A program made the translations under genes and the position numbers. The notes beneath the pieces were generated by a model. The model saw nothing but the letters and a program-made list of their open reading frames with translations, did not search any database and was not told where the DNA came from. This document shows positions 1-64,000 of a stretch of 64,000 nucleotides of DNA, piece after piece (positions within the stretch are counted from its first letter, which is position 1; every line of letters starts with the position of its first letter). The stretch is taken from NCBI GenBank assembly GCA_001768235.1, contig MENK01000014.1, positions 1-64,000 on the forward strand, read 5' to 3'. This stretch comes from Bacteroidetes bacterium GWB2_32_14 (GTDB lineage: Bacteria; Bacteroidota; Bacteroidia; Bacteroidales; UBA12077).

Positions 1-24
1 GTTAGCAAAGCTAAAACATACATT

Positions 25-50
25 ACCACCGTCAAAGACGGTGGTTTTTT
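25..50 (+). terminator. Rho-independent terminator of a gene left of the window
   Basis: A 9-bp perfect stem (25-33 with 37-45) with a three-base loop is followed by a run of T. It would end a plus-strand gene lying outside the window. The hairpin and its flanks are almost repeated at 14300-14350. Confidence 0.75.
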
Positions 51-60
51 AGATTCTAAT

Positions 61-88
61 AAAAAAGGATGAGTACTCGGCTCATCCT
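61..88 (-). terminator. Terminator of lpdA
   Basis: The 8-bp stem AGGATGAG/CTCATCCT (66-73, 81-88) is bordered by a run of A on the left, which reads as a U-tract on the minus strand. It lies 26 bases beyond the lpdA stop, back to back with the plus-strand terminator at 25-50. Confidence 0.75.
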
Positions 89-113
89 TAAAGTTTTATG
101 AAAATCGTTAAAA

Positions 114-1505
114 TTACAAGTGAATAACCTCGTCGTATGCAGCAGCTGCTGCTTCCATTATTGCTTCAGACATGGTAGGATGAGGATGAACAGATTTCAT
201 CAGCTCGTGTCCGGTTGTTTCCAGTTTCCTGGCAACAACAAGTTCTGCGATCATTTCTGTTACATTTGCACCGATTAAATGAGCACCAAGAAGCTCCCCG
301 TATTTAGCATCAAATATGAGTTTTACAAAACCATCTTTTTCACCTGCAGCACTGGCTTTACCCGAAGCAGTAAATGGAAATTTACCTGTTTTGATTTCGA
401 ATCCTGCATCTTTAGCAGCCTGTTCGGTTAAACCTACTGAAGCTATTTCTGGTGAAGTATAAGTACATGCAGGTATATTTTTATAATCGACAGGTTCAGG
501 ATTCAATCCCTTAATTTTTTCGACACACACGATACCTTCCGCGGATGCAACGTGAGCTAACGCAGGCCCGTGAACTATATCGCCAATGGCATAAATACCG
601 GGTATATTGGTTTTGTAATAATCATCCACCTTTATTTTACCTTTCTCCAAACCGATTCCTAATTTTTCAAGCCCGATATTTTCTATATTTGGAGTAACAC
701 CAACAGCAGAAAGTACAATTTCAGCTTCATGAACTTCAACTCCTTTCTTTGTTTTAATTGTAACTTTACAGGTATTGCCTGATGTATCAACGGATTCTAC
801 TGACGAATCGACCATTACTTTAATACCTGCTTTTTTAAATGAACGGCCAAGCTGTTTCGATACTTCTTCGTCTTCGTTTGGAACAATATTAGGTAAAAAC
901 TCAACAAGAGTTACATCTGTTCCGATAGAATTATAAAAGTTAGCGAACTCACTTCCAATGGCTCCAGAGCCAACAACAATCATAGATTTTGGCTGTTTTG
1001 GCAATGTCATTGCTTCGCGGTAGCCAATGATTTTTTTCCCGTCTTGTTTCAGGTTAGGTAATTCTTTCGAACGTGCTCCCGTGGCAATAATAATATGTTC
1101 GGCATAAACATCCGTTTTCTTTCCGTCAGCGGATGTTACTTCTACTGTTTTATTATCTTTCAGCACTCCAAAACCCTGGATATGTTCAATTTTATTTTTT
1201 TTGAATAAAAACTGAATTCCTTTGCTCATACCATCAGCAACACCACGGCTACGTTGAATCATCTTTTCGAAATCCGGTTTAACATCTCCCGAAATTACAA
1301 CACCATAATCGGCTGCATGTTGAGTATAAGTAAAAACCTGGCCGCTTTTTAAAAGCGATTTCGTAGGAATACAACCCCAGTTTAAACATATACCTCCTAA
1401 CTCGGATTTTTCAACAACACCTACTTTCATTCCCAATTGAGAAGCTCTTATGGCAGCTACATAACCGCCCGGTCCACTTCCTATAATTATTAAATCGTAA
1501 TTCAT
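114..1505 (-). CDS. lpdA: Dihydrolipoyl dehydrogenase (E3)
   Basis: This FAD flavoprotein reoxidises the dihydrolipoyl groups of 2-oxoacid dehydrogenase complexes and of the glycine cleavage H protein, passing electrons to NAD+. At 463 aa it has the normal family length. Visible are the N-terminal FAD-binding GSGPGG (9-14), the redox disulfide C40-x4-C45 in GGICLNWGCIP, a second nucleotide-binding GSGAIG in the middle, and the C-terminal HPHPTMSE (about 440-447) that supplies the catalytic His/Glu pair. It is monocistronic, with its own terminator and a promoter-like box upstream. No E1/E2 genes are adjacent. GcvP, a possible partner pathway, is 49 kb away in the same window. Confidence 0.97.
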   Translation of the reverse strand: MNYDLIIIGSGPGGYVAAIRASQLGMKVGVVEKSELGGICLNWGCIPTKSLLKSGQVFTYTQHAADYGVVISGDVKPDFEKMIQRSRGVADGMSKGIQFLFKKNKIEHIQGFGVLKDNKTVEVTSADGKKTDVYAEHIIIATGARSKELPNLKQDGKKIIGYREAMTLPKQPKSMIVVGSGAIGSEFANFYNSIGTDVTLVEFLPNIVPNEDEEVSKQLGRSFKKAGIKVMVDSSVESVDTSGNTCKVTIKTKKGVEVHEAEIVLSAVGVTPNIENIGLEKLGIGLEKGKIKVDDYYKTNIPGIYAIGDIVHGPALAHVASAEGIVCVEKIKGLNPEPVDYKNIPACTYTSPEIASVGLTEQAAKDAGFEIKTGKFPFTASGKASAAGEKDGFVKLIFDAKYGELLGAHLIGANVTEMIAELVVARKLETTGHELMKSVHPHPTMSEAIMEAAAAAYDEVIHL

Positions 1506-1531
1506 GATATTTTAATATTAAATTTGATTTC

Positions 1532-1539
1532 CAAAATTA
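1532..1539 (-). promoter_or_regulatory. Putative -7 box for lpdA
   Basis: On the minus strand the sequence reads TAATTTTG, matching the Bacteroidota -7 consensus TAnnTTTG, 26 bases upstream of the lpdA ATG. I see no well-spaced -33 element. Such 8-mers are common in AT-rich DNA. Confidence 0.4.
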
Positions 1540-1549
1540 AAACTATTTT

Positions 1550-2395
1550 TCAGACAAAAGTTTTTTTGGTTTTGGTTCTTAGAATACTTCTTCTCCCAAT
1601 CGCCTGAAATACTTTTGCTAAAACAAAGAAGATTACTAAAGAAAAAATTATCGCTGCACCCGAAGGAATATTAATTTTATATGAAAATAATAATCCTGTA
1701 AAAACACCCACTAATCCTATAACAATGGACAGCAGAATAATGTTTCTGAAATTTTTAGAAAATAAGTTTGCAGTTGATTGAGGTATTGTAAGTAATGAAA
1801 TTACCAGGATAATCCCCACGACTTTTATATTCAGAACAATAGTTAAGGCTACAAGGCTTATTAAAACATAATTAAACAAATCGACAGTAATTTTATGTGT
1901 TCGGGCAAAGTTCTGATCGTAAGCAACAAATAAAATCAAACGGTAAAAAAATGTAAAGAAAAAGATTAAAACAAGAACTAATCCCAACATTAGCCAAACA
2001 TCAAGTTCGGAAACAGTAAGTATTGACCCGAACAAATAGGTCATTAAATTGGGAACATAACCCGGGGTAATAAATATAAAAATAATACCAACGGCCATTC
2101 CAAACGACCACAGGATTCCGATTACAGAATCTTCGCGTACGTCGGTACGTTTGCTTAAAAATTCTACCCCGAGGGCAGAAAGAACAGCAAATGCAGCAGC
2201 AGAAAAAACAGGGTTAAATCCAAAAAAATATCCTATTCCTATTCCCCCGAATGAGGCATGTGTAATTCCCCCGCTTAAAAACACCATTCTTCGGGTAACA
2301 ATGTATGTTCCAATAATTCCACAGCTAATACTTGCAAAAACTGCTGCAAGAAATGAGTTTATTATAAAGTTATATTGAAGTAATTCGTTTATCAT
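1550..2395 (-). CDS. znuB: Metal ABC transporter permease (ZnuB type)
   Basis: This inner-membrane permease belongs to the ABC-3 family, which imports Zn2+ or Mn2+. Its 281 aa are almost wholly hydrophobic, with about eight or nine membrane segments. The N-terminal region carries the family pattern around VTRRMVFLSGGITHASFGG. It is the last gene of the operon znuA-znuC-znuB: the upstream ATP-binding gene ends on the same base (2395) where this start codon begins, so translation is probably coupled. Zinc rather than manganese is inferred from the histidine-rich loop of the binding protein. Confidence 0.92.
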   Translation of the reverse strand: MINELLQYNFIINSFLAAVFASISCGIIGTYIVTRRMVFLSGGITHASFGGIGIGYFFGFNPVFSAAAFAVLSALGVEFLSKRTDVREDSVIGILWSFGMAVGIIFIFITPGYVPNLMTYLFGSILTVSELDVWLMLGLVLVLIFFFTFFYRLILFVAYDQNFARTHKITVDLFNYVLISLVALTIVLNIKVVGIILVISLLTIPQSTANLFSKNFRNIILLSIVIGLVGVFTGLLFSYKINIPSGAAIIFSLVIFFVLAKVFQAIGRRSILRTKTKKTFV

Positions 2396-3156
2396 CAGAA
2401 TGAATGATTATGAGTTTTTAATACCGTATGAGGAACTTCACCATGAGTAATGAGTTTAATAGGGCAATTATAGGATGCCAGTTGCTGTTCACTTATTTTA
2501 TTTGATTTATGATAATGCAATCCACGGTTTACACATGCAATTGTTTTAACATAAGCAGATATTGTTCCGATATCATGAGAAACAATTATGATTGCCATTT
2601 CTTTATTCAGTTGTACAAGTATTTCATATAACTCGCCTTCGAATTTATTATCGACAAAAGTATTGGGTTCATCGAGAATAAGTAAGCGGGGCGATGAAAC
2701 AATTGCGCGGGCCAATAGTACTTTCTGCATTTGCCCGCCCGAAAGTTCTCCTATTGGCTTATCACAGAGTTCGCAAATACCAAGCCTTTCGAGCGTTTCA
2801 CGAACTTTAATCCTGTCTTCTTTTGGGTGTTTATAAAATATTCCCGAGCTATAAATAAGTCCCGATAAAACCACGTCGCACACAGAAATGGGAAATTTTT
2901 TATCAATCTGGTTGATTTGTGGTAAGTAACCAATTTTATTATTCTTGTTTGCATCAGAATCGCCAAAAAACTCAATTGAACCTTTGACCGGTTTTATGAG
3001 TCCTAAAATTACATTTAACAGTGTTGTTTTACCGCCACCGTTAGGCCCGATAATTCCAATAAAATCGTCATCGAAAATTTCAAAAGAAACATCGTTTAAT
3101 ATTATCTCATTGTTATACCCGGCAAATACCGATTTAAGTTCAACAATTTTACTCAT
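2395..3156 (-). CDS. znuC: Metal ABC transporter ATP-binding protein (ZnuC type)
   Basis: This is the cytoplasmic ATPase that powers the permease encoded next to it. In 253 aa it shows Walker A GPNGGGKT (37-44), the ABC signature LSGGQ (138-142), Walker B LLILDEP (158-164) and a switch histidine in the SHD context near 194. The C-terminus is His-containing (THNHSF), as often in zinc systems. It starts 8 bases after the binding-protein gene ends and overlaps the permease gene by one base. Confidence 0.94.
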   Translation of the reverse strand: MSKIVELKSVFAGYNNEIILNDVSFEIFDDDFIGIIGPNGGGKTTLLNVILGLIKPVKGSIEFFGDSDANKNNKIGYLPQINQIDKKFPISVCDVVLSGLIYSSGIFYKHPKEDRIKVRETLERLGICELCDKPIGELSGGQMQKVLLARAIVSSPRLLILDEPNTFVDNKFEGELYEILVQLNKEMAIIIVSHDIGTISAYVKTIACVNRGLHYHKSNKISEQQLASYNCPIKLITHGEVPHTVLKTHNHSF

Positions 3157-3164
3157 TTTGCAAT

Positions 3165-4043
3165 TTAATCTGAATATGCATTTACAATTTCGTTACTAAT
3201 AACCGACATGGTTTTTAACCAATCATAGTCTAAAGGATCGATTTGTACAACCCGCCCGTTTATTTCTTTTGCAATTACCTCGGCATTATGTTTACTAAAT
3301 TGTTTTTGTACAAAAACAACACGAATATTTTCCTGCCTGGCAATTCCGATAATTTTTTGAATATTTTGAGCAGTAGGTTCTTTTCCATCGACTTCAATGG
3401 CTAATTGCCCGAGTTGATAATCGCGGGTAAAATATGCTAAAGTAGGATGAAAAATCATGATTTGTTTACCCTTTAATGATTCCAGTTTTATTTGGATCGC
3501 ATTATCAATACTATCTATATCTGAAGTTAATCTTAAAAAATTGGATTCAAATTCAGGTTTATTCCGGGGATATAATTCAACCAACGATTCGTAAATTAAT
3601 GTACATATTTTTTTTACTTCTTTTGGCGATACCCAAATGTGAGGATCAACCCCGTGAGAATGACTATCATGGTGATCGTGTTCATCGGGTTTTATTAAAT
3701 CGGCGTTTCCTGATAAATCAATAATTTTCATTGATGGGTTAATTGAAGCAAATTTTTCGACCCAGGCCTGCTCGAATTCGATATAGCCAATACGGAAGTA
3801 TATTCCCGAGTTTGAAAGATCTTTCATTTGTTTTGCTGTAGGTTCGTAAATATGAGGATCGCTGCCTTGAGTAACCATAACATTTACTTCGATTTTGTTC
3901 CCGGAAATACGATCAACAAAATATTTCTGAGGCTCAATGCTGACTGTAACAATATTTTGAGCTGCCGTTTCCCGGTTCGGTTTTTTGGGAGAACAACTTG
4001 TAATTAAACCTAATACAATAAATGATAAGAAGATTCGATTCAT
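3165..4043 (-). CDS. znuA: Zinc ABC transporter substrate-binding lipoprotein (ZnuA type)
   Basis: This cluster A-1 solute-binding protein captures the metal and delivers it to ZnuB. It starts with a lipoprotein signal peptide ending in LITSC (Cys17). Likely metal ligands are H64 in SDPHIYEP, a His/Asp-rich loop at 119-130 (DEHDHHDSHSH), H135 in DPHIW and a His in the later FHPTLAYF segment. The His-rich loop favours zinc over manganese. It is the first gene of the operon, with a -7-like box about 30 bases upstream, and it is 292 aa long. Confidence 0.93.
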   Translation of the reverse strand: MNRIFLSFIVLGLITSCSPKKPNRETAAQNIVTVSIEPQKYFVDRISGNKIEVNVMVTQGSDPHIYEPTAKQMKDLSNSGIYFRIGYIEFEQAWVEKFASINPSMKIIDLSGNADLIKPDEHDHHDSHSHGVDPHIWVSPKEVKKICTLIYESLVELYPRNKPEFESNFLRLTSDIDSIDNAIQIKLESLKGKQIMIFHPTLAYFTRDYQLGQLAIEVDGKEPTAQNIQKIIGIARQENIRVVFVQKQFSKHNAEVIAKEINGRVVQIDPLDYDWLKTMSVISNEIVNAYSD

Positions 4044-4072
4044 ACAATTTTATTTAGAACTGTTTTAAATAA

Positions 4073-4080
4073 CAAAAGTA
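4073..4080 (-). promoter_or_regulatory. Putative -7 box for the znuACB operon
   Basis: The minus strand reads TACTTTTG, matching TAnnTTTG, 29 bases upstream of the znuA ATG. I see no clear Zur-type palindrome next to it. Confidence 0.45.
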
Positions 4081-4120
4081 TAAAAAATTTATTGATGAGA
4101 AAGAAATTTAATAAATTTAG

Positions 4121-4155
4121 AAAAAAAAGAGTGGATTCATTCATCCACTCTTTTT
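4121..4155 (-). terminator. Terminator between the TlpA-like gene and znuA
   Basis: A 12-bp stem (4125-4136 with 4143-4154) with a six-base loop is flanked by A on the left and T on the right. It ends the minus-strand TlpA-like gene and insulates it from the zinc operon downstream. Confidence 0.8.
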
Positions 4156-4182
4156 CAGTTTATTAAATTGTATATCTTATTC

Positions 4183-5283
4183 TTATTTTAATAGCTCGGC
4201 TAATTTAGCTCCCAATTCTTCACCACGAAGGTTTTTAGCTATAATAATACCGTTTTTATCGATAAGTACATTGTGAGGAATTCCACGAACACCATATAAT
4301 TTACCAGCTTCGCATTCCCAGTATTTAAGGTCAGAAACCTGGGGCCAGGTAATACCATCGTCGTGAATAGCTTTTACCCATGCTTCTCTGCTTTTATCAA
4401 ATGAAACGCCAAAAATTTCGAATCCTTTGTTTTTATACTTGGCATAGTTAGCAACCAGTGTTGGGTTTTCCTGACGGCAAGGGTTACACCATGCAGCCCA
4501 GAAATCAATTAAGACATATTTTTCGCCAATTACAGAAGATAAAGCAACAGGGTTTCCGGTAGTATCGTTTAATGTGAAATCAATATAAGGCTGTCCAATA
4601 GCAACTTTTTTCATTAAATTGACACGTTCGTTAATCATTACCACGTATTTAGATGCATTTAATGTTGTATCAAATCCCTGAACCAGGGAATCCAGTTCTT
4701 GAAATTCCATTTGAGACATTAAATATTGAGCAGTAATAAAAGGAGCGATTAATAAGTTAGAATTTCCTTTCACAAAATCTTTAACAAACTGCATTTGTTC
4801 CTTTTCAATATTACCATATATTTCTTCAACTTCCTTAGCTTTTGCAGCATCTCCGCTCATTGTAGCCTGCATATACTCATTATATAAATTTCTGAATTGC
4901 ATTTCGTAATTCATTAATGCTTTATCAAAGTCGTAATATTTTGTAGTATTTGCAGATCCTTCAACAACAACAGCTTCAATACTATCAACATGAGCCTTAA
5001 TCGTATATTGAACATTTTCAAGAATTAAAGGAATTGCACTCAAAGTATCAGATAACTTGATAATATAAAAATCAGGTTCATCAATTATACCTTTAAAACT
5101 GAATTTCCCGTCTTTAATTTCAACAGAATCGATACTTACAGGAACTCTTTTATCAATTTTTTGTAAAAAAGCTGTACCTGAATTTAATCCTTCGATTTGT
5201 CCTTTAATTTTATATTGTGGTTCGGTTGAGCACGAAAATAAAAGTGCAAGAGCAACAATACTATAAATAACTTTTTTCATCAT
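4183..5283 (-). CDS. DUF4369/TlpA-family thiol-disulfide lipoprotein
   Basis: This exported thioredoxin-fold protein probably reduces or isomerises disulfides in the envelope. The frame is open to 5325, but I chose the start at 5283 because the sequence from there, MMKKVIYSIVALALLFSC, is a typical lipoprotein signal with the lipid-modified Cys18. A DUF4369-like beta domain follows, then a helical linker, and a C-terminal AhpC/TSA-thioredoxin domain with the redox motif WCNPC. This domain combination is common in Bacteroidota. Its substrate is unknown. It is monocistronic. Confidence 0.9.
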   Translation of the reverse strand: MMKKVIYSIVALALLFSCSTEPQYKIKGQIEGLNSGTAFLQKIDKRVPVSIDSVEIKDGKFSFKGIIDEPDFYIIKLSDTLSAIPLILENVQYTIKAHVDSIEAVVVEGSANTTKYYDFDKALMNYEMQFRNLYNEYMQATMSGDAAKAKEVEEIYGNIEKEQMQFVKDFVKGNSNLLIAPFITAQYLMSQMEFQELDSLVQGFDTTLNASKYVVMINERVNLMKKVAIGQPYIDFTLNDTTGNPVALSSVIGEKYVLIDFWAAWCNPCRQENPTLVANYAKYKNKGFEIFGVSFDKSREAWVKAIHDDGITWPQVSDLKYWECEAGKLYGVRGIPHNVLIDKNGIIIAKNLRGEELGAKLAELLK

Positions 5284-5368
5284 TTTGTGTTTAAAAGTGT
5301 TAATATTTAAAAATTTATCAAACATACAAAAATTTAACTAAGTATAAATCAAAATAGTAAATACAAAA

Positions 5369-6478
5369 TTATTTTTTTTCTTTAAAATACTCATCGAGTA
5401 AAATCCGGGCAGCAAGAAACGAGTTTGTTTTACGTTGCAATACCTTATCTTCAAAATCCAGAAGCTTTTCTTTTATCCCTTGCTGGTTATAAAAATGATC
5501 ACGAAGTGCTTCGTTAATTGATTCGTACATCCAGTATTTTGCCTGTTGCATACGACGGTGTTCGAAAAAATCATTTTTCTTAACAAAATCGACATATTCA
5601 TTAATATTGTTCCAGACTGTGTCGATTCCTGTTCCTTTACGGGATGAGCAGGTAAACACTTTAGGAATCCATCCCGAGTCGGTTGGAGGAAACAGGTGAA
5701 GAGCATTCTGATATTCAATTTTAGCCATTTCAGCCTTTTGCACATTTTCAGAGTCTGCTTTAGTTATTGCAATAGCATCAGCCATTTCCATTATTCCGCG
5801 TTTAATACCCTGGAGCTCATCGCCTGCTCCTGCAAGCATGAGTAATAAGAAAAAATCAACCATGGAATGCACCGCGGTTTCTGATTGCCCCACACCTACT
5901 GTCTCAATGAAAATAGTATTAAACCCGGCAGCTTCGCACAGGATAATTGTTTCACGTGTCTTTCGGGCCACCCCGCCTAATGAACCTGCCGAAGGCGAAG
6001 GCCTTATGAATGCATTCGGGTCGGTGGCCAGTTCTTCCATACGTGTTTTATCACCTAAAATACTGCCTTTTGTTCTTTCACTGCTTGGATCAACAGCCAA
6101 TACTGCAAGTTTTTTGCCCTGGTTTGTCGTATATTTCCCCAAGGCCTCTATAAATGTACTTTTACCAACACCCGGAACCCCGGTTATACCAACACGAATC
6201 GATCGGCGCGCGTAGGGTAAACATTTTTCTATGATATCAAATGCAATTTTACAATGTTCAGGTAATGAGCTTTCAATCAGTGTAATTGCCTGGCCAAGCA
6301 TTGTCCTGTTGCCAGAAAGCACTCCTTCAACATACTCATCAACAGTATATTGATTTTTTTTCCTGCGTTTAAATTTATTACTTAAATCCGGATTAATCGA
6401 TTCAGGCTGTTCAATTCCTTTTTGAACATTTAATGCTGACTTGAAGTTTTCTTCAGGATTTTTTTTTACACTATCCAT
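5369..6478 (-). CDS. meaB: MeaB-type GTPase, methylmalonyl-CoA mutase chaperone
   Basis: This G3E P-loop GTPase guards methylmalonyl-CoA mutase and gates loading of adenosylcobalamin. At 369 aa it has the P-loop GVPGVGKST (100-108), the LAVDPSS segment, an ETVGVGQSE switch and TKAD as the base-recognition motif, all typical of MeaB/ArgK. The first 45 residues are a charged extension rich in Lys and Asn. The mutase genes are not adjacent here. Together with SucC at 62 kb it suggests a succinate-methylmalonyl-CoA pathway. Confidence 0.93.
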   Translation of the reverse strand: MDSVKKNPEENFKSALNVQKGIEQPESINPDLSNKFKRRKKNQYTVDEYVEGVLSGNRTMLGQAITLIESSLPEHCKIAFDIIEKCLPYARRSIRVGITGVPGVGKSTFIEALGKYTTNQGKKLAVLAVDPSSERTKGSILGDKTRMEELATDPNAFIRPSPSAGSLGGVARKTRETIILCEAAGFNTIFIETVGVGQSETAVHSMVDFFLLLMLAGAGDELQGIKRGIMEMADAIAITKADSENVQKAEMAKIEYQNALHLFPPTDSGWIPKVFTCSSRKGTGIDTVWNNINEYVDFVKKNDFFEHRRMQQAKYWMYESINEALRDHFYNQQGIKEKLLDFEDKVLQRKTNSFLAARILLDEYFKEKK

Positions 6479-6554
6479 AGCAAAAATGCTTTTTGCGAAA
6501 ATAATGTTAATACGATAAGAATAAAAATTATCGTTGCTTAATTTTTAATTGAAT

Positions 6555-6595
6555 AAAAAAAGGATTGCCACGAAAGCGGCAACCCCATGAATCCT
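6555..6595 (-). terminator. Probable terminator of the M3 peptidase gene
   Basis: An outer stem AGGATT/AATCCT (6561-6566, 6590-6595) encloses an inner stem TTGCC/GGCAA, with a run of A on the left that becomes a U-tract on the minus strand. The stem is interrupted, so confidence is moderate. Confidence 0.55.
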
Positions 6596-6620
6596 AAACC
6601 TGTCTCATGCAAGCAAACTA

Positions 6621-8507
6621 TTATATTTTACCGGCTTCTTTTAAAGCTGCTTCAAGTTGATTTACCAATTGATCCATTCGTTTAACAACAGCTAAAAAGG
6701 GTTCCCTTGTATTTAAATCGACACCAGCTTTTTTAAGTAATTCAACAGGATAATCATTGCCCCCTGACTTTAATAAAGCAAGGTATTTTTCCTGTGCAGC
6801 TTTTGCAGCTTCGGGAGTTTCTGCCATGGCAATCTGGTTAAATAAACTGCCCGATGCAGAGAATGAAACAGCATAATTATACACGTAATAGATATGAGTA
6901 AAGAAATGGCTTACGCGTGGCCACGAATAAGCGTTATTTCCTGATCGTTCGAGAATATCTCCATTGTATTTTTTATCGATATCGGCATAGGTTTTAGCAA
7001 TAATATCGGCATTTATTGGTTGATCTTTTTCGATCATGGTATATAAAACATGCTCGAACTCTGCGAATTGCGACTGGCGGTAGAATGTGCTTGAAATATT
7101 ATCTATGGCCTGAACCAATAAAGCAATTTTTTCGTTTGGGTCTTTTGCATTTTTTATCATGTAATCGAGTAGCATATTTTCGTTAAAAGTCGATGCCACT
7201 TCGGCTACCATTGATGCATAACTTGAATATGTATATGGTTGGTAATTGCTGCTTAGCGTGCTATGCATTGAATGACCAAGTTCGTGTGCCAATGTAAAGA
7301 CATTATCCCGTGACTCATCCCAGTTCATTAAAATAAATGGATGCACACCATAAATACTCCAGCTGTATGCCCCGGTTTGCTTGCCAGGTTTTTCATACAC
7401 ATCGATCCATCCGCCTTGCAGGCTTGTAGCTAAAAGCTTGTTATATTCTTCGCCCATTGGTTTAAGGCAATCCTGAACCAGGTCAACAGCTTCTTCCCAT
7501 TTATACGATTTAGGAAAATCAGAAATTTCGTACAATTCATCTGAAAAATAATATTTTTCAAGGCCCAGTGCTTTTTTACGCAATTCGCGGTATTTTAAAA
7601 GCGATGCCGTGTTATTACCAGCCACATCAATAAGGTTCATGTACACATCTTTCGATATATTATTTGGTTGTAAGAATGCATCGAGTGTTGATTCGTATCC
7701 TTTAAGTTGTGCCCCTGCCCAGAGGTTCTGGGCTATACCCATCCAAATGTCGGTATAAGTGTTTTTGTTTTTAGCATAAACATCCTCACGGGCTTCTGCT
7801 GTAATTTTACGATCGTTCTGGTTCGGGTTTGTTGTATAAACCTTCGATGCAACAGCCGGACTTGTAACAATCTCTTCGCCAGTTGATAAAGTTACCTTAT
7901 GAAACTCCATATCTGCTTTTGATAAAGAGCTATACGTTCTTGATGATGCTCCCAATGCCCTGCTGTAATAAGTAAGGGTTTTTTGAGTTTGTTCATCGAG
8001 AATATGCTGGAGTTGACGGTAAAAACTATCAAAACCGTGATTATAAATTGCCAATTCTTTATTTTCCTTCATCCATCCTTCAATCTTTTCTTTTGGAATA
8101 GTTTTCAATTCAGGTGATATCCATGCAGTATTTCGGCTTTGCTCAACAAAAACAGTTTGAAGCTCTTGTAATTTTGTAATATAGATTGGATTTTTACCAT
8201 CTACATCCTTACTTAACGATGCATAGATATAAAGCTTATTGCTAACCTGTGATATTTTCTCTGAAAACTTTTGATAATCGAGCATTACCTGGGCACTCTC
8301 ACCCAAACGGCCCTTAAACTCGTTGTACCTGGGAATTTGTGATTTCATCCAATCCAGATCAGCTTTCCATGCATCCCAGTCGGCATAAACATCGGTTAAA
8401 TTCCAGTTGTATTTGTATGGATTTTCTTTTACTTCCGGGTTTGTTGTTTTTTGTGCAAATGAATTCACACAAACCAGCATAAGTGTTACTATAAACAATC
8501 TTCTCAT
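6621..8507 (-). CDS. pepF: Exported oligoendopeptidase F (M3 metallopeptidase)
   Basis: This zinc peptidase cleaves short peptides. The catalytic motif is H408-E-L-G-H412, with the third ligand probably the Glu in SMVAEVASTFNE some 25 residues later. Unlike classical cytoplasmic PepF, the protein starts with a signal peptide (MRRLFIVTLMLVCVNSFAQ), so it is probably periplasmic. It is 628 aa long, and its N-terminal helical half and C-terminal peptidase half follow the family plan. It is monocistronic. Confidence 0.93.
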   Translation of the reverse strand: MRRLFIVTLMLVCVNSFAQKTTNPEVKENPYKYNWNLTDVYADWDAWKADLDWMKSQIPRYNEFKGRLGESAQVMLDYQKFSEKISQVSNKLYIYASLSKDVDGKNPIYITKLQELQTVFVEQSRNTAWISPELKTIPKEKIEGWMKENKELAIYNHGFDSFYRQLQHILDEQTQKTLTYYSRALGASSRTYSSLSKADMEFHKVTLSTGEEIVTSPAVASKVYTTNPNQNDRKITAEAREDVYAKNKNTYTDIWMGIAQNLWAGAQLKGYESTLDAFLQPNNISKDVYMNLIDVAGNNTASLLKYRELRKKALGLEKYYFSDELYEISDFPKSYKWEEAVDLVQDCLKPMGEEYNKLLATSLQGGWIDVYEKPGKQTGAYSWSIYGVHPFILMNWDESRDNVFTLAHELGHSMHSTLSSNYQPYTYSSYASMVAEVASTFNENMLLDYMIKNAKDPNEKIALLVQAIDNISSTFYRQSQFAEFEHVLYTMIEKDQPINADIIAKTYADIDKKYNGDILERSGNNAYSWPRVSHFFTHIYYVYNYAVSFSASGSLFNQIAMAETPEAAKAAQEKYLALLKSGGNDYPVELLKKAGVDLNTREPFLAVVKRMDQLVNQLEAALKEAGKI

Positions 8508-8774
8508 AAATATGGTTTTTAATGATTATTTTTATTTTTTATGCTTTGACTTCGTACGGGTTTAATAGTTTAAAACCGATGTTTTTTTCTGCCGTTATTT
8601 TAGAATAAGGAATATACCGGGAGTTTGTCCTGAAGCTGCCGGCAAGGCTTTATAACAGTTACCCCGACTTTAGGTGAAAACATATTTTGGTTCCGGGATT
8701 TTGTCTGTTGAATTTTTCAAAATCATCCCAAAAGCAGGATTGTGATTGTGCAAAATTTAAAACAAGAATATTTA

Positions 8775-9059
8775 TCATTTTTCTTTGGTAAGTTCTCTCA
8801 TGGCTTCTTCGATATGCATCTTTTTCAGTCGCAAATAATGATTAAGTGCTTCGTTTATAATTTCGCGAATATCTTTTTTTTGGTATATAGCCAATATTTT
8901 AAACTGCCTGAAAATCATCCTGTCAACAGGAATAACAAAATCGGATGTTTTTTCGGACCCAAAAAGGACCTCGTCTTCGAACTTGTCTTCGTTTAAGAAT
9001 TCGGTGTTTGAAGATAATGCCTGTTGAAAATTTTCAATATTTTTTTTATTTTTTGCCAT
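8775..9059 (-). CDS. Small ribbon-helix-helix-like partner of ParA
   Basis: This 94-aa charged protein has a basic N-terminus and a C-terminal segment (IPVDRMIFRQFKILAIYQ then DIREIINEALNHYLRLKK) with the strand-helix-helix spacing of CopG/RHH DNA-binding domains. I chose the ATG at 9059, which overlaps the end of parA by 14 bases, over an upstream in-frame start at 9083 that would lie deeper in parA. The overlap suggests translational coupling. By analogy with plasmid ParA-RHH pairs it may be the DNA-binding partner. That role is inferred, and no ParB-like gene is nearby. Confidence 0.75.
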   Translation of the reverse strand: MAKNKKNIENFQQALSSNTEFLNEDKFEDEVLFGSEKTSDFVIPVDRMIFRQFKILAIYQKKDIREIINEALNHYLRLKKMHIEEAMRELTKEK

Positions 9060-9810
9060 ACTTTTTAATAAATTCGTTTGCAAGATTTAAATAATCTTCA
9101 GCTCCATGCGACTTGGGAGCATAACTAAACACATTCTCGCCAAAAGCTGTCGATTCCATTAAAGAAATATCTGTCCTTATTTTTGTTTCAAACACTTTGC
9201 GTTTAAACCTTACATTACCCGAAAGGCTTTTAAAAACAGCTTTACTAAATTTGGTACGTGCCGAATATTTTACGAAAAGAATACCTGCCATTTCAATGCG
9301 TGAATTCATGCGTTTTTTCACTTTATCAGTAATCTGAATTATTTTATCCAGCCCGATAAAAGCAAAGTTTTCGGCTTGCATCGGCACAATAAAATAATCG
9401 GCGGCTACCAGCGAATTAATTGCAAAAGTACCTAGACTTGGAGCACAATCAACAATAATGTAATCGAAATCCGGGTGAATTGGTTCAAGAGCTTCTTTCA
9501 ACAGGTATTCTCTTCCCGGTTCGCTATTTATCCTGTACTCATAATCAAGCAGGTAATTGGTTGACGGGATTACCGATAAATGTTCTAAAGGAACTAAGAC
9601 ATCATTTATTTTTAAATCATTTAATAATAATTTCCCGATATGATTTTCGACTTTGTTTATCCCTAACGATGATGTTAAATTACTCTGGCTGTCAAAATCA
9701 ATAAGTAACACTTTATACCCTAATCCTGATAAAGCCATGCCGAGATTTAGTGTAGTAGTTGTTTTTCCTGTACCACCTTTATTATTTATAACAGAAATAA
9801 TATGAGCCAT
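9046..9810 (-). CDS. ParA/Soj-family P-loop ATPase
   Basis: This deviant Walker ATPase belongs to the ParA/MinD superfamily (254 aa). The motif KGGTGKTT lies at residues 11-18 with the signature first lysine, LLIDFDSQSNLT follows as the switch region, and DYIIVDCAPSLG is Walker B. The protein lacks the extra N-terminal DNA-binding domain of plasmid P1-type ParA. The small RHH-like gene overlaps its 3' end. Proteins of this group move DNA or protein cargo, and the cargo cannot be read from the sequence. Confidence 0.9.
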   Translation of the reverse strand: MAHIISVINNKGGTGKTTTTLNLGMALSGLGYKVLLIDFDSQSNLTSSLGINKVENHIGKLLLNDLKINDVLVPLEHLSVIPSTNYLLDYEYRINSEPGREYLLKEALEPIHPDFDYIIVDCAPSLGTFAINSLVAADYFIVPMQAENFAFIGLDKIIQITDKVKKRMNSRIEMAGILFVKYSARTKFSKAVFKSLSGNVRFKRKVFETKIRTDISLMESTAFGENVFSYAPKSHGAEDYLNLANEFIKKYGKK

Positions 9811-9951
9811 AGTTTTATATGTAAGTAATTGATTCCAATATACAAAATATTATTTTACTGTAAAAGGTTTATTTATATTGATTTAAGCAGGTTGTTTTTT
9901 CCCCGGGCAAAAGCAGTTCATATTTTTGAAATTAATTCCTAAACGAAATAC

Positions 9952-9977
9952 AAAAAAGGCCACGAATCGTGGCCTTT
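9952..9977 (-). terminator. Terminator of the SRPBCC/GyrI-like gene
   Basis: An 11-bp inverted repeat AAAGGCCACGA/TCGTGGCCTTT (9955-9965, 9967-9977) has A on its left, giving a U-tract on the minus strand, 19 bases from the stop codon. Confidence 0.75.
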
Positions 9978-9995
9978 CAATATCAGAACCTCATA

Positions 9996-11021
9996 TTAAT
10001 CAACAAAATAAATCAGTTTGGTTAACCATTTGCTTGTATCGGGCTCGGCCATTGGATCGGTAACATATACTTCGATTACAGGAACCCGTTGTTTCAGGTT
10101 ATTGTCTTTCATGTATGCATCCATTGCCATGTGGGCGTCGCCAATTTTCTCGTAAGCGCCATAAAATTTAATTTTTAACGCTTTATTTTTTTCTAATGTA
10201 ATAAGTTCAAAATCTGGTGAAGGCGATTCGCTAATTCCTTTCACAGGTATTGCAACAGCCATTTCGGTTGTCATTTTTTCCATATCCCAGCTATAATATA
10301 AGCCCGCGGGGTAACCATCCATTTCAATTCCTTTTTCCCGGATTAATTCATTTATAGCCCCAAGGTTTGATGCAAAGAAAGTTTGCATTTCAGCAAATTT
10401 CAAGGTTTTCTTTTTAGCCAGGTAGGTTTTACCATTAAAGTCGAATTCGTTAATCAAAAACCCGTACTTATCGATTTGTGAGGCAATGCTTTCACATTTT
10501 ACTTTCAAGTCGTTCAAACCTCTTTCAAAATCGGCACCCAGCATTTTATCCATATTCATAAATACCGACAAGGCATTCCACGGAAATTTATTGATACCAT
10601 CGAATCCCCAGGTAACTTTCACGGCATCATTATTTTCGGGTGTTAATTCATAATATGTCGAGCTTTCAGATTCAAAAGGTTCTATAAACACCATTTTAAA
10701 ATCAATCCGTTTATTCTCGTCAATGGCAATTATTTCCTGCGAGCCGGAGCCAACGTCTTTGTTGCCTTCCCACTTGCTTATTGCTCCAATGGCCCCGTCT
10801 TCGCCTTCGACCGTAGTAACCATATTGGTATCGTAAATATTAAACGGGGACCAGCTTGATGAGTTTTTAAAATACTGTACCTGGCCGAAAACAATTTCTC
10901 CCGGAGCATTAATACTGACAGAACGTTCAACGTGATATGCCCTGGGCATGATTAATCCCAATAAAAAAAATATGGCAATTAAAACAACAATAATAATTCC
11001 GATAACTTTTAGTGTTTTCAT
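9996..11021 (-). CDS. Membrane-anchored SRPBCC plus GyrI-like protein
   Basis: The 341-aa protein begins with one membrane segment (about 5-25). An SRPBCC/polyketide-cyclase-like domain follows to about 165, and the C-terminal half (from about 185) resembles GyrI-like effector-binding domains. Both folds bind small hydrophobic ligands. Such fusions are frequent in Bacteroidota but have no established function. It is monocistronic, with a terminator 19 bases beyond the stop. Confidence 0.8.
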   Translation of the reverse strand: MKTLKVIGIIIVVLIAIFFLLGLIMPRAYHVERSVSINAPGEIVFGQVQYFKNSSSWSPFNIYDTNMVTTVEGEDGAIGAISKWEGNKDVGSGSQEIIAIDENKRIDFKMVFIEPFESESSTYYELTPENNDAVKVTWGFDGINKFPWNALSVFMNMDKMLGADFERGLNDLKVKCESIASQIDKYGFLINEFDFNGKTYLAKKKTLKFAEMQTFFASNLGAINELIREKGIEMDGYPAGLYYSWDMEKMTTEMAVAIPVKGISESPSPDFELITLEKNKALKIKFYGAYEKIGDAHMAMDAYMKDNNLKQRVPVIEVYVTDPMAEPDTSKWLTKLIYFVD

Positions 11022-11264
11022 GATTTTTAGAGTTTAGGTTAAAAATAAAGAACTTACAATTTATTGAAAATTTAAATACATAACCAAATGCATGTTACAT
11101 AAAACATTACAAAAACACAAAAAGTTTTAATATTCGCAATAAAAAATTATTTCGTTCCGAAAATAAAATTTATTGTACTTTTAGAGTACTATAAAAAAGG
11201 ATAGGATTAAATACATACATCAATATTTAATGAATAGAATTAATAAACAGGGTTTTATAAATAA
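11022..11264. other. AT-rich intergenic region with no recognised gene
   Basis: This stretch separates the divergent SRPBCC/GyrI-like and beta-barrel genes. It is very AT-rich. I see no ORF with coding character and no strong hairpin, although it must contain the promoters of both genes. It forms the left border of the first cassette-like unit, whose repeat starts at 11265. Confidence 0.6.
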
Positions 11265-11280
11265 GTTGTATGCAATTTTA
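11265..11280 (+). repeat. Left inverted repeat of the beta-barrel gene unit
   Basis: The 16-mer GTTGTATGCAATTTTA is the reverse complement, with one mismatch, of 11943-11958 just after the stop of the enclosed gene (11323-11940). Its outer GTT and inner AATTTTA recur in the left repeat of the next gene at 12078. Confidence 0.8.
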
Positions 11281-11322
11281 GACAAAGACATAAAAATAGT
11301 AACTTCATAATAAAAATGAGAA

Positions 11323-11940
11323 ATGAAAAAAACTTTATTAATTCTAATTACATTCTTATTAACTTCTCCTTTATATGCTGGCATAACTGACTCTTTATCT
11401 GTTGGATTTGCAGGTGGATACAGTAATTACAGTACATTTCGTGGAGAATTTTATTTCAAATCTGATATAAAATTGTTTAATCGAAAATCCGAGCTAAAAG
11501 TCGGATTAGGTTCAAATTCTTATCAATTGAATTTTGATAATGTAATAGACTTAAATGCATCCTCAATTGGAATTTTTGGAGATTTGGTTATTTACCCTTT
11601 TAATAAGGTTTTATTTACAGGAATTCGTTGGGAATTAGTAAATTTTAATTGGTTATCTGATAAATCAATTAACAAAATTGAAAATGAAAGAACTTATAGT
11701 CCAACTTCATTATATACAGGTACAAGTATGTTTTTTCAAATAGGCTGTCAATTTAAACTTTCTAATAAGGTTGGAATAAAGTTGTACGCTCAACCAGGAT
11801 TCCAATATTTTAGTATTTCAAATGGTTCATCAAGTATTGGTAGTACAACGACTACAGATTCTACTGAAGACCTAATAGTAGAAGATCATTATGAATTTAT
11901 TTATAATGTAAATTTAAGTTTTGAATTTAGGATTAAGTAA
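11323..11940 (+). CDS. Small outer-membrane beta-barrel-like protein
   Basis: The 205-aa product has a clear Sec signal peptide (MKKTLLILITFLLTSPLYAG) followed by alternating polar/aromatic strands of the kind seen in 8-10-stranded barrels. The last residue pattern (FEFRIK) fits a terminal beta-strand. No family can be named with confidence. The gene is enclosed by a 16-bp inverted repeat and is the first unit of the accessory island at 11-16 kb. Its role is unknown. Confidence 0.7.
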   Translation: MKKTLLILITFLLTSPLYAGITDSLSVGFAGGYSNYSTFRGEFYFKSDIKLFNRKSELKVGLGSNSYQLNFDNVIDLNASSIGIFGDLVIYPFNKVLFTGIRWELVNFNWLSDKSINKIENERTYSPTSLYTGTSMFFQIGCQFKLSNKVGIKLYAQPGFQYFSISNGSSSIGSTTTTDSTEDLIVEDHYEFIYNVNLSFEFRIK

Positions 11941-11942
11941 TT

Positions 11943-11958
11943 TAAAACTGCATACAAC
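11943..11958 (+). repeat. Right inverted repeat of the beta-barrel gene unit
   Basis: TAAAACTGCATACAAC lies 2 bases after the stop codon. It pairs with 11265-11280 over 15 of 16 positions and is followed by ACGGCATC, the start of the inter-unit spacer. Confidence 0.8.
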
Positions 11959-12077
11959 ACGGCATCTTAAAACATGCGGGGTTTTGGTGGTTTTTTGACA
12001 TTTTTAATTTAACTTTAATTTTTAACGGCTGATCGGAACGCTGGGCGGAATTCCCGCACTTTTCCTATGCAAGAACC
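11959..12077 (+). repeat. Inter-unit spacer element A
   Basis: The 119 bases between two gene-flanking repeats start with ACGGCATC and end with GAACC before GTT. Their two ends form an imperfect dyad, with TGCGGG at 11975-11980 pairing with CCCGCA at 12053-12058. The 19-mer at 11991-12009 (TTTTTTGACATTTTTAATT) recurs exactly in the next spacer at 13184-13202. The layout resembles an integron attC site, but the integron consensus is not met. Confidence 0.65.
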
Positions 12078-12100
12078 GTTAGTAGTAATTTTAAGCAAAA
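12078..12100 (+). repeat. Left inverted repeat of the DUF4365 gene unit
   Basis: This 23-base repeat ends directly before the ATG at 12101 and pairs with 13105-13127 over 22 of 23 positions. It starts GTTAGTAGTAATTTTAAG. The repeat also occupies the ribosome-binding region, so the same bases serve as leader and as unit end. Confidence 0.88.
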
Positions 12101-13114
12101 ATGAGATACAATAATACAGAAAGATTAGGAGTTATTGAATCAGAAAGAGTTTTTACTAAAGAATTCAATTGGATATTTAGAGAACAATCAATTGCAGATT
12201 TTGGAGTTGATGCAATTATTGAAGAAGTAAAAGAATCTGATCCAACCGGTAGGTTAATTGCAGCTCAAATCAAAACTGGGCTAGGAAATTTCCATTATTC
12301 AAATAAGATCTTAACGTATTATGTATCAAATACACATTATAATTATTGGTTAGGTTATGTTTTGCCAGTAATTTTAATTGCATATTTGCCTGAGTCTGAT
12401 AATTTACTTTGGCAAATTGTATCAAAAGATACATTAAAGAAAACACCTAACAAATGGAAAATAGAAATTCCTAAAAACAATATTCTCAATAACTATGCAA
12501 AACCTGAGTTTACTGAAATTTTGGATTTGCGGTTTCGGAATATTGCAAAGAGAGAGCCTTTTCAAGGAGACCCAATGGTACTTGATATTTATAGTATAGT
12601 TGAAAATGTAAATTATATTAAGGATGCATCAAATTCAACTTTAAGATTCGTTAGTACCTTAACTGAAATGGATATTACAGTAAAAAATTATAATCAAAAA
12701 ATAAATTTATTTGCGAGTCAAGGCTGCTCTAAAACTGATAGGCAAGTAATTGCAACTATAAATAAATTTGCCCATGAATTAATTTTATTTGCAAAAAGAA
12801 TTAGGAATGAAATCGAAATTTTCACTGAACTATTTGGGTTAGGTTTTTCTTCCTATATGCAGGCATCAACTATTTACTATTCGCTTACAAGGGAAGAGTC
12901 TATTATAAAAGAGACAAAGAATGGACTTAATGCTGTTTTCAATTCTATTAATGAAGCTGAGAATAGTTTAAGGGGTATGCAAAACAGTATTAGAAAACTT
13001 CCCAAAACATATCCTAGATTAAAAGAAGCTAGAAATAAATTAGTTGAAGTAATGGATATAGTGTTAGATGAATACAATGTGGCAAAAGAATTTCTTAGAG
13101 AACCTTTTGCTTAA
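12101..13114 (+). CDS. DUF4365-domain protein, PD-(D/E)xK nuclease-like
   Basis: The N-terminal 150 residues match the DUF4365 pattern: FGVDAIIEE (about 35-42) and AAQIKTG (54-60) place D37, Q56 and K58 in the D-Xn-QxK arrangement of variant PD-(D/E)xK nucleases. The remaining 185 residues are helical and probably coiled, without recognised motifs. Nuclease activity is inferred from the motif. DUF4365 proteins occur in accessory and defence-rich regions of many bacteria. The gene lies exactly between 23-bp inverted repeats, with its stop codon inside the right copy. Length is 337 aa. Confidence 0.8.
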   Translation: MRYNNTERLGVIESERVFTKEFNWIFREQSIADFGVDAIIEEVKESDPTGRLIAAQIKTGLGNFHYSNKILTYYVSNTHYNYWLGYVLPVILIAYLPESDNLLWQIVSKDTLKKTPNKWKIEIPKNNILNNYAKPEFTEILDLRFRNIAKREPFQGDPMVLDIYSIVENVNYIKDASNSTLRFVSTLTEMDITVKNYNQKINLFASQGCSKTDRQVIATINKFAHELILFAKRIRNEIEIFTELFGLGFSSYMQASTIYYSLTREESIIKETKNGLNAVFNSINEAENSLRGMQNSIRKLPKTYPRLKEARNKLVEVMDIVLDEYNVAKEFLREPFA

Positions 13115-13127
13115 AACTACTACTAAC
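13105..13127 (+). repeat. Right inverted repeat of the DUF4365 gene unit
   Basis: This copy begins within the last codons of the gene, includes the TAA stop and runs 13 bases past it. It ends in ACTACTACTAAC. It pairs with 12078-12100 with one mismatch at 13117. Confidence 0.88.
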
Positions 13128-13368
13128 ATTGCATCTGAAAGAATGAGGGTTTACTCCCTTCGGTTGTGAAAAAAGTTCAGTGTTTTTTTGACATTTTTAA
13201 TTACAAATATACTTACTCATTAATAAATCATAAAATAACTTTCACTATTTTCAATAATAGTGGAAATTATTTCATTAAATTTATCCTTTTTAATCCGTTT
13301 ATAGACAAACTGCCGTTGACGTTCATTGGAGCAGCCCCAACAGCTAACTTGAAATATAAATAAAAACC
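13128..13368 (+). repeat. Inter-unit spacer element B
   Basis: This longer spacer (241 bases) starts ATTGCATC, comparable to ACGGCATC of spacer A, and holds the identical 19-mer at 13184-13202. It contains GGG/CCC and other short dyads. An open frame of 65 codons with a GTG start crosses it, but its composition is low-complexity and I do not call it a gene. The right end, before GTTAAATTTTA, is tentative. Confidence 0.5.
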
Positions 13369-13379
13369 GTTAAATTTTA
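13369..13379 (+). repeat. Possible left repeat of the FISUMP gene unit
   Basis: GTTAAATTTTA, preceded by AAACC, has the GTT...AATTTTA form. It pairs with TAAAATTAAAC at 14041-14051 over 10 of 11 positions. The sequence is AT-rich and short, so chance is possible. Confidence 0.4.
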
Positions 13380-13410
13380 ATGAGTATTACCAATTCAAAT
13401 TTTTAGGAAA

Positions 13411-14022
13411 ATGAAAAAACAAAGCTTTTCGATTTACCTATTCATGTTAATATGCTTATTTTTAGTGTTTGCAAGCAGTTGCGAGGAAGATGATAGTGAC
13501 AACAATAAAACTGGTACATTTACTGACCCCCGCGATAGTAATATCTACAAAACAGTAACCATTGATACTCAAGTATGGTTGGCAGAAAACTTAAAGTATT
13601 TGCCTAGCGTGGTTCACCCTGAAACTGGTTCGAGAATAACACCTTATTATTATGTTTATAATTATGAAGGGACAAATGTAGTGGATGCTAAAGCAACAGC
13701 TAATTATAGTACTTATGGCGTTTTATACAATTGGGAGGCAGCTAAAGCAGCATGTCCTGCAGGCTGGCATTTGCCAAGTAAAGATGAATGGACTGAGTTA
13801 ACTATTTACTCAGGAGGAACAAATGCAACGGTCTTTCCGGTTTTTCCCGGAGGCATCCGACGTGAAGATGGTTTATTCTACGGCCTTGAATACTCCGGTA
13901 GCTGGTGGAGTTCTACAGAAGGCAGTACCGAGAGCGCCTGGCGTCAGGGTGTGAACTTTAGCGAAGATGGTAGCTTCTACGATAAGGAGTTTGGGGTTTC
14001 TGTTCGTTGTGTAAAGGATTAA
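13411..14022 (+). CDS. FISUMP-domain lipoprotein
   Basis: The protein (203 aa) has a lipoprotein signal peptide ending FASSC (Cys24) and an acidic linker. The Fibrobacter succinogenes major paralogous domain follows: DPRDSNIYKTVTIDTQVWLAENL, YGVLYNWEAA, CPAGWHLPSKDEW, FPGGIRR, WWSSTE and VRCVKD. The stretch between the WHLPSKDEW and PGGIR motifs is about 25-30 residues shorter than I would expect for the family. The function of these surface proteins is unknown. They are widespread in Bacteroidota and often present in many copies. Confidence 0.9.
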   Translation: MKKQSFSIYLFMLICLFLVFASSCEEDDSDNNKTGTFTDPRDSNIYKTVTIDTQVWLAENLKYLPSVVHPETGSRITPYYYVYNYEGTNVVDAKATANYSTYGVLYNWEAAKAACPAGWHLPSKDEWTELTIYSGGTNATVFPVFPGGIRREDGLFYGLEYSGSWWSSTEGSTESAWRQGVNFSEDGSFYDKEFGVSVRCVKD

Positions 14023-14285
14023 GACACTTTGATTATTTGATAAAATTAAACAATACCTTGTAGAAGTCAAATTTTAAACTGACAGGGAGTAATATCTTTG
14101 TCTGTTTTTTTAGAGATGAATAAGAAAAACAGCATGACAAAAACCAACAAAACACTAACTAAGCTTCACATTTTTAGTGGTTTTTAGAAACAAGTAAAGA
14201 ATTTGCTTAAATCTGACTATCCGCAACCATAGGATGCGGCATTTCGCCAGATTTATAGCTTTGCTCCCGCAAATTCAATTAATAT
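14023..14285. other. Intergenic region, no gene seen
   Basis: This AT-rich stretch lies after the FISUMP gene. It holds the possible right repeat (14041-14051), a weak CACTAA/TTAGTG dyad followed by TTTTT around 14150-14186, and a G+C-richer patch at 14220-14275. Any ORFs are short and implausible. Confidence 0.5.
14041..14051 (+). repeat. Possible right repeat of the FISUMP gene unit
   Basis: TAAAATTAAAC lies 18 bases after the stop codon and is complementary to 13369-13379 with one mismatch. Confidence 0.4.
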
Positions 14286-14299
14286 TAAGGCAAAGCCAA

Positions 14300-14334
14300 A
14301 CATACATTACCACCGTCAAAAACGGTGGTTTTTT
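14300..14334 (+). terminator. Plus-strand terminator, near-copy of the one at 25-50
   Basis: The stem ACCACCGT/ACGGTGGT (14309-14316, 14322-14329) is followed by TTTTTT. About 50 surrounding bases match 16-66 with only two differences, including the flank AGATT-TAATAAAAAA. It lies 290 bases beyond the FISUMP stop. Confidence 0.75.
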
Positions 14335-14341
14335 AGATTTT

Positions 14342-14367
14342 AATAAAAAACGCTGTGAAACACAGCG
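14342..14367 (-). terminator. Terminator of the small secreted protein gene
   Basis: A 7-bp stem CGCTGTG/CACAGCG (14351-14357, 14361-14367) with a run of A on the left gives a U-tract on the minus strand. It is adjacent and opposite to the plus-strand terminator, the same arrangement as at 25-88. Confidence 0.7.
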
Positions 14368-14419
14368 TCAAAAATTATAAAGTAAAAGTTTAATGCGATT
14401 ACAAGGCTAGCTCACCAAA

Positions 14420-14797
14420 TTATTCTTTAGATTTCTTTTCTGATAATTCAAGCATTGATTCGAATATCTCTGTAAGATCTTCTTCATACTTATTTACCAT
14501 GTCTATTGTAAGCTGGTTTGCAGGTATCCAATACAATTTGTTTTCTGCATCAAGCTTGGTTATAAAAGTCAGGTTTTTTACCCTTTTTTGATGATCAATA
14601 CGGAGTGCAATTTTATTCTCGTTAATTACACTCAAGGTACTCTTGCCCTCTTTAATTGTATTCCCGGTACGAATAGTCTTGAAATTGGTAACAATTTCAT
14701 TTAACATAGGCTGATAAGTTGCGGGTAATTCCTGCCCAAAAATCTCTGTTATAAATAAGATTAGGCCAAGTGTTAGAAGTGATTTTATTATTTTCAT
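14420..14797 (-). CDS. Small secreted protein of unknown function
   Basis: The 125-aa product has a signal peptide (about 1-21, ending IFGQ) and a mature part of about 100 residues with a lysine-rich central beta region and a helical, charged C-terminus. I recognise no family. It is the only minus-strand gene of the accessory island and has its own terminator. Confidence 0.65.
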   Translation of the reverse strand: MKIIKSLLTLGLILFITEIFGQELPATYQPMLNEIVTNFKTIRTGNTIKEGKSTLSVINENKIALRIDHQKRVKNLTFITKLDAENKLYWIPANQLTIDMVNKYEEDLTEIFESMLELSEKKSKE

Positions 14798-15150
14798 ATA
14801 GCTGCGTTTTTAATTCATGCAATGTGAAACTGTATCTTAAAACTAATTATTTTTTTGATCTTCAACAGATTCGCAAACCAGCTTGTGTAATAAATACTTA
14901 TTACATAAATAAGCAGATTATACGTGATACAAAATAGAAAAAATTTAAGTAAAAGAAAAATTTAAAAGAAATAAAATCAAAAAGAAGAAAAGCTTATAGA
15001 AAGTTCATCAATAATGCATTCCCTAAGAAAAAAAATACAGCTTAAAATATTGTCCCAAATTTAAGTTGTGTTTTTTACAAAAATTGCTAATTTTAAGTTT
15101 CAATTAAGGCTGTTATAAAATTAGAGCGAAAATCTTCATATACTGAAACT
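14798..15150. other. AT-rich intergenic region, no gene seen
   Basis: The region between two divergent genes is extremely A-rich around 14930-15060. I see no coding frame, tRNA or stable hairpin. A segment GTTATAAAATTAG at 15111-15123 resembles the start of the repeat at 15151. Confidence 0.55.
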
Positions 15151-15173
15151 GTTATAACCAATTATTTTTGAAT
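15151..15173 (+). repeat. Imperfect left repeat of the 185-aa lipoprotein gene unit
   Basis: This begins GTTATAA and ends TTTTGAAT. It pairs with 15743-15765 at 16 of 23 positions, concentrated in the outer 7 and inner 8 bases. Position and layout match the neighbouring units, but the repeat is weaker. Confidence 0.45.
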
Positions 15174-15195
15174 TACTAATCTAACACAAAGAAAA

Positions 15196-15753
15196 ATGAA
15201 TAAACTGAATCTTCTTTTATTAACCTTAACCGGACTATTCTTATTATTCTCATGTAATGACGAGAATCAAGATAAAAATTGCCTGGATAATGAATACTAT
15301 ATATCATTTACTGCAAATGGAAAAGACTTTTGTTTTCCAAATTGTGATGCAACCTTGTCTTCTATACCTTATGGTGATTCAACTAAATACTATACCAGTG
15401 TTGGTGCCGGTGAAACTTTATATGAAGAAAATGACACAACATGGTTATTCCCTTCAATTGTTTTTACTTTCCCCGATAAAGAAGAAGGTACATTTGATAA
15501 TGATGATATAGGTGGCCTTTTTAGCTATTATGTCCAGCTGTCTTATGATTATGGTACATTTTTCTACCCATCCCCGTTTACAGAATCTGTTAGTGAAAAT
15601 TTTATATTAAAAATTGATAAATACGACTTGGATAATCATGTTTTAACAGGAACTTTTAATGGAATTATATTTAGTACTGATGAAACACAGTCGGATTCTG
15701 TGATTATTGAAAATGGAATTTTTAAAAGTCAGTTATATCAGTATTCAAAATAA
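15196..15753 (+). CDS. Lipoprotein of unknown function
   Basis: The signal peptide ends LLFSC (Cys20), which fits a lipoprotein. The mature 165 residues are acidic and beta-rich, with two Cys close together (FCFPNCDA). No family is recognised. The gene's stop codon lies inside the right inverted repeat, and spacer element C follows at once. Confidence 0.7.
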   Translation: MNKLNLLLLTLTGLFLLFSCNDENQDKNCLDNEYYISFTANGKDFCFPNCDATLSSIPYGDSTKYYTSVGAGETLYEENDTTWLFPSIVFTFPDKEEGTFDNDDIGGLFSYYVQLSYDYGTFFYPSPFTESVSENFILKIDKYDLDNHVLTGTFNGIIFSTDETQSDSVIIENGIFKSQLYQYSK

Positions 15754-15765
15754 CACCTTTATAAC
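15743..15765 (+). repeat. Imperfect right repeat of the lipoprotein gene unit
   Basis: This overlaps the end of the gene and its stop (15751-15753) and ends in TTTATAAC. It is followed by ACGGCGTC, matching the ACGGCATC that starts spacer A. Confidence 0.45.
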
Positions 15766-15844
15766 ACGGCGTCAGCCAATATGCAAGGTGCATATTGGCT
15801 TGACAACCTGATTTCCAGCAGGCAAGTTTTTATTATTTTTAAAC
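15766..15844 (+). repeat. Inter-unit spacer element C with perfect hairpin
   Basis: The 79-base spacer starts ACGGCGTC. It contains a perfect 12-bp stem with a three-base loop (15774-15785, 15789-15800) and lacks a T-run, so it is not a standard terminator. It ends at a GTT (15845) that would be the left end of a next unit. Only a 14-codon frame and no partner repeat follow before rsgA. Confidence 0.55.
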
Positions 15845-15972
15845 GTTGCCAGTGACTAATAATAAAGCAAGGCGAAAATGAATAAGTTGATTTCACGAGC
15901 ATTAACAAATAATTCCATGCTTTAACTTACTAGTAAACCCATGAATACTGAAAAGATTTCTACTTAAAAGAT

Positions 15973-17046
15973 ATGATTATGCTACCAGAAGATCTTGGAT
16001 ATAATGATAAACTTGAAGAATTCAGAAAAGAGAACTACCCCGATAGTTTTGAAATTGGAAGAGTAATTGCAGAACATAAGGAACGGTACATTATTAAAAC
16101 AACTCAAGGTGAATTTGAAGCAGAGATAACGGGCAATATGCGTTTTACAGCAAAAAGCCGTGAAGATTTTCCCGCGGTAGGCGATTGGGTTGCTCTTACA
16201 CCCTACGAATCCGATTTTGCCATAATCCATAAAATATTCCCCCGATACTCAATTATTAAAAGACAGGCTATTGGCCAATTTGGAGAGATTCAGATAATAG
16301 CAACAAACATTGATTATGCTTTCCTGGTTCAGGCTGTTGACAGGGATTTTAATATCAATCGACTTGAACGGTATCTTACTATTTGCAATTCAGCAAAAGT
16401 TAGTCCCATAATTGTACTCAGCAAAATTGATTTAATCAATGAGCAACAGGTTTCTGATGTTATGGAGAATATAAAGCTTCGAATTAAAAATATTCCGGTT
16501 GTTGCTATAAGTAACGAGTCACAAGATGGATACGACGAATTAAAAAAGATTATTGAAAAAGGAAAAACATATTGTATGTTGGGTTCATCGGGTGTTGGCA
16601 AATCCACACTATTGAATAATCTTTCCGGCAAAAACCTTATGCGAACCGACTCCATAAGCCAGAGTGCAAATAGAGGAAAACATGTTACCAGCCACAGGGA
16701 GTTAATTATTCTTGACAATGGAGGAATTTTAATTGACAATCCCGGAATGAGAGAAGTTGGCATTGCCGATTCATCCGGTGGATTAGAAATTACATTCGAC
16801 ATGATTGTAAGTCTCTCTCAACATTGCAAGTTCAAAGATTGCACTCACACTAACGAAACCGGTTGTTCAGTTCTTGAAGCCCTTGAAAAAGGAGAAATAG
16901 ACAAAGCCTCCTACGAAAATTACCTTAAAATGGAAAGAGAGAAAGCACATTTTGAATCTACAATTGCAGAGAGGCGAAAAAGAGACAAAGAATTTGGTAA
17001 AATCATGAAGAACTATAAAAAAGACATGAAGAAAAATAAGTTCTAA
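15973..17046 (+). CDS. rsgA: Ribosome small-subunit biogenesis GTPase RsgA
   Basis: This circularly permuted GTPase acts in late 30S subunit maturation. In 357 aa it shows an N-terminal OB-fold region, then G4 SKID (150-153), the P-loop GSSGVGKS (204-211), G3 as DNPG (255-258) and the C-terminal zinc motif C285-x4-C-x-H-x5-C298. A second in-frame ATG two codons in could be the start. It follows the orphan cassette end at 15845. Confidence 0.96.
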   Translation: MIMLPEDLGYNDKLEEFRKENYPDSFEIGRVIAEHKERYIIKTTQGEFEAEITGNMRFTAKSREDFPAVGDWVALTPYESDFAIIHKIFPRYSIIKRQAIGQFGEIQIIATNIDYAFLVQAVDRDFNINRLERYLTICNSAKVSPIIVLSKIDLINEQQVSDVMENIKLRIKNIPVVAISNESQDGYDELKKIIEKGKTYCMLGSSGVGKSTLLNNLSGKNLMRTDSISQSANRGKHVTSHRELIILDNGGILIDNPGMREVGIADSSGGLEITFDMIVSLSQHCKFKDCTHTNETGCSVLEALEKGEIDKASYENYLKMEREKAHFESTIAERRKRDKEFGKIMKNYKKDMKKNKF

Positions 17047-17085
17047 ACAAACACCCGATAAAAAACAAAGAAATGAGTAAACTTA

Positions 17086-17112
17086 GCCTGCAATACCTGT
17101 CTTTAGGCAGGC
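17086..17112 (+). repeat. GCCTG/CAGGC palindromic repeat
   Basis: GCCTG at 17086 and CAGGC at 17108, with an inner CCTG/CAGG, form overlapping dyads of the TGCCTGCC-GGCAGGCA type. Related copies are at 40859 and 48146. Confidence 0.4.
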
Positions 17113-17206
17113 AACAGTTAAACAAGAATATAAACAAATATTTACATCAGAATGTTCTTGAATACCTAATATTTTAGTTTGAACCCTTAAATAGTAACAA
17201 TAAAAC

Positions 17207-17212
17207 AGGAGG
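17207..17212 (+). promoter_or_regulatory. Strong Shine-Dalgarno sequence of aqpZ
   Basis: AGGAGG stands 4 bases before the ATG. Almost no other gene in the window has such a site, as expected for Bacteroidota. Confidence 0.6.
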
Positions 17213-17216
17213 ACAC

Positions 17217-17903
17217 ATGAAAAAATTAATTGCAGAATTTATCGGTACCTTATGGTTGGTATTGGGCGGATGCGGAAGCGCAGTTCTGGCAGCTGCATAC
17301 CCTGAATTAGGAATTGGATTTGCCGGAGTAGCTATCGCTTTTGGTTTAACTGTAGTAACAATGGCTTATGCTATTGGGCACATCTCAGGCTGCCATCTTA
17401 ACCCTGCAGTATCTATCGGACTTTGGGTTGGTGGCCGTTTCGACAAAAAAGAACTACTCCCCTACATTGCAGCACAAGTGCTGGGTGGAATTGCCGGCGC
17501 AGGCATTTTATACATCGTAGCAACAGGGAAAGCAGGATTTGAAATTGGCGGATTTGCTGCCAACGGGTATGGCGAACATTCTCCCGGCGGATACAGTATG
17601 CTTGCTGCTTTAGTTACTGAAATTGTAATGACCTTTATGTTTTTGATTATTATTTTAGGAGCTACACACTCCAAAGCACCCAAAGGTTTTGCCGGTTTAG
17701 CAATTGGCTTGGGATTAACCCTTATTCATTTAATCAGCATCCCGGTAACCAACACATCTGTAAATCCGGCAAGAAGCACCAGCCAGGCTATATTCGCCGG
17801 CGACTGGGCTTTAGGTCAATTATGGTTATTCTGGGTTGCTCCTGTCATTGGTGCTATTCTGGCAGGAATTGTTTATAAAATGATATCCCCTGAAAAAGAA
17901 TAA
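17217..17903 (+). CDS. aqpZ: Aquaporin Z
   Basis: This six-helix inner-membrane water channel of the MIP family has 228 aa. Both NPA boxes are present (62-64 in HLNPAVS, 183-185 in SVNPARS). H171 and R186 fit the narrow aromatic/arginine filter of water-selective AqpZ rather than glycerol facilitators. It is monocistronic and shares a bidirectional terminator with the convergent ClC gene. Confidence 0.96.
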
Positions 17904-17927
17904 AACAACAACTTAAAAAAAATGAAA

Positions 17928-17966
17928 TTTTAGCGGAATTCTATATCTATAAGAATTCCGCTAAAA
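17928..17966. terminator. Bidirectional terminator between aqpZ and the ClC gene
   Basis: An 11-bp stem AGCGGAATTCT/AGAATTCCGCT (17932-17942, 17952-17962) has T before and A after, so it can act for both convergent genes. Confidence 0.8.
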
Positions 17967-17992
17967 CTTAAAATAAACTGTCATTTCCCAAA

Positions 17993-19765
17993 TCAATATT
18001 CCGAAACCTCAACCAGCATATCGCGATAAGAGTTAAATATTTTAGATTTTGAAACAAAGCCAAAATATTTACCATCTTTAATTACAGGTAAGTTCCATGC
18101 TCCAGAAACAGTAAATTTTTTCATTACCATATCCATTGAATCAGAAATATCAACAATTTCAGGAGGTGTATTCATAACGTCAAAAACCAGCGTGTCGTTA
18201 TATTTTTCCCTGTCGAACATGATTTCCCGGATACTGTCGAGAAGTACAATTCCAATAAGCTCATTTTCTTCACTAATAACCGGAAAAATATTTCGTTTTG
18301 ATTTTGAAATTACCTGTACCAAATCTCCTAAAGTATCGTAGGGATGAATAGTTGAAAAATCATTCTCTATCACCTTCTCCAGTTTCATTAATGTAAGTAC
18401 AACTTCGTCTTTATGATGAGTAAGAAGCTCCCCCCTTTCGGCAAGCCGTTGAGTATAAATCGAGTGTTTTGAAAATAACTGAATAGTGATATACGAAATA
18501 GTGGCAGTTATCATTAACGGGATAAATAAACCATATCCCCCTGTAATTTCTGCAATAAGGAATATTGCCGTAAGCGGGGCATGCATAACACCCGCCATCA
18601 ACCCTGCCATTCCCGCCAAAGCAAAATTGCTTTGTGGCAGCTGAACTATTCCTAATGATTTAATTAACAATGTCCACCAATACCCCACTACTCCGCCAAC
18701 AAACAACGTGGGGCCAAAAATACCACCAATACCACCACTCCCGGTTGTAATAGCCATTGCAACTACCTTTAATAAAACAATTATACCAAAATAAACCAGC
18801 AAATACACATTATTCTGAATAGCAAAAGAGAATAGCTGGCTTTTAGGTAATCCGGCAAGAGAACCGTTTAATAATGATTGCAATGTTGTAGTTCCTTCTC
18901 CATAAAACGAAGGGAATAAGAAGATAAGTATTGCCAGTAAAATCCCTCCAATAATAATTTTTGTTGGTTTGTTTTTAATTTTCTTTAGAACCGACTCCAG
19001 CTTAATAGTTGTTTTTGTAAAATAAAACGAAACCAAGCCACATAAAATACCGAGCAATATATAATATGGAATATTGCTTAAATGAAAAGGCTGAATACTT
19101 GTTACAGAAAATGTTACACCATTACCCATTAAGAAGTATGCCACAGTAGCTCCTGTAACAGATGAAATTAAAAGCGGAACTATTGATGTAAGTGTTAAAT
19201 CGAGCATGATAACCTCGAGCGTAAAAACCAGCCCTGCTATAGGTGCTTTAAAAATACCCCCGATAGCTCCCGCTGCACCACATGCTATAAGCACCGCTAC
19301 CGATTTAAAATGCAACCTGAAAAAATGCCCCAGGTTTGAACCTATAGATGCTCCTGTAAGAACTATGGGTGCTTCAACTCCCACAGAACCTCCAAAGCCA
19401 ATAGTTAAAGTGCTTGAAATTATTGAAGAGTAGTTATTGTGGGGTTTTATTCGCCCGTTATTCTTGGATAATGCATAAAGTATTCGGGATACTCCGTGTC
19501 CAATATTATCTTTTACAAAATACTTTACATACAACACGGTTAAAGTAATCCCGGCAATGGGAAAAATAAGATACAGGTAATTAAAATCAGTATCAAAAAG
19601 ATTCAATAACAACAGATGAGTTGCATGAACCGTATTTTTAAGAATAACAGCCGCAAGCCCGCTAAGAATTCCAATGATAAAACTAAGAATGATTACCAGT
19701 TGTCGTTCACTGATATTTTTATTTCTCCAGATTAAAATTCGTCTCGAAAATCGTTGGCTTCTCAT
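17993..19765 (-). CDS. ClC-family chloride channel/antiporter with CBS pair
   Basis: This 590-aa membrane protein has about 10-12 segments in the first 430 residues followed by two CBS domains. The GGSVGVEAP segment keeps the gating glutamate of the GxEGP motif, and GSGGIGGIFGP is the third selectivity motif. Presence of the gating Glu favours a Cl-/H+ antiporter, though channel or fluoride function cannot be excluded. The CBS pair probably senses adenine nucleotides. Confidence 0.92.
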   Translation of the reverse strand: MRSQRFSRRILIWRNKNISERQLVIILSFIIGILSGLAAVILKNTVHATHLLLLNLFDTDFNYLYLIFPIAGITLTVLYVKYFVKDNIGHGVSRILYALSKNNGRIKPHNNYSSIISSTLTIGFGGSVGVEAPIVLTGASIGSNLGHFFRLHFKSVAVLIACGAAGAIGGIFKAPIAGLVFTLEVIMLDLTLTSIVPLLISSVTGATVAYFLMGNGVTFSVTSIQPFHLSNIPYYILLGILCGLVSFYFTKTTIKLESVLKKIKNKPTKIIIGGILLAILIFLFPSFYGEGTTTLQSLLNGSLAGLPKSQLFSFAIQNNVYLLVYFGIIVLLKVVAMAITTGSGGIGGIFGPTLFVGGVVGYWWTLLIKSLGIVQLPQSNFALAGMAGLMAGVMHAPLTAIFLIAEITGGYGLFIPLMITATISYITIQLFSKHSIYTQRLAERGELLTHHKDEVVLTLMKLEKVIENDFSTIHPYDTLGDLVQVISKSKRNIFPVISEENELIGIVLLDSIREIMFDREKYNDTLVFDVMNTPPEIVDISDSMDMVMKKFTVSGAWNLPVIKDGKYFGFVSKSKIFNSYRDMLVEVSEY

Positions 19766-19880
19766 CGTATTAATAATTCAATTTTAAAATTGAAAATATA
19801 AAAGAACGCAATTTTTTTAAAATATCCATTTTAAAAAATCAGTTTTTAAAAACAAAGTTTAATATTCATGGTTTATTCAT

Positions 19881-19888
19881 TATGTTTG
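19881..19888 (+). promoter_or_regulatory. Putative -7 box for the M16 peptidase pair
   Basis: TATGTTTG matches TAnnTTTG 27 bases before the ATG at 19916. No matching -33 box is visible. Confidence 0.4.
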
Positions 19889-19915
19889 TACAAAATCATA
19901 CTCTGAAAAACCAAC

Positions 19916-21154
19916 ATGATAAAATTCGACCGTTTTATACTCGATAATGGATTAAAAGTAATTGTTCATAACGACCCATCGACAACTTTGGTAGCTGTAA
20001 ATCTGCTGTATAATGTAGGTGCTCGTGACGAAAACCCTGAAATGACTGGATTTGCTCATTTATTTGAACATTTAATGTTTGAAGGAAGCATCCATATTCC
20101 ATCATTCGATAACCCGCTGCAATTAGCCGGTGGAGAAAATAACGCATACACAACCAACGATATTACAAATTACTATATCACTCTTCCTAAAAAGAACCTG
20201 GAAACCGCATTTTGGCTGGAATCGGACAGGATGATAAGTCTCGATTTTTCAGAAGAAAAACTCGAAATACAAAAAAATGTTGTGATTGAAGAATATAACC
20301 AGCGTTACCTGAATCAGCCTTATGGCGATGCTTACTTATTTCTCAGGCCATTGGCTTATAAAGTACACCCTTACCAATGGGCAACCATTGGTAAAGATAT
20401 TTCGCATATCAGAAATGCACGCTTAAAAGATGTTAAGGATTTCTTTATGCATCATTACGCCCCCAATAACGCGATATTGTCTGTAGCAGGAAATATAACG
20501 AAAGATGAAATTGAAAAACTGGCAATAAAATGGTTTGGGCCAATTAAAAACAGGGATATTGCAAAACGAAATATTCCACGAGAACCAAAACAAACCACAC
20601 CGCGAACGCTGACTTTAGAGCGAAATGTTCCGTTTGATGCAATATACAAAGCATATCATATGAGCTCTCGAATGGAACATGATTATTTTATTACCGATTT
20701 GATTTCCGATTTACTTTCGAACGGTAAATCATCACGACTATATCAAAAACTGGTTAAAGAAAATCAATATTTCAGTAGCATTGATGCTTCAATTACGGGC
20801 GATATTGATGAAGGATTATTGGTTATTTCCGGTAAAATCATGAAAGGAATATCATTTGAAATAGCAGAAAAAGCGATTGAAAACGAACTGGGAAAAATAA
20901 TTTCGGACAATATTGATGATTATGAATTGAATAAGGTGAAAAACAAATACGAATCGGTACATCAGTTTGGGCAAATGAATGCCATGAATAAAGCAATGGA
21001 ACTGGCATATAATGAATTATTGGGTGATGCAGAAAAAATTAACCGGGAAGTAGAAAATTATCGAAATGTTACACTGAATGATATCAGGAAATCCGCATTA
21101 ATTCTATTCAACAAAAACAACTGTTCGACCTTGTATTACAAAACAAAAAATTAA
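19916..21154 (+). CDS. M16-family zinc peptidase, catalytic subunit
   Basis: The pitrilysin-type zinc site H48-L-F-E-H52 is intact, and the third ligand Glu is expected in the NVVIEEYNQR segment. The 412 aa comprise two M16 domains. No signal peptide is seen, so a cytoplasmic place is likely unless it is exported otherwise. The next gene, 11 bases downstream, is an M16 protein without the zinc site. Such pairs form heterodimers like the mitochondrial processing peptidase. Confidence 0.93.
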   Translation: MIKFDRFILDNGLKVIVHNDPSTTLVAVNLLYNVGARDENPEMTGFAHLFEHLMFEGSIHIPSFDNPLQLAGGENNAYTTNDITNYYITLPKKNLETAFWLESDRMISLDFSEEKLEIQKNVVIEEYNQRYLNQPYGDAYLFLRPLAYKVHPYQWATIGKDISHIRNARLKDVKDFFMHHYAPNNAILSVAGNITKDEIEKLAIKWFGPIKNRDIAKRNIPREPKQTTPRTLTLERNVPFDAIYKAYHMSSRMEHDYFITDLISDLLSNGKSSRLYQKLVKENQYFSSIDASITGDIDEGLLVISGKIMKGISFEIAEKAIENELGKIISDNIDDYELNKVKNKYESVHQFGQMNAMNKAMELAYNELLGDAEKINREVENYRNVTLNDIRKSALILFNKNNCSTLYYKTKN

Positions 21155-21165
21155 TACCTGCAAAA

Positions 21166-22452
21166 ATGTCTATTAACAGAACTATTCAGCCACCATTTCA
21201 GAGTATAGATTCAATAAAACTTATTGAACCCGAAAAAATTATTTTAAACAATGCTATTCCATTATATAATATTAACACGGGAACACAGGATGTTTTAAAA
21301 ATAGACTTATCGTTTGATGCAGGGAGCTGGTTTCAAGAGAAACCACTTATCTCAAACACGGTAAATGAAATGCTTGCTGAGGGAACAAGCCATTTAACAT
21401 CGATGGAAATTGCAGAAAAGCTGGATTATTACGGGGCATTTATTCAATCCAATCCATCGAAGGATTTTGCAGGAATGACCTTATTCACGTTAAAAAAATA
21501 CCTGCCCGAAACAATTCATATCCTGGAAGATATCATTAAGAACCCTGTTTTTCCCGAACATGAATTACGAACTTACATAAGTAAACGAAGACAATCGTTT
21601 CAGATTGAAATGGAAAAAGTATCGAACCTGGCACGCAGAAAATTCAACGAACAATTATTTGGCAAAGATCATCCTTATGGTAAAAACCCCAACCTTGACG
21701 ATCACGACAAAATAACCCGTGCTGACCTAATTGATTTTCACGAAAAATATTTTCATGCCGCAAATTGCAGAATTATGGTTTCGGGCAAAACAGATCAAGA
21801 AACCATAGCACAAGTAAATGCCCGTTTTGGAAATACCGATTGGGTTAATAAAACGAAACCGGGTATAATTTCAACATCAATAAATGAAACTATTGAAAAA
21901 GATGCCTTTATAAAAAAAGAAGATGTTACACAATCGGCAATTCGTATCGGGAAACAGACAATAAATAAACATCATCCTGATTACCCGAAATTAGAAGTTG
22001 TAAATACGATCCTAGGGGGTTATTTTGGTTCACGATTAATGAAAACCATTCGCGAAGAAAAAGGTTACACCTATGGAATCAGTTCCTTTTTAGTCAGCTT
22101 AAAAAACGCGGGATTCTTTGTAATTGCTTCCGAAGTAGGAGCTGATTCAGCACGCAGTGCAATAGAAGATATCTTAAATGAAATCAGAAAATTGAGAGAG
22201 GAAAAAGTAAGCCCGGAAGAATTAAAGTTAGTTAAAAATTTTATGATTGGCGACATGATGCGCTCGTTCGATGGCCCTTTTGAACTGGCACAAAGCTATC
22301 AATCTATAATCGACTTAGGCATCGACAATGCTTTTTTTAACCGGACAATTGATGCAATTAAAACCATTACGCCTGAAGAAATTATACAATTAGCCAATAC
22401 TTATCTGAATGAAAAAAGCATGGTAAAAACTATTGTTGGAAAATTTGATTAA
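21166..22452 (+). CDS. M16-family protein, non-catalytic subunit
   Basis: This 428-aa protein has the M16 fold but lacks HxxEH: the corresponding place reads NTVNEMLAEGTSH. The C-terminal substrate-binding R/Y segment (RTIREEKGYTYGIS) is well kept, as in the non-catalytic partners of M16B heterodimers. It is in an operon with the catalytic gene. Confidence 0.9.
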   Translation: MSINRTIQPPFQSIDSIKLIEPEKIILNNAIPLYNINTGTQDVLKIDLSFDAGSWFQEKPLISNTVNEMLAEGTSHLTSMEIAEKLDYYGAFIQSNPSKDFAGMTLFTLKKYLPETIHILEDIIKNPVFPEHELRTYISKRRQSFQIEMEKVSNLARRKFNEQLFGKDHPYGKNPNLDDHDKITRADLIDFHEKYFHAANCRIMVSGKTDQETIAQVNARFGNTDWVNKTKPGIISTSINETIEKDAFIKKEDVTQSAIRIGKQTINKHHPDYPKLEVVNTILGGYFGSRLMKTIREEKGYTYGISSFLVSLKNAGFFVIASEVGADSARSAIEDILNEIRKLREEKVSPEELKLVKNFMIGDMMRSFDGPFELAQSYQSIIDLGIDNAFFNRTIDAIKTITPEEIIQLANTYLNEKSMVKTIVGKFD

Positions 22453-22563
22453 GCAAGCAATGAATAATAGATCTTAGATTTAAAGAATAATAATCAAAAT
22501 AAATCGTTTATGTAAAAATTATTATCATAAAACTTACCCGTTAAACAAACAAAATTGATTTGT

Positions 22564-22571
22564 TATATTTG
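22564..22571 (+). promoter_or_regulatory. Putative -7 box for the fibronectin-type T9SS protein
   Basis: TATATTTG lies 20 bases before the ATG at 22592 and matches TAnnTTTG. Confidence 0.45.
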
Positions 22572-22591
22572 TAAACAATATTACTGTTTTA

Positions 22592-24091
22592 ATGAAATCA
22601 ATTCAGTTCATATTCAGGATTCTGCTATTTCTGTTGATTTTTATCCACACTCAATTTACTTATGCTCAATTAAACCCTCCCGTTTTCAAAGAAGCAAGTG
22701 TAATACCCGGCACAGGAAATGTGCTGTTAAAATGGGAACTCGATCAGGAAGCTATTGATTCAGCTGCTATCGTTTATATTTATAGAGATTCTGTTGAATT
22801 ACAAGGGATTAATTTAATTGATACAATAAGCAATACTTCAACATTAAGTTATATTGACAAAAATGCGAATGCAAACAGCAGGACACGTCTTTATATTTTA
22901 AGAGCTGTTATAAAAGAAGATATTTTAAATGCATCAGATTCTAAAAAATTTCCAACAATCCTTCTTAATTTTATTTATGATAGTTGCAAAGCAGAAGTAA
23001 ACTTAAACTGGTCATATACAATTGCAAATTATGACATATTACCCAATGTAAATTTCATGAATTACGAAATCTATGTATCTGAAAATGGAGGAAGTTTTCA
23101 ATACATCGATCAAACAACTGAGAAAAATTATACCGTTTCAGATATTGAAGAAAATACATCTTATCAATTTTATATTGCTGCTATCGCGGATCATGCACCT
23201 GATTCAAAATCTGCATCCAATACAATCAGTTTTAATGCAGATATTGCAGAAACCCCCGATTATATTAATACCCTATTGGCTTCGGTGAATGGCGAAAACA
23301 TTGAACTCCAATTTGATGTCGATCCTTTATCCGAGCTTACAACATACAAACTCTTACGAGCAGAAAATTTATCAGGGCCTTTTGATACCATACAAACAAT
23401 CCATACTTCAGAACACCTTATTTATATTACTGACTCCGATGTAAAACCCGCTAAGAAAATCTATTATTATAAATTGGCATCCATAAATAATTGTGGAACT
23501 CCAATCATGGAATCAGATATTATCAATACCGTTTTACTCAAAGTTGAAAATTCAGATTTTATAAACATGCTCGAATGGAATGCTTTTGATGAAAATAATT
23601 CTTCTACCTGCTATTATAGAATATATCGAATTATTGAGAACCAAGATACTCTTCTATTACATACTTCTACAAATGAATACTCTTACACTGACAATATTGA
23701 AGATTTATTAGCAACAAATTCCGGGAGTAAAATTTGTTATTCCATTGATTGCAGAATCAGCGGAGAAACAAATCATAGCAATTCAAACATCGATTGCAGC
23801 ACTCTGGAACCCAGGATTTTAATTCCAAGTGCGATAACCCCTAATACCGGAAATGAAAACTGTTGCTTTAAACCTGTTTTTTCATTTAATCCAGACAACT
23901 ATACTTTAATTATTTATAACCGTTGGTCGAATGTAATTTTTGAAACAGGCAACCCTGATGAATCATGGGATGGACGTTACCCTAACGGACAATATGTACC
24001 TTCCGGTTCTTACATTTACTATCTGAAAATGAAAACAGAAAACAACCAAACAATAGAAAAAAGGGGAAACATTACCGTAATCTATCCGTAA
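22592..24091 (+). CDS. T9SS-exported protein with fibronectin III-like repeats
   Basis: The 499-aa product starts with a signal peptide (ending TYAQ). Several fibronectin type III-like modules with W, Y and P spacing follow. It ends with a gliding-motility-associated type B sorting domain: the final 60 residues include IYNRWSNVIFE, SWDGRYPNGQYVPSGSYIYY and KRGNITVIYP. It is probably secreted through the type IX system and cell-surface attached. Its ligand is unknown. Confidence 0.9.
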   Translation: MKSIQFIFRILLFLLIFIHTQFTYAQLNPPVFKEASVIPGTGNVLLKWELDQEAIDSAAIVYIYRDSVELQGINLIDTISNTSTLSYIDKNANANSRTRLYILRAVIKEDILNASDSKKFPTILLNFIYDSCKAEVNLNWSYTIANYDILPNVNFMNYEIYVSENGGSFQYIDQTTEKNYTVSDIEENTSYQFYIAAIADHAPDSKSASNTISFNADIAETPDYINTLLASVNGENIELQFDVDPLSELTTYKLLRAENLSGPFDTIQTIHTSEHLIYITDSDVKPAKKIYYYKLASINNCGTPIMESDIINTVLLKVENSDFINMLEWNAFDENNSSTCYYRIYRIIENQDTLLLHTSTNEYSYTDNIEDLLATNSGSKICYSIDCRISGETNHSNSNIDCSTLEPRILIPSAITPNTGNENCCFKPVFSFNPDNYTLIIYNRWSNVIFETGNPDESWDGRYPNGQYVPSGSYIYYLKMKTENNQTIEKRGNITVIYP

Positions 24092-24121
24092 TAATTTTTA
24101 CAAACATCCGTATTTATTCAT

Positions 24122-24129
24122 TAAATTTG
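24122..24129 (+). promoter_or_regulatory. Putative -7 box for the RSH gene
   Basis: TAAATTTG lies 16 bases before the ATG at 24146, so the leader would be short. Confidence 0.4.
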
Positions 24130-24145
24130 TAGTTTACTTAAAAAT

Positions 24146-26398
24146 ATGATCTACTCGATTCCTCAAAACGATATTGAATTTAAAAAAGAAGAAGAATATA
24201 TTTTCAGTTTGTTCGAAGATTTACTATCGAGCACATCAAAACATGTAAAACCCGAAGATGAAGTTCTAATTCGCAAAGCATTCAACCTTGCATACGAGTC
24301 ACACAAAGGAACAAGAAGAAAATCGGGCGAACCATACATATTGCATCCTATTGCAGTAGCAAAAATTGTTACATCAGAAATCGGGCTGGGAACTATTGGA
24401 ATTGTTTGTGCACTTTTGCACGATGTTGTTGAAGATACCGATTATACCCTTGAAGATATCCGCCACTTGTTTGGTGATAAAATAGCATCCATTATTGATG
24501 GGCTTACAAAAATTTCCGGCATGTTCGATCAGCAATCCTCATTACAAGCCGAAAATTTCAGAAAAATGTTACTTACTCTTTCAGATGATGTTCGTGTAAT
24601 TCTTATAAAGCTGGCCGACCGGTTACATAACATGCGAACCTTAGACGCCATGCCTCCCAACAAACAAATGAAAATTGCCGGAGAAACCATTTACCTTTAT
24701 GCTCCATTAGCCCATCGCCTGGGTTTATACGCAATAAAATCAGAACTGGAAGACCTCAGTTTAAAATACAGGCATCCCAAAATATTCCAGGAAATATCAA
24801 ATAAAATAAAAGACAACGAAAAAAAACGACAACAGGAAATCAATCGTTTTTCGTTACCAATAATTGAAAAACTTGAAAAGAACAATATCGAATTTGATAT
24901 AAACGGAAGGCCAAAATCCATTTTCTCCATTTGGAATAAAATGCAGGTTAAGAATATCCCATTCGAAGAGGTATTTGATTTGATGGCCATACGAATTGTT
25001 TTTAGATCATTGAATAATGAAACTGAAAAAGCACAATGCTGGCAGATATATTCATTAATTACCGATATTTATACTCCAAAACCTGACAGGATAAGAGACT
25101 GGATAAGTTCGCCAAAGGCAAACGGGTATGAAGCATTGCATACAACTGTAATGGGTCCAAACGGTAAATGGGTTGAAGTACAAATTCGTTCGAAACGAAT
25201 GGATGAGATTGCCGAACGTGGATTTGCTGCACACTGGAAGTATAAAGGAGAAAAAAATTACGAAAGCGAACTGGATAAATGGATTAAAAAGATTCGTGAA
25301 ATGCTTGAGAATCCAAATTCAAATGCACTTGAATTTCTCGATGAATTTAAAATGAACCTCTTTGCTTCTGAAATAATGATCTTTACTCCTAAAGGCGACT
25401 TAAAAACATTACCCAAGAACTCAACAGCCCTCGATTTTGCTTATGAAATACACAGTGAAATAGGGAATAAAGCAATCGGAGCCAAAGTTAATCACAAACT
25501 TGTACCTTTAAATCATATACTCTATAGCGGCGATCAGGTAGAAATAATTACATCGAGCAAAAAAAGAATTCAAACCGAGTGGTTCGATTATGTTAAAACA
25601 GCTAAAGCAAAACTAAGTATTACCAATGCCATAAAAGCCGAAACAAAAAACAGGATTGAAAAAGGAAAAGAAATGCTCGATGCAAAACTCAAGGAACTTA
25701 ATTTACATCCAAGCTCCAGGGTATTCAGAAAAATTTTACCAGAATACGATGTCTTAAACAAAGACGAACTTTACAGTAAAATTGGCAGTGGAATAATTAA
25801 ACTCGACGATCTGAAAAAGATTCTTAAAAAGAATACAAAAAACAAACTTATCAGGTACTGGGGATTACAGATTTTAAAATCATCGAAAGATAAAAAAGAA
25901 AGTCTGCAAACGAAAGATCCCGGGAAATTCAACTATAAAGAACCTATAATTATTCGCGACGACACCAATATCACTTATAAAATTGGTAAATGCTGCAATC
26001 CTATCCCTGGTGATGATGTAATGGGATATAAAAATCCTCAAAACGATTATATAATCATCCATAAATCAAAATGCCCGAATGCAATAAAAATAATGTCGAG
26101 CGAGGGGAATTATATAGTACCCGTAAAATGGACATCACAAAAACTACTCTCATTTTTAGCAAAACTAAGTTTAAACGGAATAGACCGGGTTGGTATTGCC
26201 GCTGATATTACAACGGTTATTTCCGACGAGTTAAATGTAAATATCCGTAAAATCTACATCGAAACCCACGATGGAATATTTGAAGGCAGCCTTGATCTTT
26301 ATGTTTATAGTGTTGCCGATTTAAACAATTTAATACTGAATATTAGCAAGATTAAAGGTGTTGAATCTGTAAAAAGAAATGAAGATATGGCCTCATAA
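24146..26398 (+). CDS. rsh: RelA/SpoT-type bifunctional (p)ppGpp synthetase/hydrolase
   Basis: This stringent-response enzyme makes and probably degrades (p)ppGpp. Its 750 aa run as an HD hydrolase domain (H67, H92-D93 in LLHDVVED), a synthetase domain (SSPKANGYEALHT, EVQIRSKRMDEIAERGFAAHW), a TGS domain (about 405-465) and a C-terminal ACT domain. Intact HD residues indicate hydrolase activity. The synthetase motifs also look intact, so it is called bifunctional. Confidence 0.95.
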   Translation: MIYSIPQNDIEFKKEEEYIFSLFEDLLSSTSKHVKPEDEVLIRKAFNLAYESHKGTRRKSGEPYILHPIAVAKIVTSEIGLGTIGIVCALLHDVVEDTDYTLEDIRHLFGDKIASIIDGLTKISGMFDQQSSLQAENFRKMLLTLSDDVRVILIKLADRLHNMRTLDAMPPNKQMKIAGETIYLYAPLAHRLGLYAIKSELEDLSLKYRHPKIFQEISNKIKDNEKKRQQEINRFSLPIIEKLEKNNIEFDINGRPKSIFSIWNKMQVKNIPFEEVFDLMAIRIVFRSLNNETEKAQCWQIYSLITDIYTPKPDRIRDWISSPKANGYEALHTTVMGPNGKWVEVQIRSKRMDEIAERGFAAHWKYKGEKNYESELDKWIKKIREMLENPNSNALEFLDEFKMNLFASEIMIFTPKGDLKTLPKNSTALDFAYEIHSEIGNKAIGAKVNHKLVPLNHILYSGDQVEIITSSKKRIQTEWFDYVKTAKAKLSITNAIKAETKNRIEKGKEMLDAKLKELNLHPSSRVFRKILPEYDVLNKDELYSKIGSGIIKLDDLKKILKKNTKNKLIRYWGLQILKSSKDKKESLQTKDPGKFNYKEPIIIRDDTNITYKIGKCCNPIPGDDVMGYKNPQNDYIIIHKSKCPNAIKIMSSEGNYIVPVKWTSQKLLSFLAKLSLNGIDRVGIAADITTVISDELNVNIRKIYIETHDGIFEGSLDLYVYSVADLNNLILNISKIKGVESVKRNEDMAS

Positions 26399-26469
26399 TT
26401 TTCTTTAAAATTATTCTAAATAACAAAAAAAAGAGTATTTTTAAAAATTCGTTTTAAAAATGATTACCT

Positions 26470-26931
26470 ATGATTTGTACAGAAACTAAAGAAACCGTCA
26501 AAAAAATTTTCACGGAATTTTTAGAAAAACGCGGGCATAGAAAGACTCCAGAACGTTATGCTATTCTGGATGAGATTTATTCCCGTGATAGTCATTTCGA
26601 TATCGAATCGCTGTATATCTCGATGAAGAATAAGAACTATCGCGTTAGCCGTGCAACATTGTATAATACTATGGATTTATTATTAGAAAGCAACCTTGTA
26701 ATAAAACACCAGTTCGGTAAAAACATTGCTCAATTCGAAAAAGCACACCAATGCAAGCAGCACGACCATTTAATTTGCCAGGAATGTGGAAAAGTATTCG
26801 AATTTTGCGACCCGCGAATTCTCGATATCCAACAAACAGCTTCAGAAATGCTTAACTTTAACATAAACTACCATTCATTGTATTTTTATGGAACATGTAA
26901 CGAATGTGAGTTAAAAAAACAAAATGAATAA
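26470..26931 (+). CDS. Fur-family metal-responsive regulator
   Basis: The 153-aa regulator has an N-terminal winged helix ([14 protein letters not shown]) and a C-terminal metal/dimer domain with [16 protein letters not shown] and a second Cys pair (CNEC). The two CxxC pairs form a structural zinc site. Whether it senses iron, zinc or peroxide cannot be told. A candidate target, the zinc importer, is in this window at 1.5-4 kb. It sits 71 bases after the RSH gene and ends at its own terminator. Confidence 0.92.
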
Positions 26932-26961
26932 AGTTGAAAACTATTTAAAAAATATTTGAAT

Positions 26962-26990
26962 AATCCCCTGTCAATCGTCGGGGATTTTTT
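26962..26990 (+). terminator. Terminator of the Fur-family gene
   Basis: The stem AATCCCC/GGGGATT (26962-26968, 26980-26986) is followed by TTTT. The upstream-extended purA frame would start 6 bases before it, which argues for the later purA start. Confidence 0.8.
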
Positions 26991-27002
26991 AATTTTAAAC
27001 AA

Positions 27003-27010
27003 TACTTTTG
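27003..27010 (+). promoter_or_regulatory. Putative -7 box for purA
   Basis: TACTTTTG lies 26 bases before the ATG at 27037 and just after the Fur terminator. It supports that start. Confidence 0.5.
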
Positions 27011-27036
27011 TAAATCAGTTAATATATTTAAACGCG

Positions 27037-28299
27037 ATGAAATTGGACGTACTATTAGGACTTCAGTGGGGCGATGAAGGAAAAGGAAAAATTGTTGATG
27101 TTCTTGCACCAAAATACAATGTTATTACCCGATTCCAGGGTGGCCCCAATGCAGGGCATTCTTTGGAGTTTAATAAAATTAAACATGTTTTACATACCAT
27201 TCCATCTGGTATATTCCGACCCGATACCATAAATATTATTGGGAATGGTGTAGTTATTGATCCCGTAATTTTTAAAAAGGAGATTGATGCTTTGGAAAAT
27301 ATGGGTGTTAATATTCGCAAGAACTTGTATATTTCAAAAAAAGCACACCTGATATTGCCATCACACAGGATTTTGGATGCTGCTTCGGAAGCATCGAAAG
27401 GGAAAACAAAAATAGGTTCAACACTAAAGGGAATTGGCCCTGCATATATGGATAAAACCGGGAGAAACGGAATCCGTGTTGGAGATATTATTAGTCCTGA
27501 TTTTATTGAAAAATACAACCTGCTTACCAATAAACATAAGGATATTCTCAAGCAATATAAGTTTGAATATGATTTGAAAGAATATGAAGAAAACTGGTTT
27601 ATCGGGATTAATTTGTTAAAAAGTTTTCAAATCATAGAAAGCGAGCACCAGATAAATCAATATCTAAACGATGGAAAAACTATTCTGGCCGAGGGTGCCC
27701 AGGGCACATTGCTCGATATTGACTTTGGTTCATATCCTTTTGTAACATCATCGAATACAATTTGTGCAGGTGCCTGCACCGGACTGGGAGTTGCTCCAAA
27801 CAAAATTGGAAAAGTATTTGGTGTTTTTAAAGCTTATTGCACTCGTGTAGGCAGTGGCCCCTTCCCTACTGAATTAGAAAATGCTACCGGTGAATCAATT
27901 CGAAAACAAGGCCATGAATATGGTGCCACAACAGGCCGGCCAAGAAGATGTGGATGGCTGGACCTTCCTGCTCTTAAATATGCAATTATGCTTAACGGAG
28001 TTACCGACCTGATTGTTACTAAACCTGATGTTTTATCAGGATTTAAAACAATCCGGGTTTGTACGCACTATATGCATAACGGTAAAAAAATTGACTATTT
28101 GCCTTATGAAATAAACGAACCTATTGAACCCGTTTATTCAGAATTCAAGGGATGGGATATGGATATATCGCATTGCAAAAAATATTCAGAGTTACCTGAA
28201 GAATTTATAAATTACCTGAAATATATCGAAACCGAAGTAAAGGTACCAATAACTATCATTTCCGTTGGGCCAGACAGGGAACAAACCATTTATAAATAA
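27037..28299 (+). CDS. purA: Adenylosuccinate synthetase
   Basis: This enzyme makes adenylosuccinate from IMP and aspartate with GTP, the first AMP-specific step. I chose the ATG at 27037 (420 aa) rather than the frame's first ATG at 26956, since the former opens directly with the family start LLGLQWGDEGKGK and follows a terminator and promoter-like box. Other motifs are GPNAGHS, the GSTLKGIGPAY loop and TTGRPRRCGWLD. Confidence 0.97.
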   Translation: MKLDVLLGLQWGDEGKGKIVDVLAPKYNVITRFQGGPNAGHSLEFNKIKHVLHTIPSGIFRPDTINIIGNGVVIDPVIFKKEIDALENMGVNIRKNLYISKKAHLILPSHRILDAASEASKGKTKIGSTLKGIGPAYMDKTGRNGIRVGDIISPDFIEKYNLLTNKHKDILKQYKFEYDLKEYEENWFIGINLLKSFQIIESEHQINQYLNDGKTILAEGAQGTLLDIDFGSYPFVTSSNTICAGACTGLGVAPNKIGKVFGVFKAYCTRVGSGPFPTELENATGESIRKQGHEYGATTGRPRRCGWLDLPALKYAIMLNGVTDLIVTKPDVLSGFKTIRVCTHYMHNGKKIDYLPYEINEPIEPVYSEFKGWDMDISHCKKYSELPEEFINYLKYIETEVKVPITIISVGPDREQTIYK

Positions 28300-28333
28300 A
28301 TAAAGCTGCCCTCCCGGGCAGCTTTATTTATTT
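28296..28333. terminator. Bidirectional terminator between purA and the MFS gene
   Basis: A 13-bp stem AATAAAGCTGCCC/GGGCAGCTTTATT (28299-28311, 28317-28329) overlaps the last base of purA and the stop codon of the convergent MFS gene. Confidence 0.85.
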
Positions 28334-29686
28334 CTTATTTAGAGGTTTATCAATTCCCAGGTTATATTTTTTATCGTTTCGTTTCAGCATATAACTGAAA
28401 AAAAGTCCCAAAAAACCTAAGCTTGCAAATAATAAGATTGTATAAGAGTAGTTCAGGACAGCCAGATTACCTTTATTTGTTACATCTAATATAAAACCAG
28501 CCAGAATCGGGAATCCCCATAAGCCCAGGTTTTGAATAGAGTACATTAAACCATAAGCAGTTCCTATCTGCTTCTCATCAACCAGCTTTACCATAGATGG
28601 CCACATTGCAGCAGGAACTAAAGAAAAAGCAATTCCAAGGAGAACCATTAAAGCATATGGAGGAAAAGGAGTTAATGCAAACGTGATATGTATAACTAAC
28701 AGAGTAAATGATCCAAGCATCATCACTGTTGCACTTTTTCCAATCCGATCAATAAATAGTCCGAATAATGGAGTAAAAATCATGGTTCCTAATGGTAACA
28801 GTGAAGTAATCTGGCCGCTTAATACACGTGACATGCCATATTTATTTGCAAAAAAATCGGGCGCAAAAGCTACAAAGGGAAATACCGCTGAATAAAAGGT
28901 TACGCAAAGTAATGCAATAAATATATATGCTCTGTTAGTTAATAAAGCAACGATATCGTTAATCCTGAACTTTTCTTTTTCAGTAATCAGGGCAGTCTTT
29001 TCAATTTGTTTATCCATTTTAATATCTATAAGAATATAGACCATAAATGCCAACAAACCAATACAAACAAGAATTGCAGCAAACCAGACAGCAATATTTA
29101 AGCCGGCACCGCCATTAGCTAAAACTGGTGATATATTTAAAGCAGCAAAAGTACCTAACCTTCCAAATCCTACTTTAAGGCCGAATGCTAGAGCAAGGTC
29201 TTTTCCCTTAAACCATTTAACCAGAATTTTACTCACAACAACAATGCTTGTTTCTGCTCCAAGTCCAAAGAAGAATCTCCCTAATAACATCATTTTCAAT
29301 TCCGGAGAATAGCCGGGTAAAAATGATTTCATGGAAGCATATCCAACTCCGCCATTCTGATAAATATCTGATGCGCCATAAGCTGTAAGCACCGCACCAA
29401 AAGCCATAAAAAACACAAACATGAAACCTGTTCTTCGAATGCCCAGCTTATCGAGAATTATCCCTCCGATTACTGCCATAAAAAGAAATGTATTTGGAAT
29501 TGAATAAAAAGCTACAAAAAGCCCATATTGTGTATTCGAAAAGTTGAACTCCTGTTTAAGTAAGTCCTTTAACGTTGAAAAAGCATCGTAAAAATAATAA
29601 TTTACTGATAAAACAAATCCTACAAGGATTAATATTCCCCAACGTAAATATTTAGAATCAATCATTTTTATTTTTAATCTTTCCAT
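28328..29686 (-). CDS. MFS transporter
   Basis: This 12-segment major facilitator superfamily carrier has 452 aa. The loop after helix 2 reads GGIILDKLGIRRTG, the MFS A-motif, and a second such loop occurs at GLFIDRIGKS in the C-terminal half. A general resemblance to MFSD1-like dipeptide carriers is my impression only, and the substrate is unknown. A Met at residue 8 is an alternative start. Confidence 0.85.
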   Translation of the reverse strand: MERLKIKMIDSKYLRWGILILVGFVLSVNYYFYDAFSTLKDLLKQEFNFSNTQYGLFVAFYSIPNTFLFMAVIGGIILDKLGIRRTGFMFVFFMAFGAVLTAYGASDIYQNGGVGYASMKSFLPGYSPELKMMLLGRFFFGLGAETSIVVVSKILVKWFKGKDLALAFGLKVGFGRLGTFAALNISPVLANGGAGLNIAVWFAAILVCIGLLAFMVYILIDIKMDKQIEKTALITEKEKFRINDIVALLTNRAYIFIALLCVTFYSAVFPFVAFAPDFFANKYGMSRVLSGQITSLLPLGTMIFTPLFGLFIDRIGKSATVMMLGSFTLLVIHITFALTPFPPYALMVLLGIAFSLVPAAMWPSMVKLVDEKQIGTAYGLMYSIQNLGLWGFPILAGFILDVTNKGNLAVLNYSYTILLFASLGFLGLFFSYMLKRNDKKYNLGIDKPLNKK

Positions 29687-29901
29687 ATCATTTTTTTATC
29701 GTTCACAATAATACAAATAAATAATTATAAATGATGTTTAAGAATATATTCCGGTAAAAATCCGCCAAATAACAATACATAATACTGATTATATGATATT
29801 TATATGCAAACAACTGCCTGTTTTTAATATTAAATAATTTATACCCTAAGCAGACTATCGAGAATATTCAAATTAATTTTTTTTATGATTGTTTAAATCT
29901 A

Positions 29902-29909
29902 TAATTTTG
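29902..29909 (+). promoter_or_regulatory. Putative -7 box for glyA
   Basis: TAATTTTG lies 38 bases upstream of the glyA ATG and matches TAnnTTTG. Confidence 0.4.
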
Positions 29910-29947
29910 GAACATAAATTAAAAAAATCTATTAAAACCATATCATC

Positions 29948-31228
29948 ATGAAGAGAGATACAAAAATTTTTGATCTAATTCAGAAAGAAAAAGAAAGACA
30001 GATTAATGGAATCGAACTTATAGCATCTGAGAATTTTGTTAGCGAACAGGTTTTAGAAGCAATGGGCTCGGTAATGACAAATAAATACGCCGAGGGATAT
30101 CCTGGTAAAAGATATTACGGTGGCTGCGAAGTTGTTGACCAGTCGGAACAAATAGCAATCGACAGATTAAAACAGTTATACAATGCCGAGTGGGCAAATG
30201 TACAACCACATTCAGGTGCACAAGCAAACATGGCTGTATTTATGGCTGTTTTACAGCCCGGAGATACATTTCTTGGTTTAGATCTTTCACATGGCGGACA
30301 CTTATCACATGGTTCACCTGTAAATATGTCGGGAATGTGGTACAGAGCCGTATCGTATGGTGTAAAACAAGAAACCGGAAGAGTTGATTACGATATGATG
30401 GAAGAAGTAGCATTGCGAGAAAAGCCAAAAATGATTGTTGGTGGTGCATCAGCTTATTCACGTGAATGGGATTATAAACGAATGCGTCAGATTGCCGATA
30501 AAATCGGGGCTATTTTTATGTTTGACATGGCACACCCGGCAGGATTAATTGCTGCAGGAATTTTAGATAACCCTGTAGAATACGCACATATTGTTACATC
30601 AACAACTCATAAGACACTACGTGGCCCTCGTGGTGGTATTATTTTAATGGGAAAAGATTTTGACAATCCCTGGGGGAAAACTACTCCAAAAGGAGAAATC
30701 AAAAAAATGTCTGCTTTATTAGATTCAAGCGTTTTCCCGGGAATACAAGGCGGCCCGTTAGAACATGTTATTGCAGCTAAAGCTGTTGCTTTTGGCGAAG
30801 CACTGACTCCCGAGTTCAAAGAATACCAGTCACAGGTTAAAAAAAATGCCGCTGTTATGGCTGAAGAGTTTATTAAACTTGGATACAAAGTTGTTTCCAA
30901 TGGTACCGATAACCATTCAATGCTCATTGATTTGAGAACAAAATTCCCTGATATTACCGGCAAACAGGTTGAAAATACTTTAGTAAAAGCACATATCACG
31001 ATTAACAAGAACATGGTTCCTTTCGATTCACGTTCCCCGTTCCAAACATCCGGGTTCAGGGTTGGTACTGCTGCTATTACCACACGTGGTGTGAAAGAAG
31101 ATAAAATCAGCATTATTGTTGGTTTGCTTGATAAAGTTATAAGTAATATCGAAAATGAAACTGTAATTGCACAGGTTGGTAAAGATGTTGTTGACTTAAT
31201 GAGTAAATATCCTTTGTTTGCTTACTAA
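29948..31228 (+). CDS. glyA: Serine hydroxymethyltransferase
   Basis: This PLP enzyme interconverts serine and glycine with tetrahydrofolate and supplies one-carbon units. At 426 aa it shows the PLP lysine K222 in [14 protein letters not shown] and the ELIASENF and [13 protein letters not shown] segments of the family. It is monocistronic, with its own terminator. It links functionally to gcvP at 49-52 kb. Confidence 0.97.
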
Positions 31229-31242
31229 TAAATATTCGGTTA

Positions 31243-31289
31243 AAAATAACTGCGAAAATTTTAAAGGATGAATTTTTCGCGGTTATTTT
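31243..31289 (+). terminator. Terminator of glyA
   Basis: A long, slightly imperfect stem AAAATAACTGCGAAAATT/AATTTTTCGCGGTTATTTT lies 14 bases after the stop. Confidence 0.75.
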
Positions 31290-31373
31290 ATATCTGTTAA
31301 ACTATAGAAGTGAACTAAATAATGAGATTTAGCCCTGTTTTTTACCAGGTATTACTAAAATAAACTTATATCT

Positions 31374-32141
31374 ATGGAATGGTATGTTGTTTTGGCTGTA
31401 ATTGGAGTTGGAATAGTTGCCGGGTTTATTAATACACTTGCAGGAAGTGGATCATTGTTAACCTTGCCCTTACTCATGTTTTTAGGTTTGCCTGCCAATG
31501 TTGCCAATGGAACAAACCGGATAGGTATTGTTTTCCAGGGAATAGCTGCATCAGGAAGTTTTAGAAAACAAAAAGTTCTTGACTTGAAAACAACAACATG
31601 GCTCATTATACCAAGTATAATTGGAGCCATTGCCGGATCAATATGGGCTGTAAACCTGACTGATGAAATCATGGAATATATTATCGGTGCCCTTTTGATA
31701 GTTATGTTCTTTATTGTTTTATACAAGCCCGAAAAATGGTTAAAAACACAATCTGAGCATGTTCATAAAAAGCCTACATTAATTCAGATTGTAATATTTT
31801 TCTTTATCGGTTTATACGGAGGATTTATTCAGGCAGGAGTTGGTTTTTTTCTTCTTGCCGGATTAGTTCTTGGTGCAGGCTATGATCTTGTAAAAGCAAA
31901 TGCAATAAAAGTTTTTATTACACTGGTTTTTACTTTATTTGCCTTGGTCGTTTTTATTGTTAACGATCAGGTAAATTATATCTTAGGATTTATTCTTGCC
32001 ATTGGAAGCATGATTGGAGCCTATATTGGCGCACATGTTGCAGTAAGCTGGGGGCCAAAATTTGTACGCGTAATTCTTCTGGTTGCCTTAGTAGCATCAG
32101 CACTCAAATTACTGGGATTTTTTGATTTGTTTTTCAAGTAG
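31374..32141 (+). CDS. TSUP-family (TauE/SafE) membrane transporter
   Basis: This 255-aa protein has about eight membrane segments and two repeated TauE/SafE halves. The first half begins GVGIVAGFINTLAGSG and the second GLYGGFIQAGVG. Members export sulfite, sulfoacetate or other organosulfur anions, and the substrate here is unknown. It is a single gene between glyA and the convergent tonB, only 5 bases from the tonB end. Confidence 0.88.
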   Translation: MEWYVVLAVIGVGIVAGFINTLAGSGSLLTLPLLMFLGLPANVANGTNRIGIVFQGIAASGSFRKQKVLDLKTTTWLIIPSIIGAIAGSIWAVNLTDEIMEYIIGALLIVMFFIVLYKPEKWLKTQSEHVHKKPTLIQIVIFFFIGLYGGFIQAGVGFFLLAGLVLGAGYDLVKANAIKVFITLVFTLFALVVFIVNDQVNYILGFILAIGSMIGAYIGAHVAVSWGPKFVRVILLVALVASALKLLGFFDLFFK

Positions 32142-32146
32142 TAATA

Positions 32147-32974
32147 CTACTGCAATTTGAAATAGTATGTAATTGTTCCTTTCTGAAAAGCGGGGGCATC
32201 CGGGTTCCTGTCGAATTTAGCTTTTAAAGCAGCTCTTTTCGCGGCAGCCAATAAATTTGCATCCAATGTTGTACTTCCTTTAACACCTGGAACAGCATCA
32301 GTAACAACTCCATTTTTATCAACAGTAATTTCAACTACAACTTTTCCATCTATCTGAATCGTATATTCTGGTTTAGGGATTGATTCGGGGTTACGTCCGG
32401 ATAAGCTATAATCCGTTCCATTACCTCCAGTACTATTTCCCCCGGTATGATTATCGGAATCTACAGATCCTGTTTTATAACCCTGGTTACCATCACCCTG
32501 TGTTTCGCCTTCGCCTGAAGAACTATCGCTGTTTCTATCATGCCCCGGGAATAATGCCAGTTCATTTACTTTTTGCTCCTGTTTTTCTTCAGTTTTTTCT
32601 TCTGCCTGTTGTTTAGGCTTTGTTTCTGTTTTTACAACTTTCTTTTCTTCTTTTTTTGCTTGTTCTTTAACAACAGGCGCTTCTTCAAAATCCTGGGTTA
32701 TGTTCCCATCATTGGTTTCATCAGACACGGCCTCTTCAGCCAACTCTTGTTCTGACTCTTTATTAACAGCTTGCTTTTCTATAGATTCAGAATATTTTGG
32801 TTCAGTTTCTCCAAGACCTTCGTCATCTGTTCCAAAGTTGACTAATATTCCTTCTTCTGATGGTAACGGCAAAGGAGTACTGTATCCAAAGAAAACAACA
32901 AGAAGAACAATAATTGTATGAAAAATTATTGTGCCCGTTAAACCTATTCTATTTTCTTTATTTGCTTTAATCAT
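32147..32974 (-). CDS. tonB: TonB-like energy transducer
   Basis: One N-terminal membrane anchor (about 10-32) is followed by a long Glu/Lys/Gln-rich linker with repeated KKE, KQAEEKTEEKQEQK and SGEGETQGDGNQG stretches. The C-terminal TonB-like domain (about 200-275) begins IPKPEYTIQIDGKVVVEIT. It passes proton-motive energy from ExbB-ExbD to outer-membrane transporters. It is the last gene of exbB-exbD-tonB, 3 bases after exbD. No TonB-dependent receptor is adjacent. Confidence 0.85.
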   Translation of the reverse strand: MIKANKENRIGLTGTIIFHTIIVLLVVFFGYSTPLPLPSEEGILVNFGTDDEGLGETEPKYSESIEKQAVNKESEQELAEEAVSDETNDGNITQDFEEAPVVKEQAKKEEKKVVKTETKPKQQAEEKTEEKQEQKVNELALFPGHDRNSDSSSGEGETQGDGNQGYKTGSVDSDNHTGGNSTGGNGTDYSLSGRNPESIPKPEYTIQIDGKVVVEITVDKNGVVTDAVPGVKGSTTLDANLLAAAKRAALKAKFDRNPDAPAFQKGTITYYFKLQ

Positions 32975-32977
32975 GTT

Positions 32978-33376
32978 TTAATTTGCAGTTGTGGCAAGAA
33001 TTAATTTCCACTTATTGTCTTTAGCAATGTTCATAATTTTAACTACATTTTCAATAGGTACTGATTTGTCGGCATGAACAGAAATTGTAGGTTCAGAAAT
33101 ATTTTCACCGGCAAATCGGTTTTTTAGAATTCCTTCAATATCTTCGAGCGCAACCGGCGTCGTTTCTATATAATAATCTAATGATGCATCAATTGAAATT
33201 GTTGTAATAGCACTTGCAGATGTTTGATGCGGACTTCGTGGCAAGAGCAATTTTAATGCATTAGGGGCAACCAGCGTGGAAGTTATCATAAAAAAAATCA
33301 ATAACAGGAAAACAAGGTCTGTCATAGATGCCATACTAAATGCTGCACTTACTTTATTTCTTCTTTTTAAGGCCAT
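32978..33376 (-). CDS. exbD: ExbD/TolR-family biopolymer transport protein
   Basis: A 132-aa protein with one N-terminal membrane helix holds the expected acidic residue (MTDLVFLLLIFFMIT, Asp18). A small periplasmic domain follows. It works with the ExbB-type protein as the proton-channel motor. Its start lies 22 bases after the exbB stop. Confidence 0.92.
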   Translation of the reverse strand: MALKRRNKVSAAFSMASMTDLVFLLLIFFMITSTLVAPNALKLLLPRSPHQTSASAITTISIDASLDYYIETTPVALEDIEGILKNRFAGENISEPTISVHADKSVPIENVVKIMNIAKDNKWKLILATTAN

Positions 33377-33398
33377 GGTCCTTTGTGATTAAATTTAG

Positions 33399-34094
33399 TT
33401 ATTCAACAGGTTCGTTAAGTAAATCCATAAATTCGGAAGTGTTCGCTTCGAGTTGAAAAACAACTTTTTCTACTTTGGCAACCAGAATATTATAAGCCAG
33501 ATAAGCAATAATACCAACAATAAGGCCGGCAACCGTTGTAATCATTGCAGTATAAATACCATCGGCTAAATCGCTAACCACAATGTTATTCCCTCTCATA
33601 GACATAGTGTAAAACGCTTTAACCATACCCATAACTGTTCCAAGAAAACCAATCATGGGTGCTGCTCCGGCAACAGTAGCTAAAGTAGGTAAGTTCGTTT
33701 CAAGCTTAGTTACTTCAAGATTACCAACATTTTCAATTGCCGTGTTAATATCATTTAATGGCCGGCCAATACGCTGAAGGCCTTTTTCTATCATTCGTGC
33801 TACAGGGCTGTTTGTTGACTGACAAAGTGCTAATGCTGATTCCAGTTTATCATCATGAATGTAATCTTTTATTTTATTCATGAAATTGATGTCTGTTTCA
33901 GATGCTTTTTTAATAGCAAAATACCTTTCGAAAAATATATAAACTGCAACAATCGATAATAATGCTATGGGAATCATTATCCATCCGCCTTTTAACGACA
34001 TTTCCCAAAAAGATAGTTTAAGCTCGCTCTGAATTGCCGCATCGGTTATGTTTTCGTTCAGAGGTACTTGCAAGAGCATGAATAAATTATTCAT
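33399..34094 (-). CDS. exbB: ExbB/TolQ/MotA-family proton channel protein
   Basis: The 231-aa product has three membrane segments: an N-terminal helix about 30-52 and two more after residue 130. Between them is a cytoplasmic domain, with PVARMIEKGLQRIG as the family helix and GAAPMIGFLGTVMGM in the pore-lining segment. It is the first gene of the exbB-exbD-tonB operon. Confidence 0.92.
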   Translation of the reverse strand: MNNLFMLLQVPLNENITDAAIQSELKLSFWEMSLKGGWIMIPIALLSIVAVYIFFERYFAIKKASETDINFMNKIKDYIHDDKLESALALCQSTNSPVARMIEKGLQRIGRPLNDINTAIENVGNLEVTKLETNLPTLATVAGAAPMIGFLGTVMGMVKAFYTMSMRGNNIVVSDLADGIYTAMITTVAGLIVGIIAYLAYNILVAKVEKVVFQLEANTSEFMDLLNEPVE

Positions 34095-34184
34095 ATAAAA
34101 TTTATTTTTAGAATATTTGTATTATATAAACGTTACTGATTGTTCAATATTTCGCAAGTTAAAATTTTTACACCCGATAAAAAA

Positions 34185-37100
34185 TTAATTTAACGGAATT
34201 TCTTCTTCTTTCTTCCCTGTAAGTTTATTCCAAAAACGGTGAAAAAGCTCCGGGAAAGTGTTAAACTCTTCGCGGTAAAAAATACCAACCCCCTGAGTAT
34301 ATGGCGAGTCTTCGTATATTAATTTATCGTTTGCCTCGTTAAATGCTTTTAATCTTAATTTTCCACTCTTATTCAATTTAACATCCACGTTAAAGTCGCC
34401 AACGATATTACTTGCTTGTTCTGTTTGTCCGCCATAACCCAGGTTTCCATTAATATTCACTCTGTCGTTAAGAATTTGAGTAGATAAAGCCACTTCAACC
34501 TGATCGGTAGAAATTTCATCGCCAGGACGATAGTTTACACCAATATCCCATTCATCGCTTATTTGAGATAACCAATGACTCAGTTGGTTCGAAAGAAGTT
34601 CTGTTGTTGTTGTACTTGCTGAACCTGAACCATAAGAAGCTAATCCGAAATTAGTTTGATCAGGTTCTTCATAAAAGAAGTTATTTATAATCAGCAATGA
34701 AAGAAACTGTTTATTTAACTTCTCCTGAGTATTTATTATAGTGCGCACTCTATTTTTAGTATCCTCATCGGTTGTTGGAAGATTAATATTAAACACCACA
34801 TCCGGATTCTTAAGGCTTTGTGTCATAAATATCTGGCACTCAACAGGAATTCTTTTTCTGTAAAAATCGCTGGAATCTTCGGGGAATAAATTACTAAGCG
34901 GAGCACGTAAATTGTATATTGCTTCAATATCAATATTTGCATTGTAAGGGTCTCCATTCCAAAGGATTTTTCCTCCCTGTTCAATCTCAAATTTTTTATT
35001 AATAATATTCTGAAGTGTAAATAAATAATCTCCTTCAACTATATTGTAATCGCCAAACATATTAAAGTTACTATTTTTATCGATTTCAAGTTTAAGGTTC
35101 CCTTCGCCTGTTGCCCGAATAACATCGCCAATTTTTGAATCGAATATAAGCTGTGTTTCAGCATCGGGTGTAACTTCCAGGTCGAAATTTAATCTAAAGC
35201 CAGATAAATCGACCTGGTAATCATCTGTTACAATGTTTTGCTTAATATTTCCCTTATTAATAAATGTAACAAAACCAGACTCAACAATATTTTCCGATTT
35301 CGAAATTGGAATATTCAACTTTGTATTTTTTTCTGTTTTGCCTGAAATATCGATATTTATATTACCTGAATTTCCACGAAGATTAACCACCCCTGTCATA
35401 AACGCTGTGCCATAGAACATTTCGTTGTCTTTTCCGGTAGTATTTAATGCATGAAAATTCGTTGGCCTGATTGTAAAATTAAAATCAATACTTTTTCTTG
35501 GTCCAAATGTAACATTGCCATTGGTTATTGCTTTATTTTTAAACTGATCGAGAACTGTAATATCATTAAAAACTATTGAGTTCTTAACAATTAAAACCTT
35601 GTCAGTAAAATTATACCTTGTTTTCAGATAATCGATAGTTAAAGTCGCTTTTTGAGCATCAAGTTCTCCATTAAAATCAGGATTATCAAGAGTTCCCTTA
35701 ATTGTTACACTTCCGCTGCCCGTTCCTTTCACATCAGAAGAAAAACTTCCTAAAAATGAATTCAGCAGATTTAACCTGAATTTATCTAAAGTAACTTTAA
35801 AATCAAGGCCTTTGTTATTTGGATAATACTCACCATCAACATTTAAATTTTTCTGTTCATCTTTTTGAGTAAATGCTTTGATATTTATTCCTTTTCGAAC
35901 GTAATCCCAAGTACTTAGAATATACATATCACCATATTCCTCTTTGTTCAGACTAAATTTATTTACAATAATATTCGAGCTAAATAACGGGGCGGAATAT
36001 AAATTTGAGAAATTGGCATTTCCATTTATTATTCCTTTAAAATCAAGCTTAATTTTTTTCGTAAATATATTGATATATGCCAGGTTTAAATTTCCAAAAT
36101 CAATAAACAGGGTATCGTTGTTTATTTCTGAAATTCTCCCGTCAATTTTAAAAAACTGGTTCTTATGATTAATAATAAAATTATTTATTGATATTGATGT
36201 AGTGTCGATTTTTACAAATGCTTTATTCATTCTCCATAACGAATCGTTAACAATAATTTCAGAAGGTAAAATTGTAACATTAAATGATGCCGGTGAGTTT
36301 TTATCTTTTTTCTCTATCGTTGTCGATGCGATTAATCTTCCCTGGTACAATGTTGTATCATTATTTTTCCAGTCAATTTTTAAATTAATATCATTATTTC
36401 TTGTTATTGAAGTTGTCCTGAAGTCTTCCAGTGTAACAGATTTACCAAATACAGCTCTCTTACTTTTTGTAATGGCTGTAAATAATGAATCGTCGGAGAA
36501 AGTTACAACACTTAAATCATTAAATGTATTTGTCTTGTATCTTAAAAGTAATGAATTTGCCGTTAAAAAAAACCGATTGTTATTTGCATTAAACTTAAAA
36601 TCGATTTTTGAATTATCGGAAATTGTTATATCGGGAATAAATATTTTTGTGAGCTGGTTTGTATTTTTTAATAAAATATCGGCAGTAAAACTATTCGGAA
36701 AATCAACCTTTAAGGTATCCGATGGATTATTAACAAGGGCAGGTAAATAATGTAAAAACAAACTTTTTATTGAATGCACGAGAGTCTTGTACTTATATTT
36801 CCCATATAAAACAGCATCAATATAATCTGATTTCAGCTCAATTCTGTGTGTGTCGGACAACTGTTCCGAAACGATTTTTAACGTATTGAAAGTTAGGTTT
36901 TCGTTGAATTTAACAAGTCTGGAATTGTTAATATTGATTTCTCCTATTGCATTATCAATATTATTCCCAACAAAATTTGCATTCATCTCGAATGATAAAA
37001 ACGATGTTGAATCTTTTTTATCTATATTCAACCCATACAGATTTGCTTTGGGAACATTTGCAGAAAAATTAAAAGCAGGAACTTTTTTTGAAAAGTCGAT

Positions 37101-38681
37101 ACCCCCGCTAAAATCTAAGATAATATTGGGGTCAGAAATTTTCAGGAATCCGTCATATTTTTTCTCGGTGAGAAAACCATCAATAATAATATTCTGATAA
37201 TTGTAATTATTTATTTCAACAGTATGGATAATTCCATCGGTACGTGCGGCAATTGTTTTATCCCGTCCAATTTTACCATCAATTTGAGCATCAAAACTGA
37301 TTTTGCCAATTTTTTCACTTAACAACTCTCCAATTCTAAAATTGATGGTTTTAAGTTTTCCATTGATAGCAAGTTTTTTTCCTTCGACAGGTTTTAATGA
37401 AATATCGGTTGATGCTTTTCCCAACGCGGAAATAAATTTACCATAGGTTACAAAATCATCGATAAATCCTGTAAAGTTACCTTCGTAACTCATCTTCCCC
37501 AGTTTTTTTAAGTTTTCGGGAAAGTTAATCTTTTTACCAGGTTTAACAAAGCGGTTAATCAGTTCAAAATCATTTGCATACGTTGTAAATTTTTTAAAAT
37601 CAGCAAAAATATATGTTTGATTGATATCGGGTAAGCCATTGAAGTTAAAATCGGTAATAAGTTCGGTTTGTTTACCTACCTGGAAACGAACATCTTTTCC
37701 TTTAAGAGAATTTATACGTCCATAAATATAACCCGATAAACCCACGTTTAATGGAATATTTTTAAGCTTTGGGGCAAAGAAACCAATATCAATAAAACTT
37801 ACATTTGATTCCTGGAATGCAAAATCGAGTTTAATTAATGCATTAAAATTCTGGTAATCATCAAAACTGCGCTGCCTGAATGAAATTGAATCTGATACAA
37901 TAAATGAATTTTCGGTACGTATGGTTATATTTTTAAATTTCATGTGATCATCGGCTATGCTCATATTCGATTTAAAACTATACACATTAAATCCTGATCG
38001 TTCTGTAAACTCAAGCTTTTTTATAAAAAATTCAACGGTTCCTTTCTCAACAGTTAAACTCCGAACATCAAGAGTATGAATAGCACACACCATGTTATTA
38101 AAATTAACTCCATATGGCTTATTAACTATCCTGTTTGTACGATACCTGAAAAAAGACTCGTGCATTTCAATATTTCTGATTGCAACTTTCCATTTTGGTT
38201 TAACAGAAGATGTATCGGTACTTTTAAACTGATCGGTAATAAACTTGATGTTAATTGATTGAGTTGTATCTTTATATAAATAGAACTTCGTGCGATCCAG
38301 CGTTATTCTCTGTATATCAACAACTTTAGATTTTCTGTCAATAGCCTTAATATTTACAGTTAATTTTTCTGAAAAAAGAAGTGTGTCTTTAAACTGATCT
38401 TCGACATAAACATTTTTTAATATGAGTTTATTAAAGAAACTAAAATTCACCGCTTCGATTTTAAAATTTGCATCCAGGTTTTTAGATATTTCGGATGTAA
38501 TTATGCCAACCAGGTAAGACTGAACACGAGAGCTTTGCAAAACAAAATAAGATATTACAAGCAATAAGATTATTGCCAGCAAAAAGCCAACCGATATTTT
38601 GTAGAATTTTTTAATACTTTTGTACTTTAATGTCTTAACGCAAAAGAAATAAAAAAAATTATAAAAACCTCTTATTCTCAA
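34185..38681 (-). CDS. tamB: TamB-like translocation/assembly protein
   Basis: At 1498 aa this is a typical size for TamB/YtfN-like proteins, which span the periplasm and help insert outer-membrane proteins and move phospholipids. One N-terminal anchor (about 29-50) is followed by very long beta-rich AsmA-like repeats and the C-terminal DUF490 domain, including VDLSGFRLNFDLEVTPDAE and ANIDIEAIYNLRAPL. No ATG is near the 5' end. The best start is a TTG at 38681, with ATT codons the alternatives. No TamA-type gene is adjacent. Confidence 0.9.
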   Translation of the reverse strand: MRIRGFYNFFYFFCVKTLKYKSIKKFYKISVGFLLAIILLLVISYFVLQSSRVQSYLVGIITSEISKNLDANFKIEAVNFSFFNKLILKNVYVEDQFKDTLLFSEKLTVNIKAIDRKSKVVDIQRITLDRTKFYLYKDTTQSINIKFITDQFKSTDTSSVKPKWKVAIRNIEMHESFFRYRTNRIVNKPYGVNFNNMVCAIHTLDVRSLTVEKGTVEFFIKKLEFTERSGFNVYSFKSNMSIADDHMKFKNITIRTENSFIVSDSISFRQRSFDDYQNFNALIKLDFAFQESNVSFIDIGFFAPKLKNIPLNVGLSGYIYGRINSLKGKDVRFQVGKQTELITDFNFNGLPDINQTYIFADFKKFTTYANDFELINRFVKPGKKINFPENLKKLGKMSYEGNFTGFIDDFVTYGKFISALGKASTDISLKPVEGKKLAINGKLKTINFRIGELLSEKIGKISFDAQIDGKIGRDKTIAARTDGIIHTVEINNYNYQNIIIDGFLTEKKYDGFLKISDPNIILDFSGGIDFSKKVPAFNFSANVPKANLYGLNIDKKDSTSFLSFEMNANFVGNNIDNAIGEININNSRLVKFNENLTFNTLKIVSEQLSDTHRIELKSDYIDAVLYGKYKYKTLVHSIKSLFLHYLPALVNNPSDTLKVDFPNSFTADILLKNTNQLTKIFIPDITISDNSKIDFKFNANNNRFFLTANSLLLRYKTNTFNDLSVVTFSDDSLFTAITKSKRAVFGKSVTLEDFRTTSITRNNDINLKIDWKNNDTTLYQGRLIASTTIEKKDKNSPASFNVTILPSEIIVNDSLWRMNKAFVKIDTTSISINNFIINHKNQFFKIDGRISEINNDTLFIDFGNLNLAYINIFTKKIKLDFKGIINGNANFSNLYSAPLFSSNIIVNKFSLNKEEYGDMYILSTWDYVRKGINIKAFTQKDEQKNLNVDGEYYPNNKGLDFKVTLDKFRLNLLNSFLGSFSSDVKGTGSGSVTIKGTLDNPDFNGELDAQKATLTIDYLKTRYNFTDKVLIVKNSIVFNDITVLDQFKNKAITNGNVTFGPRKSIDFNFTIRPTNFHALNTTGKDNEMFYGTAFMTGVVNLRGNSGNINIDISGKTEKNTKLNIPISKSENIVESGFVTFINKGNIKQNIVTDDYQVDLSGFRLNFDLEVTPDAETQLIFDSKIGDVIRATGEGNLKLEIDKNSNFNMFGDYNIVEGDYLFTLQNIINKKFEIEQGGKILWNGDPYNANIDIEAIYNLRAPLSNLFPEDSSDFYRKRIPVECQIFMTQSLKNPDVVFNINLPTTDEDTKNRVRTIINTQEKLNKQFLSLLIINNFFYEEPDQTNFGLASYGSGSASTTTTELLSNQLSHWLSQISDEWDIGVNYRPGDEISTDQVEVALSTQILNDRVNINGNLGYGGQTEQASNIVGDFNVDVKLNKSGKLRLKAFNEANDKLIYEDSPYTQGVGIFYREEFNTFPELFHRFWNKLTGKKEEEIPLN
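38635..38642 (+). promoter_or_regulatory. Putative -7 box for tsaD inside tamB
   Basis: TACTTTTG lies 46 bases before tsaD and inside the coding region of the opposite-strand tamB gene. The two starts are only 6 bases apart, so at least one promoter must overlap the other gene. Confidence 0.45.
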
Positions 38682-38687
38682 TAATAA

Positions 38688-39707
38688 ATGAGCATTACAA
38701 TACTCGGTATTGAATCATCGTGCGACGATACTTCTGCTGCAATTATCCAGGATGGCTTCCTGCTTTCCAATGTGATTGCAAACCAGGATGTACACAAGAA
38801 ATTCGGGGGTGTTGTTCCCGAACTTGCATCAAGAGCCCATCAGCAAAATATTATTCCGGTAGTTGATTTAGCGATTAAACAAGCGGGAGTTAAGAAAAGC
38901 GATATTAATGCCGTTGCCTTTACCCGTGGCCCCGGCTTATTAGGTTCTTTACTTGTTGGAACATCTTTTTCAAAATCATTTGCCCTGGCTTTAAACATTC
39001 CCCTGGTTGAAGTTAATCATTTACAGGCACACATGTTGGTTCATTTTATTAAAGAAAAAAATAAAGAGAATCAAATCCCTGAATTTCCGTTTTTATGCTT
39101 GCTTGTTTCTGGCGGGCATACTCAACTTGTAAAAATAAACAATTATCTCGATATGGAAATTGTAGGGCAAACCATTGATGATGCCGCGGGTGAAGCTTTT
39201 GATAAATGTGCGAAAGTTATTGGTTTACCTTACCCCGGGGGGCCTGTTATTGACAAAAATGCTCAGCTTGGAAATATAAATGCTTTTACTTTTAGCAAAC
39301 CCCGGATTAAAGAATATGATTACAGTTTTAGCGGATTAAAAACTTCGTTTCTTTACTTTATTCGCGATAGGATTAAAGAAAATTCCGGCTTTGTGAAACA
39401 AAACATGAATGATTTGTGTGCCAGCATTCAACATACTGTTGTTGAAATTTTAATGGATAAACTTATTGCTGTAAGCAAAAAAACGGGTATTAAAACGATT
39501 GCTATTGCAGGAGGTGTTTCGGCAAACTCCGGTTTACGAAACGCGATATTGGAATCGGCTAAAAAATACCAATGGGAAACATTTATTCCCGATTTTAAAT
39601 ATACAACAGACAATGCTGCAATGATTGCTATTACCGGTTATTATAAATATTTAAACAAAGACTTTGCAAACCAGGATATTGCTCCACTGGCAAGATTCAA
39701 ATATTAA
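38688..39707 (+). CDS. tsaD: tRNA N6-threonylcarbamoyladenosine transferase subunit
   Basis: This enzyme transfers the threonylcarbamoyl group to A37 of ANN-decoding tRNAs, with partners TsaB and TsaE. The 339 aa show the start GIESSCDDTSAAI and the metal-binding pair H111-x3-H115 in NHLQAHM. VSGGHTQLV, GEAFDKCAKVIGLPYPGG and IAGGVSANSGLR are family signatures. It is divergent from tamB with no intergenic gap. Confidence 0.97.
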   Translation: MSITILGIESSCDDTSAAIIQDGFLLSNVIANQDVHKKFGGVVPELASRAHQQNIIPVVDLAIKQAGVKKSDINAVAFTRGPGLLGSLLVGTSFSKSFALALNIPLVEVNHLQAHMLVHFIKEKNKENQIPEFPFLCLLVSGGHTQLVKINNYLDMEIVGQTIDDAAGEAFDKCAKVIGLPYPGGPVIDKNAQLGNINAFTFSKPRIKEYDYSFSGLKTSFLYFIRDRIKENSGFVKQNMNDLCASIQHTVVEILMDKLIAVSKKTGIKTIAIAGGVSANSGLRNAILESAKKYQWETFIPDFKYTTDNAAMIAITGYYKYLNKDFANQDIAPLARFKY

Positions 39708-39745
39708 TTTTCAAAAATTATTAAATGCAATGAATAAACATCTTG

Positions 39746-39753
39746 TATCTTTG
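39746..39753 (+). promoter_or_regulatory. Putative -7 box for the 124-aa membrane-anchored protein gene
   Basis: TATCTTTG stands 29 bases before the ATG at 39783. Confidence 0.45.
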
Positions 39754-39782
39754 TCGTCTATAATTTTCGTGTATATCGTATT

Positions 39783-40157
39783 ATGAAAGAAACAACAAAA
39801 AATATTGCAAAGTCAACATTAATAGCACTTTCTATTTTTATTGTTTACATTAATCTTACCAATATTTCATTAAATTTAAGTATTCAGCAAGAACCTTTCG
39901 GAAACCCTAATCAACATGTATTATTTGAAAAACCGGATTGGTACTGTGTAAATTTCCAAAAAGAACAACTCAATAATTTTCTTTCAAGCATTTATACTTT
40001 AAATTTTAAAAAACACCTGAATGATTTTTCATTTCAAAAGCAATCCATTTTATTTTTAAATGAAAACATTATTTCACAATATATTCAGAATACAAAAACA
40101 ACTCTATATAGTTTTGAACCTACTATACTCCTTTTTCCTTATCATTATTTCTGGTAG
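39783..40157 (+). CDS. Small membrane-anchored protein of unknown function
   Basis: The 124-aa product has an N-terminal membrane segment or signal anchor (about 10-32) and a short aromatic-rich mature part ending LLFPYHYFW. I recognise no family. Support comes from a promoter-like box and an open frame that ends in a stop between clear genes. Length and composition make it modestly credible. Confidence 0.55.
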   Translation: MKETTKNIAKSTLIALSIFIVYINLTNISLNLSIQQEPFGNPNQHVLFEKPDWYCVNFQKEQLNNFLSSIYTLNFKKHLNDFSFQKQSILFLNENIISQYIQNTKTTLYSFEPTILLFPYHYFW

Positions 40158-40281
40158 TTATAAATTTCCACATAACTAAAATCGAATATTAAATTTTATA
40201 AATATTTGGAATTAACCTTGTTTATTGAAACAGAGGTAAATTGTAACATTGTATTGACTTATAATTAAATAATAAAGAAAA

Positions 40282-40743
40282 ATGGATACATCAATAATAA
40301 TAATGAGTATTGTAATTGTTGGACTTATTGCAATACCTGTACTACTATTAGAGAATACTAAAAAGAAAGGAAAAAGATTATTAACAACAATTCAAGATCG
40401 TGCCAGAAAAAATAACAACAAGATTACAGAGTACGACAAGTGGAATAGCTATGTTATAGGAATTGATATGAATTCACGAAAACTATATTATGCATCAAAT
40501 ATTAAAAACGATGAACAGAATTTAGAAATTGATTTAGCATTAGTTCAAAACTGCAAAATTTCGAACATAAGAAAATCAAAAAATTCTAAAACAGAAGAAG
40601 AACGCCTTGTTCTGGAGTTTTCGTTTACAGATAAAAAATATCCAAATGCAACAATCGAATTCTACAATTCTGAAATTGATGGACTAACAATGCAGGGAGA
40701 GTATCAATTAGCTGAGAAATGGTTGCATATTATTAATAAATAA
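40282..40743 (+). CDS. Membrane-anchored protein of unknown function
   Basis: The 153-aa product has one membrane segment at 4-23 and a soluble C-terminal domain of about 120 residues. The segment WNSYVIGIDMNSRKLYYAS and the hydrophobic/charged strand pattern suggest a compact cytosolic beta domain. No family is recognised. It is followed 24 bases later by a G+C-rich hairpin. Confidence 0.6.
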   Translation: MDTSIIIMSIVIVGLIAIPVLLLENTKKKGKRLLTTIQDRARKNNNKITEYDKWNSYVIGIDMNSRKLYYASNIKNDEQNLEIDLALVQNCKISNIRKSKNSKTEEERLVLEFSFTDKKYPNATIEFYNSEIDGLTMQGEYQLAEKWLHIINK

Positions 40744-40767
40744 CTACTTAGAAAATACACAAAATTA

Positions 40768-40791
40768 GCCCCGGGAGTGTTTTACCGGGGC
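40768..40791 (+). terminator. Probable terminator after the 153-aa protein gene
   Basis: The stem GCCCCGG/CCGGGGC (40768-40774, 40785-40791) has only a weak T-run behind it (CACTGTGTTT). The core GCCCCGG resembles the gcvP terminator. Confidence 0.5.
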
Positions 40792-41104
40792 ACTGTGTTT
40801 CTCATTCTTCTTTGTAAAGATTTTGAGTTTTAGAGTCACTGCTGCCAGAGAACGTTGTTTGGCAGGCAGATCGCCAACCCGACAAGGCGCACAAAGTCAG
40901 CGCCTTAAACACCCCGTTGTACAACGGGTTAAAAGAATTTATTTACATTTAGCTAAATAAATAAGTTAAATTTATATTTTTACTTTAAATGAACAGTAAA
41001 TAATCCTTTTTCCTGAACAGATGGAAAGCAGCAGCAATAAAGTAAATACAGGAGATTATTTTGCATTAAAAAAACTAATTCCGGGATATAATCTTTAGAA
41101 CCTG
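40792..41104. other. Non-coding region containing cassette-end-like and palindromic sequences
   Basis: This region holds a cluster of dyads: CTGCCA/TGGCAG near 40843-40864, TTGGC/GCCAA (40859-40863, 40873-40877), AAGGCGC/GCGCCTT (40884-40890, 40900-40906) and a perfect palindrome CCCGTTGTACAACGGG at 40913-40928. Read on the minus strand it runs from an AAC end through a 62-base spacer to a GTT end, like the spacers at 12 kb, but without neighbouring genes. The rest, to 41104, is AT-rich with no gene. Confidence 0.5.
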
Positions 41105-42229
41105 ATGAATCTTAAATTTGTAGATATCCTCAATAGCATTTCAATGTTTCAATTGATATTGTTTATTGTGTTTTTACTTTATAAAAACAAAAAAAACATT
41201 TCAAATTTGCTCCTTGCTTCATTTTTTATTTGCCAGTTTTTAAGTATTTCAAATCACTTTGTATCAAACCAGGAAGATTTTTTTCTTGCCATATCCCCGC
41301 ATCTGTTTTATATTGGCCAGCCATTTCCCTGGTTATGGGCACCCTTGTTTTATTTATATGTAAAATCTTTATTTTTTTCCGATTTCCGGCTTAGCATAAA
41401 GCAAGTTCTTCATTTTTTACCTTTTATCGCTTTCTTTCTCTATGTTTTGATTTATTTTCATTTCCAAAGTCCTGATGAAAAAGGAATACTTATAAAAGAA
41501 AAGCAATTGCGGAGCTTTGGATTTGTATTTATAAATAATCTGCTTATTACTTTGCAAATTGCAGGATACCTGGTGGTTGTTTTTCTTATGCAATACAAGT
41601 ATAAGAAGGAATTAAAAAACAAACAATCAAATATAAATCCAAATCAGATTACCTGGCTCAATATATTTATTTATGGGTATTTGATTGCTTTTTTAATTAC
41701 AACTTTATGTCGAATTGGGCTATATGTTAATGTCGGATTAAAAGACCTTTTTGTATTCGTATCATTTTTTTCATTTTTTGTTTATTTTATATTACTCTTT
41801 TTTAAAGCAATTACAAATCCTGAAATTTTTTTAAAAATTGAAGAAAAACAGGAATCAAAAACTCACAGTATTCCAAAACAAGAAGCCTATTTCTTACTTA
41901 AACAGGTAAATGATTTTATGATTTATCATGAACCATTCCTCAATCCAGATCTTTCTTTAAAGCAGCTTGCTATTAAACTAAAAACCCCGGAGAGACTTCT
42001 TTCCGGAGTTATAAATCAATACAGAAATCAAAACTTTTATGATTTTATAAATTCCTACAGGATTGAAAAAGCGAAGAAGTTACTGGTTGAAGATATCTCT
42101 AAAAAGAAAACTATTCAGGAAATACTTTATGATTCTGGCTTTAATTCCAAATCCACTTTCAATCTTGCATTTAAAAAATATACAGGAATAACTCCAACTG
42201 AATTCAAGAAGAACCATCAAAAAACATAA
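41105..42229 (+). CDS. AraC-family regulator with membrane sensor domain
   Basis: The first 245 residues form about six or seven membrane segments. The C-terminal 110 residues hold an AraC-type double helix-turn-helix (PDLSLKQLAIKL near 290, TIQEILYDSGFNSKSTFNLA and FKKYTGITPTEFKK near the end). This architecture is common in Bacteroidota, and the ligand is unknown. No operator or target gene can be named. The nearest downstream gene (42452) is a candidate target by position only. Confidence 0.88.
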   Translation: MNLKFVDILNSISMFQLILFIVFLLYKNKKNISNLLLASFFICQFLSISNHFVSNQEDFFLAISPHLFYIGQPFPWLWAPLFYLYVKSLFFSDFRLSIKQVLHFLPFIAFFLYVLIYFHFQSPDEKGILIKEKQLRSFGFVFINNLLITLQIAGYLVVVFLMQYKYKKELKNKQSNINPNQITWLNIFIYGYLIAFLITTLCRIGLYVNVGLKDLFVFVSFFSFFVYFILLFFKAITNPEIFLKIEEKQESKTHSIPKQEAYFLLKQVNDFMIYHEPFLNPDLSLKQLAIKLKTPERLLSGVINQYRNQNFYDFINSYRIEKAKKLLVEDISKKKTIQEILYDSGFNSKSTFNLAFKKYTGITPTEFKKNHQKT

Positions 42230-42382
42230 TTTTTTAATAAAAATTCAAAAATCACTTTCTTTTTTTCTCTTACCAGGTACGAATACATGTATTTGGACAA
42301 TTTTATGTATTTGATTATATGCAATATACAAAAATAACAGTCCGAATACATGGATTCAGTCGATTATAAAAATCATACATCA

Positions 42383-42390
42383 TAATTTTG
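42383..42390 (+). promoter_or_regulatory. Putative -7 box for the TIKI-like gene
   Basis: TAATTTTG lies about 60 bases before the ATG at 42452. Confidence 0.35.
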
Positions 42391-42451
42391 TTTTGTCCTG
42401 AAAATTGAATTTTAGATAATTTTATATAAAGGCACTTAAAATCAACTTAAT

Positions 42452-43168
42452 ATGAAATACAGGCAATTATTTATTTTTTTCAGTATTTTATCTGTTTTGC
42501 TATCATCAACAGGAAGAGCTCAAACCAAAGTATATCTGATACCATCACTACACGGCCTGCATAAGCAAAACCAAAATTATTCATACGACTCGTTAAAATT
42601 ATTAATCAACAGGTTAAATCCTGATTTAATTGCTGTTGAAATAAGAGAAATAGATGTACCCGAGGATACCAATTATCTTAAAAAAAACTATCCTTTTGAA
42701 ATGTGGATGATGAAGTACTGGTTTCCGGCAACAAAAGTCGAAGGGTTTGACTGGCTGGGTGAAGAAATTGAAGGAAAGTTAATACCACTTAATTATTGGA
42801 AAGAGATTTCGTCAGTAAAAAAATGTGAAATAGCTCTTAGCAATGACAGTTTATATAAAGTCAGAATTTCGTCATGCGATTCATTCGGAATTGCACGGAT
42901 GGAGATATTAAAAACATCTTCCCTTAAAGAAATCCTTGTTAGTAATGATGCGGCACTTTGCACCCAATATTACAACTGCTATTCGACTTTATTAACCGGG
43001 AGTGATTATGAGCTGATTCCAAAATTTAACAACAAAAGAAATGAGAAAATATTACAAAATATTAATGAAATTATAAGAAAAAACAGGAACAAAACCATTG
43101 TAGTTGTCACTGGTGATGATCATTATGTATATTTAAAGCACAGGATTTCTCACTGTCAAATCTATTAG
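42452..43168 (+). CDS. Secreted TraB/TIKI-superfamily-like protein
   Basis: A signal peptide (ending GRAQ) precedes a 215-residue domain. It opens VYLIPSLHGLHK, then LNPDLIAVEIREID, and ends VVTGDDHYVYLKHRI. This GxxH / PDxxxVE / GxxH layout recalls the TIKI/TraB/ChaN-like metal hydrolase group. The assignment is by pattern only. The next gene is 48 bases downstream on the same strand. Confidence 0.6.
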   Translation: MKYRQLFIFFSILSVLLSSTGRAQTKVYLIPSLHGLHKQNQNYSYDSLKLLINRLNPDLIAVEIREIDVPEDTNYLKKNYPFEMWMMKYWFPATKVEGFDWLGEEIEGKLIPLNYWKEISSVKKCEIALSNDSLYKVRISSCDSFGIARMEILKTSSLKEILVSNDAALCTQYYNCYSTLLTGSDYELIPKFNNKRNEKILQNINEIIRKNRNKTIVVVTGDDHYVYLKHRISHCQIY

Positions 43169-43216
43169 TAAACCCTATTTTAAATATCACAACACATAAA
43201 AAACTTTAAAATAAAT

Positions 43217-43951
43217 ATGAAATTTGAAAATTCATGGGACAATTCTTTCCGCTCCAAATCCTATTCAAAACTCGAATTCCCCAACACGTATTATTTGGCA
43301 TACCGGGACTTACCAGTAATTATTACTAAACATATTAAAGGTAACCTGGCTATAGACTTCGGATGTGGTACGGGACGTTCGAGCAGGTTTTTAAAAAACC
43401 TTGGATTTACAACCATTGGTATCGACATTTCGCAAGATATGTTAGACTATGCACAAGAGCTTGATCCCTCCGGAGAATATAAATTGGTTTCTAATGGCAA
43501 ATACAGTCACCTGGGACAAGGGAAATTCGATTTAATTCAATCAATTTTTACATTCGATAATATTTCTGGTTGGGATAACCGGGTAAATATTTTACGTTCA
43601 TTGTCCGATTTACTTTCCCCGACCGGAAAATTGATCTGTCTGGATTCAAATTCAGAGATATACACTCACGAATGGGCATCATTTTCAACCAAAGATTTCC
43701 CGGAAAATAAAATCGCTAAAACCGGCGATGTTGTAAAAATTATAATGAAAGATGTAGAAGATAAAAGTCCTGTAAAAGATATTTTCTGGACTGACCACGA
43801 TTATCATAAATTATTTAATATGGCAGGCCTGGATATCGAAGCAATCTACAAGCCATTAGGTTCTGAAAGCGAACCCTATAACTGGATAATGGAAAAAGAA
43901 ATTGCCCCCTGGATTATATATGTATTAAAAAAACTAAATAAAATAGAATAA
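43217..43951 (+). CDS. Class I SAM-dependent methyltransferase
   Basis: The SAM motif AIDFGCGTGRSSRFL and the post-I acidic loop GIDISQDML are plain, in a 244-aa protein of Methyltransf_11/25 type. The substrate is unknown. Its stop codon overlaps the ATG of the next gene by one base, so the two are probably translated together. Confidence 0.88.
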   Translation: MKFENSWDNSFRSKSYSKLEFPNTYYLAYRDLPVIITKHIKGNLAIDFGCGTGRSSRFLKNLGFTTIGIDISQDMLDYAQELDPSGEYKLVSNGKYSHLGQGKFDLIQSIFTFDNISGWDNRVNILRSLSDLLSPTGKLICLDSNSEIYTHEWASFSTKDFPENKIAKTGDVVKIIMKDVEDKSPVKDIFWTDHDYHKLFNMAGLDIEAIYKPLGSESEPYNWIMEKEIAPWIIYVLKKLNKIE

Positions 43952-45561
43952 TGAAAATGAACAAAATTTACATTACTGCACTTATTCTTTTGTATTCGAT
44001 ACAAGGAATTTCGCAAACAATACCAATGTTTCGAGGCAACCTGGATCATTCGGGAGTTTTTAATTCCCCTGAAATCTCAAACCCTGTATTAAAATGGGAA
44101 TACCGTACTGGCGGTCAAATTTATTCATCACCCGTGGTGGTTAATAATGTATTGTATGTTGGCAGCAACGATTCGTATTTGTATGCAATAAATATAAACA
44201 ACGGAAGCTTAAATTGGAAATTTAAAACCGGACGAAGGATAAAGTCAACACCATGTGTAAATAATGAAACAGTTTATTTTGGGAGTTTCGACAGTACTTT
44301 TTACGCCATTGATGCTAAAACAGGGACAGAAAAATGGCATTTTAAAACCGGCCGCGAAGCTGTTTTTAGTGCCGAAAATATATTTGGAGTTAAATCCGGA
44401 AACCTGAAATGCCCCGATCCCTGGGATTTCTATTCATCATCACCATTGTATTATAATCAATCTGTATATTTTGGAAGCGGCGACAGCTCAATATATTGCC
44501 TGAATGCTGAAAATGGCAATAAAATCTGGAGTTATAAGACTAAAGGTGTTGTTCATTCGTCACCTGCTGTTTATAATAATATTATTTATTGTGGAAGCTG
44601 GGATAGCAAAATTTATGCACTTGATGCCCAAACAGGAGAATTAATTTGGGATTATCAAACCGGAACAGACACACTGCGTAATTGTTTTGTAGGTATCCAG
44701 GCAAGTCCGGCAATATCCGATGGAATTGTGTATTGTGGATCGCGCGATGCATACATGTATGCATTAGATGCAAAAAGCGGGAAAGTAATCTGGAAAAACA
44801 AAGATCCTTATTCATCATGGATGCCAAGCTCAACTGCTATTAAAGACGGCCATTTGTATTCTGGTTCTTCTGATGCCTTGCGTTTTTATATTTTTGATAA
44901 AAATAACGGGAATATAATCAGTGAATACAAAACAGGAATTTACACTTTTTCTTCACCTTCTGTTTCCGGGAATACAGCTTACATTGGAGCAATGAATGGA
45001 AAACTTTATGCTTTCGATACCAATACAGGATTTCCCAAATGGATTTTCTCAACCGATGCTTCGCTAAATTCATTGTACTTAACCAAAACCGGGGATTATA
45101 ACAACGAAAACTTAAATGATATATTTGAGTTTGGCATGTGCTGGGAAATGACAAAAATCATCGAACAAATAGTATCAAGCGCCGGGAGCATTCTCTCATC
45201 GCCCTTTATTAACAATGGAATAATTTACTTTGCTTCTACTGATGGCTCTATTTACGCTCTTGAAAATGGAAACACCCCGTCTCAGAATATAGAATTTTTT
45301 GATTTTTCAAATTTCAAGTCAGAAGTAAAATCAATAAACGAAATAAACTATTCTTTTGATAAAACATCAAAAGTTTCAATACTGGTTTTGAATGAGCAGA
45401 TGAAACCAATTAAATCTCTTGTTAAAGAAGAAAAACAAGGTGGTTCATACACGGCTAGTTGGAACGGAACAGACGAAAAGAACATGGATGTAGCAACCGG
45501 AACTTACTTTATAAAGATAAGCCTTGGTAAATATGCAAAATATTACAGCATTGAGAAATAA
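43951..45561 (+). CDS. Secreted PQQ-like beta-propeller protein with FlgD-like C-terminus
   Basis: A signal peptide (ending GISQ) precedes a long series of blades such as VVVNNVLYVGSNDSYLYAIN and WKFKTG, repeated about seven times. The C-terminal 80 residues (SILVLNEQMKPIKSLVK then SYTASWNGTDEKNMDVATGTYFIKI) are a FlgD-type Ig domain, often seen at the end of exported Bacteroidota proteins. Whether it binds PQQ is doubtful, since this propeller family also scaffolds proteins. Start and methyltransferase stop overlap. Confidence 0.85.
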   Translation: MKMNKIYITALILLYSIQGISQTIPMFRGNLDHSGVFNSPEISNPVLKWEYRTGGQIYSSPVVVNNVLYVGSNDSYLYAININNGSLNWKFKTGRRIKSTPCVNNETVYFGSFDSTFYAIDAKTGTEKWHFKTGREAVFSAENIFGVKSGNLKCPDPWDFYSSSPLYYNQSVYFGSGDSSIYCLNAENGNKIWSYKTKGVVHSSPAVYNNIIYCGSWDSKIYALDAQTGELIWDYQTGTDTLRNCFVGIQASPAISDGIVYCGSRDAYMYALDAKSGKVIWKNKDPYSSWMPSSTAIKDGHLYSGSSDALRFYIFDKNNGNIISEYKTGIYTFSSPSVSGNTAYIGAMNGKLYAFDTNTGFPKWIFSTDASLNSLYLTKTGDYNNENLNDIFEFGMCWEMTKIIEQIVSSAGSILSSPFINNGIIYFASTDGSIYALENGNTPSQNIEFFDFSNFKSEVKSINEINYSFDKTSKVSILVLNEQMKPIKSLVKEEKQGGSYTASWNGTDEKNMDVATGTYFIKISLGKYAKYYSIEK

Positions 45562-45686
45562 TGTAATCAAATGAATTAACTATTGTTAGCATGTTTAAAT
45601 CTGAGTAATCCGGATTTCTATAATTTTACTGTTGCAAATTGTAAAAAAAAATATACCTGATTTAATACGTTTATAATTAATGAAAA

Positions 45687-46418
45687 ATGAGAACGAACAC
45701 TGTTGAACACTCAATTTTAAAGTCATTAATTTTGCATCTTCTTCCAGGTTTGCTTATAGGCATTTGCTATTTTGCCTTAGCCCCGTTGGTTAAGGCAAAC
45801 GGGTTTCCATCAATAATGGCGTTAATACTGGCAGGAATATTTGTTCTAATTCCATTTGAGTTCGGTTTTATTTTACTCCAAAGTAAGAAAACCGGAGAAA
45901 AGCTGATTAATGGAATAATTAAATATTGCAAACCCATACCAAAATGGCAATACCTGGTATGGGTTCCAATAATTTTTGTTTTATCAGGAATTCTTTTTAC
46001 GCTGTTTGAATTTACAACTGAGCACTTGCATGTTTTATTCAACCGGATACCTTCGAATATGAATTTAGATATGGGGCTTAGTACGGAATTTTCTAAGCAA
46101 AACCTAGTTGTTACGTATGTCCTTTTTTTGATTTTTATTGTTTTAATATTGCCGGTGATAGAAGAATTCTATTTTAGAGGATATCTTTTACCCCGAATGC
46201 CGGCTAAGTTAAGAGGTTGGTCTGTACCAGTTCATAGTGGGCTTTTTGCTTTATACCATACATGGACTCCATGGATGTTTATAACACGTGCAATCGGCAT
46301 TTTGCCATTGATTTATATTGTAAAGCGTAAGGAAAATATCTATTTAGGAATAATTGCACATTGCCTTTTAAATTCAACAGATTTTATACTGGCACTTATT
46401 TTTCTTAATAATTATTAA
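45687..46418 (+). CDS. CPBP-family intramembrane metalloprotease
   Basis: The 243-aa multi-pass protein contains the CAAX-protease-like EE159-160 in VIEEFYFRG, the His in FALYHTW and a final His in IIAHCLLN. This makes it a type II CAAX/CPBP (Abi) protease. Members process membrane proteins or support bacteriocin immunity. The role here is unknown. Confidence 0.88.
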   Translation: MRTNTVEHSILKSLILHLLPGLLIGICYFALAPLVKANGFPSIMALILAGIFVLIPFEFGFILLQSKKTGEKLINGIIKYCKPIPKWQYLVWVPIIFVLSGILFTLFEFTTEHLHVLFNRIPSNMNLDMGLSTEFSKQNLVVTYVLFLIFIVLILPVIEEFYFRGYLLPRMPAKLRGWSVPVHSGLFALYHTWTPWMFITRAIGILPLIYIVKRKENIYLGIIAHCLLNSTDFILALIFLNNY

Positions 46419-46481
46419 TTTTACTTAATTGATCGCGATCAGTATTTTATATTAAAACCGAACTTAAATCTTTAAAAATGC

Positions 46482-47630
46482 ATGAGCCCAATAATTCAAA
46501 TGTATAATCCGACAACCAAAATGTTAATAAAATCTAAAGATTGCTATCAATACGATTCCGATGGCAAAGAATATATCGATTTTGAATCGGGAGTATGGTG
46601 CGCCAATATAGGGCATAGTAACGACAGGCTTATAGAACTTATAGGAGAACAAATAAAAAAGTCAATTCATCATGGCTATAAATTTCGAAATCAGTTTTCC
46701 GAAGATTTATCAGAAAGACTTAACACTCTTACAGGTATTACCAATGGGGCTAGTGTTTTTATAAGCTCCGGTTCAGAAGCCGTAAACCTGTCAGTAAGTT
46801 TGTCTTTTCATTATACCGGGCGCAAGAAAATACTTAAAATCAACAACTCCTATTTAAGCGCCTTTGGATTTGGGCAGAATTCTCCAAACAATGATTCTAT
46901 TGTGAATGTACAATTCAACGACATAGATTCAATAAATACTATTGATTTTAAAGAAATCTCTGCTTTTGTGCTGGAAACCGGAGGAGCTTCAATAGACATG
47001 GTGCAATTTCCGGAAAAGAATTTTATTTCAAAGATCGTAGATATGGCAACTAAAAACGATTGCCTTATTATTGCTGACGAAGTTACAACAGGTATCGGGC
47101 GAACAGGAAAATGGTTTGGTTTTCAACATTATGATATCAAACCCGATATTGTTGTAACTGGAAAAGGACTTGGAAACGGATATCCTGTAAGTGCAGTAAC
47201 AGCAAATTCAAAAGTTACTGATTACTTTAACAAGAACCCATTCAGATATGCCCAATCGCACCAGAATGATCCTTTAGGTTGTGCCATTGGTTTAGAAGTT
47301 TTAAACATTATTGAAGAAGAGAAGCTGATTGATAAATGCATTGAAACCGGCGAATACTTTAACCTAAAATTAATTCAACTGGCTGAGAAATATCCCGAAA
47401 AGATAAAAGAAATAAGGGCAAGAGGATTAATACTTGCCCTGGAACTTAAAAAAGATATAGATGGAGATTTCATTCATACTCATTTGTTCGGACACGGCTT
47501 TGTTACAGGATTTAAGTCAAATACCTTCAGATTTCTACCTCCCTTTACCATTAAACAATCAGATATTGATAAACTGGTAACTAAATTAGATGACTTATTA
47601 ATAAGCTCTAAATCCAAAAAAATCTTTTAA
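46482..47630 (+). CDS. Class III PLP aminotransferase
   Basis: This fold-type I aminotransferase of the acetylornithine/omega-amino acid group has 382 aa. It carries ISSGSEAVNLS for phosphate binding, DEVTTGIGRTGKWF (199-212) and PLP lysine K228 in VVTGKGLGNGYP. The exact substrate cannot be told. It is not next to an arginine biosynthesis cluster. A decayed lipoprotein gene follows 16 bases later. Confidence 0.9.
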   Translation: MSPIIQMYNPTTKMLIKSKDCYQYDSDGKEYIDFESGVWCANIGHSNDRLIELIGEQIKKSIHHGYKFRNQFSEDLSERLNTLTGITNGASVFISSGSEAVNLSVSLSFHYTGRKKILKINNSYLSAFGFGQNSPNNDSIVNVQFNDIDSINTIDFKEISAFVLETGGASIDMVQFPEKNFISKIVDMATKNDCLIIADEVTTGIGRTGKWFGFQHYDIKPDIVVTGKGLGNGYPVSAVTANSKVTDYFNKNPFRYAQSHQNDPLGCAIGLEVLNIIEEEKLIDKCIETGEYFNLKLIQLAEKYPEKIKEIRARGLILALELKKDIDGDFIHTHLFGHGFVTGFKSNTFRFLPPFTIKQSDIDKLVTKLDDLLISSKSKKIF

Positions 47631-47646
47631 TAAAAAGGTGTGATTT

Positions 47647-48037
47647 ATGAACCCCTTATTTTGTGCATATATAATCGTTATTACAAGCCTTTCATCCTGC
47701 AAAAAATCTAATAATCAAGATATTGTACAAAAATGAAATCTGGCATATTACTTCCGGTTTGCAGAACTGGCAATTAAATACCTTGAAACATAAGACTCTG
47801 CTTTTTTAGGAAAAATTGCCTTAATTCTTACATCGAACTCATGTTAAATAATAAAGACTGGGAAAAACTCCCGGTTTTATCAGATAACAAGCGATTATGG
47901 TACAGAGCAGGTGCAATTATGGCACAAGAAATTGATTCAAAACCCGGAAGAAAAAGGCTGACGCCCTGATAGCTGAACCATCAGAAAAATTTATTAATAC
48001 ATATCTTACACTTTCTAAATATCCATTAAGAAAATAA
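47647..48037 (+). pseudogene. Decayed lipoprotein gene
   Basis: A 29-codon frame from 47647 encodes a lipoprotein signal (MNPLFCAYIIVITSLSSC) and stops. Further on, other frames contain related-looking pieces in order: AYYFRFAELAIKYLE, then MLNNKDWEKLPVLSDNKRLW, then KKADALIAEPSEKF and a final stop at 48037. The pieces need several frameshifts to join into one protein. I do not recognise the family. Confidence 0.65.
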
Positions 48038-48293
48038 AGTACTATTATGAATGACTATGCGGGATATGTATTAAAAATTTAAAAAAGCTAAGCGTCATTT
48101 ACTCGCTCATGAGAAAAGTTGTAATGGCACTTTCTTTATTCGGGCAACTTGCCTGATCGGCAGGCAGGTTTGTAATTGCCATTATTTTAGAAAAAACAGA
48201 AAGCTGAATTGCAAATCAGCTTAGCACAGAACTAGCAGAGCAATTAAATAAATATCATCCATTAAAATAAAACCAAAAGTGAGTAAAAAACGT
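48038..48293. other. Non-coding remnant region
   Basis: There is no gene. The hairpin AACTTGCCTG/CAGGCAGGTT (48146-48155, 48161-48170) lies within it, perhaps inserted into a further fragment. Only short frames cross the region. Confidence 0.5.
48146..48170 (+). repeat. GCCTG/CAGGC palindromic repeat
   Basis: A 10-bp stem with one mismatch and a five-base loop ATCGG has the GGCAGGCAGG pattern seen at 17086 and 40859. It looks like a REP-like unit scattered between genes. Confidence 0.45.
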
Positions 48294-48301
48294 TAAATTT
48301 G
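48294..48301 (+). promoter_or_regulatory. Putative -7 box for the toxin-antitoxin operon
   Basis: TAAATTTG lies 6 bases before the first in-frame ATG at 48307, which would be about the transcription start. This supports the later ATG at 48325 as the antitoxin start. An AGGA lies before that second ATG. Confidence 0.4.
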
Positions 48302-48324
48302 CAGAAATGAAAAACAGGAATACA

Positions 48325-48510
48325 ATGAAAGGAATAAACTTTGTAACTAACGAGAAAAATGAACGAATAGCAGTTCAGATTGACCTTGACAAGTACAGTG
48401 AACTTTGGGAAGATTTTTACGATGTTTTAATAGCCGAATCCAGAAAAGATGAAGAAACAATAAGCCTTGACGAGTTAAAAAACGAGTTAAAAAACGAAGG
48501 TAAGTTGTAA
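48325..48510 (+). CDS. Antitoxin of a RelE-type pair
   Basis: The 61-aa acidic protein (INFVTNEKNERIAVQIDLDK, then a helical EETISLDELKNEL end) fits the antitoxins found with RelE/ParE toxins in Bacteroidota. I chose the second ATG (48325) because a promoter-like box stands just before the first one (48307). Its stop overlaps the toxin's ATG by one base. It probably binds its own promoter with the toxin. Confidence 0.8.
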   Translation: MKGINFVTNEKNERIAVQIDLDKYSELWEDFYDVLIAESRKDEETISLDELKNELKNEGKL

Positions 48511-48770
48511 TGTATAAAGTTCAGTTTAGTAAACAAGCAGGAAAAGAACTCCGCAATCTTCCTAAAACAGTTATAAAAAGAGTTATTATAGCTTCTGAAG
48601 GATTAGCAAAAAACCCACAGCCAAACGGATGTAAAAAACTTCGTGGTACGAAAGAAAATTTATATAGAGTCCGGGTTGGAGAATATCGAATAATTTATGT
48701 TATTGAAGAAACCATCCGAATAGTAACAGTAAGAAATGTCAGACATCGCAAAGATGTTTATAGACTATAG
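48510..48770 (+). CDS. RelE/ParE-family toxin
   Basis: An 86-aa basic protein of the RelE/ParE superfamily: FSKQAGKELRNLPK, then NLYRVRVGEYRIIYVIEE and VTVRNVRHRKDVYR. The R-x-R and Y/H residues fit ribosome-dependent mRNA cleavage rather than gyrase inhibition, but this cannot be decided. It is translationally coupled to the antitoxin. Confidence 0.88.
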   Translation: MYKVQFSKQAGKELRNLPKTVIKRVIIASEGLAKNPQPNGCKKLRGTKENLYRVRVGEYRIIYVIEETIRIVTVRNVRHRKDVYRL

Positions 48771-48852
48771 AAACACTATCCTTTGAAATAATTGTTTTTG
48801 CTTCATGCCTTTTCTTCACTCCAAAGCGCCCCAAATGTTCAGAAAAAGGTAA

Positions 48853-48868
48853 CCAGCCTATCGGCTGG
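48853..48868. repeat. CCAGCC/GGCTGG palindrome
   Basis: A six-base-pair stem around TATC lies between the toxin gene and gcvP. It belongs to the G+C-rich dyads of the accessory region. Confidence 0.35.
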
Positions 48869-48910
48869 CAGTTCCATCACAAAAAGCATTATCGCCCGTA
48901 TTGTAATATA

Positions 48911-48963
48911 ATGCAAATTATAAAATGGCTTTGCTCGATTACGCTGTCAATTATAATTTGCAT
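48911..48963. repeat. 13-bp inverted repeat, not a terminator
   Basis: ATGCAAATTATAA (48911-48923) and its exact reverse complement (48951-48963) flank 27 bases (AATGGCTTTGCTC...). It lacks a T-run and precedes the gcvP terminator by 25 bases. Its role is unknown. Confidence 0.6.
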
Positions 48964-48982
48964 ATATTATGAATTGTCTTTA

Positions 48983-49014
48983 AAAAAATAGCCCCGGAGT
49001 TTTACTGGGGCTAT
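48983..49014 (-). terminator. Terminator of gcvP
   Basis: The stem ATAGCCCC/GGGGCTAT (48989-48996, 49007-49014) has seven A before it, a U-tract on the minus strand. It is 24 bases beyond the gcvP stop. Confidence 0.8.
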
Positions 49015-49037
49015 TCATTTGAAGTATGATATGACAA

Positions 49038-51932
49038 CTATTTTACAGCTTCAAAAGTAAATTTCCCTTCACGATAATCTTCTATCGGAGCACAAGTACA
49101 CATTAAATTTCTGTCACCATAACCATCATCAATACGGCTAACTGTAGGCCAGAATTTATTTTCGCGCACCCAATTTAAAGGGAAAGCAGCTTTTTCTCTT
49201 GCGTATGGGCGATTCCATGAATCAGAAACAACCACTTCCTGAGTATGCGGAGCATTTTTCAATACATTATTTTCTGCATCAGCTTTTCCATCTTTTATTT
49301 CAATTATTTCATTATAAATTGAAATCATGGCATCCACAAAGCGATCGAGTTCCTGCAAAGATTCACTTTCTGTTGGCTCAACCATTAATGTTCCATGAAC
49401 GGGGAATGACAATGTTGGAGCATGGAAACCATAATCCATTAATCGTTTAGCTATGTCGGCTTCTGTAATGTTTGCCATAGGTTTAAAGTTACGGCATTCT
49501 AAAATCATTTCGTGAGCAACATAGCCGGTTTCACCTGAATAAAGAACATCAAACTGATTTTTTAATGATGCTGCAAGATAATTTGCATTCAGGATTGCCA
49601 TTTTACTTACACTGGTTAATCCTTCGCCACCCATCATTTTAATAAATGCATGCGAAATGGTTAATACGCTGGCACTACCCCAGGGAGCAGCAGAAACGGC
49701 TTTAACACCTTTCTCGCCACCTACTTTTACAACAGAATGCGAAGGTAAGTAAGGTACCAAATGCTTTGCAACACCAATAGGGCCAACACCCGGGCCACCA
49801 CCACCATGAGGAATTGCAAATGTTTTATGCAAGTTCAGGTGACAAACATCGGCTCCAATACTTGCAGGATTTGTTAATCCTAATTGGGCGTTCATGTTTG
49901 CACCATCCATATATACTAAACCACCATTTTTGTGGATAATTTCATTCATTTCTTTAATACGGCTTTCGAATACTCCATGTGTTGAAGGATAAGTAACCAT
50001 AAAAGCAGATAAATTATCTTTATGTTCTTCTGCTTTTTTCTTTAAATCATCCACGTCGATATTTCCGTTTTTATCACACTCGACAACCACTACTTTCATA
50101 CCAGCCATTACAGCACTTGCAGGATTTGTTCCATGTGCTGATGATGGGATTAGAACAACAGTTCTGTGTCCTTGTCCTTTTTCGATATGATACTGACGAA
50201 CAACCATTAAACCGGCATATTCGCCTGCAGCACCTGAGTTTGGCTGAAACGATATTGCGTCAAAACCTGTAATTACTTTTAAATCTTCTTCCAGTTCCTG
50301 AATTAACTGGTGATATCCTTCAGCCTGATCAGCAGGAACAAATGGATGAATTCCTCCAAAATGGGGAAAGCTTAAAGCAAACATTTCTGTTGCTGCATTC
50401 AGTTTCATTGTACATGAACCAAGCGAAATCATTGAATGTGTCAATGAAAAGTCTTTTCTTTCCAATTTCTTGATATAACGCATCATTTCAGTTTCTGAAC
50501 GATATCGATTGAAAACTTCAAGAGTTAAAAAATTACTTGTACGTTTGAATTTATTATCAAAAGCAACCTTTTCTGTTAAATGACTTGCTACATCATTCTT
50601 TTTAACTACCTGGGCAAAAATTTCAATTACTTTATTTACATCCTGAATTAAAGTAGTTTCGTCTGTACTTATTCCAACAGTTTTTTCATCAATATAATTC
50701 AGGTTGATTTTTCTTTCTAAAGCCAGCTTTTGAATATCTGCAACTTTTATCCCTTCCGGAAGGTTCACTTTTAATGTATCAAAGAAATCTTTATTTTCTT
50801 GTTTAAATCCAAGGGCTAAGAGTTTCTCGTTTAAAGTAACAGCCATATAATGAATATGCAAAGCTATTCGTTTTAGGCCTTCAGCACCATGATAAACTAC
50901 ATACATTCCGGCCATAGTAGCTAAAAGCGCTTGTGAAGTACAAATATTTGATGTTGCTCTTTCGCGTTTAATGTGTTGCTCACGTGTTTGCAAAGCCATA
51001 CGTAAGGCAAGTTTATTTTGTGCATCTTTCGATATACCAATAATACGGCCAGGCATGCTTCGTTTAAATTTATCCATGGTTGCAAAATATCCGGCATGAG
51101 GACCTCCAAAGCCCATAGGAATACCAAATCGCTGGGTAGAACCAACAACTGCATCAGCTCCCCATTCACCCGGAGGTGTTAAAAGCACCAAACTCATAAT
51201 ATCTGCTGCAACCGCAACTGCAATTTCTTTTTCGTGTGCTTTAGCAACAAAATTTTTGTAATCAATAATTTTACCATCTGCTGTAGGATATTGAACAATT
51301 GCTCCAAAAACCTTATCTGTAAATTCAAACTCATTGAATTTTCCTTTTACTATCTCTATTCCAAGCGGATTAGCACGAGTTTCCATAACATCAATAGTTT
51401 GTGGAAACATGTTCTCATCAATAAAGAAAATATTAGCTTCGTTTTTAACCTGGGTTCTTGAGCGTGAATTATGAAACATAATCATAGCTTCAGCTGCAGA
51501 AGTTGCTTCATCGAGTAATGAAGCATTCGCTATTTCCATCCCTGTAAGTTCCATTACAACAGTTTGGAAATTCAATAATGCTTCTAAACGGCCTTGTGAA
51601 ATTTCTGCCTGGTAAGGAGTATATGATGTGTACCAACTTGGATTTTCAAGTATATTGCGTTGAATAACCGCCGGCATAATCGTATCATAATAACCTGAAC
51701 CTATAAATGTTTTATAGATTTTATTTTTCGAAGCAATTTTAAATATCTTTTGTTGATATTCGTACTCACTCATTCCTTTTTGAAGATTCAGTGGTTTTGG
51801 AAGGCGAATTGTTTTTGGAACGGTTTTATCAATTAGTTCGTCGAGACTTGATACACCGATTTTTTTAAGCATCAAATCAATTTCATGATCACGTGGACCA
51901 TTATGACGTTGTATAAAGTTATCAAGAGCCAT
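49038..51932 (-). CDS. gcvP: Glycine dehydrogenase (P protein), single chain
   Basis: This PLP enzyme of the glycine cleavage system decarboxylates glycine and passes the aminomethyl group to the lipoyl H protein. At 964 aa it is the fused form: an N-terminal non-catalytic half and a C-terminal half with the PLP lysine K703 in [17 protein letters not shown]. The other system genes (gcvT, gcvH) are not in the window, while lpdA (E3) is. It is monocistronic. Confidence 0.97.
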
Positions 51933-51978
51933 AGCAAAAAATTTATATCAGTTAGTATTAATTATTTATAAAATTGTT

Positions 51979-51986
51979 CAAAATTA
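51979..51986 (-). promoter_or_regulatory. Putative -7 box for gcvP
   Basis: The minus strand reads TAATTTTG 46 bases before the gcvP ATG. I see no fold resembling a glycine riboswitch between it and the gene. Confidence 0.35.
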
Positions 51987-52087
51987 AAAAGAAGATTAAT
52001 CAATAAAAATAAAAACAACATGATATTTTCCTAACAAACATGTTTTAGAACAACATTTACTTTATAATGTTCGCAATATTATTCAAG

Positions 52088-52726
52088 CTATTGGAAGTAC
52101 GGGTTTGTATTTTTTTCATGTTCAACTGTTGTACTGTTACCGTGGCCCGGATACACAATCACTTCGCCAGGCAATGAAAAAATATGATTTGTAATACTAA
52201 GTATTATCGTATCATAGTCGCCCCCGGGTAAATCTGTACGTCCAATACTCCCGGCAAAAAGAACATCGCCAACAATTATAAAACCATCTTTTTCACAATA
52301 AAAAGCAATACATCCGGGAGAGTGCCCGGGAACATGGAGAACTTTAAGACTTGTATTTCCAAATTCGATTATTTCGCCATGATTAACGTATTTTGATGGC
52401 ACAGGTGGTTTCCGGATAGTAAACCCAAATGCAATTGCCATATCGTTTGAGCGTTGTAACAATGGCAAATCATCCTTATGTGCTATTGACGGGACATTAT
52501 ATTTCTCAACTAAAAACGCATTCCCCATAATATGATCGATATGGCAGTGCGTATTTAATATCATCTTTAATTTAAGTTCATTTTCTTCGATAAAGGTAAG
52601 TAGTTCCAGTTGTTCATTTTTATCGTTACATCCGGCATCAATAACCACGCATTCGTTGGTTTCATCGTAAAGCAGAAAAGTATTTTCCTGGAAAGGGTTA
52701 AATATAAATTTTTTGATTTTTACCAT
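52088..52726 (-). CDS. Metallo-beta-lactamase-fold hydrolase (glyoxalase II-like)
   Basis: This 212-aa hydrolase has the binuclear metal motif H60-C-H62-I-D64-H65 in THCHIDH, then HVPGHSPG and the final YPGHG segment. It is shorter than true glyoxalase II and lacks its C-terminal helical domain, so the substrate remains open (thioester or persulfide). It is in an operon after pcm, 11 bases downstream. Confidence 0.88.
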   Translation of the reverse strand: MVKIKKFIFNPFQENTFLLYDETNECVVIDAGCNDKNEQLELLTFIEENELKLKMILNTHCHIDHIMGNAFLVEKYNVPSIAHKDDLPLLQRSNDMAIAFGFTIRKPPVPSKYVNHGEIIEFGNTSLKVLHVPGHSPGCIAFYCEKDGFIIVGDVLFAGSIGRTDLPGGDYDTIILSITNHIFSLPGEVIVYPGHGNSTTVEHEKNTNPYFQ

Positions 52727-52737
52727 AATCTGTTTAA

Positions 52738-53379
52738 TTATTGTTTTCCTTTTAATAATGGAACAAAAGCAAAATACCCGTGTTCATTCTCAACATAATC
52801 ATTTTCACCGGTTCTGTCAACAGACATCATAACCTGCCCTTCGGAGCCACCAACTGGTACAACCATTCGTCCGCCAATTTTTAATTGACTTAATAGTTCT
52901 CTTGGAATTTCGGGAGCTCCGGCTGTAATTAAGATTTTATCGAAAGGAGCAAAGGATGGCTGCCCCAAATAACCATCGCCATAAAAGAAATACGGTTTAT
53001 AGCCCATTTTATGTAATAATGTTCTTGATTTCAGGTACAATTCTCTTTGACGTTCAATGGTATATACTTTTACACCTAATTCCATTAAAATTGCCGCCTG
53101 GTAGCCCGATCCGGTTCCGACTTCAAGCACTTTCTGATGTTTCTCAACTTGTAATAATTCTGTTTGAAAAGCCACGGTATATGGTTGCGATATTGTTTGC
53201 CCTGCTCCTATTGGAAAAGCCTGGTCGCGATATGCAAACTCGACAAATCCGCTCTCCATAAAAAGATGACGTGGTACTTTCCCTATGGCTTCGAGAATAC
53301 GTGTATCCTTAATTCCCTTTTCTTTAATCGTTTCAACCAATTTCTGCCTTAATCCCTTATGCCTGTAAGTATCTACCAT
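52738..53379 (-). CDS. pcm: Protein-L-isoaspartate O-methyltransferase
   Basis: This SAM enzyme repairs isoaspartyl residues in damaged proteins. The 213 aa show the family's AGQTISQPYTVAFQTELLQ region, the SAM motif EVGTGSGYQAAIL, TIERQREL and GGRMVVPVG. It is the first gene of an operon with the metallo-beta-lactamase-fold hydrolase, with a promoter-like pair of boxes. Confidence 0.95.
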   Translation of the reverse strand: MVDTYRHKGLRQKLVETIKEKGIKDTRILEAIGKVPRHLFMESGFVEFAYRDQAFPIGAGQTISQPYTVAFQTELLQVEKHQKVLEVGTGSGYQAAILMELGVKVYTIERQRELYLKSRTLLHKMGYKPYFFYGDGYLGQPSFAPFDKILITAGAPEIPRELLSQLKIGGRMVVPVGGSEGQVMMSVDRTGENDYVENEHGYFAFVPLLKGKQ

Positions 53380-53413
53380 TAACTAATTCCTCTAGGTTTT
53401 TTATAATTCCGAA

Positions 53414-53444
53414 CAAAGATAAAAGAACAAATCACATTTAGCAA
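53414..53444 (-). promoter_or_regulatory. Putative -7/-33 promoter of pcm
   Basis: On the minus strand a TTG (53442-53444) is separated by 20 bases from TATCTTTG (53414-53421), which fits the Bacteroidota -33/-7 pattern well. The -7 box lies 34 bases from the ATG at 53379. Confidence 0.55.
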
Positions 53445-53616
53445 CGTTGATTTTTTTATCTTAACTAAAAAATCGTTTTTAACAATCCCGAATCATTTTA
53501 ACATCTGTTGTCCATGCATTTGCTAAATTATTCAGAAACATAAATGAATAAGTTTATTAACACAAATTCGTTAATAAAATGAAACCTATTAATCAATCCG
53601 GAACATTTAAATAAAC

Positions 53617-53624
53617 TAAGTTTG
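53617..53624 (+). promoter_or_regulatory. Putative -7 box for the oxidoreductase-like gene
   Basis: TAAGTTTG lies 19 bases before the ATG at 53644, so the leader is short. Confidence 0.4.
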
Positions 53625-53643
53625 TAAAAACAACTCTGATTTT

Positions 53644-54573
53644 ATGAAAATAGGTTTAATTGGAATAAATTCTCAAAAAGACGGGAACAAAGCAGAACAG
53701 TTAAAAAGTATATTAAAACAAAACCTGTTTGGGATTTTTTCTCCAAACGAAGAAGATATTCTGCCTATTTGTAAAAACTTTAATATAACCCTGTTTCCGT
53801 CAGCCGGTGATTTGTTCGAAAACTCAGATATTATTTATTTTGCCAATTCAATTAAACCAAATTTTGATTTTGCTATAAGTGCTTTAAAAAAGTCATGTCA
53901 TTTATTTATTGAAGATATTTCGGAACTCAGTTTTGAAGAAATCAAAAATCTTTATAAACTGGCCATTGAAGCGCAAATAAAAATTCAAATAAAGAAAACC
54001 TATTTATTTGCTCCTGAATTTTTGGTTTGTAAAAATGCTGTTTTTGCACCTCAACTCATTGAAATTAACCAGGAGCAGAATTTCTTTTACAGGCCACAAA
54101 ATTATTTTTACGAGATATTCAACGATACGTGTTTAGCTATAAATAAAGCAAGTTCCATCGTGAAAAAAATATCTGTAAGCGCTATTCCTATTGACTTGAA
54201 TCATTTTAGTTTAATTTATATCAGGCTTGAATTTGACAATGGGTGCTTAGCTGCAATAAAATACAATAACATAGCCAAAGAAAAGAAAAACGAAGTTTCG
54301 TTTTTTCAGTCGAACCAATTGATTAAAATAGATTTTTCGAATCATGCTGCAACCAAATTCGATATTATTCATGGGCAAATAATTACTTCGGATTTCACTA
54401 TTGAAACAACATCGCCATTCGAAATAGAGATGAGTGATTTTATTGAATCAATAAACAAAATTGGCTCGACCCATGTAAACGATACTCCCGATGAACTTTA
54501 CATGATACAAGTAACCCAAACAATAATGGAAAGGTTATACCAGGTATTGAATCCTGGTTTTTATTCCGTGTAA
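53644..54573 (+). CDS. Gfo/Idh/MocA-like oxidoreductase, divergent
   Basis: The 309-aa protein begins KIGLIGINSQKDGNKAEQL, a Rossmann-like start. It keeps the order of sugar-nucleotide or inositol dehydrogenase folds, but the usual GxGxxG and the EKP lysine motif are not clear. It may have lost catalytic activity. It lies 92 bases before a polyprenyl-phosphate sugar transferase on the same strand, so a role in surface polysaccharide is a guess by context. Confidence 0.55.
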   Translation: MKIGLIGINSQKDGNKAEQLKSILKQNLFGIFSPNEEDILPICKNFNITLFPSAGDLFENSDIIYFANSIKPNFDFAISALKKSCHLFIEDISELSFEEIKNLYKLAIEAQIKIQIKKTYLFAPEFLVCKNAVFAPQLIEINQEQNFFYRPQNYFYEIFNDTCLAINKASSIVKKISVSAIPIDLNHFSLIYIRLEFDNGCLAAIKYNNIAKEKKNEVSFFQSNQLIKIDFSNHAATKFDIIHGQIITSDFTIETTSPFEIEMSDFIESINKIGSTHVNDTPDELYMIQVTQTIMERLYQVLNPGFYSV

Positions 54574-54665
54574 TCTCTTAAATTATTACTTAAAAAATCA
54601 TAACAAACTATAAGATTTTTCGTTTTAGGAAATACTTAATTGTTTTCTATTCTTTAAAAAAATTA

Positions 54666-56081
54666 ATGAGTAAAACTTTACACACCATAAAATACATTTT
54701 ATTCGATTTTTTTTCTGCCGTTCTTAGCTGGGCAATATTTTACAGTTACCGTAAAATATATATTGAAACAGAAAAATTTGGTATTGATTTGCCTCTTGAG
54801 TTTACTTCACGGTTTTATCACGGGATAATTCTAATACCTGTTTTCTGGCTATTTCTTTATTACCTGAGTGGTTACTACAAAGATATTTACAGGAAATCAC
54901 GATTAAAGGAGCTTGGGCAAACATTTTTTTCAATATTATTAGGCTCATTAATCCTTTTTTTTACTTCAATTCTCGATGATGAAGTTATTACGTATCAAAA
55001 TTATTACAGCTTATTTTTTACATTAATTACCATACAGTTTATTGCAACTTATATTCCCCGGTTAGTTATTACAACAAGAACAAATAACAAGATTCATAAA
55101 CGAATTTTTGGATTTAACACACTTATTATCGGAGGAAATAAAAAAGCTGTAGATATTTACCAAAATATCGAAAATCAGATTGAATCTACAGGAAATAAAT
55201 TTATTGGTTTTATAAGTCTTGTTGAAAAAGAAAAATATATTCTGGAAAAGTATCTTCCAAGGCTGGGTGAATTGAACAATGTGCCCCAAATTATCGACAA
55301 ATATAAAATTGAAGAAGTTATTATTGCCCTGGAATCGACAGAACACAGGGAAATTGAAAAGATAATTAACTCGCTTGATAATAAACGAATAATAATTAAG
55401 GCCATTCCAAGTATGTACGATATTCTTACAGGAAAAGTAAAAATGGCTCATATTTTTGGTACACCACTTATCCAGATTTCTCACAGCTTAATGCCTACCT
55501 GGCAGGAACATGCCAAGCAAGCTATCGATTTTGCTTTATCATTAATTGCCCTGGTTATATCATCACCACTAATTTTATTTCTGGCAATCGGGATTAAATT
55601 AACTTCTAAAGGCCCGATAGTTTATAGTCACGAAAGAATCGGGCGATTTGGAAAACCATTTACCTTATATAAATTCAGATCAATGTACGAAGATGCCGAA
55701 TCGAACGGGCCGGCACTTTCATCAATAAATGATGAGCGTATAACTCCGTTTGGTAAATTTATGCGTAAATCAAAGCTCGATGAGCTCCCTAATTTTTACA
55801 ATGTATTAAAAGGTGATATGTCTTTGGTTGGCCCAAGGCCTGAACGAAAGTTTTATATCGATCAGATTGTTAGCAAAGCACCACATTACTTGCATTTGCA
55901 GAAAGTAAAACCCGGCATTACCTCGTGGGGACAAGTAAAGTTTGGATATGCAGAAAATGTTGACCAAATGGTTGAAAGACTCAAATACGATATTCTTTAT
56001 ATTGAAAATATGTCGCTCTATGTAGATTTTAAAATTATGATTTACACTATTCTTATCATTTTAAAAGGAAGACATATTTAA
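54666..56081 (+). CDS. Polyprenyl-phosphate sugar-1-phosphate transferase
   Basis: The 471-aa protein has four N-terminal membrane segments, a CoA-binding-like middle region and a fifth segment followed by the bacterial sugar transferase domain. That domain reads YSHERIGRFGKPFTLYKFRSM, KLDELPNFYNVLKGDMSLVGPRPE, then WGQVKFGY. It transfers a sugar phosphate to undecaprenyl phosphate and starts exopolysaccharide or O-antigen synthesis. No glycosyltransferase cluster follows in the window. Confidence 0.92.
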   Translation: MSKTLHTIKYILFDFFSAVLSWAIFYSYRKIYIETEKFGIDLPLEFTSRFYHGIILIPVFWLFLYYLSGYYKDIYRKSRLKELGQTFFSILLGSLILFFTSILDDEVITYQNYYSLFFTLITIQFIATYIPRLVITTRTNNKIHKRIFGFNTLIIGGNKKAVDIYQNIENQIESTGNKFIGFISLVEKEKYILEKYLPRLGELNNVPQIIDKYKIEEVIIALESTEHREIEKIINSLDNKRIIIKAIPSMYDILTGKVKMAHIFGTPLIQISHSLMPTWQEHAKQAIDFALSLIALVISSPLILFLAIGIKLTSKGPIVYSHERIGRFGKPFTLYKFRSMYEDAESNGPALSSINDERITPFGKFMRKSKLDELPNFYNVLKGDMSLVGPRPERKFYIDQIVSKAPHYLHLQKVKPGITSWGQVKFGYAENVDQMVERLKYDILYIENMSLYVDFKIMIYTILIILKGRHI

Positions 56082-56086
56082 ATATT

Positions 56087-56659
56087 CTAGCTATTTTTTA
56101 CCGTACTTAACTTATACACCTGAATCTCTTTATATATAGGGCCCTGTGAAGTTAATATACTCTCATAAAAAATTACTTCATTAACCGGAATATCCTGGAA
56201 TGCGTAATCCCTGTATTTTTCAACTAATTCTGCAAGTAACATTTTGTTTTTTATAAACTTAATCCTTCCAAGTGTTATGTGTGGTTTAAAATCCGGGGGC
56301 TCAATCTCAAAACCCATATCTTGCATTACAAAATCAATATTTTGTTTTAAACCATTTAAACTATCGGATTTTTTTATGCCAAGCCAAATCACACGCGGAT
56401 CATGAATATTCTTAAACAAACCCAAACCTTTACAGGTAAATAAAAATGGATTTGTTTCTCGTGCAATCCTTTCAATTTGACTACATATTTCAGGAATCTG
56501 ACTTTCTTTTGTATCTCCCAGAAAAAACAGTGTAATATGCATATTATGGGTATCAACCCAGTTTATTTTTGATTCATTTAACTTTGATTTTATCTCATTA
56601 AAGAGCTTTTCTGTTTCTTTAGAAAGAGATATCTTAATTGCAATAAATGTTCTTTTCAT
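56087..56659 (-). CDS. thpR: RNA 2',3'-cyclic phosphodiesterase
   Basis: A member of the 2H phosphodiesterase family (190 aa) with both catalytic motifs: H41-I-T43 in NMHITLFFLG and H127-I-T129 in KPHITLGRI. It opens 2',3'-cyclic ends and has ligase-like history in the LigT group. It is convergent with the sugar transferase gene and divergent from elbB. Confidence 0.9.
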   Translation of the reverse strand: MKRTFIAIKISLSKETEKLFNEIKSKLNESKINWVDTHNMHITLFFLGDTKESQIPEICSQIERIARETNPFLFTCKGLGLFKNIHDPRVIWLGIKKSDSLNGLKQNIDFVMQDMGFEIEPPDFKPHITLGRIKFIKNKMLLAELVEKYRDYAFQDIPVNEVIFYESILTSQGPIYKEIQVYKLSTVKNS

Positions 56660-56729
56660 TACACCATGAGCTTGAATTCATTGCAAAATTCGCTTATATT
56701 TACAATTAAAACAATAAATACAAAAAATC

Positions 56730-57377
56730 ATGAAAAAGATTGCAGTAGTTTTAGCAGGTTGTGGTGTTTTCGACGGGGCAGAAATACACGAGGCAACTCT
56801 AACATTATACTCAATTGTAAAAAATGGTGGTATGTATGAAATTTTCGCGCCAGATATTGAACAGCATCATGTAATTAACCATATTACAGGTCAGGAAATG
56901 CCTGAGAAAAGAAATATTTTAATTGAATCTGCCCGTATAGCAAGAGGAAAAATTAAAAATTTAAGCGAATTCAAGGCTAAGGATTTCGATGCATTAATAT
57001 TCCCAGGAGGATTTGGTGTGGCAAAAAACTTATGTTCATTTGCTTTCGATGGAGCAAACTGTAAGGTAAATCATGATGTAGAAAAAGCTATACGAAGTAT
57101 GGCAGAACAAAACAAGCCCATTGGTGCTTTGTGTATTTCCCCGGTATTATTGGCAAAGGTTTTGGGCAAAGTAGAAATTACAACAGGCCAGGACAGAAAC
57201 ACGTCTGATGCTGTTAAAAAAATGGGTGCCACACACACAGAAACCACTCATGGTGAAATAGTTATCGACAAAAAGAACAAGTTAGTCACAACTCCCTGTT
57301 ACATGCTTGATGCCCATATCGGGCAAATTGGTGATGGAGCAAATAACCTTGTGAAAGCAGTTTTTGAGATGATTTAA
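56730..57377 (+). CDS. elbB: ElbB-type glyoxalase/DJ-1-superfamily protein
   Basis: The 215-aa protein is of the DJ-1/PfpI-like group annotated as isoprenoid biosynthesis or glyoxalase ElbB. It shows VVLAGCGVFDGAEIHEATL, ALIFPGGFGVAKNL and the nucleophile Cys in IGALCISPVLLAKVLG. The proposed glyoxalase activity is not proven in Bacteroidota. It overlaps the last bases of the convergent DUF4294 gene. Confidence 0.9.
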   Translation: MKKIAVVLAGCGVFDGAEIHEATLTLYSIVKNGGMYEIFAPDIEQHHVINHITGQEMPEKRNILIESARIARGKIKNLSEFKAKDFDALIFPGGFGVAKNLCSFAFDGANCKVNHDVEKAIRSMAEQNKPIGALCISPVLLAKVLGKVEITTGQDRNTSDAVKKMGATHTETTHGEIVIDKKNKLVTTPCYMLDAHIGQIGDGANNLVKAVFEMI

Positions 57378-57976
57378 ATTTGCCCGTGTTCAATTAGAAC
57401 CACTATTCGTTCAATTAGAATATCGTCGCCTTCGGCATTGTATTCCGCTTTTAAATCGGAACCAAACAACCGGGCAATGGTTTGCCAGAATACTGCAGAA
57501 AATGTACCTCGTAATTCTTTTAACAACTCATACGAAGTGTTGCCTGTTTCTCTGTCAATAAGTTTTAGAAGCAGCCTTCCCTGGGTAACTGTTAGTTTTT
57601 TCAGTTCGGCACCAAATTCGTCAACAAGCTGTTTTTCAACTGTTTCTGCATATTTTTTTCGTTCCTTATCGGTTTTTAATTTATTATATTCGCGTTCCAT
57701 TTCGTCGAGCTTATCTTTTGCCAATCGAGCATAAGGATATACTCTTTTTAAATCACGCATCAGTTTTGTGTATCTACGGGCTTGTTGCTTATTTTTAAAA
57801 ACCATATCAGGAAAAATAACAATCTCCTTTAAACGAATATTGGGAATAGTGTCTCCATCAAGAACAACAGCCCTGGTTATAATAATTGAATCGCCTCTTT
57901 CAATTACATTCTGTGCCTTTAATGAAACTGTATTAAAAAGTAAAAATAAGATGAATATAGATTTCAGAATTTTCAT
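57374..57976 (-). CDS. DUF4294-domain protein, exported
   Basis: This 200-aa protein has a signal peptide (ending SLKAQ) and the DUF4294 domain, with IVIFPDMVFKNKQQARRY, YPYARLAKDKLDEME and LKKLTVTQGRLLLKLIDR near-constant in Bacteroidota. The mature part is helical and very basic/acidic mixed. Its function is unknown. It ends 4 bases inside the convergent elbB gene. Confidence 0.85.
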   Translation of the reverse strand: MKILKSIFILFLLFNTVSLKAQNVIERGDSIIITRAVVLDGDTIPNIRLKEIVIFPDMVFKNKQQARRYTKLMRDLKRVYPYARLAKDKLDEMEREYNKLKTDKERKKYAETVEKQLVDEFGAELKKLTVTQGRLLLKLIDRETGNTSYELLKELRGTFSAVFWQTIARLFGSDLKAEYNAEGDDILIERIVVLIEHGQI

Positions 57977-58131
57977 GAATACAAAAAAATATTTCTGACA
58001 ATATTACGAATGAATCAGCAAATTGTTGTTAGTATTTTTTATTTTTAGCAAAAATCGAAATAATTTATATCAAATCGTGTACAATTAACATGCTATAATT
58101 TTATGTATATTTAACCGAAAATAAATTTTAT

Positions 58132-58596
58132 ATGGATAAAAATAACAGGGATTATACAAACGGGGAAATAACTGTTCATTGGCAACCCGGCAAATGTATT
58201 CATTCAACAATCTGTTATACACGATTACGAAGTGTTTTTGATCCTGTAAAAAGGCCATGGGTAAATATGCAGGGTTCAACGACCGAAAAAATTATTGAAA
58301 TTGTAAATCAATGCCCAACCGATGCGTTAACCTTTTCGTGGAATAAATATCTTAAAAAACCAATTGATACTTATGATGTAAATACCGAAATAACACCAAT
58401 ATCTGAGCCATCAACAAAAGTTCAAATAATTCAAAACGGGCCGGCAATTATTTCCGGAGATTTTATAATTACCGACATTAATGGAAATAAAGTACCTAAA
58501 GCCAATACCATAACTTTGTGCAGATGCGGAAACTCAGGAAATATGCCATTCTGCGATGGAACTCATAACAAAATCGGATTTAAAGAAAAAAGATAA
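58132..58596 (+). CDS. Two-domain iron-sulfur protein (4Fe-4S-like plus CDGSH)
   Basis: The N-terminal part has the Fer4_19 divergent ferredoxin pattern (CIHSTICYTRLRSVF, then NQCPTDAL). The last 40 residues are a CDGSH-type domain, LCRCGNSGNMPFCDGTH, with three Cys and one His for a 2Fe-2S cluster. The role is electron transfer or cluster sensing. The next gene's start lies inside its 3' end. Length is 154 aa. Confidence 0.88.
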   Translation: MDKNNRDYTNGEITVHWQPGKCIHSTICYTRLRSVFDPVKRPWVNMQGSTTEKIIEIVNQCPTDALTFSWNKYLKKPIDTYDVNTEITPISEPSTKVQIIQNGPAIISGDFIITDINGNKVPKANTITLCRCGNSGNMPFCDGTHNKIGFKEKR

Positions 58597-58999
58597 ACAG
58601 GTTGTGGATAAACAGGTAAAGCATTCATCAAATAAAGCCATCACGTTTTTATTTGTTATACTCGGGTTAATTTCTTTAGGACTTGGAATATTAGGAATAT
58701 TTTTACCATTATTGCCCACAACTCCATTTTTATTACTCTCTGCAGCTCTTTTTACGCGAAGCTCAAAAAGGCTTTACAACTGGTTAATAAACCATAAATA
58801 TTTGGGAACTCATATTCAAAACTACATTCATCATAAAACCATTTCAAGAAAATCAAAAATAGCATCTGTCCTTCTATTATGGCTTACAATTCTTTCATCG
58901 GTTTTCTTTGTTGTTAATCATATCTGGTTAAAATTACTACTTTTGTTTATTGCACTAGCGGTAAGCTGGCATATATTATCGTTTAAATCAAACAAATAA
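58556..58999 (+). CDS. DUF454 (YbaN-like) membrane protein
   Basis: The 147-aa protein has the DUF454 signature (GLGILGIFLPLLPTTPFLLL, then FTRSSKRLYNWLINHKYLGTHI) and three or four membrane segments. The ATG at 58556 overlaps the iron-sulfur gene by 41 bases. A GTG about 16 codons later would remove the overlap and is an alternative. Its function is unknown. Confidence 0.85.
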   Translation: MELITKSDLKKKDKQVVDKQVKHSSNKAITFLFVILGLISLGLGILGIFLPLLPTTPFLLLSAALFTRSSKRLYNWLINHKYLGTHIQNYIHHKTISRKSKIASVLLLWLTILSSVFFVVNHIWLKLLLLFIALAVSWHILSFKSNK

Positions 59000-59005
59000 G
59001 GAAAA

Positions 59006-59278
59006 ATGATTATCGTTCTTTCGCTAATGAGTTTAGGAATAATTATTGGATGGATTTTTCATTCCAGGAAAAAATTTCTCAAACTTACCGGCTATTTAAC
59101 CAATTGGGCTATTTATTTGTTATTGTTTCTCTTGGGCATATCTGTTGGTGCTAATGAAAAAATCATTGCTAATTTTGATAAAATCGGGTTTCAGGCAATC
59201 TCATTAACATTATTTGCAGTAGGGGGAAGTATTTTATTTTCCTGGGCCGTTTATCATATATTTTTCAGAAAAAAATGA
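59006..59278 (+). CDS. lysO: LysO N-terminal part (lysine exporter, split gene)
   Basis: The 90-aa protein has three membrane segments and covers the N-terminal half of the YbjE/LysO lysine exporter: LGIIIGWIF, then LGISVGANEKI. In E. coli the two halves are one protein. Here they are separate genes that overlap by four bases (ATGA). Confidence 0.8.
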   Translation: MIIVLSLMSLGIIIGWIFHSRKKFLKLTGYLTNWAIYLLLFLLGISVGANEKIIANFDKIGFQAISLTLFAVGGSILFSWAVYHIFFRKK

Positions 59279-59871
59279 AAGGAAGTTTAATCATATTAGC
59301 TTTTTTTGTTGCCGGGGTAATAACCGGTATTTACAGATTTTTACCCGGGCAAATATTTCAAACCGATTACAGTTTATATGCTTTGTATTTACTCATGTTT
59401 TTAGTTGGCATTGGAATTGGAAGCAATAAAAAAGCACTAACTCTTATAAAAGAAGTTAATTTTAAAATCCTGCTTGTTCCATTGTCTGTAATTACAGGAA
59501 CTTATATTGGTGTTTCTGTGTTTTCACTAGTACAAAGCAATCTCAATCTCCCTGATTCATTAGCTGTAGGATCCGGCTTTGGTTATTACAGTCTTTCGAG
59601 TGTTCTTATAACTGAGCTATCGAATGAAACTCTTGGTGTAATCGCGTTACTTTCAAACATAACCCGTGAAATAATAACCTTATTGCTTACTCCTGTTTTT
59701 GCACGTTATTTTGGAAAGCTTGCTCCAATTGCTTCGGGCGGGGCAACTGCAATGGATACAACACTGCCTGTAATAACAAAATATATTGGTTCCGATTATG
59801 CAATAATTTCAGTATTTAGTGGTGTGGTTTTAACCATTCTGGTACCTTTTCTTATAGAAATCATCTTATAA
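59275..59871 (+). CDS. lysO: LysO C-terminal part (lysine exporter, split gene)
   Basis: The 198-aa membrane protein has the core motifs YALYLLMFLVGIGIGSNKK, GSGFGYYSLSSVLITE and GGATAMDTTLPVI of the LysO family. Together with the preceding gene it makes a full-length exporter (about 290 aa), as in other Bacteroidota. The split is probably normal here rather than a mutation. Confidence 0.88.
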   Translation: MKGSLIILAFFVAGVITGIYRFLPGQIFQTDYSLYALYLLMFLVGIGIGSNKKALTLIKEVNFKILLVPLSVITGTYIGVSVFSLVQSNLNLPDSLAVGSGFGYYSLSSVLITELSNETLGVIALLSNITREIITLLLTPVFARYFGKLAPIASGGATAMDTTLPVITKYIGSDYAIISVFSGVVLTILVPFLIEIIL

Positions 59872-59985
59872 TTCAACTTGATTCTGAAAAATCTATAATT
59901 ATTACCATCAATTAGTTGATTATATTGCCTAACAATTCATAATTTTACAATATCTGTTTAGAAATTCATTTGAAAAATATACTAT

Positions 59986-61251
59986 ATGATTCCAAAAATT
60001 AATGTTGATGTTCGCTCTGAAATAGGTGAATTGGAAGGAGTTATTCTTCATACGCCAGGCAGCGAAATTGAAAATATGACTCCCGAGAATGCCGAAAGAG
60101 CATTGTATAGCGATATTTTAAATCTTAATGTAGCCAAAAAAGAATATGCCCAGTTAAGTGGTGTTCTTGGCAAATTAACAAACACATTTCAGGTAACCGA
60201 TTTATTGACCGATATATTAAAAAACCAGAAAGTAAAAGAAACCCTTCTGAATAAAATTTGCCGGTATGAAGAAAAATGCAGTTTAAACAGATATCTTACA
60301 ACTCTTGATGCAAAGGAACTTTCAAGGCAGTTAATCGAAGGTGTAATTGAAGAAAAAAACACACTTACAAAATATTTGAGCAAGGAGCGGTATTCATTAA
60401 GGCCATTACACAATTTCTTTTTTACCCGTGACTCTGCTATTTCAATACTTGATAATGTTTTAATCGGGCGCATGGCGAATACTGTTCGTGAAAGGGAGTC
60501 GTTAATTATGGAGGCAATTTTTGATTATCACGAACTCTTTGTAACTAAAACAATAAATCCATTAAATAGCGAAAGCTTTACTCCTGATACAACTATTGAA
60601 GGTGGTGATGTTTTAATTGCCCGCGACGACATTTTATGTATCGGGCAAGGTACTCGAACAACTTCACAAGGAATTGATTTTGTTTTAGAAAAACTTAAAA
60701 ATCAAAAAGATAAAGTAAAACATATCCTTGTACAAGAGCTGCCTTATAAACCAGAATCATTTATCCATCTCGATATGGTATTTACCTTTCTTGATATGGA
60801 CACATGCATGGTTTATGAGCCGTTAATAATGCAGGTAAACAGGTTTGAAACCATCCATATACAAGTTGAAAATGGGAAAGTAACAAAAATATGCACCGAG
60901 GAAAATATGTTAACCGCATTGAAAAAACTTGGAATGGATTTAAACCCGATTTATTGCGGAGGAAAAAAAGACCAGTGGATACAAGAACGCGAACAATGGC
61001 ATAGCGGGGCAAACTTTTTCGCAGTCGGGCCGGGTAAAGTTATTGGTTACGAACGCAATACATATACCATTGAAGAAATGAACAAAAATGGATTTGAAGT
61101 TTTAAAGGCAAACGATATAATTAAAGGAAAAGTAAATCCAAACGATCATAAAAAATATGTAATAACCATAGAAGGTTCAGAGCTTCCACGTGGAGGTGGC
61201 GGGGCACGATGTATGACTATGCCTGTTCGGAGAAAACCTGTTAATTGGTAA
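59986..61251 (+). CDS. arcA: Arginine deiminase
   Basis: This enzyme hydrolyses L-arginine to citrulline and ammonia. The 421 aa have the expected opening (SEIGELEGVILHTPG), NFFFTRDSA, EGGDVLIARDDILCIGQGTR, the HLDMVF catalytic His, and catalytic Cys C409 in GGGGARCMTMPVRR. The rest of the arginine deiminase pathway (ornithine carbamoyltransferase, carbamate kinase, ArcD) is not nearby, so it may act alone. Confidence 0.96.
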   Translation: MIPKINVDVRSEIGELEGVILHTPGSEIENMTPENAERALYSDILNLNVAKKEYAQLSGVLGKLTNTFQVTDLLTDILKNQKVKETLLNKICRYEEKCSLNRYLTTLDAKELSRQLIEGVIEEKNTLTKYLSKERYSLRPLHNFFFTRDSAISILDNVLIGRMANTVRERESLIMEAIFDYHELFVTKTINPLNSESFTPDTTIEGGDVLIARDDILCIGQGTRTTSQGIDFVLEKLKNQKDKVKHILVQELPYKPESFIHLDMVFTFLDMDTCMVYEPLIMQVNRFETIHIQVENGKVTKICTEENMLTALKKLGMDLNPIYCGGKKDQWIQEREQWHSGANFFAVGPGKVIGYERNTYTIEEMNKNGFEVLKANDIIKGKVNPNDHKKYVITIEGSELPRGGGGARCMTMPVRRKPVNW

Positions 61252-61256
61252 AAAGT

Positions 61257-61290
61257 AAAGGATGCAACAAACAACGCATCCTTTTAATTT
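61257..61290. terminator. Bidirectional terminator between arcA and the small outer-membrane-like gene
   Basis: A 9-bp stem AAAGGATGC/GCATCCTTT (61257-61265, 61276-61284) has A on the left and TTAATTTTT on the right, ending both convergent genes. Confidence 0.75.
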
Positions 61291-61842
61291 TTAGTATTTT
61301 CTTGGTTTGGGGCAATTGCACCCTTCAGGGAAACGGTAATACAATCCCAAATTTATTGATGGTATGAATGGAGAATCATAATCAAAGGCAAAACTAAAAT
61401 TCTTTTCCGTAACGCTTTCCCATAAAATACAGGCAACTCCAAGTTCAGTAAAGATACCAAAAGAATGATTCAACGAAAACTCGCGCCCGATTCGTAAATC
61501 TAAAATAAAATATTGTTCCAAATGTGAGTTTATTTCCACACTATTATATACAACCCCCGGATTTACATACCACGGTTTAAGTAATGAATATTTTCTTTTA
61601 CCATAAAAATGATAGAGGAATCCAGCCCTGCCGGAAATCACGAATTCATTATTTGAAGGAAGTAGCCCCAGTGAAAACCCAAAGCCCATTTTTTCCTTAT
61701 GGAAACGATATCCCGCATGAAAAAACTCAGGTACCCCAAATCCAACGGAAACACTGCTTTGAGCTTTTAATTCTTTATTTGATAATGAAATCAAACAATA
61801 CAGAACAACACAAATAAAGAATAATTTTTTTTTGATTTTCAT
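61291..61842 (-). CDS. Small exported beta-barrel-like protein
   Basis: This 183-aa protein starts with a signal peptide (ending KAQ). It then shows alternating aromatic strands (SVSVGFGVPEFFHAGYRF, FLYHFYGKRKYSLL, INLGLYYRFPEG) of a short outer-membrane barrel, with two Cys at the C-terminus. I cannot name a family. It lies 23 bases downstream of sucC on the same strand. Confidence 0.65.
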   Translation of the reverse strand: MKIKKKLFFICVVLYCLISLSNKELKAQSSVSVGFGVPEFFHAGYRFHKEKMGFGFSLGLLPSNNEFVISGRAGFLYHFYGKRKYSLLKPWYVNPGVVYNSVEINSHLEQYFILDLRIGREFSLNHSFGIFTELGVACILWESVTEKNFSFAFDYDSPFIPSINLGLYYRFPEGCNCPKPRKY

Positions 61843-61865
61843 TTATAACCCGGGAATAATAAGGA

Positions 61866-63053
61866 CTATACCAATTCTTTAACTAAATCGGCAGCTTCCT
61901 GTAATGTAATTGCCGAATACACTTTTAAACCCGATTTATCAATCAGCATTTTACCTTCGGCAGCATTTGTTCCCTGCAAGCGAACAATTACCGGGATTTG
62001 TATAGAGCCGATTGCTTTATAAGCATCCACAACACCTTGTGCAACGCGGTCGCAACGAACAATTCCCCCAAAAATATTAATCAGGATAGCTTTTACGTTG
62101 GGATCTTTTAAAATAATCCTAAACCCGGCTTCAACAGTTTGGGCATTAGCTGAACCTCCTACATCGAGAAAATTTGCAGGATCACCACCGGCAAGTTTAA
62201 TAATATCCATTGTAGCCATTGCCAACCCGGCACCATTAACCATGCAACCTACATTGCCATCGAGTTTAATAAAGTTAAGATTGTATTTCCCGGCTTCAAG
62301 TTCATCGGAATTTTCTTCTGTAACATCACGCATGGCAGCATAATCCGGGTGACGGAATAATGCATTATCATCAAGATTTACTTTTGCATCGGCAGCCATT
62401 ATTTTATTATCGGATGTTTTAAACACGGGATTAATCTCGAAAAGTGACGCATCGCTTTTTTCGTAAGCATTATAAAGAGCAATTACAAATCGAATCATTT
62501 CTTTATATGCATCCCCGCTTAAACCCAGGTTAAAAGCAATTTTACGAGCCTGAAAAGCCTGTATTCCAACTTTAGGGTCAATTTCTTCCTTAAAAATTAA
62601 ATGAGGTGTTTTTTCTGCAACAGTTTCAATATCCATTCCTCCTTCGGTTGAATACATGATAATATTTTTCCCGGAAGCACGATTTAACAATACACTCATG
62701 TAAAACTCCTGTATTTTACTTTCTCCGGGATAAAAAATACTTTGCTCAATAAGCACTTTATTTACTTTTTTCCCTTCAGGCCCTGTTTGATGAGTAACCA
62801 GGTTCATTCCAATGATATCAGCAGCATATTTTCTAACCTCTTCAATTGATTTGGCGATTTTAACACCGCCGCCTTTTCCGCGCCCACCCGCGTGAATCTG
62901 CGCTTTAACAGCCCAGGTTTCCATACCTGTTTTCTCTTTTATATTTTTTGCAGCTGAAACAGCTGCCTCAGGATTATCAACAACTATTCCTTCGGGAACA
63001 GCAACCCCAAATTGTTTTAATATGCTCTTTGCTTGATATTCGTGAATATTCAT
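61866..63053 (-). CDS. sucC: Succinyl-CoA synthetase beta subunit
   Basis: This ATP-grasp subunit of succinyl-CoA synthetase (ADP-forming) makes ATP from succinyl-CoA. At 395 aa it shows MNIHEYQAKSILKQFGV, the ATP-binding AQIHAGGRGKGGGVK, the FEINPVF loop and the CoA-loop GGIVRCDRVAQGVVD. The alpha-subunit gene (sucD) is not next to it. A role in the citric acid cycle or in making propionate from succinate with MeaB-assisted methylmalonyl-CoA mutase is inferred. Confidence 0.97.
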   Translation of the reverse strand: MNIHEYQAKSILKQFGVAVPEGIVVDNPEAAVSAAKNIKEKTGMETWAVKAQIHAGGRGKGGGVKIAKSIEEVRKYAADIIGMNLVTHQTGPEGKKVNKVLIEQSIFYPGESKIQEFYMSVLLNRASGKNIIMYSTEGGMDIETVAEKTPHLIFKEEIDPKVGIQAFQARKIAFNLGLSGDAYKEMIRFVIALYNAYEKSDASLFEINPVFKTSDNKIMAADAKVNLDDNALFRHPDYAAMRDVTEENSDELEAGKYNLNFIKLDGNVGCMVNGAGLAMATMDIIKLAGGDPANFLDVGGSANAQTVEAGFRIILKDPNVKAILINIFGGIVRCDRVAQGVVDAYKAIGSIQIPVIVRLQGTNAAEGKMLIDKSGLKVYSAITLQEAADLVKELV

Positions 63054-63148
63054 AGTTTTAAATTTTCTTTCGTAATTTAATCTTCACGAAATTATTGATT
63101 TTTTATACATTTAACCAATTTTTAGATTACAAAATACAATATCCTAAC

Positions 63149-63688
63149 ATGAGAAAATTAAAGAACAGCGAGCTTAACAGGCTAAGTGTGGATGAATTTA
63201 AAAACTCTGAAAAAACACCTATTGTTGTGGTTTTAGATAATATACGAAGCTTAAATAATATTGGAAGTGTATTCAGAACATCGGATGCGTTTGTAATTGA
63301 AAAAATAGTTTTATGTGGAATTACAGCAACTCCCCCTCACCGGGATATTCAAAAAACAGCACTTGGTGCTACCGAATCAGTTGACTGGAAATACTATGAA
63401 CATATACCTGATGCTATTTTAGAGCTAAAAGAAAAAAATTACAAGATAATTTCAATAGAACAGGTCAATAATTCCATATCGCTTGAAAGATTCGCCGTAT
63501 TACCGGGTGAAAAATATGCTGTTGTTTTTGGCAACGAAATTAAAGGAGTACAGCAAGAAATAATAAATATGAGTGATTATTGTATCGAAATTCCTCAGTT
63601 TGGAACAAAACACTCCTTTAATATTTCTGTAAGTGCAGGTATTGTTTTATGGGAGTTATACAGGAAAATCAAACTTGATGTAAAATAA
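63149..63688 (+). CDS. TrmH/SpoU-family RNA 2'-O-methyltransferase
   Basis: This SPOUT methyltransferase shows VVLDNIRSLNNIGSVFRT (motif 1), VVFGNEIKGVQQEII (motif 2) and SFNISVSAGIVLWELYR (motif 3 with the SAM-binding knot). I chose the ATG at 63149 (179 aa). An ATG at 63095 would add 18 residues of unusual content and reach toward the divergent sucC start. Target RNA unknown (tRNA or 23S rRNA). Confidence 0.9.
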   Translation: MRKLKNSELNRLSVDEFKNSEKTPIVVVLDNIRSLNNIGSVFRTSDAFVIEKIVLCGITATPPHRDIQKTALGATESVDWKYYEHIPDAILELKEKNYKIISIEQVNNSISLERFAVLPGEKYAVVFGNEIKGVQQEIINMSDYCIEIPQFGTKHSFNISVSAGIVLWELYRKIKLDVK

Positions 63689-63716
63689 AAAGCGATTCTA
63701 ACGAATCGCTTTTTAA
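63684..63716. terminator. Terminator between the TrmH-type gene and the partial gene
   Basis: The stem AAAAGCGATT/AATCGCTTTT (63687-63696, 63704-63713) has A before and T after. It can end transcription from both convergent genes. Confidence 0.8.
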
Positions 63717-63734
63717 AATATGTTATTTCAAATA

Positions 63735-64000
63735 TTATTCAACTAAAGCTTTAAAAACTTCGTTAGCTAAGAAAGTTCTGAATTCTAAATCAGTTTTAGC
63801 TAATTCTTTAAGTTCAGCTTTCTTTTCGATAGCAGTTTTTAAGTTTTCTAAAACAACACCTTCGTTACCAATTCTTGCAGCGATAACAGCTTTTAAATAA
63901 TAATTCATAGCATTATCTCCTTCAACTGCATCAATAGTTTTCATAGCAGAATCGTTTTTACCTGCCAATAACATAGCTAATGCAGTGTTGAAAGTTGTGT
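63735..64000 (-). CDS. C-terminal part of a TPR-like protein, cut by the window edge
   Basis: The visible 87 residues are the C-terminal end of a longer frame that runs off the right edge. They show alanine-rich helices (AMNYYLKAVIAARIGNEG, then VLENLKTAIEKKAELKELA) typical of tetratricopeptide repeats. Proteins with such ends are common in Bacteroidota, but the full domain set cannot be seen. Confidence 0.7.
   Translation of the reverse strand, partial: TTFNTALAMLLAGKNDSAMKTIDAVEGDNAMNYYLKAVIAARIGNEGVVLENLKTAIEKKAELKELAKTDLEFRTFLANEVFKALVE

Follow-up and report, generated by a model that had tools for sequence, protein, structure and literature searches.

The question raised by this locus is why a single gene should be enclosed so exactly by a near-perfect inverted repeat. 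The window, that is, the whole stretch of 64,000 nucleotides that was analysed (GWB2_32_14 contig MENK01000014.1), carries a DUF4365 gene that the first-pass annotation had regarded as a mobile unit of one gene. The repeat proved to be real: its arms lie 1004 nt apart and are complementary at 22 of 23 positions, the left one abutting the ATG at 12101 and the right one including the last codons and the TAA. A search for 23-nt stretches that lie within 3 kb of each other and are complementary in all positions but one or in all found one pair in the 9-17 kb region and one in the whole window, and none of 200 Markov-resampled 8-kb sequences contained such a pair, so that the repeat is not due to chance. 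The payload is indeed a DUF4365 gene (PF14280, E 1.4e-29, 103.4 bits against a cut-off of 24.3), and its product also matches the Aga_REase (restriction-endonuclease) profile of PADLOC at E 6.3e-16. It is from these two profile matches that a PD-(D/E)xK-type nuclease domain is suggested as a possible identity, and the C-terminal half may be helical; the single-sequence structure model has a mean pLDDT of 46, and its N-terminal half is too poor for use. As for the repeat, we consider it very likely that an integron-type gene cassette, moved by the integrase mechanism proposed below, carries the DUF4365 gene as its payload.

Each arm forms the outer edge of one copy of a longer element, and the two copies share a direct repeat at 11987 and 13180: the left arm is the 3' edge of site A and the right arm the 5' edge of site B (Table 1). 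The neighbouring gene, for which no Pfam family was found at E 0.001, owns a different pair of ends (GTT at 11265, AAC at 11956). All 7132 combinations of GTT and AAC within 11-16.5 kb were scored for such ends, and the DUF4365 pair ranked first and that of the neighbouring gene (cassette 1) second.

Table 1. Features of the cassette region in the window (positions in nt).
Feature	Position	Strand	Basis
attI-like insertion target GGTTTTATAAATAA, directly 5' of the first cassette	11251-11264	+	weight matrix score 9.3
Cassette 1, left arm GTTGTATGCAATTTT	11265-11279	+	pairs with 11944-11958, mismatch at position 11; rank 2/7132
Cassette 1 ORF, 205 aa	11323-11940	+	ORF list; Pfam search
Cassette 1, right arm AAAACTGCATACAAC	11944-11958	+	pairs with left arm
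Site A, complete attC-like site (AAC ... GTT), 125 nt	11956-12080	+	R1 129.4 bits, E 2.5e-34 (site A is itself one of the 13 sites used to build R1)
DUF4365 cassette, left arm	12078-12100	+	19/20 nt after GTT match; rank 1/7132; unpaired A 12088
DUF4365 ORF, 337 aa	12101-13114	+	PF14280; PADLOC profile
DUF4365 cassette, right arm	13105-13127	+	repeat, end score; unpaired C 13117
Site B, attC-like left half and part of loop, right half missing	13125-13203	+	nhmmer 24.8 bits, profile positions 18-91
Weak decayed attC-like site	15046-15153	+	R1 29.5 bits, E 4.5e-5
Possible further cassette, ORF 15196-15753	15151-15765	+	ends with 1-nt indel; rank 10/7132, tied with two places
Weak decayed attC-like site 3' of ORF 15196-15753	15763-15879	+	nhmmer 12.4 bits; R1 24.5 bits at 15825-15879

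A BLAST search with 11940-12110 showed that the element recurs at 22 places in the genome. The covariance model R1, built from 13 copies, gave 47 matches at E<=1e-4, some of them weak or partial, in the window and in 11 other stretches of the same genome that had been selected for their BLAST matches. The site is an imperfect palindrome of about 125 nt that runs from AAC to GTT and has both stem segments and a long loop. Many copies lie head to tail with genes between them; the strict GTTRRRY motif is kept only as far as its first R. In 103 sites, taken from this genome, from congeners and from other Bacteroidota, pairing held in 92.3% of the paired cells, compared with 63.8% after shuffling and at most 43.5% when partners were slid by 1-3 columns, in an alignment that was fitted to the model and favours the structure in this respect; an earlier MAFFT alignment of 26 sites (A1) had left divergent stems out of register and was replaced by this model-guided one. 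The AAC/GTT helix was paired in 96.9%. Cells with double changes numbered 487 against 153 in the shuffled sets, and only 11 cells were one-sided (G-T type). This near absence of G-T pairs points to pairing of DNA rather than RNA, as DNA hairpins predict. One covariation measure, that of further pair types, was not above the shuffles (54 vs 52.2; 144/500).

Folded alone, site A did no better than shuffled sequences (z 0.00 and 0.34) because it is chimeric, its left CGGCAT and right ATGCAA stems pairing incompletely, and its folding was dropped as evidence. The right half of site A (ATGCAA) would pair with the left half of site B (TTGCAT), and several other sites of this genome are also chimeric, with left and right stems from different stem families, which gives the impression that sites have swapped halves. 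A crossover in the loop as a rule was rejected on half-swapping scores, since the own halves had a mean of 9.2 (30 sites), as opposed to 6.0 with the half of the previous site (19 sites) and 6.1 for all pairs.

To evaluate the cassette ends, the sequence after the GTT of one site was compared with the reverse complement of the sequence before the AAC of the next. Among 86 neighbouring same-strand pairs 200-2500 nt apart, from which the copies in L095 of L110 sites were excluded, 65 agreed in six or more of the first 7 end positions, compared with 95 of 7310 mismatched pairings. Position 11 behaved differently: it was A in 65/65 cassette starts and G in 56/65 reversed ends. The rule failed in 21 of the 86 pairs, in some of them probably because a site between was missed. 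A smaller test on 79 pairs in the same distance range, which omitted among others the sites of L025, L030, L070 and L071, two of L029, one of L028, three of L061 and the window site at 15046, gave 62 good pairs against 86 of 6162 mismatched ones, and its end-agreement sum was reached by 0 of 10000 permutations. In those 62 pairs, positions 4-9 agreed in 60-62 cases, position 11 in 2 and positions 12-15 in 58, 59, 55 and 46, with agreement fading further out. The first version of the test, on 22 pairs up to 11.6 kb apart, had given 8.2 vs 5.8 of 20.

The DUF4365 pair was scored separately and belongs to neither the 79-pair nor the 86-pair list because site B is not a model match (no R1 match at E<=1). 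The sole mismatch of its repeat, A12088/C13117, falls exactly at position 11 and is, judged from the sequences compared, a fixed feature of the cassette class. Furthermore, its agreement at 19 of the 20 positions after GTT exceeds that of every pair in the 86-pair test (maximum of 17), so that the 23-nt repeat can be understood as an unusually long case of a rule. Given that a cassette start matches its own end and not that of the next cassette, the exchange point would lie at or just inside the GTT, as in integrons. The exact fit of the repeat to the gene, to which the first-pass annotation had attached weight, is also meaningful: in 63 cassettes the longest ORF pointed toward the site in 58, lay on the minus strand in 3 (one of them, L021:5363-6985, an artefact whose 532-aa gene has its stop inside the site) and was absent at 50 aa in 2. 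For the 58, a median of 29 nt separated the GTT from the start codon and a median of 14 nt the stop codon from the AAC, and the ORF filled 93% of the cassette, which accounts for the way in which the DUF4365 repeat hugs start and stop.

These data bear directly on two other ways in which a gene may come to lie between inverted sequences. A MITE-like unit, moved in trans by a transposase, would also present a near-perfect inverted repeat around a single gene. The ends of MITEs are common to the family, whereas here they vary between cassettes and match only within one cassette, and neighbouring cassettes have one intervening site in common; this reading is largely refuted and we regard it as very improbable. 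Still less probable, to the point of being negligible, is a pdif module, in which a gene lies between inverted XerC/XerD sites. Xer-like recombinases are present in the genome and the arrangement is that of one gene between inverted sites. A pdif module has one common dif-like XerC/XerD site at both ends, unlike the cassette-specific repeat described here, and the sites of this family are 125-nt covarying hairpins in head-to-tail arrays. Thus, the essence of the earlier proposal, a mobile-type single-gene unit without a recombinase inside, stands for the DUF4365 gene. The part that had to be given up is the mechanism, since the arms do not mark an autonomous element with transposon ends of its own: they are the cassette-specific halves of one integron-type recombination site.

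The genome encodes four tyrosine recombinases (PF00589). One of them is a protein of 381 aa whose gene lies at the end of contig C2; it is nearest to XerA and the integron integrases, and its best solved match is the Vibrio integron integrase 2a3v. The IntI-specific segment is missing from it: it has 15 residues where 2a3v has 57, with VchIntIA 186-242 absent. Against TIGR02249 it scored 213.4 bits (cut-off 265), with model positions 180-237 unmatched, and a profile search found no IntI over the cut-off in the GWB2_32_14 genome. The additional domain that is described as a defining trait of IntI (PMC9668308) is absent from the C2 integrase family. In a tree of 53 rows, from which L061 and L188 were omitted because their integrase ORFs are broken or short, the 15 IntI formed one clade (100/100) and the C2 integrase fell in a separate clade of 29 rows (97/92), made up of Bacteroidota genomes together with one Bacteroidota plasmid and one viral contig. 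Measured over the patch, the spacing was 107 residues in all 15 IntI, 65-66 in 28 of the 29 members of the new clade and 70 in the remaining one. Ahead of the aligned core, 24 of the 29 had 70-122 residues, compared with 1-64 in IntI, with ORF starts chosen mechanically. In the L048-L054 integrases, residues 1-80 form an N-terminal extension, possibly a HARP-like domain. Pfam HARP matched one of the seven clade members scanned (E 0.0016, below cut-off), and the L048 structure model has an N-terminal beta-beta-alpha-beta-beta-alpha-beta order. In Foldseek, XerA and the integron integrase took the top ranks. HARP domains bind branched or single-stranded DNA.

The sites follow this integrase family. 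A second model, R2, gave 56 matches in a scan of 42 loci, 53 of which lie downstream and on the same strand of an integrase in 13 loci; 11 of these 13 integrases are in the 29-row clade, L061 and L188 being assigned by similarity only. The other three matches (L070, L071) accompany a different tyrosine recombinase and differ from the rest in lying on its other side and on the other strand. It should be noted that the 13 loci are partly selected, as five of them trained R2 and, among L187-L194, six of the eight were chosen for a nearby site and L193 and L194 for the integrase alone. The linked loci include GWF2_33_16 (L048), palsa_968 (L050, with ten sites), Pedobacter arcticus (L053), Brumimicrobium aurantiacum (L061) and a Chryseobacterium plasmid (L113). 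Upstream of the integrase, no sites were found within 10-12 kb in L048, L053, L061 and L113, while L187-L194 cover only 0.9-1.4 kb on that side. R2 sites were absent from 8 control loci (L045-L047, L109, L115, L117, L119, L120) and from 19 further recombinase loci, several of which cover little downstream DNA and ten-odd of which are gut types with short sites. In 198 Bacteroidota genomes, where R1 was applied with strict filters, a strong integrase match (E<1e-50) was present in 18 of 25 site-positive genomes and in 53 of 173 others (p 9.5e-5), which leaves 7 of the 25 without one; the 71 genomes with strong matches need not all carry array integrases. Apparently, the cassettes are moved by this unusual integrase family of Bacteroidota.

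A different origin has been considered, namely that these are ordinary integron cassettes whose canonical IntI was since lost by the lineage, the C2 recombinase being unrelated. Canonical IntI was found over the cut-off in 57 of the 198 Bacteroidota genomes, and one of them, G219, is site-positive without a strong match to the C2-type integrase. In addition, among the site pairs located in canonical IntI loci (n=7), cassette-specific ends were seen in 3/5 of L201, 1/1 of L195 and 0/1 of L198, so that private ends in themselves are probably a trait that the C2-type cassettes share with integrons. However, those ends are shorter (8-10 nt), and the four matching canonical pairs agree at position 11, precisely where the C2-type cassettes differ. 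The seven IntI loci gave only three weak R2 matches, all in L201, whereas 13 loci have R2 sites after a gene of the other integrase family; the genome under study has no IntI over cut-off, and among the genomes listed with IntI only G208 shares the class of the window. A loss of IntI is accordingly an improbable explanation. The number of IntI-positive genomes is, in itself, higher than the older surveys suggested.

The attI of the C2-type family was seen adjoining the integrase gene in relatives, in the order integrase stop, a short AT-rich or hairpin region, typically TATAAACAAG or a variant, and then the GTTR of the first cassette, which lies 92-136 nt past the integrase stop in seven loci (L048, L050-L054, L061). 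The first cassette was confirmed by matching ends in L048, L050, L053, L187, L188, L189, L191, L193 and L194, and was placed by likeness only in L051, L052, L054 and L061. In Bacteroides and Phocaeicola (L055-L059), the DNA is the same except for one base over 71 nt through TATAACGTTA and then continues as five different sequences, the change falling right after GTTA. L069 and L173 contain the first cassette of L058 as well. These loci, together with L062, L069 and L173 (gut Bacteroides, Phocaeicola, Mediterranea and Paraprevotella, and one viral contig), have a related integrase, an attI after it, variable first cassettes and attC-like sites of about 48 nt that begin with AACAAGCGG or similar. 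R2 does not detect these short sites. An end search in nine gut loci found 7/7 ends in L056, L057, L059, L062 and L173, 6/7 in L069 and 5/7 in L055, with no clear result in L060 and L072. It is on these observations that a purely transcriptional role can be judged. Immobile, dispersed hairpins acting as terminators would be palindromic and lie 3' of genes, as the sites do; that the cassette ends pair across 0.4-2.2 kb, that attI adjoins the arrays, that the sequence changes sharply after GTTA in L055-L059 and that G-T pairs are scarce all speak against them, and we consider this reading highly improbable, if a little less so than the pdif module.

With an integron-type cassette as the preferred reading, the following mechanism can be proposed. 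As a rule, each cassette would comprise a single gene and, 3' of it, an attC-like site (about 125 nt, from AAC to GTT). The tyrosine integrase encoded at the end of C2 would recombine the folded single-stranded sites at the GTT. The free circular cassette could then enter the attI that directly follows the integrase gene, a different place with an attI-like sequence (such as that preceding 11265) or another site. In the circle both cassette ends would meet and extend the hairpin stem by about 12 nt beyond the GTT, apart from the fixed A/C mismatch at position 11. Once the cassette is inserted, its ends would sit at the two edges, as the observed inverted repeat. The mover of the DUF4365 cassette is thus probably a tyrosine integrase encoded elsewhere, and the C2 enzyme, if active, would be the candidate for this role. 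Its contig ends 67 nt past the integrase stop, and for this reason neither an array nor an attI is visible beside the integrase of this genome.

The insertion targets of the genome itself are consistent with this mechanism. A cassette start was searched for at 15 first sites and was convincing (score of at least 11 of 13) in 7: two of these come after another site, one is at a contig edge and four are at attI-like sequences. By a weight matrix built from 13 attI regions of other genomes, the scores of these four targets are reached by 2, 2, 6 and 6 of 1096 background places; in the window, 2 of 1096 GTTR places reach 9.3, the target itself counted. Another of the four, the C4 array (L027, about 12231), is headed by the same 14 bases as the attI of L048, and no integrase ORF was found near it in the stretch examined. 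This array adjoins ORFs resembling mraZ and rsmH. As to the present state of the DUF4365 cassette, this copy is probably stranded and no longer excisable, because its own downstream site is truncated; a complete site with an insert resembling that of site B is found in the congener G019 (L112:4380-4529).

A relative of cassette 1 in G037, of another family, is 69% identical over 11266-11954, almost exactly the cassette, with no R1 site flanking it. At the window locus, no clean empty/filled pair was found: G019, the nearest relative found with the upstream gene, has unrelated DNA downstream. In the same congener, the segment corresponding to 8775-9810 of the window, with a ParA-like gene and a 102-aa ORF, is missing between conserved flanking genes. 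DUF4365 relatives amounted to 3 weak matches besides the gene itself in 149 genomes of the order, and none were found in viral contigs. By the test set in the first-pass annotation, in which homologous genes without the paired repeats would count against a mobile unit, the distant DUF4365 homologues (at most 35% identity; L123-L125) are indeed without R1-type sites.

How does this system compare with those already known? Like the integrons represented by IntI1, IntI2 and VchIntIA, it has a tyrosine integrase, an adjacent attI, head-to-tail single-gene cassettes, attC-like palindromes with AAC/GTT in a similar asymmetric layout, a crossover placed at GTT and cassette-specific ends. Among the traits by which canonical integrons are recognised, attI adjacency (in the relatives), covarying AAC/GTT palindromes and single-gene arrays of one orientation were found. 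Unlike in integrons, the C2-type integrase stands in a separate clade, lacks the IntI patch (65-70 vs 107 residues) and is mostly extended at the N-terminus, its attI and array lie 3' of the integrase on the same strand, and the A/C mismatch at position 11 is conserved. The DUF4365 unit, then, behaves like an integron cassette and is outside the canonical integron family by the integrase test. In Treponema integrons, the orientation of intI is reversed. Those integrons, which are outside Proteobacteria and have intI genes, are described with attC of 63-132 nt and AAC/GTT triplets (PMC3607928); the triplets are alike, and the integrase here is not IntI. CALIN are defined as attC clusters without an integrase (PMC9024848), and the window array and the other clusters of this genome that were examined likewise show no adjoining integrase; in contrast, their sites are not recognised as canonical and four cassettes lie at attI-like targets. 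Insertions at attG place cassettes at scattered chromosomal positions (Loot et al. 2024, as cited in PMC12901181), as observed here, with the difference that our target resembles the attI of another integrase family.

Integrons are reported as rare in Bacteroidetes in the description of IntegronFinder 2.0, which mentions that earlier only In0 were known there and gives one complete integron, in Salinibacter ruber (PMC9024848), and one survey is described as having retained only integrases with the IntI additional domain (PMC2426708). In titles and abstracts of the open-licence literature, the scope of our search (subscription papers and preprints being outside it), no description of such a C2-type cassette system was found. 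A wider reading, quite possible and still somewhat doubtful, is that Bacteroidota, including gut Bacteroides, possess a second integron class, whose integrase has a HARP-like N-terminal domain instead of the patch thought to be essential, and whose private ends pair only in the free circle, so that insertion would be favoured over excision and cassettes would also spread to chromosomal places resembling attI; a survey that demands the patch would be blind to such a class. This raises the question of whether an integrase without the IntI patch can recombine folded single-stranded sites. Integrons are the best-known natural platform for gene capture, and if the C2-type integrase family is active, gene capture would be widespread in Bacteroidota. 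The cassettes would then constitute a reservoir of small accessory genes, possibly including defence genes, and the phylum may possess a large gene-swapping system that has so far escaped notice.
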